NCBI RefSeq assembly: GCF_014198245.1
Contig: NZ_JACIHE010000019.1
Coordinates: 1 to 64,000 of the forward strand
From: Bradyrhizobium sp. cir1
GTDB taxonomy: Bacteria; Pseudomonadota; Alphaproteobacteria; Rhizobiales; Xanthobacteraceae
Reading direction: 5' to 3'
Length of the DNA stretch: 64,000 nt
In this document: piece by piece, positions 1 through 64,000 of the stretch
Numbering within the stretch: position 1 is the stretch's first letter
Layout of the letters: each line of letters begins with the position of its first letter
Made by a program: the position numbers and the translations under genes
Notes under the pieces: generated by a model
Databases searched by the model: none
The model's input: the letters and a program-made list of their open reading frames with translations, nothing else
Told to the model about the DNA's origin: nothing

Positions 1-98
1 CGTCAGCCATCGTCAGCCCCTGCTTCGCGCGCAACTCCAGCGAATCACAGCATCGCCGCCGTGGCAAATACTGATCCCTACCAAAAGAATCTCACACT

Positions 99-143
99 CT
101 GAGGAGCCCGCCGAGCGGTCGTCTCGAAGGACGAGGCGCTTGC
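99..143. repeat. Possible dispersed intergenic repeat (single copy here)
   Basis: The first 190 bases hold no convincing gene. Within them a stretch reading CTGAGGAGCCCGCCGAGCGG, then GTCTCGAAGGACGAGG, resembles a short repeat I associate with Bradyrhizobium and Rhodopseudomonas intergenic regions. Only one copy occurs in this window, so the repeat status rests on recollection rather than on the sequence. Confidence 0.3.
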
Positions 144-190
144 TCTGGTCGTCATCAAGAAGCCATCTGCGATAGCCCTCCCGACCAACT

Positions 191-221
191 GCGGACCGGT
201 GTTCAGCCGGTCCGCTTTTTT
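191..221 (+). terminator. Rho-independent terminator
   Basis: A perfect 9-bp stem (GCGGACCGG / CCGGTCCGC) with a 7-base loop is followed directly by six T on the + strand. This is a classic intrinsic terminator for rightward transcription entering from the left edge. The last codons of the leftward DUF763 gene lie inside its 3' arm, so the two features overlap. Confidence 0.75.
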
Positions 222-1447
222 GTGGCCGCTAGCTCGCGCTCCCAGCCGAACACGGAGCGACCGTCGAGATCGGGCGAGGCAGCACGTTCGCCGGCGATGA
301 ACGACTCCACCGACGGTCCTTGCGCGGTCCGCTCCAGCCGCCGCGCCTGGTCGTCGAGGCGCCTGATCGCCTGCATCTCCTCCTCGCGACCGAGCTTGGC
401 GTTCTGGATTGCACCTTTCAGCACACGGATGGTCTCGTCATAGACCTTGATCGGGACGGGATAGGGATGCCGGTCCTTGCCGCCATGGGCGAGCGAGAAG
501 CGCGCAGGGTCCGTGAACCGATAGGGCGCGCCATGCACGACCTCGGCCACCATCGCCAGCGAACGCACGGTGCGCGCGCCGACGCCGGGCGTCAGCAGCA
601 GTTCCGGGAAATCGACCGGGCCGCGTTCGGCCGCCGCGGCCAGCGTGCCGTGCAGGCGGCGCGCGAACACGTCCTTGGGCCTGACGTCGTGATGATCAGG
701 CATGATCAGGTGCGGCAGCGTGGCTTGCGCCGGCTCGGTCCCGGTGAGCCGCTCGAATTCGGAGACGATGCGATCGGGGCCGAGATCGGAAAGCAGCTCA
801 AGTTGCGCGTTGCGCGAGACGTCGGCGCGGTGATCGGTGAGATTGACGATCTCGCCTTGCTGCGGACCGTCGATCGCGCTGTGCGGCGTATCGACAAAGC
901 TCTTCAGCGCCTCGGAATGCCAGTGATAGCGCCGGGCCTGGCGCTTGTCGCCGTTCATGCCCTGCTGCACCACCGTCCACTTGCCGTCGGCGGTGACGAA
1001 GAAGCCGTGCAGATAAAGATCGAAACCGTCTTGCACCGCGGCGCTGTCGACCTTGGCCACCAGACGGCTGGCGCGCGTGAGCTTGGCGCCATCGAAGCCG
1101 ACGCGATCGCCGAGCTGCAACAGCTCGTCCGGCGTCTTGCGCGAATGCTGGCCGCGGCCGCCGCAGACATAGATGCCGAGCTCGTCCTGGAGCGGGCCAA
1201 GTCCGCGCTTCAGCGCGCCGATCACCGAGGTGGTGATGCCCGAGGAGTGCCAGTCCATCCCCATCACGGCGCCGAACGACTGGAACCAGAACGGATGCGA
1301 CAGACGCTGAAGGAATGCATCGCGCCCATAATGATGCACGACCGCCTGTGTGACGATCGCGCCGAGCGTTGCCATGCGGCTCGCGAGCCACGGCGGAACC
1401 CGTCCGGTGTGGAGAGGAAGATCGGCGCTGCCGGTTCGTCTGGTCAT
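203..1447 (-). CDS. DUF763 domain protein
   Basis: A 414-residue protein matching the DUF763 family, which is widespread in bacteria and archaea but has no firmly assigned biochemical role. The family signature is clear: an N-terminal PLHTGRVPPWL segment, the WHSSGITTSVIGALKRGL block at about residues 66-83, a GGRG-HSRKTP block near 95-105, and a helical, charged C-terminus. The length is normal. The start at 1447 has no strong ribosome-binding site; Met25 is the next candidate. The stop codon lies inside the 3' arm of the terminator at 191-221. It stands alone, with the PepSY membrane gene upstream on the same strand, and nothing in the context suggests a function. Confidence 0.85.
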   Translation of the reverse strand: MTRRTGSADLPLHTGRVPPWLASRMATLGAIVTQAVVHHYGRDAFLQRLSHPFWFQSFGAVMGMDWHSSGITTSVIGALKRGLGPLQDELGIYVCGGRGQHSRKTPDELLQLGDRVGFDGAKLTRASRLVAKVDSAAVQDGFDLYLHGFFVTADGKWTVVQQGMNGDKRQARRYHWHSEALKSFVDTPHSAIDGPQQGEIVNLTDHRADVSRNAQLELLSDLGPDRIVSEFERLTGTEPAQATLPHLIMPDHHDVRPKDVFARRLHGTLAAAAERGPVDFPELLLTPGVGARTVRSLAMVAEVVHGAPYRFTDPARFSLAHGGKDRHPYPVPIKVYDETIRVLKGAIQNAKLGREEEMQAIRRLDDQARRLERTAQGPSVESFIAGERAASPDLDGRSVFGWERELAATKKRTG

Positions 1448-1498
1448 GTGCGTGCAAGACTAGCGCGGTTCGGCGGCGGTTGCACCAGGCGAATGCTG

Positions 1499-2422
1499 CT
1501 AGGCGGCCCCGACAACGGCCGGGTCGCCTTGCTCGCTCGATCGCGGGCGCCGCTTGCGCAGCTTCCGACGTGCCCAGATCAGGAGTCCCGTCGATAGCAG
1601 CGTCAGGAGTGCGATCGAGGTAATGATATTGAGCGGCGAAGCAATCAGAGCCGACCAGTTTCCCTCGTGGATCAGCCGCGGCCAGTTGCGCGGCAGCGCC
1701 GTGACGCCGCTCGCATTGACGGTGTAGGCGCGGAGTTCGCCGCCCTCGTAGAGTCGCGCCATCACGCGGCCGCCGCGCGTGCCGATCGAGATCACGTGGG
1801 TGAGGTCGTGCTGGCCTGCGACCACGCGAACAGCTTCCAGCAGGGCAATTGGGCGTCCTCCGTCGGCTGACGCGGCTGCGTTCTGGAACGTCAGGCCGAG
1901 CGCCAAGCACAGGCCGGTCAGCGGGCTGAGCAGGATCAGCGGCAGCGCGAACCACGCGGTGCCCTTGTGCCATCCGGACAGCGTGTTGCGCAGCCGCGGC
2001 AATCCCATGAGGAGGCCGAGCACCATCAGCGCGACCATGGCGATCGTCGAGCCCGTCACCAGCCATGCCTGGCCGAGCAACCGTTCATGGGTGATGCGGG
2101 CCCACAGCAGGAGATTGGAGAGGCTGGAGCCTGCGGCGGCGGGCTCGCCGGTTGCGAGATCGATCGCCGGGGTGCCGGCGCCCTGCAGCGTCATGCGCTG
2201 GCTCGCGGCATTGATCGAAACGCCGCGCGCCTTGCCATCCGGATCGTATCGCTTCGCCAACTCGACGACGCGCCCTGCGTCAATGGCAGGACCGCTGATG
2301 CTACTCACTTGCACCAGCGGCTCGAAGGACAGGATCAGTCCGGTGACGATGATCGCGAGCAAGGGCAGGGCGAAGACCAGCGTGATCCAGCGATGCAGTG
2401 TCAACAGCAGGGGCTTGCTCAT
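1499..2422 (-). CDS. PepSY-associated TM helix protein
   Basis: A 307-residue inner-membrane protein of the PepSY-TM family, often linked to iron uptake or ferric reduction. Four hydrophobic segments are visible: residues about 4-30 beginning LHRWITLVFALPLL, about 130-155, about 168-190, and near the C-terminus (NIITSIALLTLLSTGLLIW). Between them lie PepSY-like extracytoplasmic segments, and His residues in LHRWI, HERLLGQ and IHEGNW are candidate haem or metal ligands. I chose the start at 2422 over a start 31 codons further upstream because GGAG lies seven bases before it. A basic tail (RRKLRKRRPR) follows the last helix. No TonB receptor is adjacent, so the iron link is inferred from the family. 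Confidence 0.8.
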   Translation of the reverse strand: MSKPLLLTLHRWITLVFALPLLAIIVTGLILSFEPLVQVSSISGPAIDAGRVVELAKRYDPDGKARGVSINAASQRMTLQGAGTPAIDLATGEPAAAGSSLSNLLLWARITHERLLGQAWLVTGSTIAMVALMVLGLLMGLPRLRNTLSGWHKGTAWFALPLILLSPLTGLCLALGLTFQNAAASADGGRPIALLEAVRVVAGQHDLTHVISIGTRGGRVMARLYEGGELRAYTVNASGVTALPRNWPRLIHEGNWSALIASPLNIITSIALLTLLSTGLLIWARRKLRKRRPRSSEQGDPAVVGAA

Positions 2423-2603
2423 GTCAGGTCTCCGACGATCCACCGCTTTGGTTGCCCAATGCGGCGCCGAAGACAAATGACGCTTTGTCCATGTTGTTGC
2501 GTTGATTTGCAGCAAGCTGAGTTGACGACGCTAGCGAATGCCAACCGTTTGCACCTGGGCGGAAATCGTCTGGCAGTTCTCGGTGCTTGCGGCGAATTGA
2601 GAT

Positions 2604-3006
2604 CTACTCGCGCTTGGCCTTCGTCGCGCCGCGCAGGCCCGCTTGCTGCTGGATCGTGTCCAGTACGCGTTGGACTGTTCCTCCGTCACGAAGCGGTTGA
2701 GCAGGGGAAGCGCGTCCTCGCGCCCTTTGGGAATCGCGATCGCCATGTGCTCCAGCCCCCAATTGCCGTCGAGGATTTTGGCGCCCGGCATCTGGTCGGA
2801 CATGTCGAACAGTGTTGGCTTGTTGGTGGCGTAGAGGTCGATCTCGCTCCTGCCGAACATGGCGATCGCGGCCTTGACGCTTTCGGCGGGAACGATGGTC
2901 GCATTCTTGAATTTCGCCGGCAGTCGGCGCGCACGGGCGCGCTGACGGGGCCGATGATTGCGACCGCGAGTAGGGCGGTGCGCGCAATGTGCCCAGAGGT
3001 CCTCAT
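2604..3006 (-). pseudogene. Decayed solute-binding protein gene
   Basis: Remnant of an amino-acid-type (SBP_bac_3) ABC substrate-binding protein. A signal peptide is readable in one frame from 3006 (MRTSGHIARTALLAVAIIG). The characteristic C-terminal half (SEIDLYATNKPTLFDMSDQM, MAIAIPKGREDALPLLNRFV) lies in a second frame up to about 2690. The last residues (VQRVLDTIQQQAGLRGATKA) lie in a third frame ending at the stop at 2604-2606. At roughly 130 codons it is about half the expected 260-280, so a large internal deletion plus two frameshifts have inactivated it. It sits between the PepSY gene and the TctC gene, all on the same strand. Confidence 0.75.
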
Positions 3007-3016
3007 GTGAAGCGCC

Positions 3017-3994
3017 TCACTGTGCGCGGATGTTGGCGGCCTTCAGCACCGGCTCCCATTTGGTCGCCTCGGCATGCATGTAGGCGTCAAAGTCCTTGGC
3101 GGAGGAGCCGACGGGGGCTGCGCCGATCTTGCCGAGCGTCGACAGCACGCTGGGGTCCTGCAGCGCCGCCTTGAGGTCGGCCTCGAGCTTGGCGACGATC
3201 TCCGGCGGCATCTTGGCCGGACCAAGCACGCCCCACCAGACTGAGACGTCGTAGCCGGGTACGCCGGCCTCGGCGATGGTCGGAACATCCGGCAGCGCCT
3301 TGGAGCGCTCGGCTGAGGTCACCGCGAGCGCGCGCACGGGGCCGCCTTCGAGCTGGCCGATGGCCTCCGCGAGTGGATTGATGCTGAGCGGGATCTCGCC
3401 GGCGATCACGGCGGTCAGCGCCGGTGCGCCGCCCTTGTAGGGAATCGCGACGATCTTGGTGCCGGACATGTATTTGAGCAGCTCGCCGGCAAGATGCGCC
3501 GAGGTGCCGTTGCCGGACATGCCGTAGGAGAGCTTGTCTGGCTCTTTCTTCGCGGCGGCGAGGAGATCGCCGAGCGTCTTGTAGGGGCTGTCCTTGGCTA
3601 CCACGATGGCGAGCGGTGAGGAGGCGACTTCGGTGATCGCGGTGAAATCCCTGAACGTGTCGTAGGGCACGCTCGGATAGATGAACTGATTCAGCGGATG
3701 GCCGCTCGCGACCAGAATCAGCGTGTAGCCGTCGGGCGCGGCCTGGGCCAGCGCCTGCGAGGCGACGATGCCGCCGGCGCCGGGACGATTGTCGATCACC
3801 GGCTGCTGGCCCCAGGTTTTGGCCAGTGCCTGGCCCAGCGTACGCGCGAGCACGTCGACCGCGCCGCCGGCCGCGTAGGGCACCAGAATGTGGACGGGCT
3901 TGCTCGGGTAGTTGTCGGCTTGCGCGGTGCTCGCGGCCAGCAGCAGGCCTGCGCCGACGGCGAACCGGCCGATTGTCGTGTTCAAACCCAGCAT
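3017..3994 (-). CDS. TctC/Bug-family tripartite tricarboxylate transporter binding protein
   Basis: A 325-residue periplasmic solute-binding protein of the Bug (TctC) family. It starts with a signal peptide (hydrophobic stretch to AQA at about residue 26), then YPSKPVHILVPYAAGG, the conserved N-terminal block of the family, and the SYGMSGNGTSAHLAGEL and IPYKGGAPALT ligand-loop motifs. The frame is open far upstream of 3994, but the signal peptide and an AAGGAG eight bases upstream fix the start there. No TctA or TctB permease gene occurs in the window. It is divergent from the TetR gene at 4109, with a palindrome between them, so it probably imports the aromatic acid degraded by the operon at 4845-9013; that link is inference. 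Confidence 0.88.
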   Translation of the reverse strand: MLGLNTTIGRFAVGAGLLLAASTAQADNYPSKPVHILVPYAAGGAVDVLARTLGQALAKTWGQQPVIDNRPGAGGIVASQALAQAAPDGYTLILVASGHPLNQFIYPSVPYDTFRDFTAITEVASSPLAIVVAKDSPYKTLGDLLAAAKKEPDKLSYGMSGNGTSAHLAGELLKYMSGTKIVAIPYKGGAPALTAVIAGEIPLSINPLAEAIGQLEGGPVRALAVTSAERSKALPDVPTIAEAGVPGYDVSVWWGVLGPAKMPPEIVAKLEADLKAALQDPSVLSTLGKIGAAPVGSSAKDFDAYMHAEATKWEPVLKAANIRAQ

Positions 3995-4086
3995 TCCCAG
4001 CACTCCTTGCGGGCATTCCGTCCCTGACGGCGGTCTCCAGGCCGCTCCGGACGTTGCCCATGGTTTTTGTTGACGAGACCTGATCT

Positions 4087-4104
4087 TTTGTACGATAGTA
4101 CAAA
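4087..4104. promoter_or_regulatory. Candidate TetR operator
   Basis: Perfect inverted repeat TTTGTAC-GATA-GTACAAA (7-bp arms, 4-bp spacer) between the divergent TctC and TetR genes, ending five bases before the chosen TetR start. Position and symmetry fit an autoregulatory TetR site controlling both directions. Binding is inferred. Confidence 0.65.
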
Positions 4105-4108
4105 TCGC

Positions 4109-4819
4109 ATGGTACGCAAGCCCACCAGCAAGGAAACGGCCCGCAAGCCGAACATGCGCGAGGCGATTCTCGCCGCGGCCGAGGAGCTGTTCGCCACCAA
4201 CGGCTTCAATGCCGTGTCGGTGCGCGACATCGCGCAGGCGGCCGGGGCCAATCCCGGCAGCGTGACCTATCATTTCAAGACCAAGGACGGCCTGCTGCTG
4301 GAGATCTACCGGCGCCATTGCGGGCCGATGAATTTGCGACGTTCCGAGCTGCTCGCCGCCGCAAAACGCGTGCGCGATCTCCAGGATCGGCTGGAGGCGA
4401 TCGTGCGCGCCTATGTGGTGCCGGCCTTCACCTCGGGCAGCGATCTCGCCGGCGGCGGGGCGCGCTTCACGCGGCTGCGTGCGGTGATGTCGGCCGAAGG
4501 CAACGAGGTCGCGCGAAAAATCATCGCGCAGACCTTCGATGATACCAGCCATGCCTTCATCGACGCGATCCACGAGAGCCTGCCGCACATTCCGCGCACC
4601 GACATCGTCTGGCGCAGCCATTTCCTGCTCGGCGCGCTCTACTACTCGCTGGTGACGCCGGATCGCGTCTCGCGCCTGTCGCGCGGCGAGGCCGACGGCA
4701 GCGATGCCGCGGGCGCCATCGAGCAGTTGGTGCAGGCCACCGTCGCCGCGTTCCAGGCGCCGGCGCTGGACCAGGCTGCGCCGGCGCGGCGGCGACCGGT
4801 GGTCAGCAGCAAGACTTGA
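4109..4819 (+). CDS. TetR/AcrR family transcriptional regulator
   Basis: A 236-residue TetR-type repressor. The N-terminal helix-turn-helix is clear at residues about 17-62 (ILAAAEELFATNGFNAVSVR, then IAQAAGANPGSVTYHFKTKD), followed by a helical ligand-binding domain that includes a TetR C-terminal segment. The start at 4109 lies just after a perfect palindrome and has no obvious Shine-Dalgarno sequence, so it may be leaderless or weakly translated; Met16 at 4154 and a TTG at 4067 are alternatives. It is divergent from the TctC gene and immediately upstream of the ligI operon in the same direction, so it is the likely regulator of both. The effector is unknown, plausibly an aromatic acid or pathway intermediate. 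Confidence 0.88.
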   Translation: MVRKPTSKETARKPNMREAILAAAEELFATNGFNAVSVRDIAQAAGANPGSVTYHFKTKDGLLLEIYRRHCGPMNLRRSELLAAAKRVRDLQDRLEAIVRAYVVPAFTSGSDLAGGGARFTRLRAVMSAEGNEVARKIIAQTFDDTSHAFIDAIHESLPHIPRTDIVWRSHFLLGALYYSLVTPDRVSRLSRGEADGSDAAGAIEQLVQATVAAFQAPALDQAAPARRRPVVSSKT

Positions 4820-4844
4820 TACAGTCTCGCTCGGCGATTCAAAG

Positions 4845-5729
4845 ATGACGATGATGTACACGCCGACCATTCCGCCGCCAGATCCCAACACGCGCACGCC
4901 GAAGTTCAGGCTGCCGAAGCTGTCCTGCGACGCGCATTGCCACATCTTCGGACCCGGCGCGAAATATCCTTACGCGCCGGGTCGTTCCTACACGCCGCCC
5001 GATGCGCCGCTGGAGGATTTTCGGGCGCTGCATGCCAAGCTCGGCGTGGAGCGCGCGGTCATCGTCAATGCCAGCGTGCACGGCACCGACAACACGGTGG
5101 CGCTCGATGCGATCACTCAGAGCAACGGCGCCTACCGTGCGGTTGCCAATATCGACGACAGCATCACCGAGCGTGACCTCCGCGTGCTGCACGAGGGCGG
5201 TTTTCGCGGCTGCCGCTTCAATTTCGTCCGCCATCTCGGCGGCGTCCCCGACAAGCGCGTGTTCGACCGCATCATCGCCATGGTCACACCGCTCGGCTGG
5301 CACATCGATCTGCATTTCGATGCGATCGATCTGCCCGAATATGCCGACATGCTGACCAGGCTGCCGCTGAGCTACACCATCGACCATATGGGCCGGGTGA
5401 AGGCGTCCGAGGGGCTCGATCAGCTTCCGTTCAAGATCCTGATCGAGCTGATGCAGCGCGACGAGAAGTGCTGGGTGAAGATCTGCGGCTCCGAGCGGGT
5501 GTCCTCGGCCGGCCCGCCGTTCACGGATGCGGTGCCGTTCGCCCGAAAGATCGTCGAGACCGCGCCCGACCGCGTCATCTGGGGGACCGATTGGCCGCAT
5601 CCCAACGTCAAGGTGATGCCGAACGACGGTGACCTCGTCGATCTGATCCCGCTGTTTGCGCCGGAGCCGGAGTTCCAGGCGAAGATTCTGGTCGACAATC
5701 CCGCGCGCCTGTTCGAGTTCGAGGCGTGA
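4845..5729 (+). CDS. ligI: 2-pyrone-4,6-dicarboxylate lactonase-like amidohydrolase
   Basis: A 294-residue TIM-barrel hydrolase of the amidohydrolase superfamily, closely resembling LigI, which hydrolyses 2-pyrone-4,6-dicarboxylate to 4-oxalomesaconate in the protocatechuate 4,5-cleavage pathway. Visible signature: DAHCHIFGPG (His31, His33), HGTDN near 80-84, RGCRFNFV at 121-128, IDHMGR (His181) and WGTDWPHPN with catalytic Asp249, then the VDNPARLF C-terminal block. All are arranged as in the characterised Sphingobium enzyme. ATGs at 4845, 4851 and 4854 compete and none has a strong ribosome-binding site. It is the first gene of a closely spaced run ending at 9013. Family assignment is strong; the exact substrate is inferred from similarity and neighbours. 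Confidence 0.87.
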   Translation: MTMMYTPTIPPPDPNTRTPKFRLPKLSCDAHCHIFGPGAKYPYAPGRSYTPPDAPLEDFRALHAKLGVERAVIVNASVHGTDNTVALDAITQSNGAYRAVANIDDSITERDLRVLHEGGFRGCRFNFVRHLGGVPDKRVFDRIIAMVTPLGWHIDLHFDAIDLPEYADMLTRLPLSYTIDHMGRVKASEGLDQLPFKILIELMQRDEKCWVKICGSERVSSAGPPFTDAVPFARKIVETAPDRVIWGTDWPHPNVKVMPNDGDLVDLIPLFAPEPEFQAKILVDNPARLFEFEA

Positions 5730-5802
5730 CGACGATTGCGCGATCGACACGCTGTGCGGACATGCGTTGTGGACGCATGCATACGAACGAAAGGAGTAGC
5801 CC

Positions 5803-6516
5803 ATGAAAACAGGTCTCGTCGTCACAGCCCATCCTGGCGATTTCGTCTGGCGCGCCGGCGGCGCCATCGCGCTGCATGCGAAGAAGGGCTATCGCATGAA
5901 GATCGTGTGCATGTCCTTCGGCGAGCGCGGCGAGAGCCAGTTCGCGTGGAAGGAAAAGGGCGCGACGCTCGAGTCGGTCAAGGCCGGCCGCAAGGACGAG
6001 GCGGAGCGGGCCGCCAAGCTGTTAGGTGCCGAGATCGAGTTCTTCGACTGCGGCGACTATCCGCTGAAGCTGACCGAAGCGCATTTCGACCGCATGGTCG
6101 ACATCTACCGCGAGCTCAATCCGGCCTTCGTGCTGACGCATGCGCTGGAAGACCCCTATAATTTCGACCATCCCAATGCCGCGCATTTCGCCCAGGAGAC
6201 GCGCGTGGTCGCGCAGGCCATGGGCCACAAGCCCGGCGCGCAGTACAAATATTCCGCGCCGCCGGTGTTCCTGTTCGAGCCGCATCAGCCGGAGCAGTGC
6301 AATTACAAGCCGGACACGATCCTCAAGATCGACGAGGTCTGGAAGGAGAAATACGAGGCGTTCCAGATCCTCGCCGCGCAGAAGCACCTCTGGGGCTATT
6401 ACGAGCGTGTCGCGCTCAACCGCGGCATCCAGGGCAGCCGCAACACCGGCGTGCCCATGACCTATGGCGAGGCCTATCAGCGCCTGTTCCCGACCGTTGC
6501 GGAGGAACTGGCATGA
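5803..6516 (+). CDS. PIG-L family hydrolase/hydratase, GalB-like
   Basis: A 237-residue protein of the PIG-L (LmbE-like) zinc-dependent family. The usual AHPDD motif is AHPGD here (His10, Asp13), and a [16 protein letters not shown] segment supplies further metal-ligand candidates. In Pseudomonas putida a PIG-L-type protein, GalB, hydrates 4-carboxy-2-hydroxymuconate in the gallate and protocatechuate 4,5 pathways. Position between the lactonase and the aldolase makes that hydratase role likely here, since it would consume the LigI product. An excellent AAAGGAG precedes the ATG, and the stop overlaps the next start (ATGA). A deacetylase role remains possible from sequence alone. Confidence 0.85.
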
Positions 6517-7196
6517 AGCCCGTCGTCGTTCGCAACATCAAGCGGGCCGATCCCGCCGGGATGGCGGAATACGGCGTCTCGACCGTGCACGAGGCCTATG
6601 GCCGCATCGGCCTGATGAAGCCCTATCTGCGCCCCGTCTGGGCCGGTGCGTCGATCGCCGGCCCCGCCGTCACCGTGCTGGCGCAGCCCGGCGACAACTG
6701 GATGATCCATGTCGCCGTCGAGCAGTGCAGGAAGGGCGACATTCTCGTCGTCGGCTGCACCACCGACAATACCGACGGCATGTTCGGCGAGCTGCTCGCC
6801 ACCTCGCTGCAGGCGCGCGGCGTGCAGGGGCTGATCATCGATGCCGGCTGCCGCGACGTCAAAGCGCTGCACGAGATGAATTTTCCGGTGTGGTCGCGCG
6901 CGGTCTCGGCCAAGGGCACGGTCAAGGCCACGCTCGGTTCGGTCAACGTGCCCGTGGTCTGCGCCGGCGTGAATGTCGATCCCGGTGACATCATCGTCGC
7001 CGATGACGACGGTGTTGTGGTGGTGCCGAAGCGCTATGCGGCCGAGGTCGCCGAGAAGGGCAAGAAGCGCAACGCGGATGAAGGCGGCAAGCGCAAGCGG
7101 CTGGCGTCGGGCGAGCTCGGCCTCGACATGTACAGCATGCGCGAGGCGCTGGCGAAGGCGGGCCTCGTCTATGTCGACAATCCTGAGGACGTCTGA
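6513..7196 (+). CDS. RraA-type 4-carboxy-4-hydroxy-2-oxoadipate aldolase
   Basis: A 227-residue member of the RraA/HMG-CHA aldolase family (class II, divalent-metal dependent). The family blocks are present: [20 protein letters not shown] followed by IDAGCRDV (the metal- and substrate-binding Asp/Arg region), [20 protein letters not shown], and [10 protein letters not shown]. Enzymes of this type cleave 4-carboxy-4-hydroxy-2-oxoadipate to pyruvate and oxaloacetate, the last step of protocatechuate 4,5-cleavage, and also decarboxylate oxaloacetate. The start overlaps the preceding stop by four bases (ATGA), indicating translational coupling with the GalB-like gene. The RNase E regulator RraA belongs to the same superfamily, but the operon favours the aldolase. 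Confidence 0.87.
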
Positions 7197-7220
7197 AGAG
7201 AAAAGAAGCGGAGCGGGCGG

Positions 7221-8090
7221 ATGGATCGTCTCAAGCTGAAGGCCGTGCTCGGCAGTCATCCCCATGTGCAGGCGGTGAAGAGCGGCGCGCTCCGCTCCGA
7301 TCTCTTTGATTTGGACTTCATCGAGTACACGCCGACAAACACTGCGTTCAAGCCGATGGTGCGCGAGCAGGCCTTCGATGTCTGCGAGATGGCGATCGTC
7401 ACCTATCTGATGGCAAAGGCGCACGGCAAGCCGCTTGTGCTGCTGCCGGCGACCATGATGGGCCGCTTCCAGCATTCCTATGCGTTGTACAATCCCGCCA
7501 AGGGAACGCTCGGGCCATCCGATCTCGAAGGCAAGCGCGTCGGCATCCGCTCCTTCACGACCACGACCGGGGCCTGGATCAGGGGCATCCTCGCCAACGA
7601 TTACGGCGTCAATCTCGACAAGATCCGCTGGGTGACGTTCGAGGATCCGCATGTCGCCGAATATGTCGACACCACAGAGCGGGCGCCGAAAGACAAGAAG
7701 GTCCTGCAGATGCTGCTCGACGGCGAGCTCGACGCCGTGCTCGGCGAGGTCTCCAACGATCCCAAGCTGAAGCCGCTGTTCCCCGATCCGGCTGCAGAGG
7801 CCGCCAGATGGTATGCGCGGCGCGGCGTCGTGCCGGTCAATCATCTCGTGGTCGTGACCGAGAGCCTCGCGAAATCGCGCCCTGACGTGGTCGCCGGCGT
7901 CTATGATCTGCTCAAGCGGAACAAGGCGCAGGTGGGACCAGCGGCGACGCCCGACCTCGTCCCATTCGGGATCGAAGCCAACAGGAAACCGCTCGAGCTG
8001 ATCATCGATTATGCATTCCAGCAGGCGCTGATCCCGCGCCGCTATGCGGTCGAAGAGCTGTTCGACGAGACGACGCGAGGATTGAATTGA
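7221..8090 (+). CDS. 4,5-dihydroxyphthalate decarboxylase-like protein
   Basis: A 289-residue protein with a periplasmic-binding-like fold but no signal peptide, resembling the Pht5 4,5-dihydroxyphthalate decarboxylase group and NMT1-like proteins. Supporting segments are FDVCEMAIVTYLMAKAHGKP near residues 50-70, LEGKRVGIRSFTTTTGAWIR near 100-120, GELDAVLG near 170, and a FGIEANRKPLELIIDYAFQQ block near the C-terminus that I associate with this group. Known Pht5 converts 4,5-dihydroxyphthalate to protocatechuate, which would feed the lactonase-aldolase genes just upstream. The gene is separated from the aldolase by 24 bases and overlaps the next gene. Whether it is an enzyme or an uptake protein cannot be settled from sequence alone. 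Confidence 0.75.
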   Translation: MDRLKLKAVLGSHPHVQAVKSGALRSDLFDLDFIEYTPTNTAFKPMVREQAFDVCEMAIVTYLMAKAHGKPLVLLPATMMGRFQHSYALYNPAKGTLGPSDLEGKRVGIRSFTTTTGAWIRGILANDYGVNLDKIRWVTFEDPHVAEYVDTTERAPKDKKVLQMLLDGELDAVLGEVSNDPKLKPLFPDPAAEAARWYARRGVVPVNHLVVVTESLAKSRPDVVAGVYDLLKRNKAQVGPAATPDLVPFGIEANRKPLELIIDYAFQQALIPRRYAVEELFDETTRGLN

Positions 8091-9013
8091 TGGCAGGTGA
8101 CCCCAGACGCTGGCAGATCGGGCTGGTCGGCTATGGCGAGGTCGGCCGTATCCTGGCCGAGGATTTGCGCCAGCAGGACATCAAGGTCTCAGCGTATGAC
8201 ATCAAGCTCGGCGGCGAGCAGGGCGCGCCGCTGCAGGAGCATGCGGCGAAATTCGGCGTGACGCTCGCGGCGACCCACGCCGAGCTGACCACGAAATCCG
8301 ACTTCATCATCTCCGCGGTCACGGCGAGCCAGGCCGTTCCGGTGGCAAAGGCCTGTGCGGCCGCGATCAACCAGGGCACCTGGTTCCTCGATTTCAACTC
8401 GGCCTCTCCCGGCGCCAAGCAGCGCGCCGCGGCGCTGATCGACGGCGCGGCCGGCCGCTACGTCGAGGGCGCGGTGATGACCTCGGTGCCGCCGTATCGC
8501 ATCAAGGTGCCGCTGCTGCTCGGCGGGCCCGGTGCGAGGGAGCTGGAGCCGCTGCTGAACGCGATCGGCTTTGCGGCGAAGGTTGCCAGCGACAAGTTAG
8601 GTGTGTCCTCGGCGGTGAAGATGTGCCGCAGCATCATGATCAAGGGCCTCGAGGCCATGGTCATCGAGAGTTTTACGACTGCGCGCGCCTATGGCGTCGA
8701 GGATGCCGTGCTGGCGTCACTCACCGAGACATTCCCCGCCATCAATTGGGAGAAGCAGGGCGCCTATTTCTTCCAGCGCGTGATCGAGCACGGCCGCCGC
8801 CGTGCCGAGGAGGTGCGCGAGGTCGCCGAGACCGTGCGCGAGGCGGGGCTGACGCCGTGGTCGGCGCAGGGCACGGCCGAGCGGCAGGCCTGGGTGGCAG
8901 ATCTTGCCGATGAAGGGCTGTTCGGACCCAAGGGGACCAAAGAATTTGCCCGCAGCGCGGACTGGCGCACCGAAGCGGATCGGATCCTGGCGAAAAGCAA
9001 TCGCGCGAAATAG
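8090..9013 (+). CDS. 6-phosphogluconate dehydrogenase-like oxidoreductase (DUF1932)
   Basis: A 307-residue NAD(P)-dependent beta-hydroxyacid dehydrogenase-type protein. The N-terminus has the Rossmann motif VGYGEVGR at about residues 11-18. The middle has FLDFNSASPGAKQRAA and a VEGAVMTSVPP block, and the C-terminal half has SVAVKMCRS-like residues (SSAVKMCRSIMIKGLEAM) with the helical DUF1932 domain. The ATG overlaps the preceding stop (TGATG); an alternative TTG lies one codon upstream. It closes the 4845-9013 operon. LigC, the classic dehydrogenase of the 4,5 pathway, is from a different family, so if this enzyme fills that step it is a non-orthologous replacement; that is inference. Confidence 0.83.
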   Translation: MAGDPRRWQIGLVGYGEVGRILAEDLRQQDIKVSAYDIKLGGEQGAPLQEHAAKFGVTLAATHAELTTKSDFIISAVTASQAVPVAKACAAAINQGTWFLDFNSASPGAKQRAAALIDGAAGRYVEGAVMTSVPPYRIKVPLLLGGPGARELEPLLNAIGFAAKVASDKLGVSSAVKMCRSIMIKGLEAMVIESFTTARAYGVEDAVLASLTETFPAINWEKQGAYFFQRVIEHGRRRAEEVREVAETVREAGLTPWSAQGTAERQAWVADLADEGLFGPKGTKEFARSADWRTEADRILAKSNRAK

Positions 9014-9025
9014 CGCGGCTCCGCT

Positions 9026-9337
9026 TCAGCAATTTGCAGTGCAACAGCCCGTGAGTTCGTCGCGGACGCGTTCGATCAAATCGATCAGGCTCCTGGTCTC
9101 GCGGACGACCTGGTCCTTGCCGCGCTCGGTGCGAAACTCGGCGAGGATCATGCGCATGCACTTGTCGGCGGTCTCGAGCGTCCACAGCATGCGGGCCATG
9201 TCGTCCTCGGTGCGGATCGCCGAGATATCGAGGCCTGACAGGACTTCGCCGATCCCATTCAGTCGCTTGACGGCAGTCTCGGCGGGCGTCCCGGCCCGAA
9301 TGGAATGTGAGTTGATGCTGCTGAATGCGCTGAACAC
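9026..9337 (-). CDS. Small hypothetical protein
   Basis: A 103-residue protein I do not recognise. It is largely helical (ETADKCMRMILAEFRTERGK, then SLIDLIERVRDEL) and ends in GCCTANC, so three Cys lie within the last six residues. I chose GTG 9337 because GGGGAAG lies about eight bases upstream; the frame is open 26 codons further to an ATG at 9415 with no ribosome-binding site. It is convergent with the operon ending at 9013. A 17-bp palindrome lies about 100 bases upstream of the start. No signal peptide or membrane segment is seen. Confidence 0.6.
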   Translation of the reverse strand: MFSAFSSINSHSIRAGTPAETAVKRLNGIGEVLSGLDISAIRTEDDMARMLWTLETADKCMRMILAEFRTERGKDQVVRETRSLIDLIERVRDELTGCCTANC

Positions 9338-9438
9338 GTCGATGCTTCCCCGTTGAATGCGGACATCAGTGCGGTCTCGCCCTGACCGGCACCGCGGGAC
9401 TTGCAATGCGTGCACCTATCGGGGAATCGGAGAGAATC

Positions 9439-9455
9439 TACTATCCGGGATAGTA
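9439..9455. promoter_or_regulatory. Perfect palindrome, operator-like
   Basis: TACTATCC-G-GGATAGTA, a perfect 8-bp inverted repeat with a single-base spacer, in the gene-poor stretch 9338-9537. It lies about 100 bases upstream of the leftward small gene at 9337 and downstream of the leftward deaminase gene. There is no T-run, so it is more likely a protein-binding site than a terminator. Confidence 0.5.
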
Positions 9456-9537
9456 CCGGATTCGGAATTTTGGAACCGTGAGCGGTAACATCGGACGGTA
9501 ATCCGGCGCGCTGCAATGCAGATATGCGTGGGGGCGT

Positions 9538-10779
9538 TCACGGACCGGGGCGGAACAGCGTGGCTCGCTGCCGTGCAAAAGTCTGCCGGCCACCCCTAAA
9601 GCCCATCGTCACGTCGGGGAGCTCGGCGATGGCGAATCGGCTGTCCCTGATGTCGAGCACGATCAGATCGGCGGGATTGCCGACCTTGATGCCGTAGTCA
9701 CCGAGGTTCATCAGCCGCGCCGGCAGTTCGGTCACGAGGTCGAGACAGGTTTCGAAGTCGCTGACCGAGGCGTGCGCGACGTTGGCGTAGAAGTTCGCCA
9801 TCCGCAGCAGCGAGGCGTCGCCAAAGGGCGTGAAGGGATTGAGCACGTTGTTGGTCGCGACCGAGCACAGCACGCCGTCGGCCGCGAGCTTGTGGGCGAG
9901 CGTCAGCCCGCGCGGCGCATTGTGGGTGGCCTCGCGCCCCATCAGGTAGAGATCGGTCGCGGGCAGCACGGTGACGGCAACGCCGGCCTTTGCCAGTTGC
10001 GCGGTGGCGGCTTTCATCCGGTCCGGCGGCAAGGCCGAAAGCTTGGTGGCATGGCCGATCGCCACGCGTCCCCCATAGTTGCGCCGCTCGGTCTGGCGGC
10101 AGACCTCGTCGAGATGCCACCAGGAGGGGTCGAGATCGAAGTCGAGATGGAGGTCGACATCGACGTCGAACTCCACAGCGAGATCAAAGATGCGCGCGAG
10201 ATGGGCGGTTGGATCGGTGTCCATGTAGGGACAGCCGCCGATGACCTCGCCGCCATCGCGCAGCGCCTGGATCAGCAGCTCCTCAGATCCGGGATCGTTG
10301 GTCAGGCCTTCCTGCGGGAAGACGCAGAGTTCGAGGTCGATCGCCCAGGCATAGTCGCGCTTCAGCGACTTCACCGCCTCGAAGCCGCGCAAGCCGATGC
10401 GCGGATCGATCTCGACATGCGTGCGCATGCGCGTCGTGCCGTTGACGATGGCGCGTTCGAGCACCTTTGCGCCGCGGGCGTAGACGTCCTCGATCGTGAA
10501 ATCCTTCTTCATCCCGGCAACGGCGCGGATCGCGTCCGAGACGCTGCCGTGATCGTGCCCGCAGCGGCCGAGCAGGCAAGCCTTGTCGAGATGGATGTGG
10601 GTATCGACGAAGCCGGGCAGGGCAAGGTGGCCACCGACATCGACCTCGGCGGCCTCGCAGGCGAGCTTTGGCTCGATGGCGGCGATATGCCCGTCCCTCA
10701 CGCCGATATCGACGGGTGTGGCGGATGAGCGCAACAGCGCGTTGCGGAAGATCAGGTCGAAGGCGGCTTGGGCGGTCAT
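9538..10779 (-). CDS. CodA-like cyclic amidohydrolase (cytosine deaminase family)
   Basis: A 413-residue amidohydrolase-superfamily enzyme of the cytosine deaminase/isoguanine deaminase type. The metal motif THIHLDK follows LALPGFVD near residue 58, with HVEIDPRIGLRG, DLHLDFDLD, IGHATKLSAL and the C-terminal IKVGNPADLIVLD strand typical of the group. The length fits CodA (about 420). The substrate is probably a hydroxy- or amino-substituted pyrimidine or a related N-heterocycle. It is divergent from the NTF2-like gene at 10930, with a TGCATGCA palindrome between them that recurs at the GntR and ABC promoters. It therefore probably belongs to the same regulon as the importer at 12290-14993. 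Confidence 0.82.
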   Translation of the reverse strand: MTAQAAFDLIFRNALLRSSATPVDIGVRDGHIAAIEPKLACEAAEVDVGGHLALPGFVDTHIHLDKACLLGRCGHDHGSVSDAIRAVAGMKKDFTIEDVYARGAKVLERAIVNGTTRMRTHVEIDPRIGLRGFEAVKSLKRDYAWAIDLELCVFPQEGLTNDPGSEELLIQALRDGGEVIGGCPYMDTDPTAHLARIFDLAVEFDVDVDLHLDFDLDPSWWHLDEVCRQTERRNYGGRVAIGHATKLSALPPDRMKAATAQLAKAGVAVTVLPATDLYLMGREATHNAPRGLTLAHKLAADGVLCSVATNNVLNPFTPFGDASLLRMANFYANVAHASVSDFETCLDLVTELPARLMNLGDYGIKVGNPADLIVLDIRDSRFAIAELPDVTMGFRGGRQTFARQRATLFRPGP

Positions 10780-10872
10780 GGCGTCGGATTCAGCTGTGGT
10801 AGCCTAGCGGAAGCTGTGGGAGCAGGCAGCTCCAGATTGTGTGCAGTCGAGGCGTCGAATTGTTCAAAAAAT

Positions 10873-10882
10873 GTGCATGCAC
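10873..10882. promoter_or_regulatory. Regulon palindrome copy 1 (GTGCATGCAC)
   Basis: Perfect 10-bp palindrome between the divergent deaminase (10779) and NTF2-like (10930) genes. The core and right flank, TGCATGCACTTTGAGG, match the copy at 12167 (TGCATGCAGTTTGAGG) and resemble that at 12271 (TGCATGCACTTTTGG). Likely operator for the GntR regulator at 11343-12101. Confidence 0.65.
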
Positions 10883-10929
10883 TTTGAGGCCTGAATTGTA
10901 GAATGCCGGCGCTCCCGGAGAACCCCGCC

Positions 10930-11346
10930 ATGTCCGCCCCCGCAAAAGCCGAACGCCCCATGACCGACGCCGAGATCGTGGAGGCCTATCTGACTGCCTC
11001 GATGATACCCGATCCCGACGCTGCAGCAGCCTACATGAAGCCGGGCACGGTGATCACGTTCACCGGCGGGCGCGAATTCGATCATCCGCGCGGGCCGACC
11101 GGCTTCAATGCGAAGCGCTATCGCTGGGTCAAGAAGAAGATGGACCGGTTCGACGTGTGTCCGGGCGCGGACGAGACGGTCGTCTACAGCGTCGGCACGC
11201 TCTATGGCGAGTGGATGGACGGCAAACCGTTCGAGGGCAATCGCTATGTCGATCGGTTCGTGGTCAAGGGCGGGCAGATCGTCAAGATGGACGTCTGGAA
11301 CGACAGTGCCGAGCGCATCCTCGTTCAGCGCGGGATCGAGGCCTAA
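10930..11346 (+). CDS. NTF2/SnoaL-like protein
   Basis: A 138-residue protein with the cone-shaped NTF2-like fold pattern: an N-terminal helix pair (DAEIVEAYLTASMIPDPDAA), a segment ending PGTVITFTGG, and later strands (ETVVYSVGTLYGEWMDGKPF, NRYVDRFVVKGGQIVKMDVW). Members act as small isomerases, dehydratases or ligand-binding proteins; no catalytic residue can be assigned with confidence. The start at 10930 has GGAG nine bases upstream and is preferred over the ATG at 10903. It overlaps the end of the convergent GntR gene by four bases. The upstream palindrome suggests co-regulation with the neighbouring deaminase and importer. Confidence 0.8.
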   Translation: MSAPAKAERPMTDAEIVEAYLTASMIPDPDAAAAYMKPGTVITFTGGREFDHPRGPTGFNAKRYRWVKKKMDRFDVCPGADETVVYSVGTLYGEWMDGKPFEGNRYVDRFVVKGGQIVKMDVWNDSAERILVQRGIEA

Positions 11347-12101
11347 CCTCTTCGCGCGACTTTCGGCAGCTTGACGACGCGGTCGCTTGTCACTTCATCT
11401 GCATAGGGCGCAAGAATATCAAGCAGGTCGCGGCCGCGCTGCGGAGTGGGAGCGACCAGCGCGCGATTGGCCACGGAATCCAGGTGATGATGCATCAGGT
11501 CCATCACCTTGGCCTCGTCGCCCTTGGCGAGCGCCGAGATGATGGCGCGATGTTCGTTGATGGCGCATTCGGTCGAATGCGGCCGGCTATAGAGCGACAG
11601 CGTCAGGCAGCAGCGATAGGCGACCTCGCTGACATAGCGCACCAGGATCGGGCTGTTCGTCATGTGCGCGAGCAGGATGTGGAATTCGGTCGCGAGCCGG
11701 ATCGAGACCGCATCCGTGCCGCCGCGGGCGCGATCCTCGGCATCGACATGGGCATTCAGCTCGGCGATCTGCGCCTTGGTCAGCTTGCCCGCGAGCCGGC
11801 GGACAACGAGCCGTTCGAGCTCGATGCGGATATCGAAGGCATCACGCGCCTCCTTCCAGCTCGGCGTCGCCACCACCGCAATGCGGTTGCGGCGGAGCTC
11901 GACGAGGCCTTCGGCGGCGAGTTGCCCCAGCGCGTGGCGGGCAATGGTGCGGCTGACGCCGAAGCGTTCGCCGAGCGCATCCTCCGGCAGCTTGGCTCCA
12001 GGCTCGAGCGCCTGCTCGATGATGGCGCGCCGGAGCGCGCGGCAGATTACGCTGACCTTGTCAGACGATTCAGAAGTCTTGCTGCTCGCGCGCGCCGTCA
12101 T
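11343..12101 (-). CDS. GntR family regulator, FCD (FadR) type
   Basis: A 252-residue GntR regulator. The winged helix occupies residues about 15-80 (RRAIIEQALEPGAKLPEDAL, GERFGVSRTIARHALGQLAA). The C-terminal FCD all-helical domain contains the metal and effector residues typical of the family: FDIRIELERLVV, ATEFHILLAHMT, NEHRAIISALAKGD and MHHHLDSV. The start at 12101 has AGGA seven bases upstream and begins MTARASS; upstream in-frame sequence is low-complexity and unlikely to be translated. It is divergent from the ABC operon. Three TGCATGCA palindromes, one upstream of each promoter in the cluster, are its probable targets. The effector is probably the N-heterocycle imported and deaminated by the neighbours. 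Confidence 0.88.
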   Translation of the reverse strand: MTARASSKTSESSDKVSVICRALRRAIIEQALEPGAKLPEDALGERFGVSRTIARHALGQLAAEGLVELRRNRIAVVATPSWKEARDAFDIRIELERLVVRRLAGKLTKAQIAELNAHVDAEDRARGGTDAVSIRLATEFHILLAHMTNSPILVRYVSEVAYRCCLTLSLYSRPHSTECAINEHRAIISALAKGDEAKVMDLMHHHLDSVANRALVAPTPQRGRDLLDILAPYADEVTSDRVVKLPKVARRG

Positions 12102-12166
12102 CGGCGAATCCTGTGGGAGGTGAAACCACTTCTTAGCACAGGCTCGCGCCAATTCAGCGCTCCAAT

Positions 12167-12174
12167 TGCATGCA
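12167..12174. promoter_or_regulatory. Regulon palindrome copy 2 (TGCATGCA)
   Basis: TGCATGCA followed by GTTTGAGGTC in the 188-bp divergent spacer between the GntR gene (12101) and the ABC operon (12290). Sixty-six bases upstream of the GntR start, so suited to autoregulation. Confidence 0.6.
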
Positions 12175-12270
12175 GTTTGAGGTCCGGACTGCCTAAATCG
12201 AATCCGGCCTATTGGCGCAGGATTTTGCCAGGTCATTGATTTTGCGGGCGGCACGGGCTGGCATTCAGCT

Positions 12271-12278
12271 TGCATGCA
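12271..12278. promoter_or_regulatory. Regulon palindrome copy 3 (TGCATGCA)
   Basis: TGCATGCACTTTTGG ending close to the ABC ATPase start at 12290. Third copy of the motif seen at 10873 and 12167, placed to block or control transcription of the importer operon. Confidence 0.6.
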
Positions 12279-12289
12279 CTTTTGGTGTG

Positions 12290-13153
12290 ATGCGCATGCA
12301 ACCCAAGACCCAGTTTGACGGCCAGCCCGTTCCGGAAGGCGCCGCCGCGACGGCCATCGAGCTGTCCGAGGCATCCGTGACCTTCGGGCGCGGCGACCGC
12401 GCCGTGCCCGCGCTGTCGAAGACCAGCCTCCGGATCGCCGACGGCGAGTTTGTCGCACTGGTCGGCCCGTCCGGATGCGGCAAATCGACCATTTTGCGTC
12501 TCGTCAGCGGCCTGGTGCAGCCGACCAGCGGTGTCGTCATTGTCGGCGGCCGCGAGGTGGCGGCGCGGGCGATGCGGGTCGGCATGGCCTTTCAGAACCC
12601 GACCATGTTGCCGTGGATGACGATCGAGCGGAACATCATGTTGCCGCTGAAGATCGTCGAGCCGTTCCGCTCGAACTTCCGCAGGCTGCGCAAGACCGAG
12701 TTTCGCGACAAGGCCAACGCGCTGCTCGAGCAGGTCGGTCTCAAGGGATTTGGCAACCGTTATCCCTGGCAGCTCTCCGGCGGCATGCTCCAGCGCGCCA
12801 ATCTTTGCCGCGCGCTGATCCACGAGCCGCGCATGCTGCTGCTGGACGAGCCCTTCGGCGCGCTCGACCAGTTCACCCGCGAGGAGCTGTGGGCGATCCT
12901 CCAGAACCTCTGGATGACGCACAAGCCGACCGTGCTGCTGGTGACGCACGATCTGCGCGAGGCGGGTTTTCTCGCCAGCCGCATCTGCGTGATGAGCGCG
13001 CGTCCCGGCCGCATCCTCGATGACAGCCGCGTCGAGTTCGCTCGGCCGCGCACCGTCGCGATGACTTTCGAACCGGATTTCGTCGCGCTGAACCAGAAGC
13101 TGCGCGCTTTCATCGAGGACGCGCGCAGCGCGGCTGAGCAGGGGGCAGGCTGA
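12290..13153 (+). CDS. ABC transporter ATP-binding protein (NrtD/SsuB type)
   Basis: A 287-residue ABC ATPase of the nitrate/sulfonate/taurine group. Motifs in order: Walker A GPSGCGKST near residue 65, Q-loop AFQNPTMLPWM, signature LSGGMLQRANLCRAL, Walker B MLLLDEPFGALDQ and the H-loop VTHDLREA. The ATG at 12290 follows the third TGCATGCA site closely; no strong ribosome-binding site is present, and a second ATG at 12296 is possible. The stop overlaps the permease start (TGATG). With the permease and binding protein that follow it forms a complete NMT1-type importer. Members of this group import pyrimidine precursors, sulfonates and similar small molecules; the two amidohydrolases nearby point to an N-heterocycle. 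Confidence 0.9.
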   Translation: MRMQPKTQFDGQPVPEGAAATAIELSEASVTFGRGDRAVPALSKTSLRIADGEFVALVGPSGCGKSTILRLVSGLVQPTSGVVIVGGREVAARAMRVGMAFQNPTMLPWMTIERNIMLPLKIVEPFRSNFRRLRKTEFRDKANALLEQVGLKGFGNRYPWQLSGGMLQRANLCRALIHEPRMLLLDEPFGALDQFTREELWAILQNLWMTHKPTVLLVTHDLREAGFLASRICVMSARPGRILDDSRVEFARPRTVAMTFEPDFVALNQKLRAFIEDARSAAEQGAG

Positions 13154-13929
13154 TGTTCGGGATCGATATCAGGCAGAAGGCGTGGTCGGCGGGACTGATC
13201 GTGCTGTTCTTCGTCGCCTGGGAGCTGTTCTGCCTGATGACGGGCATGTCGGACCTGGTGCTGCCGCGGCCCTCGCAGGTGTTCGTGACGTTGTTCCAGC
13301 GTTTCCCGGTGCTGTGGCCGCACATCGTGCAGACACTCGCCACCACCATGTTCGGCTTCGTCCTTGGCGTTGCGCTCGGCGTCGCCCTTGGCGCGATCAT
13401 CGGCGTGTCGAAGACGGCCTACGACACCTGCTACCCGCTGCTGATCGGCTTCTCCTCGATCCCCAAGGTCGCGGTGGTGCCGATCTTCGTGCTGTGGTTC
13501 GGCTCCGGCACGGTGCCGGCGGTGCTGACAGCGCTGTCGATCTGCTTCTTCCCGATCGTGGTCAACATCGCGACGGGCCTTGCCACCACCGAGCCCGAGC
13601 TCGAGGACGTGCTGAAAGCGCTCGGCGCCAGCAAGCTCGATATCCTCTGGAATGTCGGTCTGCCCAGAACCATGCCGTTCTTTTTTGCCTCGCTGAAGGT
13701 GGCGATCTCATACGCTTTCGTTGGCGCGGTGCTGTCGGAGACAGTCGCCTCCAACCGCGGCATCGGCAACGTTATGATGACCGCGTCCTCCAATTTCAAC
13801 GTGCCGCTGGTGTTCGCCGGTCTGTTCGTGCTCGCCGGCCTCGGCGTCGCGCTCTACGTCGTGTTCTCGCTGATCGAAGGACAGGTCACCGGCTGGGCGA
13901 CGCGCAAGAACGATGTGATCGCCACCTGA
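13153..13929 (+). CDS. ABC transporter permease (SsuC/TauC type)
   Basis: A 258-residue inner-membrane permease of the binding-protein-dependent transport family. About six hydrophobic segments are visible, starting with WSAGLIVLFFVAWELFCLM at residues 10-28. The cytoplasmic EAA loop, which contacts the ATPase, is TTEPELEDVLKALGASKLDI followed by LWNVGLPRTMP near residues 152-180. The start overlaps the ATPase stop by one base, so translation is coupled. It works with the ATPase at 12290 and the binding protein at 13968. Confidence 0.9.
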   Translation: MFGIDIRQKAWSAGLIVLFFVAWELFCLMTGMSDLVLPRPSQVFVTLFQRFPVLWPHIVQTLATTMFGFVLGVALGVALGAIIGVSKTAYDTCYPLLIGFSSIPKVAVVPIFVLWFGSGTVPAVLTALSICFFPIVVNIATGLATTEPELEDVLKALGASKLDILWNVGLPRTMPFFFASLKVAISYAFVGAVLSETVASNRGIGNVMMTASSNFNVPLVFAGLFVLAGLGVALYVVFSLIEGQVTGWATRKNDVIAT

Positions 13930-13967
13930 ATCTCAAACCGTCACGCAACGAAGCTGAGGAGGTCTCG

Positions 13968-14993
13968 ATGTTGAGAAAAGTAACTGCCGCGCTGCTGGGA
14001 TTGGCCCTGTCCGCGGGCGCCGCCACGGCCGAGGAAACCACGATCAAGTTCACGCTGGGCTGGAAGACGCAGGGCAGCGATGCCGCGTTCTTCTATGCCA
14101 AGGACAACGGCTACTTCAAAGAAGAAGGCCTCAACGTCGTCATCGACCAGGGCGAAGGCTCCGGCGCCACCGTCACGCGCGTGATGTCCGGTGCCTATGA
14201 CGCCGGCTTCGGCGACGTCAACGCCATCATCCAGAACGCCTCGACCAAGCCGCAGGAGGCACCCGTCATGGTTTACATGATGTGGAACCAGCCGCCGTTC
14301 GCGATCGTCGCCAAGAAGACCACCGGCATCAACACGATCAAGGATTTCGAAGGGCACACCCTCGGCGGTGCGCAGGGCACGCCGACGACGCGCCTATTGC
14401 CGGTGTTCACGCGCAAGAACGGTCTCGACGGCGAGAAGATCAAGATCTCCAACATGGCGCCGAACCTGCAGGAGCCGATGCTGATCAAGGGCGACATCGA
14501 TGCCGCGCTGGTCTTCAACATCACCAGCTATTTCAACCTGGTGCTCAACCGCCAGGATCCGGACAAGGATTTCAAATGGTTCTCGTTCGGTGAGTACGGT
14601 CTCGATCTCTATTCCAACGGCGTGATGGTCTCCCGCAAGCTGCTGGCGTCGAACCCGAAGGCCGTCGCAGGCCTGGTGCGTGCCATCAACAAGGGCGCAA
14701 TCGCGGTTGCCAAGGACCAGAATGCCGGTATGAAGGCGGCGCTGAACTACGACAACCTCATCAACGCCGATGTCGAGAAACGCCGGCTGCAATATTCCTT
14801 CGAGAAGCTGATCGTCTCGCCGGAGATGAAGGAGATCGGCATCGGCGACATCAAGGACGAGCGCATGACGCGCGCCATCGGCATCGTGGTCGAGGGCTAT
14901 CAGCTCGCCCGTGCGCCGACGCCGGCAGAGGTGTTCTCGCGCGAATTCCTGCCGCCGCGCGCGGAGCGGGAGCTGGTGTATACTGCCAACTGA
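13968..14993 (+). CDS. NMT1/THI5-like ABC substrate-binding protein
   Basis: A 341-residue periplasmic binding protein of the NMT1/THI5-like group. It has a cleavable signal peptide (MLRKVTAALLGLALSAGAAT, then AEE), the segment FTLGWKTQGSDAAFFYAKDN, then GYFKEEGLNVVIDQGEGSGA and the VMSGAYDAGFGDVNAIIQNA block lining the cleft. The start at 13968 has GAGGAGG upstream and is far downstream of the first open codon in the frame. Known members bind formyl-aminopyrimidine or other heterocycles, which fits the flanking deaminases; specificity is inferred. It follows the permease by 38 bases and precedes the second amidohydrolase by 16. Confidence 0.9.
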   Translation: MLRKVTAALLGLALSAGAATAEETTIKFTLGWKTQGSDAAFFYAKDNGYFKEEGLNVVIDQGEGSGATVTRVMSGAYDAGFGDVNAIIQNASTKPQEAPVMVYMMWNQPPFAIVAKKTTGINTIKDFEGHTLGGAQGTPTTRLLPVFTRKNGLDGEKIKISNMAPNLQEPMLIKGDIDAALVFNITSYFNLVLNRQDPDKDFKWFSFGEYGLDLYSNGVMVSRKLLASNPKAVAGLVRAINKGAIAVAKDQNAGMKAALNYDNLINADVEKRRLQYSFEKLIVSPEMKEIGIGDIKDERMTRAIGIVVEGYQLARAPTPAEVFSREFLPPRAERELVYTAN

Positions 14994-15009
14994 CTTCGGA
15001 GGGACAGCC

Positions 15010-16443
15010 ATGGCCACGGAGATTTCGGCAACCAGCCTGTTCCGTGGCCCTGACCGCGGCCTCTGCGACAACGTCGTGCTGCGGCACGATGGCGGTGTCA
15101 TCACCGACATCGCGGAAGGCGCGGGGCAGGGGCCGCGCTCTTTCGTCATCCCGGCCTTTGTCAACGCCCACGACCACGCCCGCGCCACCGCATCGTCCTT
15201 CGGCGCGGTCGGCATGCCCCTGGAAAGCTGGATCCTGCGCACCGCGCTGGGCACGCCGGTCAATCCCTACCTGACCGCGGCCTCAGCCTTGGCCCGTTCG
15301 GCCAAGGCCGGCTGCGCCGCGATGATGGTGCATTACACCCGACCGAGTGGAACGATGCCCTTGCTCGACGAAGCCAAGGCCATCGCGAAAGCTGCGTCCG
15401 ACGTCGGCATCCGCATCGCGTTTGCGATGGCCGTGCGCGACCAGAATCCGATTGTCTACGGTGATGCCGAGCCGGTGCTCTCGACTCTCACCAAAGATGA
15501 CCGCAAGACCATCGAGGATCTCTTCGTTCGCGCGCCAATGCCGCCGAAGGCCTATATCGAGCTTACCGATGCGATTGCCGCTGCCATTGCCGGCCCGATG
15601 ATCGATGTGCAGCTCGGGCCCGCCGGCGTGCAATGGTGCTCGAAGCCGCTGCTGGAGGCGGTGGCGGAGAATTCGGCGCGGACCGGCCGCCGCATCCACA
15701 TGCATCTCCTGGAAACGGTGTACCAGCGCGCCTGGGCCGACCAGCACTTCCCGGACATGGTGCGCTGGCTAGGCGACGTTGGCTTCCTCTCCGAGCGGCT
15801 GACGCTGGCGCATTGCATCCACGCCCGCCCGGATGAGCTCGAGATGATCGCGGCCTCCGGCGCGCGCATCGTCACCAATTTCAGCTCGAACATGCACCTG
15901 CGCTCGGGCCTCGCGCCGATCGCCGCCGCGCACAAATGTGGCTGCGCCATCACTGTCGGCGTCGACGGGCTGGCGCTGGACGAGGACGACGACATCCTGC
16001 GCGAGATGCGGCTGGTGCAGATGGTCCATGGCGGTCTCGGCTTCAAGGCGACGTGGACACCGGCCGAAATGTTTTCGCTGGCCATCCGTAACGGGCGCCG
16101 TGCGACCGGGGCGCCCGGGAGCGGGGAGCTCGCTGCCGGCAATCCGGCCGACTACGTCGTGATCGATCTCGACCGGCTCGATCGCGACCAGATCATGCCG
16201 GTCGATCCCATGACGCTGCTGTTTGCGCGCGGCAACGCCTCGCTGGTGAAGGAGGTCGTCGTTGCCGGCAAGACGATCGTCGGCGATGGCGTGTGTGCGG
16301 GCGTCGACCTGCCGGTCATCGAACGGGAGTTGCTGGACATGTACCGCGCCAATGTCGGCAAGCTCGAAAGCTTCCAGCGATTGTGGCCGCCGCTGTCGGA
16401 ACGGCTGGGCGGCTGGTTCGAGCAGCGGCTGACCTGTCAATGA
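15010..16443 (+). CDS. Amidohydrolase (deaminase/chlorohydrolase-like)
   Basis: A 477-residue metal-dependent amidohydrolase of the deaminase/chlorohydrolase (TrzN/AtzA-like) type. Metal-binding and catalytic blocks: FVNAHDHARA near residue 57, IHMHLLETVYQRAWADQ near 236, LTLAHCIHARPDE near 264, TNFSSNMHLRSG near 290 and GVDGLALDEDDDIL near 315. The C-terminal GELAAGNPADYVVIDLDRLD is the usual composite-domain strand. The start at 15010 has GGAGGG upstream. It is the last gene of the importer operon and a second candidate ring-hydrolysing or deaminating enzyme beside the CodA-like one at 9538. Substrate unknown. Confidence 0.85.
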   Translation: MATEISATSLFRGPDRGLCDNVVLRHDGGVITDIAEGAGQGPRSFVIPAFVNAHDHARATASSFGAVGMPLESWILRTALGTPVNPYLTAASALARSAKAGCAAMMVHYTRPSGTMPLLDEAKAIAKAASDVGIRIAFAMAVRDQNPIVYGDAEPVLSTLTKDDRKTIEDLFVRAPMPPKAYIELTDAIAAAIAGPMIDVQLGPAGVQWCSKPLLEAVAENSARTGRRIHMHLLETVYQRAWADQHFPDMVRWLGDVGFLSERLTLAHCIHARPDELEMIAASGARIVTNFSSNMHLRSGLAPIAAAHKCGCAITVGVDGLALDEDDDILREMRLVQMVHGGLGFKATWTPAEMFSLAIRNGRRATGAPGSGELAAGNPADYVVIDLDRLDRDQIMPVDPMTLLFARGNASLVKEVVVAGKTIVGDGVCAGVDLPVIERELLDMYRANVGKLESFQRLWPPLSERLGGWFEQRLTCQ

Positions 16444-16585
16444 GACGCCGGTCCTCGGCCGCGATGTATATAAAAAGCCGATAGCTGGTAAACCCTGCCT
16501 CGTCTGGCGCCCGATGCATCGATGCGCTATCAGCTCCGCGATTGCGTCTCGACACCAGTCGATGACCCCCTCAAGGAGCCCTCCG

Positions 16586-17494
16586 ATGCGTCTTCCCACC
16601 ATTCTTCTGGCCGTGACATGTCTTGCCGGCGCAGCTTCAGCCGAAGACCTCACCGGCACGCTCCAGAAGGTGAAGGAGACCAGGAAGATCACGTTGGGCT
16701 ATCAGGAGGCCTCGGTCCCGTTCAGCTATCTCGACGGCAACCAGAAGCCGGTCGGCTTCGCCATGGACATCTGCCTCAGGATCGTCGATGCCGTGAAGAA
16801 GCAGCTCGGCATGCCCGACATTTCCGTCGAGACCCTCGCGGTGACATCGTCGAACCGCATCCCGCTGATGGTCAACGGCACGCTCGACTTGCATTGCTCG
16901 GCGACCACCAACAATGCCGACCGCCAGAAGCAGGTCGCCTTCACCAACACGCATTTCCTCAGCGCGACGCGGTTCGCGGCCAGGAAGGCGGCGAAGATCG
17001 CCACCATCGACGATCTCAAGGGCAAGGCGGTCACGGCGGTAGCCGGCTCGGTCAACCTGACGCAGCTCGCCAAGGTCAACACCGAGCGCAATCTCGGCAT
17101 CAACATCATGCCGGCCAAGGACCAGGCCGAGGCCTTCCTGCTGCTGGAGACCGACCGCGCCCAGGCCTACGCGCTCGACGACGTCCAGCTCGCCGTCGCG
17201 ATCGCGCGCTCGAAGGAGCCGCAGGCGTTCATGATCAGCGAGGAGACGTTCTCCAAGCCCGAGCCCTACGGCATCATGTTGCGGCGGGAGGATGCGCCGT
17301 TCAAGGCGCTGGCCGATCGCGCCACCGCAGAGCTCTATGCGAGCCCGGAGATCGAGGTGCTCTACAGGAAGTGGCTGGAATCGCCGACGCCGCCGAACGG
17401 CATCAACTACAACGTCCCAATGTCGCCGGCCCTGCGCAACGCCTTCAAGAAGCCGAGCTCGAGCGCAGATGCTGATGTCTACTCCACGAAATAG
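16586..17494 (+). CDS. Amino-acid-type ABC substrate-binding protein, orphan
   Basis: A 302-residue SBP_bac_3 family protein resembling glutamate/aspartate binding proteins (GltI type). It has a short signal peptide (MRLPTILLAVTCLAGAASA), the KITLGYQEASVPFSYLDGNQ opening block, GFAMDICLRIVDAVKKQLG, a small-domain segment MVNGTLDLHCSATTNNADR, and AVTAVAGS-like hinge residues. The start has AAGGAG seven bases upstream. No permease or ATPase is adjacent, so it either shares a transporter encoded elsewhere or acts in sensing. It is 142 bases from the amidohydrolase and may be a separate transcription unit. Confidence 0.88.
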   Translation: MRLPTILLAVTCLAGAASAEDLTGTLQKVKETRKITLGYQEASVPFSYLDGNQKPVGFAMDICLRIVDAVKKQLGMPDISVETLAVTSSNRIPLMVNGTLDLHCSATTNNADRQKQVAFTNTHFLSATRFAARKAAKIATIDDLKGKAVTAVAGSVNLTQLAKVNTERNLGINIMPAKDQAEAFLLLETDRAQAYALDDVQLAVAIARSKEPQAFMISEETFSKPEPYGIMLRREDAPFKALADRATAELYASPEIEVLYRKWLESPTPPNGINYNVPMSPALRNAFKKPSSSADADVYSTK

Positions 17495-17542
17495 CGATAT
17501 CGCGGCAGCGATCATCGCGCGCCGTCGTTGTCGATGCCCGGT

Positions 17543-17782
17543 CTATTTCGCGGGTTGAGCCTGCGTTGCCGCCGCGATCGGCGATGGTTTGATCGTGTAA
17601 ATCTCTTTGACGAAGAGATAAAAAAGAACCACCGCGGCGATCACGCAGACGCGATCAATGACGCCAATATCGGCGCACCACTGCTGCGCCGCGGCCTGTT
17701 TCCGGACGCGACGGTGGAGGTATTGGACTAACGCAGCGAGCAGATGATCGCGCTTGGCCTGGGGAAAACCGGCAACAAGCAT
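17543..17782 (-). CDS. Possible small single-helix membrane protein
   Basis: A 79-residue reading frame with one strongly hydrophobic segment near the C-terminus (DRVCVIAAVVLFYLFVKEIY) followed by a Pro/Ala/Gln-rich tail. No ribosome-binding site is seen at 17782, and the N-terminal half may not be translated. It lies in the 896-bp stretch 17495-18389 that has no long gene. Weak candidate, kept because three tiny membrane ORFs follow on the other strand. Confidence 0.3.
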   Translation of the reverse strand: MLVAGFPQAKRDHLLAALVQYLHRRVRKQAAAQQWCADIGVIDRVCVIAAVVLFYLFVKEIYTIKPSPIAAATQAQPAK

Positions 17783-17839
17783 TTCAATGCCAAATCGTAA
17801 GGCTAATCCTGACTCGCCTGTGTTGAGTCGGGGGACTGT

Positions 17840-17911
17840 ATGGGCGTTTGGTTTTTAGTCCTAGCAGCCTGTGTCGTCGGCGCGTTGCTCCTGTTGGCGT
17901 TCTGCCGATAG
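17840..17911 (+). CDS. Candidate 23-aa membrane microprotein
   Basis: ATG GGC GTT TGG... encodes MGVWFLVLAACVVGALLLLA, then FCR and a stop: a nearly pure transmembrane helix of 23 residues. GGGGGA lies five bases upstream of the ATG. It is too short to be supported by length or codon statistics; the case is the ribosome-binding site, the helix and two similar ORFs just downstream. Confidence 0.35.
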   Translation: MGVWFLVLAACVVGALLLLAFCR

Positions 17912-18032
17912 CGCCGATAGCAGATGCAATTGTTGCTGCAAAGCATCAGCGAGCCGCGGAATAGCGGTTCCAGGCCGATGGTTTTTGACTGTGCATGGAT
18001 GAACGCGTTCACTTCCGGGACCGGAGGCGGAC

Positions 18033-18113
18033 GTGAGCTGGTTGTTTGTGTTTCTCCTTGCCGCAAGCGCAGTCGTTCTGATCGTCCATGCGATTGACGC
18101 GATGCGCTCTTGA
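18033..18113 (+). CDS. Candidate 26-aa membrane microprotein with HAIDAMR end
   Basis: A GTG preceded by GGAGGCGG starts a 26-residue peptide: MSWLFVFLLAASAVVLIVH then AIDAMRS. It is one hydrophobic helix followed by the short polar end HAIDAMR. The 30-residue ORF at 27263-27355 ends its helix with HALDAYR, so the two look like members of one tiny membrane-protein family. The GTG overlaps the TGA of a 13-codon ORF (17995-18036). Confidence 0.45.
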   Translation: MSWLFVFLLAASAVVLIVHAIDAMRS

Positions 18114-18237
18114 TACGGCCTGCGATTCGGTTTCGTCGGTAGCTTGGTAAGCGCCGAAAATGTTCCGAGGCGGGCGAGCGTCAATTTGAGGAACCTGGCC
18201 TGCGGGCCAAGGTTGTCACAGCAGGAGGAATACGATC

Positions 18238-18342
18238 ATGCTTGCGTTCTATCTGCCGTTCATCATTTTCGGAGCAATGCTCGAAGCGATTTCGAATCAG
18301 AATGTATCCGCGCCCATCGAGGAGCCGCCGAGCTTCGACTAA
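18238..18342 (+). CDS. Candidate 34-aa small protein
   Basis: The sequence after AGGAGG and an eight-base spacer starts MLAFYLPFIIFGAMLEAISN and continues 14 residues to an acidic, Pro-rich end (PIEEPPSFD). It has an amphipathic-to-hydrophobic N-terminal helix and a charged tail. The very good ribosome-binding site and high third-position GC support translation. It is the third tiny ORF in the 17.8-18.35 kb stretch on the + strand. I do not recognise a family. Confidence 0.5.
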   Translation: MLAFYLPFIIFGAMLEAISNQNVSAPIEEPPSFD

Positions 18343-18389
18343 CGCCGATCCTGTTGCGCAGTCTCTAGTACCGACGCGCCAGCGTTGGC

Positions 18390-19601
18390 TTAGACGTTCG
18401 AGTATTTCCTCAGCTCGAACCTCGCGATCTGGTTCCGGTGCACCTCGTCCGGTCCGTCGGCAAGGCGCAGAAGCCGTGCCGTCGCATAAGCCTGCGTCAA
18501 GCCGAAATCATTCGATGTGCCGCCACCACCGTGCGCCTGGATCGCCCAGTCGATGATCTGGCAGGCCATGTTGGGCACGGCGACCTTGATCATCGCGATC
18601 TCGGCTTTCGCCACCTTGTTGCCGACCGTGTCCATGGCATAGGCGGCGTTCAGCGTCAGCAGCCGGGCCTGCTCGATCATGATGCGGGCTTCCGCGATGC
18701 GCTCCTGCGTCACCGTCTGCTCGGAGACGGGCTTGCCGAAGGCGATGCGGCTGCGGACGCGGCGGCACATCTTTTCCAGCGTGCGCTCGGCAAGGCCAAT
18801 CAGGCGCATGCAGTGGTGGATGCGGCCCGGGCCGAGGCGGCCCTGTGCGATCTCGAAACCGCGACCTTCGCCGAGCAGCATGTTTTCCCTGGGCACGCGC
18901 ACATTGGTGAATACCACTTCTGAAGCGCGGTCAGGCACGCCGTAGAAGCCGAACACGGGCAGGGGCCGCTTGACCTCGATGCCGGGCGTGTCCATCGGCA
19001 CCAGGATCATGGATTGCTGCTTGTGGCGATCCGGATTGTTAGGATCGGTCTTGCCCATGAAGATGCAGATCTTGCAGCGCGGATCGGTCGCGTTGGTCGT
19101 GTACCATTTGCGCCCGTTGATGACGTAATGATCGCTGTCGCGCACGATCGAGCTTTCGATGTTGGTCGCATCCGACGACGCCACGGCCGGCTCGGTCATG
19201 GCGAAGCAGGAGCGGATTTCGCCCGCGAGCAGCGGCTTCAGCCAGCGCTCCTTGTCCTTCTCGGAGCCGTAGCGCTCCAGCACCTCCATGTTGCCGGTGT
19301 CAGGCGCGGAGCAGTTGAACACTTCGGGCGCCAGATGCGATCGGCCCATCACCTCGCAGAGCGGGGCATATTCCAGATTGGTGAGCCCGGCGCCGTGGCT
19401 GGACTCCGGCAGGAACAGATTCCAGAGGCCTTCAGCGCGGGCCAGCGGCTTCAGCTCCTCGACGACGGGATAGACCTTCCATGGACCGAGCTCCTCCGCC
19501 TCGCGATAGATGCGCTCCTCGTTCGGATAGATGTGGCGGTCCATGAAGCTCTCGAGCTTGCGCTTGAGCTCGACGACTTTGGGCGACATCGGATAGAGCA
19601 T
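18390..19601 (-). CDS. Acyl-CoA dehydrogenase
   Basis: A 403-residue FAD-dependent acyl-CoA dehydrogenase, catalysing alpha-beta dehydrogenation of an acyl-CoA. It shows the N-terminal helical domain, the flavin and substrate strand block [20 protein letters not shown] near residues 125-145, [15 protein letters not shown]-like segments and the C-terminal helical bundle with [20 protein letters not shown] (FAD-binding, residues about 355-375) and [20 protein letters not shown]. The start at 19601 has AAGGAG seven bases upstream; 37 upstream open codons overlap a dispersed repeat and are excluded. The type resembles ACAD10/11-like enzymes with a long N-terminus. It is near an acyl-CoA ligase (20954-22579) but separated by the GH172 gene. 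Confidence 0.9.
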
Positions 19602-19634
19602 CTCTGGTCTCCTTGATCGAACCGCAGCCGCGCC

Positions 19635-19685
19635 TAGAGCATGATCCGGAAAAGTGCGCAGCGGTTTTCCGAAAAGATCATGCTC
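19635..19685. repeat. Dispersed palindromic repeat, short form
   Basis: GAGCATGATC (19637-19646) and its exact reverse complement GATCATGCTC (19676-19685) bracket GGAAAAGTGCGCAGCGG and TTTTCCGAAAA. A second, longer copy is at 27174-27245. The element lies between the ACAD start and the GH172 gene. Confidence 0.8.
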
Positions 19686-19734
19686 AAACAACAACCTAAG
19701 GCGCGATGACAATTCGTCCTAATCTCATCGCGCT

Positions 19735-20853
19735 TTAGGCGATTTCCAAATAGTCCGGCCCGGGCAGCGCCGGGAAGGGCGCCGTCGGCAGTGTCTGGTA
19801 CCAGAACGCGACCGAGGCGATGTCGTCCTGCAATGGAAGATATTTTCCGTCGCTCGCGCCGGGCAGCCAGCCCAGCGCCTGGATCGTCACGCGAAGATCG
19901 CTTCGGAAGCGCACGGGATCGGGGATGTGCCAGCGGTAGAGACCAAAGCGCTGCTGCGATCGGTAGACGCTGTCGGGCCGGATCACCTGCGGCAGGCCGG
20001 CATAGGGCGTGGTGAATTCCTGATAGCGCGATTGCTGGAAGGGAGCCTGGCCGGAATGGGCGACATAGGGATCGAAATTATAGGCGCCGCAAAAATAGTC
20101 CTCGGTGCCGGTGCCGCAGATGGTCGGGAATGCGCCGTCACCGTCGATGAAGAATTTGATCTCGCCTTCGCCCCACCAGCCGTTGTTGTGGACACCCCAG
20201 GCCATGTAGGTCCCGACGTAGTGGCCTGCGCCCCTGACGTCATCGAGGATGGTGTAGACGTCCTTGTAGGGCAGCGGATTGGTGCGCCGGAACTGCGCAT
20301 GGAAATAGGCGCAGTCCTCGGGCACGTCGGTCAGCGTGTAGTTGATCTGGTAGTAGATCGTGATCTGCTCCTCGCTGCGGTTCTCCAGCGTGAAGCGCGC
20401 GCGTTTGCGGAACGGCATCTCCCAGTAGCAGTTGAAGGCGCGGCCGGGATTGACGCAGACTGCGAGCGAGGAGACCTGCGCGAACTCCTCCCACCCGCAG
20501 GCGAAGAAATCGCCGGCCGGACATTCCACGCTGGGCTGCTGCTGGTCGTCCCAGTACACGCGCAGGATCGAATGGCGCAGGCGTCCGCGCGCCAGCGTCA
20601 TCCAGATCTGCTGGATCGCGCCCTGGCCCTCGATGTCGGCGAGCGTGAACGTCGCGCCCGGTTCGATGACCACGTAAGGAGAGACCTTCCAGCCCTGGCC
20701 GAGATCGCGGGCCTGACGCGCGGCGGGGCCGTCGACGGACATGCCGCCCTTGCCCTTCTCGCCGGTGAAGTTCTCCGGGCTGATCGAGCGCGTCAGCGCG
20801 TTCGACAAGCGCGACAGATTGCCGAGATGCATGCCCAATCCGGAAAACGTCAT
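19735..20853 (-). CDS. Glycoside hydrolase family 172 (DUF2961) protein
   Basis: A 372-residue protein of the DUF2961 family, now glycoside hydrolase family 172, whose characterised members act on difructose dianhydrides or alpha-fructofuranosides and other furanosides. Recognisable blocks are SPENFTGEKGKGGM near the N-terminus, the AGDFFACGWEEF segment, GTYMAWGVHNNGWWGEGEIK followed by FFIDGDGAFPTICGTGTEDY (catalytic-acid region near residues 210-250), and FCGAYNFDPYV. Two Glu residues in the GEGEIK and GTEDYF segments are the probable catalytic acids by analogy. There is no signal peptide, so it appears cytoplasmic. No sugar transporter is nearby; it is flanked by fatty-acid genes, which is an odd context. 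Confidence 0.82.
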   Translation of the reverse strand: MTFSGLGMHLGNLSRLSNALTRSISPENFTGEKGKGGMSVDGPAARQARDLGQGWKVSPYVVIEPGATFTLADIEGQGAIQQIWMTLARGRLRHSILRVYWDDQQQPSVECPAGDFFACGWEEFAQVSSLAVCVNPGRAFNCYWEMPFRKRARFTLENRSEEQITIYYQINYTLTDVPEDCAYFHAQFRRTNPLPYKDVYTILDDVRGAGHYVGTYMAWGVHNNGWWGEGEIKFFIDGDGAFPTICGTGTEDYFCGAYNFDPYVAHSGQAPFQQSRYQEFTTPYAGLPQVIRPDSVYRSQQRFGLYRWHIPDPVRFRSDLRVTIQALGWLPGASDGKYLPLQDDIASVAFWYQTLPTAPFPALPGPDYLEIA

Positions 20854-20953
20854 GATGTCCTCGATCCAAGGTGAGCGAGGCCTCGGTATATCGCTCCCGA
20901 ATTGACCAAAAGATGAAGACCGCGCACGGAATTGTCCGCACGCGATCGTTCCG

Positions 20954-22579
20954 TCATGCGACGCGATATTCCCTAAATTTCTCGCGCAGCGCCGATTTCA
21001 ACACCTTGCCGGTGCCGGTCATCGGGAATTCGTCGAGGAATTCGACGGCGTCGGGCAGCCACCAGCTCGCGATCTTCGGCCGCATGTGCTCGAGCAGCGT
21101 CTTGCTGTCGACGGTCGCGCCCTTCTTGCGGACGACAAGGAGCAGGGGACGCTCCTGCCATTTCTCATGCGCGATGGCGACGACGGCAGCCTGCAGCACG
21201 TCGGGATGCGACAAGGCGATATCCTCGAGCTGGATCGAGGAGATCCATTCGCCGCCGGACTTGATCACGTCCTTGGAGCGATCGGTGAGCGTGACGTGGC
21301 CTTGGCTGTCGATCACGGCCATGTCGCCGGTGATCAGCCAGCCGTCGCGATCGAGGCCTTCCTCCAACTTCATGTAGCCGGAGGCGACCCAGGGGCCGCG
21401 GGCACGCAAATGGCCGACCGTCTTGCCGTCGCGCGGCAGCTCAGCGCCGGCGTCGTCGACGATGCGCAAATGCGTGCCGAAACAGGCGCGGCCGGAGACC
21501 TGACGTCGGTCGAACTTCTCCTTGTCGCTGAGATGCTCCGAGCCCGGCCGCAGGCCCGGCATCGAGCAGCTCAGCGCCTCGGTCATGCCCCAGGCCTGGA
21601 TATAGTCGACATTGTACTCGCGCTTGAGCTTCTCGACCATGGCGCGCGGTGGAGCCGAGCCCGACGACAACGTCGCGCGCAAGGTCGAGAACTTGTTGCC
21701 GGTGCGTCCGAGCCAGTCGAGCAGGATCAGCCAGAAGCTCGGCACGCCCGCCGACAGCGTCACCTTCTCGCCTTCGAGCAGTTCGTAGAGCTTGTCGGGC
21801 TCGTAGTTGCGGCCGGGCAGCACCAGCTTGGAGCCGGTGTAGGGCGCGCTGAACGGCATGTTCCAGCCATTGCCGTGGAATAGCGGCGCCATCGGCATCA
21901 TCACTTCGCGCACGCCTTCGACATGGCCCGGCAGGAAGTCGAAATTGCAGCAGGTCATGGTCTGCAGGATCGCGGCGCGGTGCGAATAGATCACGCCCTT
22001 GGGATTGCCCGTCGTGCCCGAGGTGTAGCAGATCGTGGAGGCGGATTTCTCGTCGAACTCCGGCCAGGCGAAGCCGGCGTCGTTCTCGCGTCCGAGCAGA
22101 TCTTCGTAGCAATGCACGTTGGCAAGCCTCGTCTCCGGCATCCGCTCGCGCGAGGACATCACGACATAAGCTTCGACCGTCTTCAGCTGCGGCGCGATCG
22201 CTTCGACGATCGGCAGCGTGGCGCGGTCGATGAACAGCAGGCGGTCCTCGGCGTGGTTGATGATGTAGGCGAGCTGCTCGGGAAACAGCCTGGGATTGAC
22301 GGTGTGCAGCACGTAGCCCATCCCCGGTGCCGCATAGAACATCTCGAAATGCCGGTGCGTATTCCAGGCCAGCGTGCCGACGCGGTCGCCTTGATTCATG
22401 CCGAGCCGCTTTAAGGCCAGCGCCATGCGCTTGATGCGGGGATGGGCGTCGGCATAGGTATAGCGATGGATGTCGCCCTCGATCTCGCGCGCGACGATCT
22501 CCGCTTCGCCGTGATAATCGGCGGCATACTGGATCAGGCCGCCGATCAGCAGCGGCATGTCCATCATCAATCCCTGCAT
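20954..22579 (-). CDS. Fatty-acid/acyl-CoA ligase (AMP-binding)
   Basis: A 541-residue ANL-superfamily ligase that would activate a carboxylic acid to its CoA thioester through an acyl-AMP. Motifs in order: ICYTSGTTGNPKGVIYSH (P-loop, residues about 183-200), QAWGMTEA, WLITGDMAVID, the hinge TDRSKDVIKSGGEWISS, and the C-terminal catalytic Lys in MTGTGKVLK. A strong GGAGGAG precedes the ATG. The protein belongs to the medium/long-chain ligase group common in rhizobia. It could supply CoA esters to the acyl-CoA dehydrogenase at 18390, although the GH172 gene lies between them. Confidence 0.9.
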   Translation of the reverse strand: MQGLMMDMPLLIGGLIQYAADYHGEAEIVAREIEGDIHRYTYADAHPRIKRMALALKRLGMNQGDRVGTLAWNTHRHFEMFYAAPGMGYVLHTVNPRLFPEQLAYIINHAEDRLLFIDRATLPIVEAIAPQLKTVEAYVVMSSRERMPETRLANVHCYEDLLGRENDAGFAWPEFDEKSASTICYTSGTTGNPKGVIYSHRAAILQTMTCCNFDFLPGHVEGVREVMMPMAPLFHGNGWNMPFSAPYTGSKLVLPGRNYEPDKLYELLEGEKVTLSAGVPSFWLILLDWLGRTGNKFSTLRATLSSGSAPPRAMVEKLKREYNVDYIQAWGMTEALSCSMPGLRPGSEHLSDKEKFDRRQVSGRACFGTHLRIVDDAGAELPRDGKTVGHLRARGPWVASGYMKLEEGLDRDGWLITGDMAVIDSQGHVTLTDRSKDVIKSGGEWISSIQLEDIALSHPDVLQAAVVAIAHEKWQERPLLLVVRKKGATVDSKTLLEHMRPKIASWWLPDAVEFLDEFPMTGTGKVLKSALREKFREYRVA

Positions 22580-22755
22580 GGTCTCCTCCGGATTGCCACG
22601 TCGTTGCGTGGCGTAGGCTTGTGATTTGCGCTTGAACGTAGCGGAACGTCACGCGGCGTTCACGCAAAAAACAGCGGACGTGATTGCGTGCGTCACTTTT
22701 TCGGGGCTAATTTGCGGTGAGCTGCCGGCGAAGCAGCATCCCGTGGAGGAAATGA

Positions 22756-24600
22756 ATGTCAGCGGAAAGACACAAGACCGGTACAGCCGGCGCAGCTACG
22801 GTTGACGTTTCCGCACTCCGTGCGCGCTATCGCGACGAGCGCGACCGCCGTCTGCGCGCCGAGGGCAAGGCGCAGTATGTCGAGGTCGCAGGCGAATTCG
22901 GCCGCTACCTCGACGATCCCTGGGCCGATCCCGGCTTTGCGCGCGAGGCGGTCAGCGAACAGACTGAAGTCCTGATCGTCGGCGGCGGCTTTGGCGGGCT
23001 GCTCTGTGGTGCCCGTCTGCGCGAAGCAGGCATCGCGGATTTTCGTATCGTGGAAAAGGCCGCCGATTTCGGCGGTACCTGGTACTGGAATCGCTATCCG
23101 GGAGCTGCCTGCGATACCGAGAGCTATATCTATCTGCCGCTGCTGGAAGAGACCGGCTACATGCCGGTGCGAAAGTATGCGCGGGCGCCGGAGATCTACG
23201 AGCACTCGCGCCGCATCGGCCGCCACTTCTCGCTCTATGAGCGCGCGCTGTTTCAGACCGTCATCTCGCGCATGGAATGGCAGGAGCAGGAGGCGCGCTG
23301 GCTGGTCGAGACCGATCGCGGCGACCGCATCCGCGCGCGCTTCGTCATCCTGGCCGGCGGTCCGCTGAGCCGCCCGAAGCTGCCGGGCATTCCCGGCATC
23401 GAGACGTTTAGAGGCCACAGCTTCCACACCAGCCGCTGGGATTACGCCTACACCGGCGGCACGGCCGAAGGCGGCCTCACCGGCCTTGCTGACAAGCGCG
23501 TCGGCATCATCGGCACCGGCGCCACCGCCGTGCAATGCGTGCCGCATCTCGGCCGCTCGGCGAAGGAGCTCTATGTCTTCCAGCGCACGCCCTCGGCGAT
23601 CGGTGTGCGCGACGACCGGCCGACGGATCAAGCCTGGGTGCAGGGCCTCAAGCCCGGCTGGCAGCGCGAGCGCATGGACAATTTCACCGCCGTGATCTCG
23701 GGTGAGCCGTTCGAACAGGACTTGGTGCAGGACGGCTGGACTGGCCTTCTCGGCGAGATCCTGCTGGCGCCGCGCCGGCAACCGCAGCCGGTGAGCTCGA
23801 TGGAGGAGGCGCTGAAGGTCATCGAGCAGGCCGACTACCGCAAGATGGAGGAGATCCGTGCCCGCGTGGACGCCGTGGTGAAGGATGAAGCAGCCGCGGC
23901 CGCGCTAAAACCCTGGTACAAGGCGTTCTGCAAGCGGCCGTGCTTCCACGACGAATATCTCGACACTTTTAATCAACCCAACGTGCATCTCGTCGACACC
24001 AGAGGGCAAGGCGTCGAATGCATCACGGAGAATGCCGTTGTCGTCGACGGCAAGACTTATGGGCTCGACTGCCTGATCTATGCCAGCGGCTTCGAGGTCG
24101 GCACCGACTATGCGCGGCGGATGGGCTTCGAGGTCTATGGCCGCGACGGCATTAGCCTGTCCGAGCGTTGGCGCGATGGCGTCAAGACCATGCACGGTTT
24201 CTACAGCCGCGGCTTTCCGAACTGCTTCCTGATCGTGACAGTGCAGGCCGGCCAGAGCGCCAACTTCCCCCACATCATCGACGAGCAGTCGCAGCACATC
24301 GCCTATGTCATCGATCAGGCGCGCAAGCGCGGCGCGAGGACGTTGGAGCCGACCCTCCAGGCCGAGGACGCCTGGGTGGACGAGGTCGTGAAGGCCGCGA
24401 TCGGCCGCCAGACCTATCTCGCCGAATGCACGCCCGGCTATTACAACAATGAAGGCGTGTTCGATCCGATTGCGGCGCGAAACAGCCAGTACTGGCGCGG
24501 GCCGGTGGCGTTCCTGCGGCTGCTCGACAGATGGCGCAAGGAGGGCAATCTGGACGGCCTGGAATTGACTTACCTGACCGCCGCGGAGGCCCGGGCTTGA
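22756..24600 (+). CDS. Baeyer-Villiger-type flavin monooxygenase
   Basis: A 614-residue FAD- and NADPH-dependent monooxygenase of the Baeyer-Villiger group. Visible motifs are the FAD site [17 protein letters not shown] near residues 74-90, [20 protein letters not shown], the Baeyer-Villiger fingerprint [13 protein letters not shown] near 218-230 (Asp where many members have Pro), and the NADPH site [12 protein letters not shown]. The long N-terminal extension (about 70 residues) is typical of larger family members such as the steroid and cyclic-ketone types. It is preceded by GTGGAGG. It overlaps the shikimate-dehydrogenase-like gene by the TTGA arrangement. It probably inserts oxygen into a ketone; the substrate is unknown. 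Confidence 0.88.
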
Positions 24601-25409
24601 GCGACATGATTCCGGCGCCAACAGGTGCCACGCGGCTCTACGTCATCGTCGGCGATCCCATCGCACAGGTGCGCTCACCGGCGGGCGTAAGCGCCGCCTT
24701 TGCCGCGCGCGGGCATGACGGCATGCTCGTGCCGGTTCAGGTGGCGTCAGGGGATTTGGCCGATTTTCTCTCCGTAGCAACGCGGCTGAAGAACCTCGAT
24801 GGCATCGTCGTGACCATCCCGCATAAATTCGCCTGCTACCAGGCTTGTGCGAGCGCGACGGAGCGCGCGCATTTCCTGCGCACCGTCAACCTGATGCGCC
24901 GGCGCCCCGACGGCGCATGGCATGGCGACATGGTGGACGGCCTGGGCTTCGTCGGCGCGGCGCGGGCGAAGGGGATCGATCCGCAGGGGACGCGGGCGCT
25001 GCTCGTCGGTGCGGGCGGTGCGGGCTCGGCGATCGCGCTTGAGCTGGTCGAGGCCGGCGTCCGCGAGCTTGCGATCCACGACAGTCTGGCCGAGCGCCGC
25101 GACGCACTGGTCGACCAGCTCAACAGGCTGGGCAAAGCGTCGGTGCGGACCGGCTCAGCGGACCCGGCCGGATTCGACTTCGTCGCCAATGCCACCCCCG
25201 CCGGAATGAAGGATGGCGACCCGCTGCCGGTCGACGTCGCGCGGCTTGCGCCCTCGACCTATTGCGGCTGCGTCATCACCAAGCCCGAAGTGTCACCGTT
25301 CATCGCAGCCGCCCGCAGGATCGGCTGCGTGACCGGGACCGGCACGGACATGTACCAGCAGCATCAGAGCATCATGGTGGATTTTCTGCTGGGAGCGGAG
25401 GGGGTGTAA
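24597..25409 (+). CDS. Shikimate/quinate dehydrogenase-like protein
   Basis: A 270-residue AroE-family NADP-binding protein. The substrate domain shows YVIVGDPIAQVRSP at the N-terminus, the active-site Lys region VVTIPHK (about residue 68) and an Asp in HGDMVDGLGFVGA; the Rossmann loop is VGAGGAGSAI, followed by ATPAGMKDGDPLP. The usual HSxSP shikimate-binding pattern is QVRSP here, so it may act on a different hydroxy acid. I chose the TTG at 24597 because GGAGG lies seven bases before it; the ATG at 24606 lies 16 bases from it, which is too far. The TTG overlaps the stop of the monooxygenase, so the two are translationally coupled and probably act in one pathway. Confidence 0.83.
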   Translation: MSDMIPAPTGATRLYVIVGDPIAQVRSPAGVSAAFAARGHDGMLVPVQVASGDLADFLSVATRLKNLDGIVVTIPHKFACYQACASATERAHFLRTVNLMRRRPDGAWHGDMVDGLGFVGAARAKGIDPQGTRALLVGAGGAGSAIALELVEAGVRELAIHDSLAERRDALVDQLNRLGKASVRTGSADPAGFDFVANATPAGMKDGDPLPVDVARLAPSTYCGCVITKPEVSPFIAAARRIGCVTGTGTDMYQQHQSIMVDFLLGAEGV

Positions 25410-25530
25410 GGCGCCGGTGTCAAGGGTCTTGCCTGGATTGATTGTATCTGTCGGGACTTGAGCGATTGCAGCGGGCGTAGGATCATGCGCTCGCACGAGC
25501 CGGTCGTGCATCCAGGGAGAGGAACGAGCA

Positions 25531-26346
25531 ATGGTCATGGGCAGGACAGTCGCGACGGCAGTGATTGGCGCGACCGCGCTGCTTCTCTCCGTGCCCATGG
25601 CCGAGGCTGCGCAATGCGGCAGCTCGCCGGCCGGCTTTGAGGCCTGGAAGCGCGAGTTTAGTGCGGAGGCGCAGGGAAAAGGCATCGGCCCGACCGCGAT
25701 CAGTGCCCTGATGCAGGCCAATTACGCCAGCGCCACCATTGCCGCCGACCGCGGCCAGCGCAGCTTCTCGCTGACGCTGGACCAGTTCCTCGCCAAGCGC
25801 GGCGCCACCACCATCGTTGCCAAGGGGCGGCAGCTCAAGCAGTCGCAGGCCGCCTTGTTCGCCTCGATCCAGCAGCGTTACGGTGTCCCGCCGGGACCGC
25901 TGATCGCGATCTGGGGCATGGAGACCGGCTTCGGCAGCCAGCGCGGCAACCAGAACATGCTCTCCTCGATCGCAACGCTTGCCTATGACTGCCGCCGTCC
26001 CGAATTCTTCACCGACCAGCTCTATGCCGCGCTGAAGCTGATCGACCGCGGCACCCTGTCGGGATCAACCCGCGGCTCCATGCATGGCGAGGTCGGCCAG
26101 ACCCAGTTCATGCCCAAGAACATCCTGGCCTATGGCACCGGCAATCTCGAGGTCGCCGCCAATGCGCTGAACTCGACCGCCAATTTCCTCAAGGCCCATG
26201 GCTGGCGTACGGGAGCCGGTTACCAGCCGGGCGAGCCGAATTTCGCCGCGATCGAGGCATGGAATGCCGCCGGCGTCTATCAGAAGGCAATCGCGCTGAT
26301 GGGCCGGCAGATCGACGAGGGGGGAGGGGCGGCGGCCTCGCGCTGA
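25531..26346 (+). CDS. Lytic murein transglycosylase (MltB-like)
   Basis: A 271-residue exported transglycosylase of the MltB type (SLT_2 domain). It has an N-terminal signal sequence ending in MAEAAQCG, the GPLIAIWGMETGFGSQRGNQ segment with catalytic Glu131, and the family block HGEVGQTQFMPKNILAYGTG. These enzymes cleave the MurNAc-GlcNAc bond with 1,6-anhydro product formation. No SPOR or peptidoglycan-binding extension is present. It is probably anchored or periplasmic; a Cys at position 29 could be lipidated, but the lipobox is poor. Confidence 0.88.
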   Translation: MVMGRTVATAVIGATALLLSVPMAEAAQCGSSPAGFEAWKREFSAEAQGKGIGPTAISALMQANYASATIAADRGQRSFSLTLDQFLAKRGATTIVAKGRQLKQSQAALFASIQQRYGVPPGPLIAIWGMETGFGSQRGNQNMLSSIATLAYDCRRPEFFTDQLYAALKLIDRGTLSGSTRGSMHGEVGQTQFMPKNILAYGTGNLEVAANALNSTANFLKAHGWRTGAGYQPGEPNFAAIEAWNAAGVYQKAIALMGRQIDEGGGAAASR

Positions 26347-26519
26347 CGAGAACCTCGTTTTCGAACGGGGCTCTACGCGAACCGGCGTCCACTCCGCTCG
26401 AAAACGCTCTTGCTCAGCAAGGCGTGATGCGTCGGCGCGAGAAAGTTGTTGCCTTCCGGAACCGACGGCACGAGGTTTGCTTTGATCCGTTTCAGGGCTG
26501 GGAATGAGGAGACTCAACT

Positions 26520-26741
26520 ATGGCAACCCAGATCGTGATGGACCAGACTGGCGACACCCGCCACGAGTTTGATCCTGGCAATGCCGAAGCGCTGGCGCGA
26601 GCCGAACAGCGCTTTCGGGAGCTGACCGGAGCCGGCTTCACCGCCGCCCTCCGAACCGGACCCGGCGAAGTCACCCGTATCAAGTCGTTCGATCCGACCG
26701 CGCAGGAAACGCTGTTCTATCCCCGCTTGGTCGGCGGCTGA
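26520..26741 (+). CDS. Small hypothetical protein, unrecognised
   Basis: A 73-residue protein preceded by GAGGAG and an eight-base spacer, so translation is likely. The central segment EALARAEQRFRELTGAGFTA is amphipathic; the C-terminus is SFDPTAQETLFYPRLVGG. There is no signal peptide or membrane helix. It lies 12 bases upstream of the 140-residue gene on the same strand and is probably co-transcribed with it. I do not recognise a family. Confidence 0.7.
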   Translation: MATQIVMDQTGDTRHEFDPGNAEALARAEQRFRELTGAGFTAALRTGPGEVTRIKSFDPTAQETLFYPRLVGG

Positions 26742-26753
26742 TCTGAGCTGCTC

Positions 26754-27176
26754 ATGTTCGCGGCATTGTGGTTCCGCGCGCCCGCGCGTGCCCGCTTGCA
26801 CGCGCTGCGCGAACTCTACCGGCGCTTCTTCGGCGAGAACACGCCCGACGCGCGGGGCCGCCGGCTTCTGGCCGATTGGTTGACGCCGGAGCAGCGGGCG
26901 CAGTTCGAGCAGCACCGGTATTTCGACGTCATCGGCTGCGATACCGGCAAGAAGTATCGCATTCACTACGGCACGGCCGCCAACGTCCATGAAGTCGACG
27001 AGGCCGGTCACGCGACAATGGGCTGGTGCTTCGTCCCCTCAGGCTTCCTCGTGCCGGGCGACGTGATGCTCGCGCAGAAGATCGCGCTCGAGACGGATGA
27101 AAGGGCAGCGCTCGCGCTCGCCAATAGATTTCCACCGGCGACGCATTCAGAGCATTTTTACCGGCGGCCGTTCTAG
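26754..27176 (+). CDS. Hypothetical protein, unrecognised
   Basis: A 140-residue soluble-looking protein. It is helical and basic at the N-terminus (ARLHALRELYRRFFGEN), then has a LLADWLTPEQRAQFEQHRYF segment and a beta-rich core (DVIGCDTGKKYRIHYGTAAN, ATMGWCFVPSGFLVPGDVML). The middle contains a Cys and several His that might bind a ligand, but no known motif is clear. It follows the 73-residue gene closely. The stop is just before a dispersed repeat copy, which may serve as its 3' end structure. Confidence 0.72.
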   Translation: MFAALWFRAPARARLHALRELYRRFFGENTPDARGRRLLADWLTPEQRAQFEQHRYFDVIGCDTGKKYRIHYGTAANVHEVDEAGHATMGWCFVPSGFLVPGDVMLAQKIALETDERAALALANRFPPATHSEHFYRRPF

Positions 27177-27245
27177 AGCATGATCCGGACCCGAAGGGCC
27201 GCGTTAGCGCAAAGTGTGCAGCGGTTTTCCGAAAAGATCATGCTC
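27174..27245. repeat. Dispersed palindromic repeat, long form
   Basis: Same ends as the copy at 19635-19685: GAGCATGATC (27176-27185) and GATCATGCTC (27236-27245). This copy carries about 20 extra bases (CCCGAAGGGCCGCGTTAGCG) after CCGGA. The two forms in one window support a mobile or slippage-derived family. Confidence 0.8.
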
Positions 27246-27262
27246 AAGCGAAGAGCAAGCGC

Positions 27263-27355
27263 TCAGTGATGCGTGGTGCGATAGGCATCCAGCGCATGCG
27301 CTGCAAAGACACCGATGCTGCAAAGGGCGAGCAGGGCGGAGATCAGCTCGATCAT
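27263..27355 (-). CDS. Candidate 30-aa membrane microprotein with HALDAYR end
   Basis: Reads MIELISALLALCSIGVFAA, then HALDAYRTTHH: one hydrophobic helix, then HALDAYR and a short polar tail. A strong GGAGG is seven bases upstream. It overlaps the upstream 27-residue ORF by four bases (ATGA). Its end is similar to HAIDAMR in the ORF at 18033-18113, which is the strongest evidence that both are real genes. Confidence 0.55.
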   Translation of the reverse strand: MIELISALLALCSIGVFAAHALDAYRTTHH

Positions 27356-27435
27356 AGCTCATCCTCCCGTAGCGACTGCGCGACGAGGTTCTGGCAGCAG
27401 GCATAGTCGTAAATCAGGTCGAGGAGGAATTGCAT
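27352..27435 (-). CDS. Candidate 27-aa small protein, coupled to the next ORF
   Basis: Reads MQFLLDLIYDYACCQNLVAQ, then seven more residues ending EDEL. It has two adjacent Cys and an acidic end. AGGGA lies about nine bases upstream of the ATG. Its TGA overlaps the ATG of the 30-residue membrane ORF, so it could act as the upstream partner of a two-peptide unit. Too short for family assignment. Confidence 0.4.
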   Translation of the reverse strand: MQFLLDLIYDYACCQNLVAQSLREDEL

Positions 27436-27633
27436 GGTGGCCGTCCCTGTATTTATTTTGACAACGACTTAACCGGCCATCTGTTTCAGGCGTGTTTCGT
27501 CGCATCGGGAAAGAGGTTTCGCGGGGGACCCCCGGGCTGGTTTGTGCGCCGCGGACCCGTTACATCGCAATTTCGCGAAATCCTTTTAGCCGCGCGCTTT
27601 CGGCAGCGGTCCATCATACTGCGAGGCAAAATC

Positions 27634-28080
27634 ATGGCGCAGGTCGAGTGGTTCGACGATCTCACCATCGGAATGCGGTTCAAATCCCCGGAAATTCAGG
27701 TCACCGAGGCCGACATCAAGCGTTTCGCCGCCGAGTATGATCCGCAGCCGATGCACCTCGACCATGAGGCGGCCAAGACGACCCTGTTCAAGGGGCTTGC
27801 TGCCTCGGGATGGCACACCGCTGCGATGGCCATGAACCTCGCGATCCAGACCCGCCCCTTCGGCCCGCATCCGCTGATCGGCGCCGGTGTCGACGGGCTG
27901 CGCTGGACCGTTCCGGTGCGGCCCAACGACCGCCTGCATCTGGTCGGGGAGGTCATGAGCCTGACGCCTTCGAAGTCGAAGCCGCAGGGCATCGCGCTGG
28001 TGAAATGGACGATGTTCAACCAGAACGGCGAGGAGGTTTACACTTTCACCCCGATAGCGATCGTGCCGCGACGGGGCTAG
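27634..28080 (+). CDS. MaoC-like dehydratase
   Basis: A 148-residue hotdog-fold protein of the MaoC/(R)-specific enoyl-CoA hydratase family. The family pattern is visible: FKSPEIQVTEADIKRFAAEY, DPQPMHLDHEAAKTT with the catalytic Asp/His pair near residues 37-42, and FKGLAASGWHTAAMAM. A GAGG seven bases before the ATG fixes the start; open codons upstream are not needed. It is not clustered with a beta-oxidation gene, although ACAD and ligase genes are 5-9 kb away. Probably hydrates an enoyl thioester; substrate unknown. Confidence 0.86.
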   Translation: MAQVEWFDDLTIGMRFKSPEIQVTEADIKRFAAEYDPQPMHLDHEAAKTTLFKGLAASGWHTAAMAMNLAIQTRPFGPHPLIGAGVDGLRWTVPVRPNDRLHLVGEVMSLTPSKSKPQGIALVKWTMFNQNGEEVYTFTPIAIVPRRG

Positions 28081-28178
28081 GACGGCCGCTGGCCGCTCGC
28101 CTCGACCGCTGCCCGAAACCCTTGCGAGCCGTCGGCAGAGGTGGTCATCTCGGCGTGGGGAACGCGCTGGAGGCCGAC

Positions 28179-28682
28179 ATGAAACAATTTCTTCTCGCCG
28201 CCGGAATTCTCGCGGGCGCAGCCGCCTTGAGCTCAAGGCCCGCGCTTGCGCAACAGTCCAAGGTCGGCGACTGGACCATCGAGAAGCGCACCCAGGACAC
28301 GCATTGCAATGCGAGCCGCGGCTACAAGGACAAGCAGGACGAGAACCGCGACTACGTCATCGTCATCACCTATTCCGACAAGGCGATCGTGATCGTGATG
28401 ATCTATGACGGCTGGGAATGGGACAAGGTCGGCGAGATACTCCGGGCCGATGTCGGCACTGATGACGCCGACATCATGAGGAAGGCGAAATGGGAGGTCA
28501 TGGACAAGACCACCGTGCGCGGCATCTTCGAATACGACCAGTCGATCATGGACCGGCTCTCGAAAGCCAAGCGCCTCACGCTCGATTTCGAGGACGATGA
28601 CGAGGACAGCATCGAGATGCAGATACCGCGCGCCGGCGAGGCGCTCGCCGCGCTGAAATTCTGCGAGGAGAACCGGAAATAA
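28179..28682 (+). CDS. Exported hypothetical protein
   Basis: A 167-residue secreted protein with a clear signal peptide (MKQFLLAAGILAGAAALSSR, cleavage near ALAQ). The mature part is acidic and beta-rich, with a very acidic segment LDFEDDDEDSIEMQIPRAGE near the C-terminus and a VGDWTIEKRT strand that resembles small exported proteins with a conserved W-x-I opening. GGAGG lies five bases before the ATG. I do not recognise a family. It ends just before a hairpin shared with the converging RND operon. Confidence 0.75.
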   Translation: MKQFLLAAGILAGAAALSSRPALAQQSKVGDWTIEKRTQDTHCNASRGYKDKQDENRDYVIVITYSDKAIVIVMIYDGWEWDKVGEILRADVGTDDADIMRKAKWEVMDKTTVRGIFEYDQSIMDRLSKAKRLTLDFEDDDEDSIEMQIPRAGEALAALKFCEENRK

Positions 28683-28704
28683 CCGATGCGATACGATTTT
28701 CTTG

Positions 28705-28735
28705 GTCCCGCAGGGCGCGTGCCGCGGCGGGACCC
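28705..28735. terminator. Hairpin between convergent genes
   Basis: GGTCCCGC and GCGGGACC form an 8-bp stem between the stop of the exported protein (28682) and the stop of the RND permease (28739). There is no T-run on either strand, so this is a weak terminator candidate or an RNA-stability structure. Confidence 0.4.
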
Positions 28736-28738
28736 TGT

Positions 28739-31700
28739 TCACTCGGCAAGCCCCTGCACCGGGGCTGCGCTGATGTCGCTGCTGTGATGCACCAGCGGCT
28801 TGTTGCCGGTGATGGTTCTGAGCAGCACATAGAACACCGGCGTCAGGAACAGGCCGAACACGGTGACGCCGATCATGCCGGAGAACACGGCAACGCCCAT
28901 CGCACGCCGCATCTCCGAACCGGCACCGGTCGAGAGTACGAGCGGCAGCACGCCCATGATGAACGCCATCGACGTCATCAGGATCGGACGAAGCCTTAAG
29001 CGGCTCGCCTCGATCGCCGCGCGGATCGGCGTGCGGCCTGCGAATTCGAGCTCGCGCGCGAATTCGACGATCAGGATCGCGTTCTTGGCGGACAAGCCCA
29101 CGAGAACGATGAGTCCGATCTGGGTGAAGACGTTGTTGTCGCCCTTCGAGATCCAGACGCCGAACATCGCCGCGAGCAGGCCCATCGGCACGATCATGAT
29201 GATCGAGAGCGGCAGGGTCAGGCTCTCATAGAGCGCGGCCAGCACCAGGAACACCAGCAGGATCGCCAGCGGGAACACCCAGATGCCGGAATTGCCGGCG
29301 ATGAACTCCTGATAGGTCAGGTCGGTCCATTCGAAGGCGAAGCCGGGCGGCAACGTCTCCGCCGCGATCCGCGTCGCCGCCTCCTGTGCCTGGCCCGAGG
29401 AGAAGCCGGGCGCAGCCGCCGCGTTGATGTCGGACGACAGGAAGCCGTTGTAGCGGATCGCGCGCTCGGGCCCCGCGCTCTGGCGGATCTTCAGCAGCGC
29501 CGACAACGGCACCATGTCGCCGGAGGATGAGCGCACCTTCAGCTGCCTGATGTCGTCGGCGCGCGCGCGGAACGGCGCGTCGGCCTGGACGCGGACGGAA
29601 TAGGTGCGGCCGAACTTGTTGAAGTCGTTGACGTAGTACGATCCCAGGTAGATCTGGAGCGTGTTGAACACCTCGGTCACGGGCACGCCAAGCTGGAGCG
29701 CCTTGGTACGGTCGATGTCGGCGAACAGCTGGGGCACGTTGACCTGGAAGCTCGAGAACACGCCAGCGATCTCCGGCGCCTTCTGCATCGCCGCCATGAA
29801 TGCCTTCGTTGCCTCGTTCAGAGCGTCATAGCCGAGGCCCGCGCGGTCCTCGATCTGCAGCTTGAAGCCGCCGATGGTGCCGAGGCCGTTGACCGGCGGC
29901 GGCGGGAACATGGCGATGAAGGCCTCCTGGATGCCGGCGTATTTCTTGTTCAGCTCGGCCGCCAGCGTGGGACCGCTGAGTGACGGATCCTTGCGCTCGT
30001 CGAACGGTTTCAGCGTCGAGAACACGATGCCGGCGTTGGACGAATTGGTGAAGCCGGAGATCGACAGGCCCGGGAAGGCCACGGAGCTCTCGACACCTGG
30101 CTGGGTCAGCGCGATGTCGCTCATCTTGCGGATCACCTCTTCCGTGCGGTCGAGCGTGGCGCCATCGGGCAGGCGGGCGAAGCCGACGAGGTACTGCTTG
30201 TCCTGGCCCGGCACGAAGCCGCTCGGCACCTGCTGGAACAGGAAGGCGGTCAGGCCGACCAGCACCACATAGAGGCCCATCACTGCGGCCTTGCCCGAGA
30301 TCACCTTGGTCACGGTGCCGCTGTAACTCTCCGAGGAGTAGGTGAACGCCCGATTGAAGCGGCGAAAGAACCAGCCAAGGCTCTTTTCCATGATGATCGT
30401 CAGCTTGTCCTTCGGCTCGTTGTGCCCCTTGAGCAGCAAGGCAGACAGTGCGGGCGACAGCGTCAGCGAGTTGACCGCCGAGATCACGGTCGAGATCGCG
30501 ATCGTCAGCGCGAACTGCTTGTAGAACTGTCCGGTGAGGCCGGAGATGAAGGCGAGGGGGACGAACACGGCGATCAGCACCATCGCGATCGCGATGATCG
30601 GCCCCGACACCTCGCGCATGGCCTGATAGGTGGCATCGCGCGGCGACAGCCCGGCCTCGATGTTGCGCTCGACGTTCTCGACCACGACGATGGCGTCGTC
30701 GACGACGATGCCGATCGCAAGCACGAGGCCGAACAGGCTGAGCGCGTTGATGGAGAAGCCGAACACGTGCATCACCGCAAACGTGCCGACGATCGATACC
30801 GGCACGGCCAGCAGCGGAATGATCGAAGCCCGCCAGGTCTGCAGGAACAGGATCACCACCAGCACCACCAGCGCGATCGCCTCCAGCAGCGTGTGGATGA
30901 CAGCCTCGATCGAGGACCGCACGAACTGGGTGGGGTCATAAACGATCTGGTAGGACACGCCTTCCGGCATGTTCTTCTTGATCTCGGCCATGGTGGCGCG
31001 GACGTTATCGGAAATCTGCAGCGCGTTGGAGCCGGGCGCCTGGAAGATCGGGATCGCCACCGCCTGCTTGTTGTCGAGCAGCGAGCGCAGGCCGTATTCG
31101 GACGCACCCAGCTCGATACGCGCGACGTCGCGCAGGCGAACGACCTCGCCGCGCGCGCCGGTCTTCACCACGATGTCGCCGAACTGCTCCTCGTTCGCGA
31201 GCCGGCCTTCGGCGTTGACGGAGAGCTGGAGATCGATGTCCTTGACGTTCGGGGAGGAGCCGACCACGCCGGCGGCGGCCTCGACGTTCTGCGCCTGGAT
31301 CGCCTTGACGATGTCGCTGGCGGTCAGGCCGTGCTCGGCCGCCTTCTGCGGATCGACCCAGACCCGCATCGAATAGTCGCCGGCGCCGTAGAGCTGGACA
31401 TCGCCGACGCCGTCGATCCGCGCCAGCCGGTCCTTGACGTTGAGCACCGCATAGTTGCGCAAATACGTCATGTCGTAACGGCCGTTCGGCGACAACAGAT
31501 GCACGACCATGGTGAGGTCGGGCGACGACTTCTTGGTGATGATGCCGAGCTGACGCACCACGGCCGGCAGGCGCGGCTCGGCCTGCTGCACACGGTTCTG
31601 CACCAGTTGCGTCGCCTTGTCGGGATCAGTGCCGAGACGGAACGTCACCGTCAGCGTCATGGCGCCGTCGGTGGTCGCCTGGCTCGACATGTACAGCATG

Positions 31701-31927
31701 TTCTCGACGCCGTTGATCTGCTCCTCGATTGGAGTAGCCACCGTTTCCGCGATCACCTTGGGATTGGCGCCGGGATAGGTCGCGCGCACCACGACGGAGG
31801 GCGGCACGACATCGGGATATTCCGAGATCGGCATCGCGAACAGCGAGATCAGGCCCGCAAGAAAAATCAGGACCGACAGCACGCCGGCAAAGATCGGACG
31901 GTCGATGAAGAACTTTGAGAGATTCAT
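28739..31927 (-). CDS. RND multidrug efflux permease (AcrB/MexB type)
   Basis: A 1062-residue inner-membrane proton-drug antiporter of the HAE1 RND family. It opens MNLSKFFIDRPIFAGVLSVL, has the porter-domain block PATVATPIEEQINGVENMLY-like segment near residues 62-79, and carries the proton-relay pair Asp410-Asp411 in GIVVDDAIVVVENVE. The twelve expected transmembrane segments are visible in two sets of six. The start at 31927 is supported by an AGGGG and by homologue length; 38 extra open codons upstream lie inside the repeat element. It forms a tripartite pump with the adaptor at 32114 and an outer-membrane channel encoded elsewhere. Confidence 0.95.
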   Translation of the reverse strand: MNLSKFFIDRPIFAGVLSVLIFLAGLISLFAMPISEYPDVVPPSVVVRATYPGANPKVIAETVATPIEEQINGVENMLYMSSQATTDGAMTLTVTFRLGTDPDKATQLVQNRVQQAEPRLPAVVRQLGIITKKSSPDLTMVVHLLSPNGRYDMTYLRNYAVLNVKDRLARIDGVGDVQLYGAGDYSMRVWVDPQKAAEHGLTASDIVKAIQAQNVEAAAGVVGSSPNVKDIDLQLSVNAEGRLANEEQFGDIVVKTGARGEVVRLRDVARIELGASEYGLRSLLDNKQAVAIPIFQAPGSNALQISDNVRATMAEIKKNMPEGVSYQIVYDPTQFVRSSIEAVIHTLLEAIALVVLVVILFLQTWRASIIPLLAVPVSIVGTFAVMHVFGFSINALSLFGLVLAIGIVVDDAIVVVENVERNIEAGLSPRDATYQAMREVSGPIIAIAMVLIAVFVPLAFISGLTGQFYKQFALTIAISTVISAVNSLTLSPALSALLLKGHNEPKDKLTIIMEKSLGWFFRRFNRAFTYSSESYSGTVTKVISGKAAVMGLYVVLVGLTAFLFQQVPSGFVPGQDKQYLVGFARLPDGATLDRTEEVIRKMSDIALTQPGVESSVAFPGLSISGFTNSSNAGIVFSTLKPFDERKDPSLSGPTLAAELNKKYAGIQEAFIAMFPPPPVNGLGTIGGFKLQIEDRAGLGYDALNEATKAFMAAMQKAPEIAGVFSSFQVNVPQLFADIDRTKALQLGVPVTEVFNTLQIYLGSYYVNDFNKFGRTYSVRVQADAPFRARADDIRQLKVRSSSGDMVPLSALLKIRQSAGPERAIRYNGFLSSDINAAAAPGFSSGQAQEAATRIAAETLPPGFAFEWTDLTYQEFIAGNSGIWVFPLAILLVFLVLAALYESLTLPLSIIMIVPMGLLAAMFGVWISKGDNNVFTQIGLIVLVGLSAKNAILIVEFARELEFAGRTPIRAAIEASRLRLRPILMTSMAFIMGVLPLVLSTGAGSEMRRAMGVAVFSGMIGVTVFGLFLTPVFYVLLRTITGNKPLVHHSSDISAAPVQGLAE

Positions 31928-31972
31928 GGCTTTGCCCCTGGGCAATATCCTGTGGTTCTCCGACCGCTCCCC

Positions 31973-32105
31973 GTCATTCCGGGGCGTGGGCGAAGCCCGC
32001 GAACCCGGAATCCAGAGGTGAAGTGTGGTAGGAGTTTCCAAACTGCTGGATTCTCAGGTGCGCAATTGCGCACCATAGTTCGCGCTACGCGCGCCCCGGA
32101 ATGAC
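31973..32105. repeat. MITE-like repeat between pump genes
   Basis: A 133-bp element bounded by perfect 14-bp inverted repeats, GTCATTCCGGGGCG (31973-31986) and CGCCCCGGAATGAC (32092-32105). Inside is a perfect 18-bp palindrome, GGTGCGCAATTGCGCACC (32057-32074). It fills most of the 186-bp gap between adaptor and permease genes. The structure is that of a MITE or large REP element, a type I have seen repeatedly in Bradyrhizobium genomes. Confidence 0.8.
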
Positions 32106-32113
32106 AGAGAAGA

Positions 32114-33358
32114 CTAACGTTGCACCACGTCCTGGTTGCTGTGGTTGGAGGCCTGCTGCGGCCCCCGCGCGCCCATCTGTGCGATCTCCGTCTTGAGGAG
32201 AGCGCCGGGGCGCACGCGCTGCAAGCCGTTGACCACGATGCGGTCGCCGGGCTTCAGGCCCGTGGTGACGATGCGAAGACCATCGACGGCGCCGCCAAGC
32301 GTAATCGGCCGGTAGACCGCGCGGCTGTCGTCACCCACCGCCATCACGAACTTCTTGTCCTGGTCCGTGCCGATCGCACGCTCGTCGACCATCACCAAGG
32401 TCTGCTGCTTCGGCTGGCCCATGCGCACGCGGGCGAACTGGCCGGGGATAAGACGCCCGTCCTCGTTCTTGAATACCGCGCGGACGCGGATCGTGCCGCT
32501 CTGGCCGTTGACCTGGTTGTCGATGAGCTGGATGTGGCCCTTGGCCGAGAGGCCGCCTGACGTCGTCATCTCCACCGGGATCTGGTCGAGATTGCCGCGC
32601 TTGCCGGAGCCGTCCGCGATCGAGTTCAGCGCGTGCAGCACGATCTCTTCGTCCGCGTCGAACGAGGCGTAGATTGGATTGACCGAGACCAGCGAGGTCA
32701 GCACCGGGGAGGCGGTGCCGGCGGCGACGAGATTGCCGACGGTAACCTCGATCTTGCCGACGCGGCCGTCGACCGGTGCACGCACCTCAGTGTAGTCGAG
32801 ATTGAGCTTGGCGGTCTGGAGCGTCGCTTCAGCGGCCTTCACATTGGCGATCGCTTCGCGATTGGCGTTGTCGCGCTGGTCGTAGTCACGCCGGGTGACC
32901 ACGGCGTTGCCGACGAGCTGCGCACCGCGCTCGAGCTCACTCTGGGTGAAGACGACGCGCGCCTTGGCGGCTTCGAGCTGGGCGGCGGCCTTGTCGACCT
33001 CGGCCGCATAGGGCGCCGGGTCGATCTTGAACAGCACGTCGCCGGCTTTGACCAGCGCGCCCTCGGTGAAGTTCGTCGACAGGATCGCACCGGCCACGCG
33101 CGGGCGAAGCTCGACGCGTTGGATCGCCTCGAGCCGGCCGGAGAAATCGTCCCACAGCACGGTCTGCTTGGGCTCGATCAGCGCGACCGTGACAGGGACG
33201 GCCTGTTCAGCCGCGGCCGCCGTTGCGGTCGCCTGCGCGGCACGGAAGTAGTGGCCGGTCGCGATCGAGCCGGCGACAGCGAGGGCGCCCACGATGGCGA
33301 CGCCGCCGAGAAGGCGGCGGATAAGGCCGGCGCGGGAGGTAATTTGGGACGGGGGCAT
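32114..33358 (-). CDS. RND periplasmic adaptor (membrane fusion protein)
   Basis: A 414-residue membrane fusion protein that links the RND permease to an outer-membrane channel. It has an N-terminal membrane anchor (LLGGVAIVGALAVAGSI, residues about 16-32), a lipoyl/barrel-sandwich block VELRPRVAGAILSTNFTEGA near 80-100 with its partner TEVRAPVDGRVGKIEVTVGN near 190-210, a long coiled-coil hairpin between them, and a C-terminal beta-barrel. A weakly conserved C-terminal tail (ASNHSNQDVVQR) follows. It is transcribed first in the operon, ahead of the permease, and its promoter region carries the TetR-type palindrome at 33375. Confidence 0.93.
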   Translation of the reverse strand: MPPSQITSRAGLIRRLLGGVAIVGALAVAGSIATGHYFRAAQATATAAAAEQAVPVTVALIEPKQTVLWDDFSGRLEAIQRVELRPRVAGAILSTNFTEGALVKAGDVLFKIDPAPYAAEVDKAAAQLEAAKARVVFTQSELERGAQLVGNAVVTRRDYDQRDNANREAIANVKAAEATLQTAKLNLDYTEVRAPVDGRVGKIEVTVGNLVAAGTASPVLTSLVSVNPIYASFDADEEIVLHALNSIADGSGKRGNLDQIPVEMTTSGGLSAKGHIQLIDNQVNGQSGTIRVRAVFKNEDGRLIPGQFARVRMGQPKQQTLVMVDERAIGTDQDKKFVMAVGDDSRAVYRPITLGGAVDGLRIVTTGLKPGDRIVVNGLQRVRPGALLKTEIAQMGARGPQQASNHSNQDVVQR

Positions 33359-33374
33359 TTGCGCGCTCCAGATA

Positions 33375-33390
33375 TGTAGTGTTCACTACA
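33375..33390. promoter_or_regulatory. Candidate TetR/AcrR operator
   Basis: TGTAGTG-TT-CACTACA, a perfect inverted repeat with 7-bp arms, located 17 bases upstream of the adaptor start in the divergent spacer with the TetR gene. Classic position for repression of an efflux operon. Confidence 0.7.
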
Positions 33391-33425
33391 GATGTGGAGC
33401 TAGATATCGCAGCGCAAGATACTTA

Positions 33426-33441
33426 TGTACCGTTCGCTAAG
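33426..33441. promoter_or_regulatory. Possible second, degenerate operator
   Basis: TGTACCGTTCGCTAAG matches 11 of 16 positions of the perfect site at 33375-33390, including TGTA and GTTC. It could be a weaker binding site or the half facing the TetR promoter. Weak. Confidence 0.35.
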
Positions 33442-33558
33442 AAAATTGTAGCCGCTTACCGCAAGAATGGGAAGGCGAAAGAGAAAATAAAGTGAGAACA
33501 ACTAGATAGCATCGGGCGTTGATTGGGGCGAAGCGCCGATTGTGAGGAGACCAAGGAC

Positions 33559-34167
33559 ATGGGCATGGGACGCCCCCGCGAATTCGACGCCGATGTGGCG
33601 TTGGACCAGGCGATGGAAGTGTTTTGGCGCCATGGCTATGAGGGCGCCACGATTGCCCAGCTCACCGAGGCCATGGGCATCAACCCGCCCAGTCTCTATG
33701 CCTGCTTCGGCAACAAGGAAGGCCTGCTGAAGGCCGCGCTCGACCGCTACACCAAGCTGCGCGGCGCCTGGATGGACGAAGTGGTCGCAGCCCCCACCGC
33801 CCGCGAGGTCGCCGCGCGGATGCTGATGGGCATCGCCGAAAAGCAGACCGATCCCGCCAACCCGCCCGGCTGCCTGCTCGTGCAGGGCGGCATCGCCTGC
33901 GGCACCGGCTCCGAGAACGTCCCCTTCGAGCTCGCCGCCCGCCGCGCCCAGAACGAGGACCAGCTTCGCGACCGTTTCATCCGCGCCAAGGCCGAAGGTG
34001 ACCTCAAGCCGACGTCAGATCCCGCCGCACTCGCGCGTTATGTCTCTGCGGTGTCGGTCGGCATGGGCGTGATGGCGTCGTCTGGCGCGGATCGTGAAGC
34101 GCTGCGGCAGGTGGCTGATGTCGCCGTGCAGGCGGTCGAGGCGCAGTCGACTGACAGAGCGTCGTAG
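33559..34167 (+). CDS. TetR/AcrR repressor of the efflux operon
   Basis: A 202-residue TetR regulator. The DNA-binding domain reads GRPREFDADVALDQAMEVFW near residues 4-23 and IAQLTEAMGINPPSLYACFG, then a NKEGLLKAALDRY helix; the C-terminus is a TetR_C ligand pocket containing GCLLVQGG. The ATG at 33559 has GAGGAG nine bases upstream; an ATG two codons later is possible. Divergent orientation and a shared palindrome make it the likely repressor of the adaptor-permease operon, relieved by a pump substrate. Confidence 0.9.
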   Translation: MGMGRPREFDADVALDQAMEVFWRHGYEGATIAQLTEAMGINPPSLYACFGNKEGLLKAALDRYTKLRGAWMDEVVAAPTAREVAARMLMGIAEKQTDPANPPGCLLVQGGIACGTGSENVPFELAARRAQNEDQLRDRFIRAKAEGDLKPTSDPAALARYVSAVSVGMGVMASSGADREALRQVADVAVQAVEAQSTDRAS

Positions 34168-34194
34168 CGCCGTCGATCTCCGTTATCGCGCGGA

Positions 34195-35691
34195 TTACAT
34201 TGCAGGAAGCGCCGGCGGCGGGACGAAGCCGCCGAACTCGCGTTCGATCAGCCCGGCCAGCGCGATCGTCGTACGGTCCTCAAGGTAAGGCCCGATGATC
34301 TGGACGCCGATCGGCAGGCCCGAAGGCGTGCGCTCGATTGGAGCGGCGGTCGCGGGCAATCCGCAGGTTGAAGCCGGATCTGCCCAGATGAAGCACGCAT
34401 CGGAATAGTTGTAGAGCTTGCCGTCGATGTCGAGCTGTCGCGCATCGAAGGGCTCGGAATGGTCGTGCGGAAAGGCCGGCACGGCGGCGGCCGGATAGAC
34501 CACCGCGTCGAACTCGCGGAAGAACTGCTGCCAACTTTGCTGCAGTTGCAGGCGGGCCGCGTTGGCCGCCAGCCATTCCCGATGGAGCATGCCCCAACCG
34601 CGCGCACGCTCGGCGTGCAGGCTGCGGTCGTCGGGCGACAGTGCCGCGGCAACGCCTTGCGCCTCTGCGAGGGCGGCCGCTGTTAGGCGCGGACTTCTCG
34701 CTGCATTCACCAGCTTCATGTAGAGCCGTGCGGACTCGGCAAGATCGGGCAGCGATGTGCTCGAGCGCGCGACTTGCGCGCCGGATCGTTCAAGCCGTTC
34801 CGCCAACCGTCCGATGGCCGAACGCACGGCGTCACCCGTCGGCATCAGCGGATGGGTGTCGATCACGAGGATCCTGAAATCCCCGAGCTGCTCATGGCGC
34901 GGCGCGGGCAGCAAAAGGCGATAGCCGATGCCGTCGCGCGTCTCGTCGGGGCCGGCAATCACGTCGAGCGACAAGGCGAGGTCCGAGGCGGTGCGCGTCA
35001 TCGGGCCAACGACAGCGAGATCGCCCTGGCCTGGGACGGGCGGCGCCGGCGGCAAACCATATCCGCGCAGCGGGACCAGGCCGAGGCTCGGCTTGTGTCC
35101 GAACACGCCACAGAAATGCGAGGGTACCCGGATCGAGCCGCCGATATCCGAGCCGATCGAGAGCGGACCGAACCCTGCGGCCAGCGCCGCCCCTGATCCG
35201 CCCGAGGAGCCGCCGGGCGACCGGCCGAGGTCCCACGGGTTGTTCGTGGTCCCATGGATCTCGTTGTAGCTCTGGAAATCCCTGAGGCCGATCGGGATAT
35301 TGGTCTTGCCGATGATGACGGCGCCCGCCGCCTTCAGCCGCGAGACGACGAGAGCATCTTCGGCCGGTTGAAAATCCCTGAAATGCGGAAAGCCCCACGT
35401 CGTCTTCAGGCCGGCGACGTTGAACGGTTCCTTCAAGGTCACGGGAATGCCGAGCAACGGCAACCGCTCGCCGCGGCCAAGCGCGGCATCGGCGCCGCGG
35501 GCGGCGTCTCGGGCGCGATCGAAATCGCGAACGATGATCGCGTTGATCGGCCCGTCCAGGGCCTCGATGCGGGCGATGGTGTGCTCGAGCAATTCTGTCG
35601 CAGATATCTTGCGCGCGTACAGGGCGCTCAGAAGCGCGCTGATTGAGCCGTAGTTCCAGTCAACAGCACCTGTGGCCAAGCCTCGTTGCAT
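34195..35691 (-). CDS. Amidase (amidase-signature family)
   Basis: A 498-residue amidase-signature hydrolase. The Ser-cisSer-Lys triad is visible: Lys87 in GIPVTLKEPFN, the Gly/Ser-rich signature SPGGSSGGSGAALAAG near residues 158-172 (cis-Ser 162 or 163), and Ser186 in SIGSDIGGSIRVP. The C-terminal segment PASTCGLPATAAPIERTPSG, followed by LPIGVQIIGP, is typical. There is no signal peptide. It hydrolyses an amide to acid and ammonia; substrate unknown. It stands alone between the TetR gene and a 398-bp gene-free stretch. Confidence 0.9.
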   Translation of the reverse strand: MQRGLATGAVDWNYGSISALLSALYARKISATELLEHTIARIEALDGPINAIIVRDFDRARDAARGADAALGRGERLPLLGIPVTLKEPFNVAGLKTTWGFPHFRDFQPAEDALVVSRLKAAGAVIIGKTNIPIGLRDFQSYNEIHGTTNNPWDLGRSPGGSSGGSGAALAAGFGPLSIGSDIGGSIRVPSHFCGVFGHKPSLGLVPLRGYGLPPAPPVPGQGDLAVVGPMTRTASDLALSLDVIAGPDETRDGIGYRLLLPAPRHEQLGDFRILVIDTHPLMPTGDAVRSAIGRLAERLERSGAQVARSSTSLPDLAESARLYMKLVNAARSPRLTAAALAEAQGVAAALSPDDRSLHAERARGWGMLHREWLAANAARLQLQQSWQQFFREFDAVVYPAAAVPAFPHDHSEPFDARQLDIDGKLYNYSDACFIWADPASTCGLPATAAPIERTPSGLPIGVQIIGPYLEDRTTIALAGLIEREFGGFVPPPALPAM

Positions 35692-36089
35692 CGCGATGTC
35701 CCTCGTATGTTACGGCCGGGATTCGAAACAGCGATGCCTTCCGAACGGTTAATGGCGGCGGCTCGACGGCGAATTCACAACTGGCGATGGTGCAATCCTG
35801 CGCCTGTTTTGCCCGACGTGTCAAACGTGCTTGCTGGCGGCGCGCGGGCCATGCCTGACGAAATTCCTCAATGATTTGTACTGTGCATGGGGTTGTTTTC
35901 GCGTTTTTTGTCGGAGCATCTCAAGGTAGCGCCGACCACGCCATCAACCGCCGCGTTGAACGGCCACCCCTAAGAGTTTCTACACACAGTTCTGGCACGT
36001 TCCGCGCGTCAATAACCGCAACCTGCATCGTCGCCTCTCATTGCGCGCACGAAAAGACGGGACCGGCGGGCATCGAGGGGGCGTAAGCC
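35692..36089. other. Gene-free intergenic stretch
   Basis: 398 bases between the amidase start and the MFS gene. Only short overlapping reading frames without ribosome-binding sites are present. A GTTTTGCCCGACGTGTCAAA segment followed by TTGTACTGTGCATGGGGTTG looks like the debris of a dispersed rhizobial sequence, but a single copy in this window cannot prove that. No hairpin or promoter stands out. Confidence 0.4.
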
Positions 36090-37307
36090 ATGACTGCACT
36101 TGCTTCGGACGCCGGTCGCGCCAGGGGTGGGATCGTGCCGATCCTGTTGTGCGTCGTGCCGTTCAGCCAGATTCCGCTCGATGCCTATACGCCCGGCCTG
36201 CCGCAGATGGTGGTGGATCTCGCCGCTGATGCGGCGTCGATGCAGAACACCGTCACCGCCTACATGCTCGGCATGAGTCTGGCGCTGGTGCCGGTCGGCA
36301 TCGCCTCCGACACGCTCGGCCGCCGCAACGTTTTGCTCGCGGGGCTGTCGGTGCTGATCGCGATGAGCATCGCCTGCGCGCTCGCCACCAGCGCCTCGCT
36401 GCTGCTGGGCTTGCGCTTCCTGCAAGGCATCGGCGGCTGCACCTGCCTCGTCGTCGCTTATGCTGTGGCGGCCGATTGCTTCCGCGGCCGCGAGCTCACG
36501 GCGATCTCCGGCCTGCTAGGCGCTGCCTGGGGGCTTGCACCCGTGCTGGCGCCGGCGGCTGGTGGCTTCATCGTCGAGCTGACCTCGTGGCGCGGCGTCT
36601 TCGTCGTCATTGCCATCGCCGCGGCAATCGTTGTCACCATCGTCGTATTTCTTCTGCCTGAAACGTTGCCGGCGGAGCGGCGCGCACCGTTCGATCCGCG
36701 CCGCACTGCCGGGATCCTTCGCGATGCGCTCGTGCGTCCGGGCTTCCTGGCCTTCGTGCTCGTCTTTGCCGCAGCGGCCAGCGCGCAACTGGCGTTCGGC
36801 GTCGTCGCGCCGTTCTTCTACCAGACCGGTCTCGGCTATTCCGCTGCCATCTACGGCCTCGTTGCGCTCGGCCTTGGCGGCGTCAATCTCGCCGGGGAGC
36901 TCGGCTGCGCGCATTTCGCGCGCTTCATGCCGGCCCGCATGCTGGGCTTCGGCGCCTTCGCGCTGTTCCTTGCCGGTGCGGTGGTCCTGACCGCAACAGG
37001 CATGACCCTCGGTCTCGATTTCATGTCGATCACGATCGGCGGCGCGCTGGTGCTCGGTGGCTGCGGCGTGCTCTGCCCGATGATGTACGGCATGGCCCTC
37101 GGCCTGTTCGAGCGCGACCACGGCTTGATCGGCGGCCTCATCAGCGCGCTCTGCTATCTCGCCGTCAGCGGCGCCATGGCCATCGCGGCGGTGCTGCCCG
37201 AGGCGACGCAGGCGCCGATCGGATGGCTCTATCTCGGCCTCTGCGCCGTCGCCGGCGCGTTGCTTGCGATCTCGCTGCCGTCAGTGCGGCAGGCCACACA
37301 GCCTTAA
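36090..37307 (+). CDS. MFS drug-resistance transporter (Bcr/CflA family)
   Basis: A 405-residue major-facilitator exporter of the Bcr/CflA (DHA1) group. Twelve hydrophobic segments are visible; motif A is GIASDTLGRRNVLLAG near residues 70-85, and motif C-like Gly/Pro residues occur in LLGAAWGLAPVLAPAAGGFI near 140-160. Members export bicyclomycin, cysteine or other small molecules. GAGGGGG lies close upstream of the ATG. It is followed after 15 bases by guanine deaminase and is probably in its operon, so a purine-related substrate is conceivable but not shown. Confidence 0.9.
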   Translation: MTALASDAGRARGGIVPILLCVVPFSQIPLDAYTPGLPQMVVDLAADAASMQNTVTAYMLGMSLALVPVGIASDTLGRRNVLLAGLSVLIAMSIACALATSASLLLGLRFLQGIGGCTCLVVAYAVAADCFRGRELTAISGLLGAAWGLAPVLAPAAGGFIVELTSWRGVFVVIAIAAAIVVTIVVFLLPETLPAERRAPFDPRRTAGILRDALVRPGFLAFVLVFAAAASAQLAFGVVAPFFYQTGLGYSAAIYGLVALGLGGVNLAGELGCAHFARFMPARMLGFGAFALFLAGAVVLTATGMTLGLDFMSITIGGALVLGGCGVLCPMMYGMALGLFERDHGLIGGLISALCYLAVSGAMAIAAVLPEATQAPIGWLYLGLCAVAGALLAISLPSVRQATQP

Positions 37308-37322
37308 GGAAGGAACCAGATC

Positions 37323-38720
37323 ATGACCACCGTCGGTATTCGCGGCACGTTCTTCGATTTCGTCGACGATCCCTGGAAGCACCTCGGCAACGAGCAGGCG
37401 GCAGCGCGCTTTCACCAGGACGGCCTCATGGTCGTCACGGAGGGCGTCATCAAGGCGTTCGGTCCTTACGACAAGATCGCCGCCGCGCATCCGGGCGTTG
37501 AGATTACCCATATCAAGGATCGCATCATCCTGCCCGGCTTCATCGACGGCCATATCCATCTGCCGCAGACCCGCGTGCTCGGTGCCTATGGCGAGCAGCT
37601 GCTGCCTTGGCTGCAGAAGTCGATCTACCCCGAGGAAATCAAGTACAAGGATCGCAACTACGCGCGCGAGGGCGTGAAGCGTTTTCTCGACGCACTGCTC
37701 GCCGCCGGCACCACCACCTGCCAGGCCTTCACCAGCTCCTCGCCGGTTTCGACCGAAGAGCTGTTCGAGGAAGCGAGCAGGCGCAACATGCGCGTGATCG
37801 CGGGCCTCACCGGCATCGATCGCAACGCGCCGGCCGATTTCATCGATACCCCTGAGAATTTCTACCGCGACAGCAAGCGGCTGATCGCGCAGTACCACAA
37901 CAAGGGCCGCAACCTCTACGCCATCACGCCGCGCTTCGCCTTCGGCGCCTCGCCGGAACTGCTGAAAGCGTGCCAGCGCCTCAAGCACGAGCATCCGGAC
38001 TGCTGGGTCAATACCCACATCTCCGAGAACCCGGCCGAATGCAGCGGTGTGCTGGTCGAGCATCCCGATTGCCAGGACTATCTCGGCGTCTACGAGAAGT
38101 TCGACCTGGTCGGGCCGAAATTCTCCGGCGGCCACGGTGTCTATCTCTCCAACAACGAGTTCCGCCGCATGTCGAAGAAGGGCGCGGCGGTGGTGTTCTG
38201 CCCGTGCTCGAACCTGTTCCTCGGCAGCGGCCTGTTCCGCCTTGGCCGCGCCACCGATCCGGAGCACCGCGTCAAGATGTCGTTCGGCACCGACGTCGGT
38301 GGCGGCAACCGCTTCTCGATGATCGCCGTGCTGGACGACGCCTATAAGGTCGGCATGTGCAACAACACGATGCTCGACGGCAGCATCGATCCCGCGCGCA
38401 AGGACCTCGCCGAGGCCGAGCGCAACAAGCTCTCGCCCTATCGCGGCTTCTGGTCGGTCACGCTCGGCGGTGCCGAGGGTCTCTACATCGACGACAAGCT
38501 CGGCAATTTCGAGCCCGGCAAGGAAGCTGATTTCGTCGCACTCGATCCGAATGCCGGCCAGCTGGCGCAGCCCTGGCACCAGTCGCTGGTCGCCGACGGT
38601 GCTGGTCCGCGCACGGTCGACGAAGCCGCGAACATGCTGTTCGCCGTCATGATGGTCGGCGACGACCGCTGCATCGACGAGACCTGGGTGATGGGCAAGC
38701 GTCTCTATAAAAAGAGCTGA
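37323..38720 (+). CDS. guaD: Guanine deaminase
   Basis: A 465-residue amidohydrolase matching guanine deaminase, which converts guanine to xanthine and ammonia. Signature: ILPGFIDGHIHLPQ (His77, His79), ITPRFAFGASPELLKACQRL, NTHISENPAE near residue 225, GHGVYLSNNEF, and FGTDVGGGNRFSM with the catalytic Asp. The length matches bacterial GuaD (about 440-470). A GGAAGGAA precedes the ATG. It lies downstream of the Bcr/CflA exporter; no xanthine dehydrogenase genes are in the window. Confidence 0.94.
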   Translation: MTTVGIRGTFFDFVDDPWKHLGNEQAAARFHQDGLMVVTEGVIKAFGPYDKIAAAHPGVEITHIKDRIILPGFIDGHIHLPQTRVLGAYGEQLLPWLQKSIYPEEIKYKDRNYAREGVKRFLDALLAAGTTTCQAFTSSSPVSTEELFEEASRRNMRVIAGLTGIDRNAPADFIDTPENFYRDSKRLIAQYHNKGRNLYAITPRFAFGASPELLKACQRLKHEHPDCWVNTHISENPAECSGVLVEHPDCQDYLGVYEKFDLVGPKFSGGHGVYLSNNEFRRMSKKGAAVVFCPCSNLFLGSGLFRLGRATDPEHRVKMSFGTDVGGGNRFSMIAVLDDAYKVGMCNNTMLDGSIDPARKDLAEAERNKLSPYRGFWSVTLGGAEGLYIDDKLGNFEPGKEADFVALDPNAGQLAQPWHQSLVADGAGPRTVDEAANMLFAVMMVGDDRCIDETWVMGKRLYKKS

Positions 38721-38731
38721 GACGGCAGCTC

Positions 38732-39715
38732 ATGAGCACATCTCCTGATCCAGCCAGCCAACCGGTCGCCCTCGTCATCCAGCGCCGCATCGCCGACGAT
38801 GGCTTTGCCGCGTTCGCACGGTGGAACGGTGAGGTCGGCGAGGAGCTCAAGACGTGGCCCGGCTTCCTCAGCCAGGAGGTGGTGCCGCCGCAGCCGCCGG
38901 CGCATGTGGACTGGGTGACCATCCTGCGCTTCGCGAGCCCGGCCGCCGCGCGCGCCTGGCTCCAGAGCGAGGTGCGGGCGAAGCTGATCGCGGAGATACA
39001 ACGTTTCTTCGTCGGCTCGGAGGACGTCCATATCCTGCCCGACACCGGCGTCCAGCGCGACAGCGCGGTCTCCGCCGTCATCTCGTTCAAGGTACCTGCT
39101 GGGTTAGAGGATGCCTTCCTCACATGGCAGCAGCGCATCCAGGCCGCGGAGGCCGAGTTCAAAGGCTTCCTGCGCCACAAGATCGAGCGGCCGATTCCGG
39201 GCCTGCATGATGAATGGATCATCATCCTGTCGTTCGACAGCGATGCCAATCTCAATGCCTGGCTCGAATCGCCGCTGCGGCAGACGCTGCTGAAGGAGGG
39301 CGCGCGCTTCAACGCCAGCATGAACGTGAAGCGGGCGAGCTACGGCTTCAATTTCTGGTTCCCGGCCGGCAAGACGCAGGCTCCCGAGCAGGGGCCAGGC
39401 TTCATCTGGAAGAGCAACCTGATCGTCCTCCTGGTGCTCTATCCCGTGGTCTACCTCTGGGGCTATTTCATCAGCAGGCCGCTGATCGACAGCCACGGCG
39501 TGCCGGTCTGGCTGTCGCTGTTCGTCGGCAATCTCGTCAGCACCCAGCTGCTCGGCTGGTGGCTCGTGCCGGCCGCCTTCAGGGCGCTCGACTGGTGGGT
39601 GACCCCGAAGGCTGCAATCAGTCGCCAGATCGCCGGCTACGCGCTGCTTGCCGTGCTCTATGCCGCGTCGATGGGCCTGTACGCGCTGCTGCTCGCGTGG
39701 CATTGGGGACGGTGA
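38732..39715 (+). CDS. Two ABM domains fused to a membrane domain
   Basis: A 327-residue protein with two antibiotic-biosynthesis-monooxygenase (ABM, ferredoxin-like dimeric barrel) repeats, residues about 10-100 (ALVIQRRIADDGFAAFARWN, WPGFLSQEVV) and 105-200 (AVISFKVPAGLEDAFLTWQQ, FKGFLRHKIER). Three hydrophobic helices follow (LIVLLVLYPVVYLWGYFIS, LSLFVGNLVSTQLLGWWLV, AGYALLAVLYAASMGLYALL). Proteins of this build are annotated as membrane-associated antibiotic biosynthesis monooxygenases; no enzyme activity is established. The gene lies 11 bases after guaD and may be co-transcribed. Confidence 0.85.
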   Translation: MSTSPDPASQPVALVIQRRIADDGFAAFARWNGEVGEELKTWPGFLSQEVVPPQPPAHVDWVTILRFASPAAARAWLQSEVRAKLIAEIQRFFVGSEDVHILPDTGVQRDSAVSAVISFKVPAGLEDAFLTWQQRIQAAEAEFKGFLRHKIERPIPGLHDEWIIILSFDSDANLNAWLESPLRQTLLKEGARFNASMNVKRASYGFNFWFPAGKTQAPEQGPGFIWKSNLIVLLVLYPVVYLWGYFISRPLIDSHGVPVWLSLFVGNLVSTQLLGWWLVPAAFRALDWWVTPKAAISRQIAGYALLAVLYAASMGLYALLLAWHWGR

Positions 39716-39767
39716 GACCGTCCACCGTAGTGTTGCGGAGAAGGGCGGTCGCTGGACATCGACGACC

Positions 39768-40670
39768 ATGTTCGCCCTGACATTTCTCGGGACCTCGGCA
39801 AGCGTTCCCTCCGCGGAGCGCAACCATCCGGCTCTCCTGGTGGAGGCCGCGGGCCGGCGCATCCTGGTCGATTGCGGTGAGGGCACGCAGCGCCAGCTGC
39901 TGCGCAGCGGCGCCGGCTTTCGGCGGCTCGACCGCATCCTGCTGACGCACGCGCATCTCGATCACGTGCTCGGCATCCCCGGCCTGTTCTCGACGCTGGG
40001 CTTGCGGCAAACCTCCGACGTGATGACCATTCACGGCGGAGAAGGCACGCTCGAGATCGTCATCCGCATGCTCGCAGGCCTGTGGGGCGCGGGCAGGGCG
40101 CCGATCGCGGTGGAGTTCGCAGCCGTGACCGAAGGGCAGGTCATCGACGCCGGCGACTTCACCATCGACTGCTTTCCGGTCCGCCACCGCGACACCGACA
40201 GTTTTGGCTTCGTCTTCAGGAGTCCCGCTCGTCGCCACCTTCAGTCCGATCGCCTCGCGGCGCTCGGTGTCCCCGACGGTCCCTTGCGCGGCGAGCTGGC
40301 CGCCGGCCGGCCAATCGTCATCGATGGCCGCACGATCGATCCGGAAGATGTTTTGGGGCTGCCGAGCGGCGGCAAAAAGCTGGTCGTGATCGGCGACACC
40401 GAGACGACGGATGGGCTCTCCAAAGATGTCGCTGACGCCGACATGCTGGTGATCGAGGCAACGTTCCTCGATCGCGACGCGCCGACCGCGCGCAACTACG
40501 GCCATCTCACCGCGGCAGAGGCGGCGTCCTTTGCCGCCGTGAACGGCGTGAACCAGCTCGTGCTGACCCATATGTCAGGGCGCTACGAAGACGAGGAGAT
40601 CCTGGCTGAAGCGGCAAGGATCTTTCCGAACAGCCGGATCGCCGCCGACTTCGACCATGTGGTCATCTAG
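39768..40670 (+). CDS. RNase Z-like metallo-beta-lactamase-fold hydrolase
   Basis: A 300-residue MBL-fold metal hydrolase resembling the tRNase Z group. It has FLGTSASVPSAERNHPALLV at the start, the metal motif THAHLDH (His61, His63, Asp65, His66) and the region VRHRDTDSFGFVF, with later ligands in DTETTDGL and LTHMSGRYEDEEI. In a true RNase Z the last block is HFSxRY; the related LTHMSGRYEDEEI is present, which supports tRNA 3' processing or a close relative. The ATG at 39768 is chosen by homology with the FLGT opening. It is 52 bases after the ABM gene and converges on the IclR gene. Confidence 0.83.
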   Translation: MFALTFLGTSASVPSAERNHPALLVEAAGRRILVDCGEGTQRQLLRSGAGFRRLDRILLTHAHLDHVLGIPGLFSTLGLRQTSDVMTIHGGEGTLEIVIRMLAGLWGAGRAPIAVEFAAVTEGQVIDAGDFTIDCFPVRHRDTDSFGFVFRSPARRHLQSDRLAALGVPDGPLRGELAAGRPIVIDGRTIDPEDVLGLPSGGKKLVVIGDTETTDGLSKDVADADMLVIEATFLDRDAPTARNYGHLTAAEAASFAAVNGVNQLVLTHMSGRYEDEEILAEAARIFPNSRIAADFDHVVI

Positions 40671-40685
40671 TCGCCGCGACCGTGT

Positions 40686-41537
40686 TCAGCTCGTCAGCCC
40701 CGACTTGATCGCGAGATCCTGCGCCTGGCTCGTCACTTGCACCAGCCGCGGCAGCGCCTGGTCGCGAAAGGCCTGCATGTCCATCCGCATCGCATCGACG
40801 GTGACGCTCAATCCGGCAATCACCAGACCTTGCGCGTCGAAGATCGGCGTTGCCAACGTCCGCAAGCCGTAGGCGTTCTCGCCGTCGGAGACGGCATGGC
40901 CCTTCTTCTTGACCTGATCGAGCCGGGCGAGCAGGGCATCGAGATCGGTGAGCGTTCGTTCCGACAACTTTACGCGCGGACGCGAGTCCAGCCGCGCGAT
41001 CTGCTCGTCCCGCGCCAGATGCGCCAGCATCACGTGGCCGAGCGCAGCACTGTAGGCGGGGATGCGCGTGCCCGGCCGGCGATCCATCTTGTGGCGATCA
41101 AGGCCGGCACCGACGCGGGCAAGATAGACCACGTCGCCGCCGTCGAGGATGCCGAGCGAGGCCGCATCGCCGACCGCAGGCACGAGCTCGCGCAGCAGCG
41201 GCTCGACGATGGTCCGGAGCGATCCGTGCGAGAGCACGGCGTAGCCGAGATCGAGGCAGGCGACGCCGAGGCGGAATCGGCGGCTCTGTGGAATCGCCTG
41301 GAGGTACCCGAGCTCGCTCAGGGTCTGGATCAGCCGGAACGCGGTGCCGCGATCGAGATCGGCCCGTGCGGCAATCTCACTCAGGGTGAGCTCGAAGGTC
41401 TCGCTGGTGAAACTCCTGAGCACGGCAAACGCCTTGCCGACGGAGGCGACATAATTCTTGGGATTCTTCGGGCCAGCTTCGGATCTGCGTTTTGCGACCT
41501 TCTTTTCGACCTTGGCCATGCTTGAATGTCTCGCCAT
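40686..41537 (-). CDS. IclR family transcriptional regulator
   Basis: A 283-residue IclR-type regulator. The N-terminal winged helix is at residues about 30-90 (SVGKAFAVLRSFTSETFELT, then LSEIAARADLDRGTAFRLIQ). The effector domain shows GDVVYLARVGAG, TRIPAYSAALGHVMLAHLAR and AVSDGENAYGLRTLATPIFD, the usual signature, with a Ser/Gly pocket near the C-terminus. Start 41537 has AGGG nine bases upstream. It is divergent from the DapA-like gene and the palindrome TGTTCG-CATTC-CGAACA in the 103-bp spacer is its probable operator. It likely controls the sugar-acid operon 41641-48347. Confidence 0.9.
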   Translation of the reverse strand: MARHSSMAKVEKKVAKRRSEAGPKNPKNYVASVGKAFAVLRSFTSETFELTLSEIAARADLDRGTAFRLIQTLSELGYLQAIPQSRRFRLGVACLDLGYAVLSHGSLRTIVEPLLRELVPAVGDAASLGILDGGDVVYLARVGAGLDRHKMDRRPGTRIPAYSAALGHVMLAHLARDEQIARLDSRPRVKLSERTLTDLDALLARLDQVKKKGHAVSDGENAYGLRTLATPIFDAQGLVIAGLSVTVDAMRMDMQAFRDQALPRLVQVTSQAQDLAIKSGLTS

Positions 41538-41597
41538 GACATGTCGCCCTTGACGTGGCGGCAAGCTGATTTTACGACAGGCCAAGCCAATAACAAA

Positions 41598-41614
41598 TGT
41601 TCGCATTCCGAACA
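41598..41614. promoter_or_regulatory. Candidate IclR operator
   Basis: TGTTCG-CATTC-CGAACA, perfect 6-bp arms with a 5-bp spacer, midway between the IclR gene and the DapA-like gene. The TTCG-N5-CGAA pattern is of the kind described for IclR-family sites such as those of PobR and PcaR. Confidence 0.65.
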
Positions 41615-41640
41615 ATATCGAACTGACGATCGGAGGAAGT

Positions 41641-42564
41641 TTGTCGACATCATCGCTGCACCCTCATGGCGTGTTCTCCGCCGCGTTGACGCCCCTCGAC
41701 GCCGAGCTCGCCCCCGATCATGCGCGCTTCGTCGCGCATTGCCGTTACTTGCTGGACGAAGGCTGCGACGGCATCGCGCTGCTGGGGACCACCGGCGAGG
41801 CGAACTCCTTCTCCGCGGTTGAGCGCATGGCGCTGCTCGAGGCGGCGGTGGCCGCGGGCATCGCGCCGCAGCGGCTCCTTCCCGGAACGGGCGTCGCCGC
41901 GTTCACCGAGACCATTGCGTTGACGCGTCACGCGCTCTCGGTCGGTGTCGACACCGTGGTGATGCTGCCGCCGTTCTACTACAAGGGCGTCAGCGACGAC
42001 GGCATCTACGCGTCCTACAGTGAAGTCGTGCAGCGCATCGGCGATGCCAGGCTCAAGGTCGTGCTCTATCACATCCCGCAGATGTCGGCGCAGCCGATCT
42101 CGCACGCGCTGATCGAGCGGCTGCATAAGGCCTATCCGGCGACTTTCACCGCCATCAAGGATTCTTCCGGCGACTTCGCCAACATGACCGCGATGGTCGA
42201 GCGCTTCCCCGGCTTTTCGGTTCTCGTCGGGGCCGATCCACTGCTCCTGCCGCTGCTGCGCAAGGGCGGGGCGGGCTGCATCACCGCGACCTCGAACCTC
42301 ATCGCGCGTGACCTTGCCTATGTTTACAAGCACTTTCGCGACAGCGACGATGATGCGGCGCTCAAGGCGGCGCAGGCGCGCATCGTGAAAGCGCGCGAGC
42401 TGGTCTCGCGCTTCCCGCAGATGCCCTCGCTGAAGGCGATCGTTGCCGAGCGCACCGGACATTCCGGATGGCAGCGCCTGCGGCCGCCGCTGGAGTCGCT
42501 GCCGCCGGCCCAAGCGAAAGAGCTGCTTGCGGATGCTGCGGCATTCGCCGCCGCCACCGTCTAG
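41641..42564 (+). CDS. DapA-family (dihydrodipicolinate synthase-like) lyase
   Basis: A 307-residue class I aldolase-type protein of the DHDPS/NAL superfamily. It has LLGTTGEANSFS near residues 48-59, Tyr143 in VLYHIPQM and the Schiff-base Lys173 in TAIKDSSGD. Family members cleave or condense 2-keto acids, including 2-keto-3-deoxy sugar acids and 4-hydroxy-2-ketoglutarate. No in-frame ATG opens the domain; translation begins at a TTG directly after GGAGGAAG, and this start is unusual but well supported. First gene of the operon controlled by the divergent IclR regulator, so a dehydratase or retro-aldol step in sugar-acid breakdown is more likely than lysine synthesis. Confidence 0.87.
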   Translation: MSTSSLHPHGVFSAALTPLDAELAPDHARFVAHCRYLLDEGCDGIALLGTTGEANSFSAVERMALLEAAVAAGIAPQRLLPGTGVAAFTETIALTRHALSVGVDTVVMLPPFYYKGVSDDGIYASYSEVVQRIGDARLKVVLYHIPQMSAQPISHALIERLHKAYPATFTAIKDSSGDFANMTAMVERFPGFSVLVGADPLLLPLLRKGGAGCITATSNLIARDLAYVYKHFRDSDDDAALKAAQARIVKARELVSRFPQMPSLKAIVAERTGHSGWQRLRPPLESLPPAQAKELLADAAAFAAATV

Positions 42565-42591
42565 ACTAGGCCCGGGCGACGAGGCGAACCG

Positions 42592-44031
42592 ATGTCCGAT
42601 TCTTTCCAGGATGCGTTGGCCGGGCTCGCCGCGATCGTCGGCGACAAGCACGTCATCGCGTCCGGGCCCGACCAGGAACCTTACGTGGTGGACTGGCGCG
42701 GGCGCTATCACGGCCGTGCGGTCGTGGTGGTGAAGCCGGGCTCGACCGCCGAGGTCGCCGCAGTCGTGAAATTCTGCGCCGCAAGGCGGCTCGCGATCGT
42801 GCCGCAGGGCGGCAACACCGGCATGTGCGGGGCGGCGACGCCCGACGATCGCACGGGCAATGTCGTGATCCGGCTCGACCGCATGCGGGCCATGCGCGAT
42901 GTCAGCCCGCTCGCCAACACCATCACGGTGGAGGCCGGCTGCATCCTCGCGGAGGTGCAGAACGCGGCGAAGGACGTCGATCGCTATTTTCCCTTGAGCC
43001 TCGGCGCGGAGGGGTCCTGCCAGATTGGCGGCAACATCTCGACCAATGCCGGCGGCACCGCCGTGCTGCGCTACGGTCCGACGCGCGATCTCGTCCTCGG
43101 CCTGGAGGTCGTGCTGCCTGATGGCCGCGTCTTCAACGGGCTGCGCGCACTGCGCAAGGACAATACGGGTTATGCGCTGAAGCAGCTCTTTATCGGCGCG
43201 GAGGGCACGCTCGGCATCGTCACCGCGGCGGTGCTGAAGCTGTTCGCGCCGCCGAGGAGTTCGGCTTTGGCGCTGTTGAAGCTGCAAGGCGTCGAGCAGC
43301 CGCTCGAGATCATGCAGCGCCTGCGCGGCGCAGTCGGCGACCGGCTCGGTAGCCTCGAGATCATGTCGCGCTCGCAGATCGAGGCAATCGCCGCGACGGT
43401 GCCGCATGTCACCATTCCCTTCGAGCTGACGACGCCTTGGTATCTGATCGTCGAGCTGACCGACACGCTTCCAAACGTCGACCTCAACGAGCCGCTGGCT
43501 GCCGTCCTCGCGGATGCGATGGAAGCCGGGCTGGCCGAAGACGCCATATTGGCCTCCAATCTGGCGCAGGCGAAGGCGATCTGGGCTGTCAGGCACAGCG
43601 TGTCCGAAGGCAACAAGCGCAGCGGCTATGTGGTGTCGCATGACAGCGTGGTGCCGCTGGAGCGCCAGGCGGCTTTCGTCAACAATGTCGAAGCGCGGAT
43701 CAAGGCGGCCGTTCCGCATGCGAACGTCGTGATGCACGGCCATATCGGCGACGGCAACATCCACGTCGTGGCCCTGATCGATCGTGTGCATTGCCAGGAC
43801 CCGGATGCGATGGCGAGGCTGGTGACGCAAATCAACGAGATCGTCGATGACGAGACGGCGGCGCAGGGCGGGGCGATCAGTGCCGAGCACGGCATCGGCA
43901 TTACCAATCGCAGCAGGCTTGCGCGGGTTGCCGATCCGCTCGATATCAAGCTGATGCGCGACATCAAGCAACTGCTCGACCCGCAAGGCCTGATGAATCC
44001 CGGCAAAATCTTCAGCACGGGAGCCGCCTGA
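42592..44031 (+). CDS. FAD-linked D-2-hydroxyacid dehydrogenase (GlcD/D2HGDH type)
   Basis: A 479-residue FAD_binding_4 flavoprotein of the D-lactate/glycolate/D-2-hydroxyglutarate dehydrogenase group. The FAD-binding block is IVPQGGNTGMCGAATPDD near residues 63-80, then SLGAEGSCQIGGNISTNAGG near 135-154, LRKDNTGYALKQLFIGAEGT with LGIVT, and the C-terminal active-site segment HGHIGDGNIHV and the closing ISAEHGIGITNRSRL block. GAGG lies seven bases before the ATG. It would oxidise a D-2-hydroxy acid to the keto acid. Position between the DapA-like and kinase genes suggests a sugar-acid substrate. Confidence 0.9.
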   Translation: MSDSFQDALAGLAAIVGDKHVIASGPDQEPYVVDWRGRYHGRAVVVVKPGSTAEVAAVVKFCAARRLAIVPQGGNTGMCGAATPDDRTGNVVIRLDRMRAMRDVSPLANTITVEAGCILAEVQNAAKDVDRYFPLSLGAEGSCQIGGNISTNAGGTAVLRYGPTRDLVLGLEVVLPDGRVFNGLRALRKDNTGYALKQLFIGAEGTLGIVTAAVLKLFAPPRSSALALLKLQGVEQPLEIMQRLRGAVGDRLGSLEIMSRSQIEAIAATVPHVTIPFELTTPWYLIVELTDTLPNVDLNEPLAAVLADAMEAGLAEDAILASNLAQAKAIWAVRHSVSEGNKRSGYVVSHDSVVPLERQAAFVNNVEARIKAAVPHANVVMHGHIGDGNIHVVALIDRVHCQDPDAMARLVTQINEIVDDETAAQGGAISAEHGIGITNRSRLARVADPLDIKLMRDIKQLLDPQGLMNPGKIFSTGAA

Positions 44032-44033
44032 CG

Positions 44034-45140
44034 ATGACAACCGTCCGCCTGCTTGCCGACGACCTCACCGGTGCGCTCGACGCCGCGGCGGAGTTCGTTG
44101 GCCTGTGCGGACCGTTCGACGTTACCTGGCCGGACGCACCCGCGACGCCCGGCTCCGGCAGCCTCGCGGTCGACAGCGGCACCCGCGAGCGGTCGAAGGA
44201 AGAGAGCATCGAGATCGTCGGCCGGCTGGCGCCGCAGCTGTGTGGAGCGACGATCGCCTACAAGAAGGTCGACAGCCTCCTGCGCGGAGCCTGGGCGGCC
44301 GAGCTCGGCGCCTGCCTGCGCAGCGGCCATTGGGAATCCTGCGTGGTCGCGCCCGCGTTCGACTATCAGGGGCGCCGCACCGCGGGCGGCCAGCAATTCG
44401 CGCGCACGGTGCAAGGCGAGTGGCACCGGGTCGGCGACAATTTGCTCGATCAGTTGAGGCAAGACGGCATCAAGGCACGGCAGGGCAGCTCCGATACGCT
44501 GTCGCAGGGCGGCGTTCAGGTGTTCGATGCCGAGAGCGACATCGACCTCGACCGCGTCGTCGAAATGGGACGGCGCATGCCGGGGCCCGTGCTGTGGTGC
44601 GGAAGCGGCGGATTGGCCGGCGCGCTCGCGCGCAGCCACCGTGCCGATGCGCCGAGCCAATTGAAGTTGCCCGTGCTGGGGCTGTTCGGCTCTGACCAGC
44701 CCGCCACCGCCTCTCAGCTGGCTGCGTGCGGCGGGGCGACGATCGAGCTTGCGGAAGGTGAGGGCGCGACGCGCGTCCAGCGCAAGCTGGGCGACGATCG
44801 CGTGGCGATGGTCAAATTCTCTCTCGCCGAAGGCCTGACGCGCACGGAAGCGGCGCGGCGGATCGCGCGCGAAATGACGGCATTGATTGCGGCGCTCGAA
44901 CCGCCCGGCACGCTGATCGTCGCCGGCGGCGAGACCCTGAAGGCCGCATGCGTTGCCCTTGGCGCGCATGCGCTCCAGGTGACAGGGCGTGTCGTTCCGG
45001 GATTGCCGCGCTCGATCCTGCAAGGCGGGCGCTGGTCCGGCGTCGATGTCATCTCGAAATCCGGCGCATTCGGTCCAAGCGAGTTATGGCGTGACCTGCT
45101 TCGGGATAATCATCTGCTCAGAATGGAGAGTCCGATATGA
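44034..45140 (+). CDS. Four-carbon acid sugar kinase (DUF1537)
   Basis: A 368-residue DUF1537 kinase, the family of D-threonate/D-erythronate (DtnK, OtnK) kinases. Both halves are visible: the N-terminal substrate domain VRLLADDLTGALDAAAEFVG near residues 4-24 with Lys-Lys-Asp-Ser in YKKVDSLLRG, and the C-terminal nucleotide-binding domain with GTLIVAGGETLKAACVALGA and PGLPRSILQGGRWSG. At 368 residues it is somewhat shorter than typical (about 420). Start codon three bases after the preceding stop; the end overlaps PdxA2 by four bases (ATGA). Together with PdxA2 it would turn a C4 acid sugar into dihydroxyacetone phosphate. Confidence 0.9.
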   Translation: MTTVRLLADDLTGALDAAAEFVGLCGPFDVTWPDAPATPGSGSLAVDSGTRERSKEESIEIVGRLAPQLCGATIAYKKVDSLLRGAWAAELGACLRSGHWESCVVAPAFDYQGRRTAGGQQFARTVQGEWHRVGDNLLDQLRQDGIKARQGSSDTLSQGGVQVFDAESDIDLDRVVEMGRRMPGPVLWCGSGGLAGALARSHRADAPSQLKLPVLGLFGSDQPATASQLAACGGATIELAEGEGATRVQRKLGDDRVAMVKFSLAEGLTRTEAARRIAREMTALIAALEPPGTLIVAGGETLKAACVALGAHALQVTGRVVPGLPRSILQGGRWSGVDVISKSGAFGPSELWRDLLRDNHLLRMESPI

Positions 45141-46174
45141 CCTCTCGTCATCTTGCCATCACCATGGGCGATCCGGCCGGGATCGGGCCGGAGATCATCG
45201 TCAAGGCCTGCGTCGGGCTGAAGGACCGGATCGCGAAAGGCGATCTGCGCCTGCTCATCATCGGCAGCGGCGCGGCGCTGGACGGCGCCAGGGCCGCGCT
45301 CGGCGCCGAAATTGCGATCCCTGAGGTGACGGCCGACGATCGCGAATGGCCCAATCTCTGCTACCTGCAGGCCGACGCCGAGGGCGATCCGATCAAGCCC
45401 GGCGTGCTCAGCGCCGATGGCGGCCGCTTTGCCTACAAGGCGATCGAGCAGGGCGTGCGCCTGACGCAGGCCGGCCGCACCGCGGCGATCGTCACCGCGC
45501 CGCTCAACAAGGAAGCGCTCAACAAGGCCGGCTATCATTTCCCCGGCCATACCGAGATGCTGGCGCATCTCACCGGCGTGCGCGGCTCGGTGATGCTGCT
45601 CGCCCATGGCAACATGCGCGTCAGCCATGTCTCGACCCATGTTGCGCTGGAGGACGTGCCGAAGCGCCTGACGCCGGAGCGCCTGCGCATGGTGATCGAT
45701 CTCACCAACGATGCGCTGCGCCGGCTCGGCATTGCCAGGCCGAAGATCGCGATCGCCGCGCTCAATCCGCATGCGGGCGAGGGCGGCCTGTTCGGCCGGC
45801 AGGACATCGACGTGTCGGCGCCGACGATCGCCAAAGCGGTCGCCGACGGCCTCGATGTCGTCGGCCCCGTGCCGGGCGACACCATCTTCGTCAAGCTGCG
45901 TGCCGGCCAGTACGATGCCGCGGTCGCAATGTATCACGATCAGGGGCACATTCCCGTCAAGCTGCTCGGCTTCCAGGTCGATCCGGCGACCGGCCGCTGG
46001 CAGGAGCTCTCCGGCGTCAACATCACGCTCGGCCTGCCGATCATCCGCACCTCGGTCGATCACGGCACCGCCTTCGACATTGCCGGCAAGGGCATCGCCA
46101 ACGAGCACAGCCTGATCGAGGCCATCGATTATGCCGAGCGGCTGGCCGCCGGCACTTCCGCAGCCAAATCATGA
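45137..46174 (+). CDS. pdxA2: PdxA2-type 4-phosphoerythronate/threonate dehydrogenase
   Basis: A 345-residue PdxA-family NAD-dependent dehydrogenase. The opening LAITMGDPAGIGPEIIVKA, TAPLNKEALNKAGYHFPGHT (metal His), ALNPHAGEGGLFG, MYHDQGHIPVKLLGF (metal His) and SVDHGTAFDIAGKGIANEHS motifs are all intact. In PdxA2 systems the kinase product (for example D-threonate 4-phosphate) is oxidised and decarboxylated to dihydroxyacetone phosphate. The DUF1537 neighbour, with a four-base overlap, points to this catabolic role rather than vitamin B6 synthesis. It is the best-supported pair in the operon. Confidence 0.9.
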   Translation: MTSRHLAITMGDPAGIGPEIIVKACVGLKDRIAKGDLRLLIIGSGAALDGARAALGAEIAIPEVTADDREWPNLCYLQADAEGDPIKPGVLSADGGRFAYKAIEQGVRLTQAGRTAAIVTAPLNKEALNKAGYHFPGHTEMLAHLTGVRGSVMLLAHGNMRVSHVSTHVALEDVPKRLTPERLRMVIDLTNDALRRLGIARPKIAIAALNPHAGEGGLFGRQDIDVSAPTIAKAVADGLDVVGPVPGDTIFVKLRAGQYDAAVAMYHDQGHIPVKLLGFQVDPATGRWQELSGVNITLGLPIIRTSVDHGTAFDIAGKGIANEHSLIEAIDYAERLAAGTSAAKS

Positions 46175-46187
46175 GATCGAACGCACG

Positions 46188-47318
46188 ATGACCAACGCTT
46201 TCACGCCCATCGAAATCCAACGTCCGACCATCCTGGAGTTCGGCAACGGCACGATCACCGCCGCGGCACGCTTTGCCGAGCGGATCGGCGCCAGGCGGCC
46301 GCTGGTGATCTCTGATGCGTTCAATGCGCGCCGCGTCGACACGCTGGCGCTGCCGGGAGCCGTAAAAGTGTTCGGTGACGTCAAGCCCGAGCCGGACCTG
46401 CCCAATCTCGAGAAGGCGGTGGCGATGGCGAAGGACGCCAAGCCCGATCTCGTCGTCGGCTTCGGCGGCGGCAGCGCGATGGACCTCGCCAAGCTGGTTG
46501 CGGTGCTCTGCACCAGTGACGTGGCCTTTGCCGACATTGTCGGGCCGGAGAAGGTCGCCGGCCGCAGCGTGGCGCTGATGCAGATCCCGACCACTTCGGG
46601 CACCGGCAGCGAGGCCGGCACGCGCGCGCTGGTCACCGATCCCATCAGCCAGAACAAGCAGGCGGTGCAGAGCCGCTTCATGCTCGCCGATATCGCCATC
46701 GTCGATCCGGACTTGACGATGACCGTGCCGAAGGAGGTGACTGCGGCAACCGGTGTCGATGCGCTGGCACATTGCGTCGAGGCCTACACCAGCCGCAAGG
46801 CGCATCCGGCGATCGATCTCTACGCGCTCGAAGGTGCGCGGCTGGTCGGACGTTACCTCAAGCGCGCGGTGGCTGATGGCGGCGACCGCGAGGCGCGTGC
46901 CGGCCTGTCCCTGGCCTCGCTCTATGGCGGCTATTGCCTCGGGCCGGTGAATACGACCGCGGGTCATGCGGTGGCCTATCCACTCGGCACGCGCCACCAT
47001 GTTGCGCACGGCCTCGCCTGCGCGGTGATCTTCCCGCACACGCTCGCCTTCAACATGCCGGCGGTGGAAGAGAAGACCGTCGCCGTGCTCGGTGCGCTGG
47101 GGCTGCCCGAGCGACGCGATCCGCAGTTCGCGTTCGACGCGACCTACAGGTTCTGCAAGGATCTGGGCATCGAGATGCGGCTGTCCGAGCTCGGCGTGCC
47201 CAGGAACGATCTCGGCGTGATGGCCGATGAGGCGCACGCCATCCGCCGCCTGCTCGACAACAATCCGCGCGATTTGAGCCGGGATGCGATCCTGAACATG
47301 TACGAAGTCGCGTTCTGA
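46188..47318 (+). CDS. Iron-containing alcohol dehydrogenase
   Basis: A 376-residue group III (Fe-dependent) alcohol dehydrogenase. It has the nucleotide-binding VVGFGGGSAMDLAKLVAV near residues 88-105, IPTTSGTGSEAG near 140-151, the metal ligands GVDALAHCVEAY (Asp, His) and TAGHAVAYPLGTRHHVAHGL (two His), and a C-terminal helical domain. These enzymes interconvert aldehydes/ketones and alcohols, often in sugar-acid or hydroxybutyrate metabolism. The ribosome-binding site is weak. It lies between PdxA2 and the TctC gene on the same strand. Confidence 0.9.
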   Translation: MTNAFTPIEIQRPTILEFGNGTITAAARFAERIGARRPLVISDAFNARRVDTLALPGAVKVFGDVKPEPDLPNLEKAVAMAKDAKPDLVVGFGGGSAMDLAKLVAVLCTSDVAFADIVGPEKVAGRSVALMQIPTTSGTGSEAGTRALVTDPISQNKQAVQSRFMLADIAIVDPDLTMTVPKEVTAATGVDALAHCVEAYTSRKAHPAIDLYALEGARLVGRYLKRAVADGGDREARAGLSLASLYGGYCLGPVNTTAGHAVAYPLGTRHHVAHGLACAVIFPHTLAFNMPAVEEKTVAVLGALGLPERRDPQFAFDATYRFCKDLGIEMRLSELGVPRNDLGVMADEAHAIRRLLDNNPRDLSRDAILNMYEVAF

Positions 47319-47375
47319 CACTTCTGCCGCGCGCGGCAGCCAATCAACAACAAAGTGAAAGCAGAGGAAACTTCG

Positions 47376-48347
47376 ATGAGATCGATGTGGCTTGGTCTTG
47401 TGTCGGCAGTGTTGCTGGCGACGTCGCCGGTGCAGGCGCAGGATGGCTATCCGTCCAAGCAGGTGACGGTGATCGTCCCCTTCGCAGCCGGCGGCACGGC
47501 CGACATCTTCGCGCGCATGGTCTCGAACCATTTGCAGGTGAAGCTCGGCAAGCCGTTCGTGGTCGAGAATGTCGGCGGCGCCGGCTCGATCCTCGGCGTG
47601 ACGCGGCTGGCGAAATCGGCGCCCGACGGCATCACGCTCGGCCTTGCCAGCACCTCCGCGCTTGCGATCAATCCGTCGCTCTACGGTCCAAAGCTCAGCT
47701 ACCAGCCGGACAAGGATCTGATCCCGGTCGCCCAGATCAGCGTCGTGCCCAATGTGCTCGTGGTGAACCCCAACAAGATCAAGGCGCGCACCGTGCCGGA
47801 GCTGATCGCGTACCTCAAGGCGAACCCGGACAAGGTCTCGTTCGGCTCGGCCGGCGTCGGCACCTCGCAACATCTGGCCGGCGAGCTGTTTCAGCAGATG
47901 ACCGGCACCAAGATGGTGCACGTGCCCTACAAGGGCTCGAGCCAGATGCTGACGGACCTGCTCAGCGGCCAGATCGATCTCGCCTTCGACAACGTGCCGC
48001 TGCTGCTGCCGCAGGTGAAGACCGGCCAGCTCGCGATGCTGGCGACGGCAACGCCGAAGCGTGCCGACTTCGATCCGCAGGTCCCCGCGGTTGCCGAATT
48101 CCTGCCGGGCTTCGAGGCCGTGGCCTGGCACGGCTTCTTCGTGCCTGCGGGCACGCCGAAGCCGATCGTCGAAAAGCTCTCGGCGGAGATCCGCGCCTTC
48201 ATGCAGCAGCCGGAGACGGTGCAGAAGATGGCCGAGCTCGGTGCCGCCGCGGTGGCGGTGGATTCGGAGCCGTTCGCAGCCTACATCGCCGCGGAAACGG
48301 CGCGCTGGAAGAAGGTGATCGAGGCGGCGAACATCAAGCTGGAATAG
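47376..48347 (+). CDS. TctC/Bug-family binding protein
   Basis: A 323-residue periplasmic binding protein of the tripartite tricarboxylate transporter type. It has a signal peptide (MRSMWLGLVSAVLLATSPVQ, cut at AQA), YPSKQVTVIVPFAAGG, SFGSAGVGTSQHLAGELFQQ and VPYKGSSQMLTDLLSGQIDL, diagnostic of the family. The start at 47376 follows GAGGAAA; seven extra upstream codons are excluded. It closes the sugar-acid operon and probably captures its substrate, but no TctA/TctB genes are present in the window. Second orphan Bug protein here, after 3017-3994. Confidence 0.9.
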   Translation: MRSMWLGLVSAVLLATSPVQAQDGYPSKQVTVIVPFAAGGTADIFARMVSNHLQVKLGKPFVVENVGGAGSILGVTRLAKSAPDGITLGLASTSALAINPSLYGPKLSYQPDKDLIPVAQISVVPNVLVVNPNKIKARTVPELIAYLKANPDKVSFGSAGVGTSQHLAGELFQQMTGTKMVHVPYKGSSQMLTDLLSGQIDLAFDNVPLLLPQVKTGQLAMLATATPKRADFDPQVPAVAEFLPGFEAVAWHGFFVPAGTPKPIVEKLSAEIRAFMQQPETVQKMAELGAAAVAVDSEPFAAYIAAETARWKKVIEAANIKLE

Positions 48348-48384
48348 GTGGAGAGTCTCAAGGAGCTTGGAATGGGACCGGGGC

Positions 48385-48412
48385 GGATCGCGGCTCGGCG
48401 TGGCTGCGATCC
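48385..48412. terminator. Hairpin after the sugar-acid operon
   Basis: GGATCGC and GCGATCC flank a GC-rich loop just past the TctC stop. No U-run follows, so it is only a weak terminator candidate, possibly Rho-assisted. Confidence 0.3.
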
Positions 48413-48449
48413 CGTTAGCGTGTAACAACCATAGCGTGCGCATTAAGTG

Positions 48450-48502
48450 TGCATCGATTGATGCAACCGTAAATTGACTAGTCCTTGAGCGCCCCCTATA
48501 AC
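48450..48502 (+). promoter_or_regulatory. Near-consensus promoter with inverted repeat
   Basis: TTGACT (48474-48479), a 17-base spacer and TATAAC (48497-48502) form an unusually good sigma-70 type promoter for this GC-rich genome. An inverted repeat TGCATC-GATT-GATGCA (48450-48465) lies just upstream. The next gene starts at 48549, 46 bases downstream. Confidence 0.6.
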
Positions 48503-48548
48503 TCGGAAGTCGCCACTTTTGCGCGACGTTCTCAGACAGGAGCACGCA

Positions 48549-48704
48549 ATGGGAAAACGTTCTGAACGGAAGCCCTCAAATCCGATGAGAGCTGCGGTCG
48601 GTATGGGCTACGGCGGAAATATGCCCGTCAAGATCGCCAAGCACCTGAAGAAGGGCGCGACAACGAACCGGCAGAAACCGGCGTCGAGTGTGGTGGCCAA
48701 GTAG
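48549..48704 (+). CDS. Small basic protein, unrecognised
   Basis: A 51-residue protein, strongly basic (about 11 Lys/Arg) with a MRAAVGMGYGGNMPVKIAKH core and KKGATTNRQKP tail. AGGAG six bases before the ATG and the strong upstream promoter support expression. There is no signal peptide or clear helix-turn-helix; a nucleic-acid or ribosome contact is possible from charge alone but is inference. It sits at the left edge of the YcaO locus. Confidence 0.62.
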   Translation: MGKRSERKPSNPMRAAVGMGYGGNMPVKIAKHLKKGATTNRQKPASSVVAK

Positions 48705-48787
48705 GTAAAGCGCCGTGGGACGCAGCCTGGGTCATCCCAACATGTCTTAGCTGGGCTGCGTCGCCCTCGTGAGCGAGAGCGAAGAAG

Positions 48788-49597
48788 ATGGAAACCGAAG
48801 CGGCGACCAGAACGCCTGTCGTGGTCTTCCGGAAGGCACTGCTGAGTTCACCCGGACCACTTCGCGCCGACGCGTCTGCTCTGGGAACGTTGCCCACAGC
48901 CGCATTCCAGTACTGCGAGGCAATTCGGACGGCATCCTCCTTCGGCTGGTACATCTTTCCTCCCTGCGATATCCGGGCGCTTTGGGACGGGACCCAGATC
49001 TTGCTGGCCAGGAACGGAGAATGGTGTCCGCTGGATGCGGTCCCCTATGATGTCGTGAGCGATGTTGACCCGACATTCATCGATTACTGGGGCAAGTTCG
49101 CGCCTCCCGATATGAAGAAGAATTGGCCCCCGCTCGTCACGGGGTTGTTTCATCCGGGCGTTTTGCAAATATGGTCGGGATTGCTGGTTACGACGGCAAA
49201 GGGTTGGGGGCTGAGTGTGGGCCCGACTTGCAATTTGCGCAGCTCCAGTGACTACGTCCCATATGAAGCAATCGTCGAGGCGAATAATTGTCGGCCTCTT
49301 TTCATCAACGTGCAGCTGATCGCGACCGGCAGAGAGATCTTCATTTCCAGGAGCCGGCCGTTGTTTCAGGTCAAGCCGGTGCATGAGAGCTGCTTCTCGG
49401 ACGAGACAATGCGCTGCGAAGAGCTGGACGGTATCGCACCGGTTGGGGATGCCGAAACGGGGATGAAGGAAGCGGACTGGAACGGATATCGTGCGTCAGT
49501 CAGCTTGTTGTATGAGCCCGAGGCATTTTCGCCGGGGCGCTACGCGGTCGAACGACGGAAAAGCCGGAAACGAGATCACCCCAAGGTTGTTCGCTAA
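48788..49597 (+). CDS. Hypothetical protein (possibly DUF6065)
   Basis: A 269-residue protein. The recognisable architecture is an N-terminal strand, a C-rich GWYIFPPCDIRALWDGTQIL segment near residues 50-70, LVTTAKGWGLSVGPTCNLRS near 135-155 and the beta-rich middle. This pattern is reminiscent of DUF6065, but I am not certain. Two Cys-containing segments may bind a ligand. The last 40 residues are basic and may be disordered (RRKSRKRDHPK). It is upstream of the YcaO gene on the same strand, 850 bases away. Confidence 0.6.
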   Translation: METEAATRTPVVVFRKALLSSPGPLRADASALGTLPTAAFQYCEAIRTASSFGWYIFPPCDIRALWDGTQILLARNGEWCPLDAVPYDVVSDVDPTFIDYWGKFAPPDMKKNWPPLVTGLFHPGVLQIWSGLLVTTAKGWGLSVGPTCNLRSSSDYVPYEAIVEANNCRPLFINVQLIATGREIFISRSRPLFQVKPVHESCFSDETMRCEELDGIAPVGDAETGMKEADWNGYRASVSLLYEPEAFSPGRYAVERRKSRKRDHPKVVR

Positions 49598-49770
49598 CCG
49601 ATGGCTGACGGTCAACTCGACCATGCGGCCGCGGGCTCACAACCCGCGGATCGATCAACTCGGGCTGCCAGGCCTGGAAGCCGCCGCTGCGAGGGTTGAA
49701 GGGCGACACCGTCAACAGGGATGTCTGCCTGATCGGGAATAACCTCCGGGTGCGGGCGGCGGCGCGCCGC

Positions 49771-50283
49771 TCAGCTGATGAACTCGCCGACCCAGTTGTG
49801 CCTGACAGCCTCGACGTGCCAGCCCAATGCGCGTCGCGCGTTCGGCGCGGGATCCGGCTCATCGCTTCGGATATCGCAATCGGGGCGTCGCGCACAATGT
49901 GCATGGCGTCCTTCGCTCCGCAGTCGGAACGTCCCCTGTGACTCGAATATCCGGCTGTAGCCGTCGGTCGGGAAAAATGTTCCTGCAATTGGAAAATGGG
50001 TCGGCTGCTGCCGAACCATCAGGAAGGTGATGTCCTCCGCGCTTGCCGACAGGAGAATGCCGACCGCCGTATTGACCGGCGCGAGGCCGATCGGAGCATC
50101 GGCCTCCGGCTCGACCTTGCCTGCTGCGCTCGCGATCGTGAGGAATTCCGAGTTCGGACCGCAGCGGGATACGATGATCCAGCGCCGAACCTTGCGCCTG
50201 ATCGAGATCGGTCGGTGATAGGCCGCAAAGGAAAATTCCGCAGCCATCGCAACGACAAAACCATTTTTCCACATGCCGGCCAT
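49771..50283 (-). CDS. Hypothetical protein, unrecognised
   Basis: A 170-residue frame with good GC-rich third positions. Strands such as FAAYHRPISI, RRWIIVSRCG and NTAVGILLSASAEDITFLMV suggest an alpha/beta fold. The Met start at 50283 lacks a good ribosome-binding site; internal Met13 is possible. The C-terminus has Arg, His and Cys-rich segments (RHAHCARRPDCD). Divergent from the YcaO gene, about 160 bases apart. I do not recognise it, and part of the frame could be non-coding. Confidence 0.5.
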   Translation of the reverse strand: MAGMWKNGFVVAMAAEFSFAAYHRPISIRRKVRRWIIVSRCGPNSEFLTIASAAGKVEPEADAPIGLAPVNTAVGILLSASAEDITFLMVRQQPTHFPIAGTFFPTDGYSRIFESQGTFRLRSEGRHAHCARRPDCDIRSDEPDPAPNARRALGWHVEAVRHNWVGEFIS

Positions 50284-50446
50284 CTAACCCGTTACGCTCG
50301 TGGGCCGATCATCGTGTGAGGGGCGTGAAGCCAGCGTGAATTCGCCCGGCCGCGGCGAAATCGCACGAATTTCTTGACCTTGCGCCGGGCCTTGATGGCA
50401 TGCTGGCGATCGAACCTTGACCCTGCCGGGACGCGGAACTCGATCG

Positions 50447-51790
50447 ATGGAAGCATCCAGGGCATCCAACCAGTTCGAGCGGCTGGCCGCATACCTCGCG
50501 GGCTCGCGGATGCGTGGCCGGGACAGCGAGCTGGCCACCATTCTCGAAAAGTTCGAATATCTCCCGCTGGACGGGACGGAGCCGTCGCAAACACGGAGCC
50601 GCGTCGCGCTGCTCCAGGCGGCGGCCAGATTTTCCGACGTCTTCCAGCTGGCGTCCCGCGATGCGCCCGGGGTCACGTTCTTTGGCGCGACCATCAGCGC
50701 AGCCGGCATCGATTCCACCTTCGCACATCAGGCGCGGTCGAGCGCGTCGGGCGCCGGTCTGTCGCTTCGTCAGGCCTTCGAATCCTGCATCGGGGAAGGG
50801 GTCGAGTATCTCTCGCAGTTCGAGACCTCGTTGGATCGGCTCCGGCAGGGCCCGATCGAGGACGGGCTTGCCGCCTTTGATCCCGCATCCCGGGCGGTCC
50901 TCTCCGAATTCATGCGACTGTCGGCGCGCGACAATGTCGACTGGATCGAGGCAACGCAGCTGTCGAGCGGCCGGTCGGTGCCGTTTCCGGCGGATCTGTG
51001 CCTGCGGCGCACGGCTGATCGGAGCGCGCTCACGCCGCCATTCAGCCTGAGCTCGGGTTGCGCGGCCGGCACTTCGTTCGAGACGGCCGCGTTGCACGGG
51101 ATGCTGGAGCTGGTCGAGCGGGATGCGGCCAGCCTCTGGTGGCGCGGCGGCATTCGCGGGCGGCTGGTTGCGCTCGAAGGGCCGGCCATGGCGGCGGCCG
51201 CAGCCTGGATTTCCCGGGCGCGGCGCGGCGTGACGACCAGGCGGACTTGGCTGCTCGACATAACCACCGATATCGACGTGCCCTGCATCGTCGCGATGTC
51301 CTGTCATGACGATGGCCGTGGCTTCGCCTGCGGGCTGGCAGCCCGTCTCAGCGTCGAAGCTGCGATCCGCTCGGCGCTGACGGAGATGTGCCAGATGGAG
51401 CTCGCCTATGCCGTCGTGGAACGGAAGCGCCGGGAAGGCGGCGAAGAAGCGTTGAACGAATATGATCATCGTCATATCGCCCGCAGCACGCTGATCGATG
51501 CGGCAAGTTGCGAGCTGCTGCATCCGGTTGCACCAAGCCGTGCCACTGGCGGGTTCGCTCCGGGCACGCCGACGCAACAGCTTGCCGCACTCGTTGAACG
51601 ATTGTCGGCCAGAGGTATCGAGACGTTTGCAATCGATCTGTCCCGTCCCATGTTCGGGATTGCCGTCGTGCGGATCGCCGCGCCTGCGCTCCAGATGGAG
51701 CCGTCCGACGTTGCCACCGAACGTCTGGTCTCCGCACAGCGCCAGACCGGAGGAGCCGATCTCTATACACGCGGGATTAGTTTGTTATAG
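50447..51790 (+). CDS. YcaO-family enzyme (ATP-dependent amide modification)
   Basis: A 447-residue YcaO-domain protein. YcaO enzymes use ATP to activate a peptide amide for cyclodehydration, thioamidation or related chemistry. ATP/Mg-binding blocks are visible: SGAGLSLRQAFESCIGEGVE near residues 101-120 and SSGCAAGTSFETAALHGMLE followed by LVERDAASLWW near 202-232 (Glu221, Glu224, Asp226). An N-terminal domain of about 75 residues precedes them. The C-terminus ends GADLYTRGISLL without the Pro-rich PxPxP end common in azoline-forming YcaOs. No TfuA, E1-like partner or obvious precursor is adjacent. Start chosen at ATG 50447; a TTG ten codons upstream is possible. It is followed closely by the SARP-like regulator. 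Confidence 0.85.
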   Translation: MEASRASNQFERLAAYLAGSRMRGRDSELATILEKFEYLPLDGTEPSQTRSRVALLQAAARFSDVFQLASRDAPGVTFFGATISAAGIDSTFAHQARSSASGAGLSLRQAFESCIGEGVEYLSQFETSLDRLRQGPIEDGLAAFDPASRAVLSEFMRLSARDNVDWIEATQLSSGRSVPFPADLCLRRTADRSALTPPFSLSSGCAAGTSFETAALHGMLELVERDAASLWWRGGIRGRLVALEGPAMAAAAAWISRARRGVTTRRTWLLDITTDIDVPCIVAMSCHDDGRGFACGLAARLSVEAAIRSALTEMCQMELAYAVVERKRREGGEEALNEYDHRHIARSTLIDAASCELLHPVAPSRATGGFAPGTPTQQLAALVERLSARGIETFAIDLSRPMFGIAVVRIAAPALQMEPSDVATERLVSAQRQTGGADLYTRGISLL

Positions 51791-51832
51791 TTGCTGCTAT
51801 TCTTAAGTGCGTTTTATCAGGGCGGATCAGAC

Positions 51833-53929
51833 GTGAGCGCTCGGGCACAACTTTCGAAGTCCCTTGCAAGGGATGGTGGACTTCCCAAGCCGCGCGAAAG
51901 CCTGACGATTTCCGTTTTGGGCGGTCTGTCCGTTGCATTTGCGGGGCGGGAAATCCGCGTCAAGAGCCGAAAGTCGCGGGCGGTTCTCGGCTATCTGGCG
52001 TTGACCGACCGTCATCAGGAAACACGCGAGCGTCTGGTCGGGCTGCTGTGGAGCGAATCCGACGAGTACAAGGCGCGTGCATCGCTTCGCCAGGTCCTCC
52101 ATGAGTTGCGGGAGACGTTCCTGAACGCGGGATACGACGGGTTGCAGATCGAGAAAATGCTCGTCGAATTGGAGCGCGAAGGGCTCCGTGTCGATCTCCT
52201 GGACGCCTTGCGCGAGGCCGAATCCCAACATGCGCATCCGCTGTTGATGACTGCGCCCGGTCTCATGGAGACGCTGCTCGCGGGGCTCGACGATATCGAC
52301 CCATCGTTCCGTGTCTGGCTGCTTGCCAAGCGGCAAACCTTTCACGACCGTATCCTGCGTGCTCTCGAGGCCGGTCTGAGGAACGCCGAGCTTCCCGTGG
52401 CGAACAGGCGCGCGCTGGCCGAGGCAATCCTCAGTCTCGACCCGACCCACGAGGAGGCATGCCGCTACGCGATGCAGACGCGCGCGGAAGAGGGCGACAT
52501 GTCCGGAGCGCTGCGTGTCTACAAGACCTTGTGGAATATCCTCGACGAAGAATACGGCATGGAGCCCTCGGCGAAGACCCAGCAATTGATCGCCGAGATC
52601 AAGAACGGTCAGTTCGAGAGCGAGGCCCCGTCCATTGCGAGCGATCCGGTGCTGAGGGACGGCGTGCAGGCGGCTGCGCATGAGGCTCCACCATCGTCGG
52701 CACAATCCCGGACGGCTGCCAAGATCGCGATCCTGGTCGATCCGTTCAGCATGAACGGCGTGAGCGCGGATCGCGTCCATCTGGTGACGGGCTTTCGCCA
52801 TCACTTCATCGCGTGCCTGACCAAGTTTCGCGAGTGGTATGTCGGAGACGGCACCGCGCAGCAGCCGCTCGCATCGGGAGAGCGGGCGGCTGCATCCCGC
52901 TACAGCATCGCGGCAACGGCCTATCAGGCGGGCGACACGATCAGCATGGTCCTGACCCTGCGCGAGACCAACACCGGTGTCTATATCTGGAGCGACACGT
53001 TCGAGCTGAATCTCGAGAACTGGTTTCTGGCGCAGCAGCGGATCGTGCAGCGCACGGCACTGTCGGTGAACGTCTATCTGTCGACCGAGCGTCTGACCCG
53101 CGTGGCCGCTGCGCCAGACGTGTCGCTGGATATCTATGACCGATGGCTGCGTGCGCAGGCGATTATCGGAAGCTTCAGCGCCGAACACTGGCGCAATTCG
53201 ATTGCGGTCCTGACCGAGGCGATCAACGTCGCGCCGAGCTTCTCTCCCTGCTACAGCGCGTTGGTTCAACTGAACAACACCGAGCATCTGGTCTTTCCCG
53301 GCCTGTTCCGCGATTTGAAGAAGGCGCGGTCCACGCTTGAGCTTGCCAGAAGGGCGGTGCAGCTCGATCCCGTCGATTCCCGGGCCCAGCTCTGTCTCGG
53401 CTGGTCGCAGGCGATGCTGATGCAATATTCGGAAGCCAGCGCCCACATCGATCTCGCATGCGAGCTCAACGGCAACGATCCCTGGACGCTGCTGTCGGCG
53501 GCCTCCTGTCAGGGGTTTTGCGGCAATTTCGAACGCGGCAGCGAGCTCGTCGCCGAAGCCCTCAAAGTGTCATGGACGCCGCCGCCGCTACATTGGCCGT
53601 ATCGCGCCGTGCTTCAATTCATGCGGGGCAATTACCTCGACGCGATCGAGGGGATCGACCGGGCCCAGAACGTGGCGAAAACGCTTCCGGGCTGGAAGGC
53701 CGCCGCGCTGTTTCATCTCGGACGAAAGGACGAGGCGCGCCTCGAGGCCAGCAAGTTCCTCGACGGCCTCCGCGCGATATGGTTCGGCAAGGAGCCGACC
53801 GACCGCGAGATCGCACTCTGGTTCCTTCATGCGCATCCGATTGCGCGAAGTGAGGATTGGGAACGCCTGCGCGACGGCATAGGCGGTGCAGGCGTTCCGG
53901 TTGACGACCTCAGGCATCACGCGTGGTGA
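51833..53929 (+). CDS. SARP/BTAD regulator with TolB-like and TPR domains
   Basis: A 698-residue regulator. Order: OmpR-like winged helix (residues about 24-110; KSRKSRAVLGYLALTDR and ERLVGLLWSESDEYKARASL), bacterial transcriptional activation domain (about 110-265), a TolB-like beta domain (about 300-420, KIAILVDPFSMNGVSADRV, and GVYIWSDTFELNLENW) and C-terminal TPR-type helices (about 450-690). This resembles antibiotic-regulator SARPs with an adenylate-cyclase-type sensor region. It probably activates the adjacent YcaO locus. GTG 51833 was preferred over a TTG at 51791 that directly abuts the YcaO stop; either way the genes are about 42 bases apart or less and probably linked. Confidence 0.88.
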   Translation: MSARAQLSKSLARDGGLPKPRESLTISVLGGLSVAFAGREIRVKSRKSRAVLGYLALTDRHQETRERLVGLLWSESDEYKARASLRQVLHELRETFLNAGYDGLQIEKMLVELEREGLRVDLLDALREAESQHAHPLLMTAPGLMETLLAGLDDIDPSFRVWLLAKRQTFHDRILRALEAGLRNAELPVANRRALAEAILSLDPTHEEACRYAMQTRAEEGDMSGALRVYKTLWNILDEEYGMEPSAKTQQLIAEIKNGQFESEAPSIASDPVLRDGVQAAAHEAPPSSAQSRTAAKIAILVDPFSMNGVSADRVHLVTGFRHHFIACLTKFREWYVGDGTAQQPLASGERAAASRYSIAATAYQAGDTISMVLTLRETNTGVYIWSDTFELNLENWFLAQQRIVQRTALSVNVYLSTERLTRVAAAPDVSLDIYDRWLRAQAIIGSFSAEHWRNSIAVLTEAINVAPSFSPCYSALVQLNNTEHLVFPGLFRDLKKARSTLELARRAVQLDPVDSRAQLCLGWSQAMLMQYSEASAHIDLACELNGNDPWTLLSAASCQGFCGNFERGSELVAEALKVSWTPPPLHWPYRAVLQFMRGNYLDAIEGIDRAQNVAKTLPGWKAAALFHLGRKDEARLEASKFLDGLRAIWFGKEPTDREIALWFLHAHPIARSEDWERLRDGIGGAGVPVDDLRHHAW

Positions 53930-53941
53930 ACGATCCGTCGC

Positions 53942-54334
53942 TCAGGCACAGAACTTGATCGTGTACTCGCCGACGCGCTTGGAATGGAATAGCATCCTGC
54001 CCGAGGGGGTATCGTTCTCCAGATTGCTGTCCTTCATGTCGTCCGTGTAGAACATCGGAAGCGGGTAGTTGGCCGCGCCCATCAATGCTTTTTCGGTCTC
54101 GGCGAGCACCTCGGCGTCGGGCAGCTTGATGAGCAGCGTGCCGTCCTTGTAGCTCGGCTGGATGAACGCGATCTCGGTGAACGGGCGGGGGAATTTCGCC
54201 ATCACGCCGGCATCCTCGAGCTGTTTCTGGAATTCGGCGATGGTGGTCGGGCGCGACTTGGCGTCGCGCGCCCACTTCTTCACGAGGTCACCCCAGACAT
54301 CATAGTTCACGATGTCGAACATCTCGGTCTGCAT
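53942..54334 (-). CDS. Unrecognised 130-residue protein in the YcaO/peroxidase locus
   Basis: A 130-residue soluble protein. It starts MQTEMFDIVNYDVWGDLVKK, has IAEFQKQLEDAGVMAKFPRP and a beta-rich core (FTEIAFIQPSYKDGTLLIKL, PDAEVLAETEKALMG), and ends HSKRVGEYTIKFCA, with a Cys next to the last residue. GGGAG lies seven bases before the ATG. It follows the haem peroxidase by 40 bases and is probably co-transcribed. No leader-core precursor features are obvious (the end is not Cys/Ser/Thr-rich), but as the small partner near a YcaO it is a candidate substrate or accessory protein. Confidence 0.72.
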   Translation of the reverse strand: MQTEMFDIVNYDVWGDLVKKWARDAKSRPTTIAEFQKQLEDAGVMAKFPRPFTEIAFIQPSYKDGTLLIKLPDAEVLAETEKALMGAANYPLPMFYTDDMKDSNLENDTPSGRMLFHSKRVGEYTIKFCA

Positions 54335-54374
54335 GGCTATCTCCCTTGGTATCGACCGGCGGAATTGCCGGCTG

Positions 54375-56129
54375 TTAGAGGAACGTCGGATCGGCATGTT
54401 GCAGATTTGCGATATCGGCGATGAACGGGACGAGGTCGCCCATGCTCTCGAGCTCCGGCACGAAGTCGAGGCGGTTCGTGGTGTAGATGCGCGACGACAG
54501 GCGGGAGAGCGAGTCCTTGAGGCTGCTCGCTGAAGTCTCGTCCGGCATCCTGCCCTCGAGCATCGCCCCGAAAATGACCTCGGCGACGATGATCGAGCCC
54601 AGCACGCCGAGCGTCTTGCCCTGCTTCACCGGATCATCCGGACCCATGGCTGCTTCGAACAGGATGTAGAAGGACAGCGGCGGCTCGTCTGCGAGGGTCT
54701 GAATGTCGGCATCGGTCAGCTCGTCGCGGTTCTGCTCGAGCCAGGCCCGCAGCTGCGCCACGCGATAGCCGCGATCTTCGAGCAGCCGATCGCTGCCGAC
54801 CAGGGCGGGCTGGCGCGATCGGATCTCGTCGACGAGGCTGTTCACCGACCACAGGCCGGCGAAAGCGGCACTCATCAGATCCTTGTATGCGAGGCCCCAT
54901 GCCCCGTTGGCGGCAATCGGGGGAAACAGCGATCGATCATAGAGCTGTCCGCTGAAGTGCGGGCTGATGCGCATGCTCGATTGCGGCCGAGGCCTGCCCG
55001 GCACGTCGAAGAACTGCGACCAGCTTGCAATCCATTTCCGGTGCAATGGCATGCTGCCGGGCGCGGAATAGGATGTTGCTCGCAGCACCGCGCCGAGCGG
55101 AAAGGCGTTGTCGGGATTGATCTGGTAGCTGTCGCGAACCATCGCATGCCCGAAGCGAAATGCGGCATGCGTGAATTCCAGCGGTATCAGCGACCCGCGA
55201 GAAAGCGGGTGCGCGGACGAAGCACTCAGCAAGTGAGGCTGATCGACATTATACCTGCTGTAGATCCTGCGGTTGAGGACCCTGCGCATCACGTCGCGGC
55301 GTATGATGTTGCGGTAGATCAGCGTGGCCGCGCCGCGCGCGCAGAGAAACGCCTTGTCGGTCGCCGCGGTATCGGAATCGGTCGTGCCCGCCATCGGCTG
55401 GGCGAGCTTTGCCAGGAGACCATTGTGGAGATGGTGGAACAGGGTCGTGAGCTGGGACAGGATCGCGTGATCGTCATTGCGTTGGTCGGCAATCAAGACG
55501 TCGGTCAGCCGCTGCGGCTGGCTGTTCGGATCCCAGGGGCAGGCAACACGCGCAATGTCGCGGCCTTTCGGATTCATCTCGACGGGGTCTTCGCTGTTGA
55601 CCCCGCCGCCGCCCAGACGCAGCCTCGAGCGCGCCGCCTTCGGCCTCGCTTCGTAGGCAAGCGGGCATACTTCCGGCCCCCCGCCGTAGATCGTATCGAG
55701 CTTCAACCGGTAGGCCCGGTCATTGCGTACGCCGGTCGCGGTATTTTCGAGCTCCGATATCGGGAATGACGTTTGCACGAGGTCGTGTGCCACGAGCTGC
55801 AGGAGGTAGGTATATCCGGCCGGAATGTCGGAATTTTCCAGCGGGCCCCGGCCGTTCTCCCACACCGGCGCGACGCGCATGCGCCGGGCAAGGCGCTCCA
55901 TCAAGCCGCGTAGCCGCGTCCTGCTCTCGTCCGATTTGAGCGGATCGTCGCCGTCGACCTTGAACCGCTGCTCCAGCGGCAACGTATCCAGGTCGGACAG
56001 GAAATGCCGGAAGCCCGAAATGCCCTGGCCGGGTGGTTCGGGGGCGCCGGACGCCGTCGGTCCCGCGTCTCGGATCGTGTCGCCGAGTTGCTCTCGCGCA
56101 AGGGAGAAGCCGCCACCATGTCTGCCCAT
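54375..56129 (-). CDS. Animal-type haem peroxidase
   Basis: A 584-residue peroxidase of the animal haem peroxidase (peroxidasin-like) superfamily, found in some bacteria. It has the distal block YTYLLQLVAHDLVQTSFP (His115, Asp116), a catalytic-Arg region RNDDHAILSQLTTLFHHLHN (residues 217-236), and the proximal helix FTHAAFRFGHAMVRDSYQIN (His328). No signal peptide or membrane anchor is evident, so it is probably cytoplasmic or exported by another route. GGGAGG precedes the ATG at 56129; 52 upstream open codons are excluded. Bacterial members oxidise halides or small molecules. Divergent from the 106-residue gene at 56389 and convergent with the YcaO/SARP genes. Confidence 0.9.
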   Translation of the reverse strand: MGRHGGGFSLAREQLGDTIRDAGPTASGAPEPPGQGISGFRHFLSDLDTLPLEQRFKVDGDDPLKSDESRTRLRGLMERLARRMRVAPVWENGRGPLENSDIPAGYTYLLQLVAHDLVQTSFPISELENTATGVRNDRAYRLKLDTIYGGGPEVCPLAYEARPKAARSRLRLGGGGVNSEDPVEMNPKGRDIARVACPWDPNSQPQRLTDVLIADQRNDDHAILSQLTTLFHHLHNGLLAKLAQPMAGTTDSDTAATDKAFLCARGAATLIYRNIIRRDVMRRVLNRRIYSRYNVDQPHLLSASSAHPLSRGSLIPLEFTHAAFRFGHAMVRDSYQINPDNAFPLGAVLRATSYSAPGSMPLHRKWIASWSQFFDVPGRPRPQSSMRISPHFSGQLYDRSLFPPIAANGAWGLAYKDLMSAAFAGLWSVNSLVDEIRSRQPALVGSDRLLEDRGYRVAQLRAWLEQNRDELTDADIQTLADEPPLSFYILFEAAMGPDDPVKQGKTLGVLGSIIVAEVIFGAMLEGRMPDETSASSLKDSLSRLSSRIYTTNRLDFVPELESMGDLVPFIADIANLQHADPTFL

Positions 56130-56388
56130 CGTTGACCTCCCAAAGTCACGAGCGACCCTATTTGCGGCAACGTGATTTGAACGTGAATCGACCCTGCACA
56201 AGCGACGAGCTCCGATCCGTCGTCGGATCGTCGGTGGCGAATGGTGCAAGCATGAGGGCAGGGCGGCCAGCCCCCGTAGCGTCAAATCCTATCGGATTCA
56301 CGCACTGTTCACGATTCGCTTCGCTACGCCCGCCTATGGTTCGCCCGCGATCGCAGGATCGCGCAACTTGGCGAGGGAGAGGTGCATC

Positions 56389-56709
56389 ATGACTGTCCTG
56401 CTGAGAAACACCTTCAGGGCCTGGATCGACCGTGCGCCGGGGGCGCCGCCCAGGCTGATCATGATTGGCGACGTGCGGGTCCCGAGCAATGGCTGGCAGG
56501 CCCGCCTGACCAAGCGCTCACCACAGGGGATCAATCCGAAGATCCTGATCCTCGATGTGAACGCGGAGCAGCCGGCCGGCGCGGCGCAGGAGGAGATCAC
56601 CACGATCCCGCTTCGCTACGAGGAGAGCCCGCCGCAGGACGAATATGGTCAGGTGATGATCGCACATGGCCGGGGCGAAATCGTCGTCAGCATAGGCCGC
56701 ACGCATTAG
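56389..56709 (+). CDS. Hypothetical protein, unrecognised
   Basis: A 106-residue protein, probably soluble. It contains LIMIGDVRVPSNGWQARLTK and a beta-rich run ending DEYGQVMIAHGRGEIVVSIG. The preceding GAGAGG supports the ATG at 56389. It might be a small beta-sandwich or SH3-like protein; I cannot assign a family. It is divergent from the peroxidase and 186 bases before the tRNA gene, so it marks the right edge of the accessory locus. Confidence 0.65.
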   Translation: MTVLLRNTFRAWIDRAPGAPPRLIMIGDVRVPSNGWQARLTKRSPQGINPKILILDVNAEQPAGAAQEEITTIPLRYEESPPQDEYGQVMIAHGRGEIVVSIGRTH

Positions 56710-56894
56710 CTGACGTTCGCTCCGGTCGTATCCAGATCCCGCAATTGGGCTGACAAGCCATCCACCGGAGCGCTTGCCAGCCCAGATGCGAGCGGGTAGA
56801 ACGCTGCCACGCCTGAGCCGTGATTTGCGCCAAACGCGCTTCCGGCCACAGTCGGACAAATCAGTAAGACATTGAATTTGTTCGACTATTCCGT

Positions 56895-56968
56895 TGGGGA
56901 ATGGTGTAACGGTAGCACAACAGACTCTGACTCTGTTTGTCTTGGTTCGAATCCAGGTTCCCCAGCCA
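56895..56968 (+). tRNA. trnQ: tRNA-Gln (CUG anticodon)
   Basis: Complete cloverleaf: acceptor TGGGGAA/TTCCCCA, D-arm GTGT...GCAC, anticodon stem ACAGA/TCTGT with loop CTCTGAC (anticodon CTG), T-arm CTTGG-TTCGAAT-CCAGG and an encoded CCA end. The gene is intact, with a phage module starting 233 bases to its right, the usual arrangement for a tRNA-3'-end integration site. Confidence 0.95.
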
Positions 56969-57201
56969 TATCGGCGTTTATTCTGTAAAATCAGTTAGTT
57001 ACGACGCCTTGGCCACCTCGAAAACGATGCCACTCGTAACCGCTTTTCGTGCTCGCGGAACGTAACCGCGACTCAATTTTGCCACAAAGCTCATCCATCA
57101 TAATGTGACGTTTCGAGGCCGTTTCTCGAAATAAAATTGCACAGCACACAGAGAATCGTTCCTCGCTCGCCTCACCCGCGGGCCAACTCTGACGTGCTGA
57201 T
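56969..57201. other. Gene-free junction between tRNA and phage module
   Basis: 233 bases, lower in GC than the surroundings, with no gene. CGTAACCGC occurs twice (57035-57043 and 57061-57069) and its reverse core GTTACG once near 56998, which could be integrase arm or excisionase sites. No integrase gene is here. Expected to hold the attachment site together with the tRNA 3' end. Confidence 0.45.
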
Positions 57202-58437
57202 TTGTCTTTTGCGACCCGCCTGAAGTCACTTCTCGGTATCGAGACCAAAGCCGTGTCTGGCGTCGCCTCGCCGGAGGCTTGGCTGTTCGATCTGTTGGGT
57301 GCGACCCCGACCCTGGCCGGTGTAGTGGTCAACCCCTGGAGCGCCATGACATGCGCGCCCGTGGCGTGCGCTGTGCGGTCGATCTCCGAGCCGGCCGGCT
57401 CTCTTCCCCTTCACATCTACAAAAAGCTTCCGGACGGCGGCAAAGAGAAGGCCACCGACCATTCGGCCTACAAGCTTCTTCATGACGCGCCGAACAGCTT
57501 CACGCCGGCCGCGCTGTTTCGCACCCAGGTCATGGCTGACGCGCTGTTGCAGCCACATGGCGGCTTCGCGCTCATCAATCGCGTCGACGGCAAGCCCTAT
57601 GAGTTGATCCGGCTCGACCCGATCAGCCAATCCATTGCCGTCGACTATTCCGAGCTTGAACCGACCTACAAGCTGAACGGCCGCGATATCGATGGCGCGG
57701 ACCTGATCCATATCCCGACCCCAGCTTACGATCCCCGCAATGGCCTGGTTGGTGAAGGCCGCGAAGCGATCGGACTTGCTCTCACGCTTGAACGTCACGC
57801 CGCGCGCCTATTCGGCAAAGGCGGCCGCCCCAGCGGCATGCTTTCGACGAAGGGCGCGCAAACCATCGACTCGCTGACAAAGATTGGTGCGGCGTGGAAA
57901 GCAGCGCACGGCGGCGACAATTCCGGTGGCACTGCAATCCTGCCGTCCGATGTTTCCTGGCAGTCGATCACCCTCAGTTCTGTAGACGCTCAGTTCCTCG
58001 AAATGAGGAACTACGCCGTCCGCGAGATCGGCCGGCTGTTTCGTGTTCCGCCGCATATGCTGATGGACCCAGATCGCTCAACGCCCCGCAGCCTGGAATC
58101 GATCGGCCAAGAATTCGTTGAATTGGCGTTGCTGCCCCGCCTGAAAGCGTTCGAGCAAGAGCTTGAGTTGAAGCTTCTGACGCCGGAAGAGCGCGATCAG
58201 TATTGCATCGAATTCAACGTTGACGGTTTCGCGCGCGCCGATCTCCTCACGCGAGCACAAGCCATGAGCACCGCTGTTTCCTCGCGCGTCCTCAATCCCA
58301 ACGAAGCTCGACAGATGGGCTTTGGCTTGCCCGCCTATGAGGGCGGCGACGTGTTCGAAAACTTCAACACTTCATCTGCTCATGCCGGCGGCAAGCTCAA
58401 CGGCAACGACAACAACAAACAAGAGGAAGCGGCCTGA
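57202..58437 (+). CDS. Phage portal protein (HK97 family)
   Basis: A 411-residue portal protein through which phage DNA enters the capsid. Family blocks: WSAMTCAPVACAVRSISEPA near residues 35-54, RTQVMADALLQPHGGFALIN near 97-116, YDPRNGLVGEGREAI, GRLFRVPPHMLMDPDRSTPR near 278-297, and a Gln/Asn-rich basic tail. It starts at TTG 57202 with an in-frame TGA twelve bases upstream; no ribosome-binding site is evident, so an upstream terminase gene may be missing or lost. It overlaps the next gene by one base. Confidence 0.92.
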   Translation: MSFATRLKSLLGIETKAVSGVASPEAWLFDLLGATPTLAGVVVNPWSAMTCAPVACAVRSISEPAGSLPLHIYKKLPDGGKEKATDHSAYKLLHDAPNSFTPAALFRTQVMADALLQPHGGFALINRVDGKPYELIRLDPISQSIAVDYSELEPTYKLNGRDIDGADLIHIPTPAYDPRNGLVGEGREAIGLALTLERHAARLFGKGGRPSGMLSTKGAQTIDSLTKIGAAWKAAHGGDNSGGTAILPSDVSWQSITLSSVDAQFLEMRNYAVREIGRLFRVPPHMLMDPDRSTPRSLESIGQEFVELALLPRLKAFEQELELKLLTPEERDQYCIEFNVDGFARADLLTRAQAMSTAVSSRVLNPNEARQMGFGLPAYEGGDVFENFNTSSAHAGGKLNGNDNNKQEEAA

Positions 58438-59114
58438 TGCTTCGGACGGTTCATCTCCATGGCAAGCTCGGCAAGGACTTCGGCAAGTCCCACCGCTTTG
58501 ACGTAGCGACGGCGGCCGAAGCGATGCGCGCGCTTAACTGTGCGTTTCCCGGTCGCTTCGTGAAGGCCATTAAACAGGGCTATTACAAGATCGTGCGTGG
58601 CGACAAGCGCAACGGTATGCAGCTCGACCTGGACCTCGTGAACCAGCTCAAGCTTGGCACTGCCGACCTGCACATCATTCCGGTCGCGAAAGGCGCCGCG
58701 TCCAATACAGCGAAGGGCACCACCAAGCTTGTCCTGGGCGCGGCCCTGGTGGGTGGCGCAATCTTCCTGAGCGGCGGCATGCTCGCGACGCCTATCAGTG
58801 CGCTTAGCGGCGTTCCGCTCCTGGGCGGCACGACCTACGGCAGCGTTGCGGCGATCGGCCTTGGCCTTGCGCTCTCTGGCGCCTCAACGCTGCTCACCAA
58901 ACCTGCCGGCCAGCAAACCCAGGCCTCCAACGGTCTCAGCATCAACGGCGGCAACATCGGCAATTCAGGCAAGCAAGGCGACGCCATTCCGCTGATCTAT
59001 GGCGAATGCTTGGTCGGATCGACCCCGATCTCTGTCTGGTCCGACATTGAAGACATCAGCGTCTATGCAGACAGCACCGGTTCGATCGAAACCGCATTTG
59101 ACGAGGTCGGCTGA
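58437..59114 (+). CDS. Lambda I-like tail-tip assembly protein
   Basis: A 225-residue phage tail assembly protein of the lambda gpI family. Features: an N-terminal ubiquitin-like part (HGKLGKDFGKSHRFDVATAA, then ALNCAFPGRFVKAIKQGYYK), hydrophobic Gly/Ala-rich segments near residues 98-115 and 125-150 (LGAALVGGAIFLSGGMLATP, AIGLGLALSGASTLL), and the C-terminal GDAIPLIYGECLVGSTPI. Such proteins normally act late in tail-tip assembly, far downstream of portal; here the gene directly follows portal. The start overlaps portal by one base and the end overlaps the next start by one. Confidence 0.85.
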   Translation: MLRTVHLHGKLGKDFGKSHRFDVATAAEAMRALNCAFPGRFVKAIKQGYYKIVRGDKRNGMQLDLDLVNQLKLGTADLHIIPVAKGAASNTAKGTTKLVLGAALVGGAIFLSGGMLATPISALSGVPLLGGTTYGSVAAIGLGLALSGASTLLTKPAGQQTQASNGLSINGGNIGNSGKQGDAIPLIYGECLVGSTPISVWSDIEDISVYADSTGSIETAFDEVG

Positions 59115-59431
59115 TGGCGCTCACTGCATTCTTCGGTGACCAGGAATACAAATTCGACCTCGCGCCGTCGCAAATCCGCGAGCTGGAAGCTAAGTGCGGC
59201 CCGATCGGCGCGATCAGCAATCGCGTGTTCTCGCGCAACTTCGCCCAAGCCGACGTCAACGAAACCATCCGGCTCGCCTTGATCGGCGGCGGCACCGCGC
59301 CCAAGCGCGCGACTGAATTGATCGCCGCATATGCGGAAGGCCGCCCTCTGATCGAAACCTACGAACTCGCCGCTCGAATTCTCGAGCGCGTGATGTTCGG
59401 CAATCCCAACGAAAAGGAACCGTCTCAGTGA
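59114..59431 (+). CDS. GTA-gp10-like tail assembly chaperone
   Basis: A 105-residue protein of the GTA-gp10/Phage_TAC_11 group (FDLAPSQIRELEAKCGPIGA near residues 15-34, then FAQADVNETIRLALIGGGTA and YELAARILERVMFG). Homologues act as tail tube chaperones or bind the tape measure protein in gene transfer agents and siphophages. Coupled on both sides by overlaps (TGATG and GTGA). The type suggests a tail module, but it is embedded between portal and protease. Confidence 0.82.
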   Translation: MALTAFFGDQEYKFDLAPSQIRELEAKCGPIGAISNRVFSRNFAQADVNETIRLALIGGGTAPKRATELIAAYAEGRPLIETYELAARILERVMFGNPNEKEPSQ

Positions 59432-59670
59432 GCTTTGCTATCGGCACGCCAATCAGTGATTCTAATCCGCTTCCAACGCGTGTTGCAGGCCAGCGGCTGG
59501 ACAACACGGGCCAAGCAATTAGCCCCGACGACTACACGCAGAACCTCACATACAACGCCGATGGCACGCTCGCCACCGTCTGGTTCACCGATGGCGTCAA
59601 TACCTGGACGCAAACCAATACCTGGACGAACGGCCAACTGACGAAAGTCAGCAACTGGGTCCGCACCTAA
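59428..59670 (+). CDS. Small phage protein (beta-repeat), unrecognised
   Basis: An 80-residue protein starting at GTG overlapping the preceding stop. The end is a beta-strand-rich series NLTYNADGTLATVWFTDGVN, then TWTQTNTWTNGQLTKVSNWV, a pattern seen in small structural proteins of rhizobial prophages. AAGGA lies about nine bases before the GTG. Role unknown; decoration or connector is possible. Stop overlaps the protease start (TAATG). Confidence 0.72.
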   Translation: MSFAIGTPISDSNPLPTRVAGQRLDNTGQAISPDDYTQNLTYNADGTLATVWFTDGVNTWTQTNTWTNGQLTKVSNWVRT

Positions 59671-60164
59671 TGGAGCGCCTGGAAGTCAAGGCTACGCTCA
59701 GCGTCAGCGATGAAGGTGAGATCACCGGCATCGCTTGGCCGTTCAATGCTGGCCCGGATAGCTATGGCGACCTCATTCAAAAGGGCGCCTTCAACATCGC
59801 TGTCAGCGATATGCCGATCCTCTTCAACCACGACCCCAGCGACCTGATCGGCACCTGGACGGAAGTGAAAGAGACGGACGAAGGCCTGATGGTGAAAGGC
59901 AAGCTGCACATGGACCGGCCGCGCGCCCGTTCGGTGCTCGCCATGATCCGAGGCCAACTCGCCAGCGGTCTTAGCATTGGCTACCGCACCAAAGCCGCGA
60001 TTAAGCAAGGCGCCCGGCGCCTCATCACTGCGCTCGACGTGTTCGAAACATCGATCGTGCGCAACCCCGCCCATCCTCGCGCCCGGGTCACCGGCGCGAA
60101 ATCCGACGACGCGGCGCGTGCCGTGGCCGATCTCATCAAGCGTTTCACGGCAACGCTGAACTAG
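59670..60164 (+). CDS. HK97-family prohead protease
   Basis: A 164-residue U35/S78-type serine protease that processes the capsid. The domain includes TGIAWPFNAGPDSYGDLIQK near residues 19-38, the catalytic His54 in PILFNHDPSDLIGTW, Ser102 in QLASGLSIGYRT and the DVFETSIVRNPAHPRARV C-terminal block. The next gene, the capsid, carries a delta domain for it to remove. The start overlaps the previous stop. Confidence 0.92.
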   Translation: MERLEVKATLSVSDEGEITGIAWPFNAGPDSYGDLIQKGAFNIAVSDMPILFNHDPSDLIGTWTEVKETDEGLMVKGKLHMDRPRARSVLAMIRGQLASGLSIGYRTKAAIKQGARRLITALDVFETSIVRNPAHPRARVTGAKSDDAARAVADLIKRFTATLN

Positions 60165-60179
60165 GAGTTAGACGACCCA

Positions 60180-61340
60180 ATGAAGACTACGAACGCACTG
60201 GAATTCAAAGATAGCGGCGAGGCCGACGATCCGATCGCCGACGTTGCCAAGCAACTCGCCGACCTGAAGACGGCTTTCGAAACGAAGGCGGCCAACGACA
60301 ATACCAAGCTGACCGAGCGTCTGGACCGTATCGAGGCCAAGGTCAATCGCCCTGGCGCCAAGTCGGCTGCCAACGACAATGAGCCGGGCCTCGAAACCAA
60401 GGCGCTGAACAAGTTCCTGCGCAACGGGCTTGGTGCGCTCGACGACCTGGAGCGCAAGACGCTCAATCTCGGCACCAATACGGCCGGCGGCTACGTCGTT
60501 ACCCCCGAATACGGCAAGACCGTTCTTGAGAAGCTGCGCCGGTATTCGCCGCTTCGCGGTCTCGCCAGCGCCATGACCATCGGCAAGACCGAAATCTACA
60601 TCCCGACCCTGGAGACGGATGCTGACGGCGAAGGCTGGGTCACCGAGACCGGCAACCGGACCTCGACCGAGCCGGTGTTCGGCCAGCTCAACATCAAGAC
60701 GTTCGAGAACGCGAAGTATGTGCCGATCAGCAACCAGTTGCTGGAAGACGCGGACATCGATCTCCTTTCCTTCATTGCCGGTCATATCGCCAAGATCACC
60801 GGCAAGACGGAAGCCAAAGCGTTCATGATCGGCGACGGCAACGGCAAGCCGACTGGCCTGCTCAACACGCCGACGAATTACGCCTCGATCACCGCGGCGG
60901 CGGACGGCTCCGACATCGTCACGGCGCTGATCGATGCCTATTACAAGCTGCCCGGCGAGTATGCGGCGAACGGCTCCTGGATCATGCGCCGCGAGACCAT
61001 GGGTCTCATTCGCAAAATGGCGGACGTCGTCATCGGCTCCAAGGGGCCTCTCTGGTCGGATGGTCTCGCCAACGGCACGCCGCCGACCATCCTGGGCCGC
61101 CCGGTCTATGAGTCGGTGGACATGAACCTTCTGCCGACCGCGACGGGCACGACCTACCCGGTGGTGTTCGGCGACATGGAGAGCGCCTATCAGATCGTCG
61201 ATCGCGTTGGCCTCGCTATGCGTGTCGACGACCTCACCGGCGCCGACAACGGCGTCGTGAAGGTCCGCTGGCGCCGTCGCGTGGGTGGCGCACCGCTGCT
61301 CAATGAGGCCGCCATCCTCATCAAGTCCACCAAGGCGTAA
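60180..61340 (+). CDS. Phage major capsid protein (HK97 fold)
   Basis: A 386-residue HK97-type major capsid protein. Residues about 1-75 form an acidic helical delta/scaffold domain (VAKQLADLKTAFETKAANDN, TERLDRIEAKVN), presumed to be removed by the protease. The mature part starts near ALNKFLRNGLGALD and includes NLGTNTAGGYVVTPEYGKTV, EGWVTETGNRTSTEPVFGQL, then IMRRETMGLIRKMADV and RVGGAPLLNEAAILIKSTKA, the family end. It follows the protease by 15 bases. Confidence 0.95.
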   Translation: MKTTNALEFKDSGEADDPIADVAKQLADLKTAFETKAANDNTKLTERLDRIEAKVNRPGAKSAANDNEPGLETKALNKFLRNGLGALDDLERKTLNLGTNTAGGYVVTPEYGKTVLEKLRRYSPLRGLASAMTIGKTEIYIPTLETDADGEGWVTETGNRTSTEPVFGQLNIKTFENAKYVPISNQLLEDADIDLLSFIAGHIAKITGKTEAKAFMIGDGNGKPTGLLNTPTNYASITAAADGSDIVTALIDAYYKLPGEYAANGSWIMRRETMGLIRKMADVVIGSKGPLWSDGLANGTPPTILGRPVYESVDMNLLPTATGTTYPVVFGDMESAYQIVDRVGLAMRVDDLTGADNGVVKVRWRRRVGGAPLLNEAAILIKSTKA

Positions 61341-61346
61341 GCAGCT

Positions 61347-61898
61347 ATGCGGCTCGCAGCGAACACTTTCAGCCTCCAGCTTGGTGACAGGTCGTTTGAC
61401 CTGAAGCCATCGCTGCGGGCCGCATTCCAGCTTCATCAGAAGTATGGCCTCCCGACACTGTATCAAGCGATCTTAGACGGAAGCTTCACCGCGATGATGG
61501 ACCTGATCACAGCCACGAGCGCCAACGTGCCGGTTGTGTCGGTTCGTAGCATCCTGGATGCACGCGAACAGCTCCTCGAATTCGTGCTGCTCTTGCGCGG
61601 TGCGGACAGCGCCACCGATCAGCCGAAGTCCGGCGAATTCATCTCGTTCGATGAATACATTGCCGACCTATTCAAGATCGGCACGGGCCATTTGGGCTGG
61701 AGTCCGGACGTCGTTTGGAGCGCCACGTCGGCTGAAATTCTCGCCGCGCGCGAGGGCCGTATGGACCTGCTCAAGGATATCATCATGGCGGTTTTCGGCA
61801 GCAAAGAGCAGCCGACTGATACTTCCGACGTTCGCAGCATGAAGGACGACCTCAACGCAATCGGTGACCTGACCGTTCATTCATTGGGGGCGCGCTGA
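61347..61898 (+). CDS. GTA-gp10-like/tail chaperone-like protein
   Basis: A 183-residue phage protein resembling the tail assembly chaperone/GTA-gp10 group at its N-terminus (FSLQLGDRSFDLKPSLRAAF near residues 8-27, then YGLPTLYQAILDGSFTAMMD). Its middle and end are helical and acidic. If so, it is the second such gene of the module (first at 59114). It starts seven bases after the capsid stop and overlaps the HNH gene by one base. Assignment is moderate. Confidence 0.65.
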   Translation: MRLAANTFSLQLGDRSFDLKPSLRAAFQLHQKYGLPTLYQAILDGSFTAMMDLITATSANVPVVSVRSILDAREQLLEFVLLLRGADSATDQPKSGEFISFDEYIADLFKIGTGHLGWSPDVVWSATSAEILAAREGRMDLLKDIIMAVFGSKEQPTDTSDVRSMKDDLNAIGDLTVHSLGAR

Positions 61899-62227
61899 TG
61901 CCCTACAAGTGTGGTCGTGTCTGTGCATGCGGACGGATAGTTACCGGCGAAGTTCGCTGCGTTTGTCAAAGCCATCGCCGCAAGGAAGTCGACAAGCGTA
62001 GGCCCAACGCGAACGATCGCGGCTATGACAGCAAATGGAAGCAAGCGCGCCGCGCCTTCCTCGACAAGCATCCTCACTGTGCCATGTGCGGTAAGCCTGC
62101 CGTCGTGGTCGATCACAAGACGCCCCATCGCGGCGACAAGGCCAAGTTCTGGGACAAGGGAAACTGGCAGCCCCTTTGCGCCCATCACCACAACAGCACC
62201 AAGCAGTCCATCGAAAGGTCAAAGTAG
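61898..62227 (+). CDS. HNH endonuclease
   Basis: A 109-residue HNH nuclease with a zinc-binding framework: CAMCGKPAVVVDHKTPHRGD near residues 65-85 (first Cys pair and HNH His) and the closing NWQPLCAHHHNSTKQ (Asn, Cys, His). The N-terminus has a second Cys cluster (CGRVCACGRI, CVCQSHRR). Phage HNH proteins near head genes often assist terminase cleavage at packaging. ATG overlaps the previous stop (TGATG). Confidence 0.9.
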   Translation: MPYKCGRVCACGRIVTGEVRCVCQSHRRKEVDKRRPNANDRGYDSKWKQARRAFLDKHPHCAMCGKPAVVVDHKTPHRGDKAKFWDKGNWQPLCAHHHNSTKQSIERSK

Positions 62228-62231
62228 TTCC

Positions 62232-62672
62232 ATGCGCCTGATCGAATTTAGAGGTGTATCCCGCTCGCTCGCTGATTGGGCACGGCTGTCCGGCATGCGG
62301 TCGGAAACGCTCGCCAAGCGGCTGAATGCGGGCTGGTCCGTTGAGGAGGCTCTGGCTACTCCAGTCGGCAAACAAGGCCGTAAGCCAAAGCCCTTGGCTG
62401 CAAGATCAGTCGTTCAATCATTGCCTGCTCTTCGCGACTGGCAGCGCGACATGCATGCAGCGCACCGTGAGATGACGCGCTCGGTGCGGTCGTTTGTTCG
62501 GCAGATGGAAGAGCAGATGGCAGAGCTTCGTCATGGCCTCGACCAGCACCTAGCCGCACAGCTCGCGGAAGCCGATCGCAACATGATCGCTTCACACACC
62601 CGGGGGGTGGGTCAGAGCATCTCAAAGAACGCGAACGACCGGTGCCCCCGGGTCACGCAAGAGAGCGTCTAA
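62232..62672 (+). CDS. Phage protein with small HTH-like N-terminus
   Basis: A 146-residue protein. Its N-terminal part (residues 1-45, FRGVSRSLADWARLSGMRSE, then TLAKRLNAGWSVEEALATP) matches the short domain appended to many phage HNH and replication proteins, probably DNA binding. The rest is helical and charged, with a coiled-coil-like segment (RSFVRQMEEQMAELRHGLDQ). It starts four bases after the HNH stop. Function unknown; probable HNH partner. Confidence 0.72.
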   Translation: MRLIEFRGVSRSLADWARLSGMRSETLAKRLNAGWSVEEALATPVGKQGRKPKPLAARSVVQSLPALRDWQRDMHAAHREMTRSVRSFVRQMEEQMAELRHGLDQHLAAQLAEADRNMIASHTRGVGQSISKNANDRCPRVTQESV

Positions 62673-62689
62673 TTGGAGTTTTTTCGACC

Positions 62690-62977
62690 GTGCCTGCTAT
62701 CACTCTCGACCAAGCCAAGGCCCACCTAAACGTCACGTTCGACGCCGACGACGCGCTGCTTACCGATAAGCTCGCGGCAGCAAAGGCCTGGGTTGGCGCC
62801 TATACGGCCTCAAATCCCGATACCGACGGGACCCCCGCTCCGGTGAATGAGGCGGTGCTGCAATTGACGGCGCACCTCTACGCGAACCGAGAGGCTAGCC
62901 TGGTTGGCGTCACCGCGAGCGAATTGCCGTTCGGCTTCCTCGATTTGCTGGCCCCTTACCGCGCGTTTGCCTTCTGA
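62690..62977 (+). CDS. Head-tail connector (gp6-like)
   Basis: A 95-residue helical protein of the phage gp6/DNA packaging head-tail connector family. PAITLDQAKAHLNVTFDADD begins it and the helices KAWVGAYTASN and AVLQLTAHLYANREA follow, a classic pattern. The start is GTG 62690, with GGAG about eleven bases upstream. It probably completes the portal ring. Stop is one base before the next ATG. Confidence 0.85.
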   Translation: MPAITLDQAKAHLNVTFDADDALLTDKLAAAKAWVGAYTASNPDTDGTPAPVNEAVLQLTAHLYANREASLVGVTASELPFGFLDLLAPYRAFAF

Positions 62978-62978
62978 A

Positions 62979-63401
62979 ATGGCCCATTCTGACCCCTCAT
63001 TGGCCCTCCAGAAGGCCATCCGATCGCGCCTGATCGCCAGTCCGGAGCTGATGGCGCTGGTCCAGGCGGATCACGTCCTGGACGTCAATGGCCGGCCGGA
63101 GATCATGCCGGCGGTCTACATCGGCGAAGGCCAGACTATCTTCCGGCGCTGGGATGCGACCAGCTACGCGACCCTGCACGTCTGGTTCCAGGAGCCCGGC
63201 TTGGTCCAGTGCAAGAAAGCCGTTTCGGCCATCGTCGCTGCGATGCGGATCGACGCCCAGGCCGATGGTGTCCTGCAAATCGACGGCTTCATCGTGCATG
63301 ACATGCAGGCTACCCAAACCCGCTATATGCGCGACCCGCACGGCTCATTCAGCCATGGCGCCGTCTCGGTCGCAGCCATCGTCAAAGCGAGGGCGGCATG
63401 A
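62979..63401 (+). CDS. Tail completion protein (DUF3168)
   Basis: A 140-residue DUF3168 protein found in head-tail joining modules of siphophages and GTAs. It starts with SDPSLALQKAIRSRLIASPE and has VYIGEGQTIFRRWDATSYAT and LHVWFQEPGLVQCKKAVSAI in the expected order, followed by HDMQATQTRYMRDPHGSFSH. The ATG at 62979 is one base after the preceding stop. It overlaps the adaptor gene by four bases. Confidence 0.85.
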   Translation: MAHSDPSLALQKAIRSRLIASPELMALVQADHVLDVNGRPEIMPAVYIGEGQTIFRRWDATSYATLHVWFQEPGLVQCKKAVSAIVAAMRIDAQADGVLQIDGFIVHDMQATQTRYMRDPHGSFSHGAVSVAAIVKARAA

Positions 63402-63715
63402 GGGCCGGCAACCTCGACCGCATCGTTGAAATCCAACGCCGCACTACCGGCTTGGACCTCTACGGCACGCCCGTGGAGACCTGGACCACGTTCGCTACCA
63501 TGCGGGCGCAACTGCTCAAGAACGCCACCGACGGCCGCGAGGGGGCGCGCGGGCACACCACCGACGCGGTGCTGACCTTCCGCACGCGCTACCTGGACGG
63601 GGTGACGCTTGAAAATCGCCTTACCTACCAGGGCCAGCAATTCGAGATTATTGGCGTCAGCGAGATCGGCCGCCGCGTCGGCTTGGACATCACGTGCCGG
63701 AGAGCCGGGCCATGA
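63398..63715 (+). CDS. Phage head-tail adaptor
   Basis: A 105-residue head closure/adaptor protein. It carries MRAGNLDRIVEIQRRTTGLD, the YGTPVETWTTFATMRAQLLK segment, a TDAVLTFRTRYLDGVTLENR run and the IGVSEIGRRVGLDITCRRAG end, all typical of the head-tail adaptor (HK97 gp10-like) family. ATG overlaps the preceding stop by four bases and its own stop overlaps the next ATG (ATGA). Confidence 0.88.
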   Translation: MRAGNLDRIVEIQRRTTGLDLYGTPVETWTTFATMRAQLLKNATDGREGARGHTTDAVLTFRTRYLDGVTLENRLTYQGQQFEIIGVSEIGRRVGLDITCRRAGP

Positions 63716-64000
63716 CCGATCGACTAGTCCCGAACGTGTTCGTTAACAAATGGGCGAATGTGAAACGCTGCATTCTCATGAACTACGGCGGATTTCTGTC
63801 GGGCGGCGAATATGCGAGCCAGCTCGGGGTTGAAGCTCTGCAAGTATTTTTCGAGGTGAGAAAGCTGAATCCAGGCTATCGTGATCAATCGGCCTGCGTT
63901 CGCTTCATGCCCATTACCTTTCGCGATCTCTTGGACTACATCGCCAACGGCCCGAAGTTGTGCAAGCACGTTCGAGAACGATCTCCGTCGAAGCGGTGTG
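63712..64000 (+). CDS. Partial unrecognised gene at the window edge
   Basis: An open frame starting at the ATG that overlaps the adaptor stop by four bases (ATGA). It begins MTDRLVPNVFVNKWANVKRC and continues ILMNYGGFLSGGEYASQLGV without a stop to the end of the window, so at least 96 codons. A segment SACVRFMPITFRDLLDYIAN suggests a folded protein. Phage head-tail modules usually continue with a portal-partner or tail gene here, but the sequence does not match any I know. Confidence limited by truncation. Confidence 0.65.
   Translation, partial: MTDRLVPNVFVNKWANVKRCILMNYGGFLSGGEYASQLGVEALQVFFEVRKLNPGYRDQSACVRFMPITFRDLLDYIANGPKLCKHVRERSPSKRC

Follow-up and report, generated by a model that had tools for sequence, protein, structure and literature searches.

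The window analysed here is the whole 64,000-nt stretch of DNA from Bradyrhizobium sp. cir1 (contig NZ_JACIHE010000019.1, positions 1 to 64,000), and it carries a cassette of four genes and one accessory gene:

49771..50283, minus strand: p170, a 170-residue protein encoded divergently upstream of YcaO; accessory, matched in 26 of 42 other loci
50447..51790, plus strand: YcaO enzyme of ~447 aa (PF02624, E 3.2e-54)
51791..53929, plus strand: SARP-like BTAD regulator, a 712-aa ORF (PF03704, E 6.7e-10; weak TPR matches)
53942..54334, minus strand: p130, a candidate structured precursor or substrate of 130 aa; new family, start set from alignment
54375..56129, minus strand: animal-type haem peroxidase, 584 aa from a conserved ATG (PF03098, E 7.7e-8)

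The gene order in this Bradyrhizobium-like genome is YcaO and SARP reading forward, followed by p130 and the peroxidase reading in reverse, the arrangement described in an earlier sequence-only reading of this DNA. The convergent SARP and p130 genes are separated by 12 bases from stop to stop, and p130 starts 40 bases beyond the peroxidase stop. The likely starts of YcaO (50447), p130 (54334) and the peroxidase (56129) were set from orthologues and correct those given previously. The YcaO frame is open from a TTG at 50417, and the orthologue starts at two loci (L032 and L033) match the ATG at 50447; the peroxidase frame stays open to 56285. The true start of SARP may be slightly later than listed, most orthologues aligning from about residue 31.

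Pfam domain matches and conserved gene order bear out the earlier grouping of a YcaO, a regulator, a haem peroxidase and a 130-residue protein, and the set is a conserved cassette of soil bacteria, better supported than that reading had realised. Its proposed extent (48788-56709) stands for the four-gene core and is otherwise too wide, as the ORFs at either end fall outside the unit: none of the 42 other loci compared contains a homologue of the DUF6065 ORF at 48788-49597, and an ORF at 56368-56709 was matched in just 3 of the 42. The p170 gene, which had not been named, is absent from distant cassettes; two p170 orthologues gave no Pfam match, and its Ka/Ks is 0.17 against L041.

The enzymes and the regulator

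The YcaO protein scores 184.9 bits against PF02624 (cut-off 25.7), making it a member of the superfamily. Residues E127, E231, E234, R235, E323 and Q326, which we take to be those of the ATP site, are kept in 39 of 39 YcaOs of at least 330 aa. Among solved YcaOs, TruD and LynD are closest by sequence, with LynD the best fold match, and among NCBIfam models the nearest is the SagD family (TIGR03604), where the score of 141.4 bits falls below the cut-off of 219.25. Three helices are modelled ahead of the YcaO domain, and the structural model has no RRE-like wing at the N-terminus. The description of this enzyme as a YcaO without the usual partners is supported in part: no TfuA (PF07812) was found genome-wide. 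The enzyme is also the sole YcaO in its genome. A PxPxP motif was found in the last 25 residues of 0 of 41 YcaOs, a few of which are fragments. Because the genome lacks TfuA and the YcaOs lack a C-terminal PxPxP, the cassette is not classed as a TOMM or a YcaO-TfuA system.

The regulator, which adjoins YcaO in most loci, scores 39.9 bits for its BTAD domain (cut-off 22.1) and only 13.9 bits for Trans_reg_C (cut-off 26.2). Of the BTAD-TolB-TPR architecture previously assigned to it, the BTAD portion and, through weak matches, the TPR portion were recovered, while Pfam gave no match for TolB. The peroxidase scores 31.8 bits against PF03098 (cut-off 25) and has no solved relatives by sequence at E 0.01. 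Its H167, R269 and H380, presumably the distal His, Arg and proximal His, are retained in 35 of 35 peroxidases of at least 430 aa, and its Ka/Ks against L041 is 0.18.

Distribution and linkage of the cassette

Homologs of p130 were found in 29 of 149 relatives, all 29 of which carry the YcaO and SARP clades and 28 of which carry the peroxidase clade; order-wide, p130 occurs in 27 of 397 genomes, in 17 genera. The YcaO clade is patchy (31/149 relatives), and the SARP clade likewise occurs in 31/149. With the window counted in, 35 of 42 loci have matches to all four genes, so that the association exceeds chance; at one of these 35 (L033) the peroxidase is a 37-residue remnant only. The genes also co-diverge, with gene-to-gene distance correlations of 0.90-0.98 (Mantel test, 34 loci; L054 and loci short of a gene were left out and L033 was kept with its remnant, while L032 was dropped from the loci as it lies on the same contig as G088/L040). 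Co-occurrence across genomes, put forward in the sequence-only reading as a check on the gene set, is therefore well borne out. An additional 14 loci were reached via p130, with YcaO at 14, SARP at 13 and the peroxidase at 12. At L070 and L071, YcaO is present and no p130 was found.

This distribution bears on whether YcaO might target a housekeeping protein, for instance uL16 of the ribosome, its neighbours being incidental. Such a role has precedent in the thioamidation of uL16 by E. coli YcaO, as described in PMC13063428, but the cassette YcaO has a pI of 6.0 against 4.4 reported for the E. coli enzyme (PMC13063428), is closer to TruD and LynD than to other solved YcaOs, and shows constant linkage. 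Because the cassette is patchy and nearly always accompanied by its own linked p130, a housekeeping target is extremely unlikely.

The peroxidase is absent from two groups that retain YcaO, SARP and p130. Its earlier inclusion in the cassette is thus correct for most loci, where it is present, and needs qualifying in that the enzyme is optional; it is a candidate tailoring enzyme. Within the gene tables of 16 loci, no conserved protease or exporter gene lies alongside the cassette, there are no other widely conserved genes save p170 and a 96-aa gene, and p130 is the only small gene conserved alongside it beyond Bradyrhizobium.

The p130 family and its C-terminal tail

No Pfam match was found for p130, fold searches returned nothing convincing, and two p130 queries had zero matches in a plasmid collection; judged by sequence comparison, p130 is a new protein family. 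Its predicted structure has a pLDDT of 78. All 56 p130 copies, collected with search queries trimmed of their last 14 residues, terminate in R-x-x-[DE]-Y-x4-C-x-stop at fixed spacing from the stop codon (RVGEYTIKFCA in the window). Four positions are invariant, including Tyr(-7) and the penultimate Cys(-2). At position -6, 54 of 56 copies have T, S or C, and Val in the other two weakens the idea that T/S/C is obligatory after the Tyr. Conservation spans the whole length of p130, tail included. As a small, enzyme-linked protein with a conserved C-terminal part in 56/56 copies, p130 has the general trait of a RiPP precursor, and the earlier suggestion of a RiPP-like system survives to the extent that this YcaO-linked protein, with a tail invariant at four positions, is a candidate precursor.

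By eye, an 'LPP' motif and a hairpin recall the nitrile-hydratase-like (NHLP) leaders. This is a resemblance only: two profile comparisons by hhalign were non-significant (E 0.025 and 0.059 over 24 columns), and the NHLP/proteusin leader model TIGR03793 matched neither the p130 of this genome nor any of 21 p130s.

The invariant Tyr(-7) and Cys(-2) at constant spacing, together with the intact active-site residues of the peroxidase, would fit a scheme in which the peroxidase acts first or alone, for example by oxidising or crosslinking these two residues, with YcaO then handling the product. The same Tyr and Cys are nevertheless kept at loci without the peroxidase (L033, with its remnant, and L040, L176 and L182), and such an order of events is very unlikely. 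Between L033 and L040, where the peroxidase has been lost, p130 has a Ka/Ks of 0.20; because purifying selection on p130 persists there, the YcaO-p130 link is independent of the peroxidase.

Uncut p130 could itself be the mature product, a small protein whose Tyr...Cys tail would hold a protein-derived centre, redox or metal, built by YcaO and made or used with the peroxidase. The near-invariant tail across 17 genera, the conserved body with its predicted fold and the lack of a conserved protease or exporter gene at the 16 loci favour this, but p130 matches no known fold or metal-site family and proteases may be encoded elsewhere in the genome, so we consider it fairly unlikely. It is also conceivable that p130 serves YcaO or the peroxidase as a partner or recognition protein and that the true substrate is encoded elsewhere, as conservation along all of p130, a YcaO without a recognisable recognition domain and the non-significant similarity to NHLP precursors might suggest. 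We hold this to be distinctly unlikely, given that the strongest constraint falls on the stop-anchored tail with its penultimate Cys and that the 16 gene tables offer no other conserved small gene outside Bradyrhizobium.

A candidate YcaO pathway and related systems

The reading preferred here, to which we give about an even chance, is that YcaO modifies the tail of p130, a structured precursor or substrate, and that the peroxidase, where present, oxidises this tail. We infer p130 as the substrate, and likewise where and how it reacts, the sequence of events and regulation by SARP. In outline, p130 would form a helical/beta domain that is read directly by the stand-alone YcaO, which would use ATP to activate a backbone amide within the tail R-x-G-D-Y-T-I-x-x-C-x, most likely at or beside the invariant Cys(-2). 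The product would be either a thiazoline, at -18 Da, or a thioamide, at about +16 Da. The haem peroxidase, where encoded, would act next, converting an azoline ring to an azole in place of a flavin dehydrogenase, or might alternatively target the invariant Tyr. Expression of the cassette would be under SARP control.

The nearness of YcaO to TruD/LynD and SagD was counted in favour of tail modification, and the recognition of folded leaders by the YcaO MprC, as described in PMC12455567, in favour of YcaO reading a folded p130. Counted against were the lack of the PxPxP terminus that azoline formers carry (0/41), of a TfuA for thioamidation and of an RRE-like wing, the conservation of p130 throughout, as in a folded partner, the Val at -6 in 2/56 copies, and the YcaOs at L070 and L071, where no p130 was found. 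The cassette may represent a self-contained YcaO pathway across many genera. Both a candidate substrate and a candidate site in it (Cys(-2), with Tyr(-7) five residues earlier) can be named, so that a direct test by co-expression and mass spectrometry is possible.

A literature search, mostly of open-access sources, found no account of this gene set, in agreement with the earlier remark that no defined system contains it. Among the closest parallels is MprC/MprE, where, as far as PMC12455567 describes it, the N-terminal part of the precursor on which the YcaO acts is folded; the helix-helix-strand-strand-'LPP' layout of p130 is similar. The azoline-forming MprC, however, has an RRE domain, a flavin oxidase (MprD) and NHLP leaders (PMC12455567), whereas the cassette has a haem peroxidase instead of a flavin enzyme and p130 has no significant NHLP match. 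The cyanobactin heterocyclases TruD and LynD, to which the YcaO domain is closest among solved structures, are ~780 aa proteins with extra N-terminal domains, in contrast to ~447 aa and three modelled helices here, and their precursors are unrelated. YcaO-TfuA thioamidation clusters, including some from Bradyrhizobium, also pair a YcaO with a linked candidate precursor (PMC8120280), but the cassette genome lacks TfuA, and the words peroxidase and SARP are absent from the main text of that paper. E. coli YcaO, as PMC13063428 presents it, needs no partner protein and acts on a folded substrate, uL16; it is acidic and has a housekeeping target, unlike this patchy cassette with its own small protein. 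The daptide YcaO is described in PMC12338566 as modifying a peptide at its C-terminal end, but acts only once other enzymes have carried out an oxidative decarboxylation and an amination, and has a PxPxP motif. The cassette YcaO has no such motif.

If the preferred reading is true, the cassette would bring haem-peroxidase tailoring to YcaO pathways and provide a YcaO that reads a folded substrate without a separate recognition partner. The precursors of PQQ and mycofactocin also carry a near-invariant motif, and such a motif in p130 points to a product that is itself conserved, for instance a cofactor, perhaps shared by rhizobia and their relatives. The PQQ and mycofactocin pathways use radical SAM enzymes, and no gene for one was noticed among those conserved with the cassette. 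More specifically, and as a tentative and rather doubtful proposal, a so far undescribed kind of YcaO pathway may turn the near-invariant Tyr...Cys tail into a cofactor or signal of peptide or protein origin, through a stand-alone YcaO that recognises a folded substrate without an RRE, E1 or TfuA partner and with tailoring by the haem peroxidase.

Genomic setting of the cassette

Contig 19 starts with the window, in a genome of 8.65 Mb whose nearest named relatives, judged by its single-copy YcaO, are Bradyrhizobium. The cassette comprises four genes, with start sites placed from orthologues where indicated:

50417-51790, + strand: YcaO ORF (Pfam), likely start at 50447 from orthologues
51791-53929, + strand: BTAD regulator, here SARP (Pfam)
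53942-54397, - strand: p130 ORF, likely start at 54334 from orthologues, giving 130 aa
54375-56285, - strand: animal haem peroxidase ORF (Pfam), likely start at 56129 from orthologues, 584 aa

The SARP and p130 genes lie tail to tail, their ends separated by 12 bases, and the small ORF at 53942-54397 had no Pfam matches. A DUF6065 gene (48788-49597, + strand), flanked by a transporter-like gene on one side and the cassette on the other, has no homologue across the 42 other loci compared and is a recent local insertion. Just past the cassette is a phage portal protein gene (57202-58437, + strand; PF04860, E 4.7e-76), indicating a prophage or remnant to the right.

Co-occurrence and conservation

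Previous examination of the sequence alone proposed that YcaO, SARP, the haem peroxidase and p130 form a RiPP-like or small-molecule system, and the co-occurrence this implies is borne out: p130 was found in 29 of 149 relatives, all with YcaO and SARP and 28 with the peroxidase, although these counts are not independent, as many of the genomes are close kin. The YcaO query matched 70/149 relatives at E<=0.001, many through a longer, different YcaO, and 31/149 at E<=1e-40; all p130 genomes fall within these 31, the other two being G094 and G125. The peroxidase (E<=1e-60) was detected in 28 of 149 relatives, each with p130, G088 being the sole p130 genome lacking it at this threshold. SARP (E<=1e-60) was present in 31 of 149: the 29 p130 genomes, G094, and G145, which carries a divergent p130 overlooked by the first p130 profile. 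Counting the window's own genome, p130 profile scans found 3/385 genomes at class level and 6/398 at phylum level, and a broader profile found 27/397 at order level, in 17/141 genera; neighbourhoods were inspected for 25 of these 27, leaving out G1001 and G1101, which are congeneric with two inspected.

All four genes were matched in 35 of 42 loci (window included), a count that includes L033, whose peroxidase is reduced to a 37-residue remnant, as well as L035 and L054, which are cut by contig ends. Among the remainder, L040 lacks the peroxidase, L065 lacks SARP, L070 lacks p130 and the peroxidase, and L071 has YcaO alone of the four; L056 and L108 are two contigs of one genome, neither with the full set, and the L148 stretch lacks a SARP that is found elsewhere in the same genome. 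Fourteen further loci reached via p130 contained YcaO in 14, SARP in 13 and the peroxidase in 12. Grouped by their flanks, 35 loci form 17 sets: 16 loci share one, 4 share another, and the remaining 15 each stand alone, some of these being short contigs. When the distance matrices for the four proteins were compared across 34 loci, the correlations were 0.90-0.98 (0/999 permutations reached the observed value); correlation is also expected from shared species history alone. Between the window and L041, Ka/Ks was 0.19 for YcaO, 0.13 for SARP, 0.23 for p130, 0.18 for the peroxidase and 0.17 for p170, the divergent gene upstream of YcaO (49771-50283, - strand). The four genes are a conserved unit.

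Most of the peroxidase gene is gone from L033 and L040, and L176 and L182 gave only weak peroxidase matches (0.007 or above); the peroxidase is optional in the cassette. Because of this, and because p130 Ka/Ks is still 0.20 between L033 and L040, the core is YcaO, p130 and SARP, with the peroxidase as an added step.

Some copies of the cassette are evidently broken, as the L063 YcaO is in two pieces ~1.5 kb apart (7178-9928) beside SARP, p130 and peroxidase genes that look whole. In two Rhodopila MAGs (L039, 9746-13762; L036, 9863-13494) a related YcaO is followed by a large ORF in place of SARP, which in L039 is a PAS/histidine-kinase/receiver hybrid; p130 was not found at either locus.

The two enzymes

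The nearest solved relatives of YcaO are TruD and LynD, and LynD was also the top match in a fold search with the predicted YcaO structure (pLDDT 76; five models 44 to 76), where residues 1-70 form three helices and no wing is seen. Against the SagD family model YcaO scored 141 bits, below the cut-off of 219. Residues expected at the ATP site are kept in 39/39 YcaOs. The distal His, Arg and proximal His are present in 35/35 peroxidases, and no peroxidase signal peptide was apparent by eye.

A second, distant peroxidase (~25% identity) adjoins the cassette YcaO in L147 (14003-15235) and L069 (5059-6324). A peroxidase fragment in a genome without p130 (G055:C2:1360046-1360351; 56% identity over 97 aa) is perhaps a decayed cassette.

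The p130 tail and a proposed modification

No Pfam or NCBIfam match with E below 0.05 was obtained for 21 p130 members, comparison with solved sequences and folds gave nothing convincing, and NHLP homology was not significant in profile comparisons. An AlphaFold model from six sequences (mean pLDDT 78; five models 54 to 78) predicts two helices followed by two strands, a further helix and a last one at the C-terminus. P29, L71, P72, P93, Y96, R120, Y124 and C129 are unchanged across 17 diverse members. To avoid circularity, the tail was assessed using 15 diverse p130 queries minus their last 14 residues, which matched 55 of 59 loci (56 copies); all 56 copies end in R-x-x-[DE]-Y-x4-C-x-stop. 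Directly after the invariant Tyr (position -6), 49 copies have T, 4 have S, 1 has C and 2 have V, and the final residue is variable. Of the unmatched loci, L056 is truncated by a contig end, no p130 turned up in L070 or L071 by these queries or otherwise, and L180 has a p130 with the tail that was picked up by profile. Genome G1159 encodes two tandem copies with the identical tail pattern (L171, 9045-9842).

p130 has the look expected of a YcaO substrate: it is small, is in near-constant linkage to YcaO, and has a stop-anchored tail that combines an invariant Tyr with a penultimate Cys. There are precedents for YcaO enzymes that read a folded leader (MprC, PMC12455567) or a folded protein (uL16, PMC13063428). 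YcaO may thus modify p130 at or beside the Cys in an ATP-dependent reaction, optionally followed by oxidation. An azoline would be disfavoured by the missing PxPxP, absent from 41/41 YcaO C-termini, and a thioamide by the missing TfuA, none being found in the window's own genome. The core is near-invariant across many genera, and gene tables for 16 loci show no exporter or protease that consistently accompanies the cassette; both suggest that the product is probably a conserved one (a cofactor, a signal or a protein-borne centre) and not an antibiotic of the rapidly changing kind. Peptide modification by YcaO enzymes has precedents; what appears to be new is the p130 family with its tail and the pairing of YcaO with the peroxidase, and searches of the open-access literature listed no description of the four-gene set.

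Elsewhere, genome G583 (L139-L142) has eleven NHLP-leader (TIGR03793) matches, six above cut-off, a rich proteusin-like set. Genome G000 has two tandem weak NHLP-like matches inside one 286-aa frame (G000:C1:409500-409895), and many genomes of the order carry similar tandem pairs that score below cut-off.
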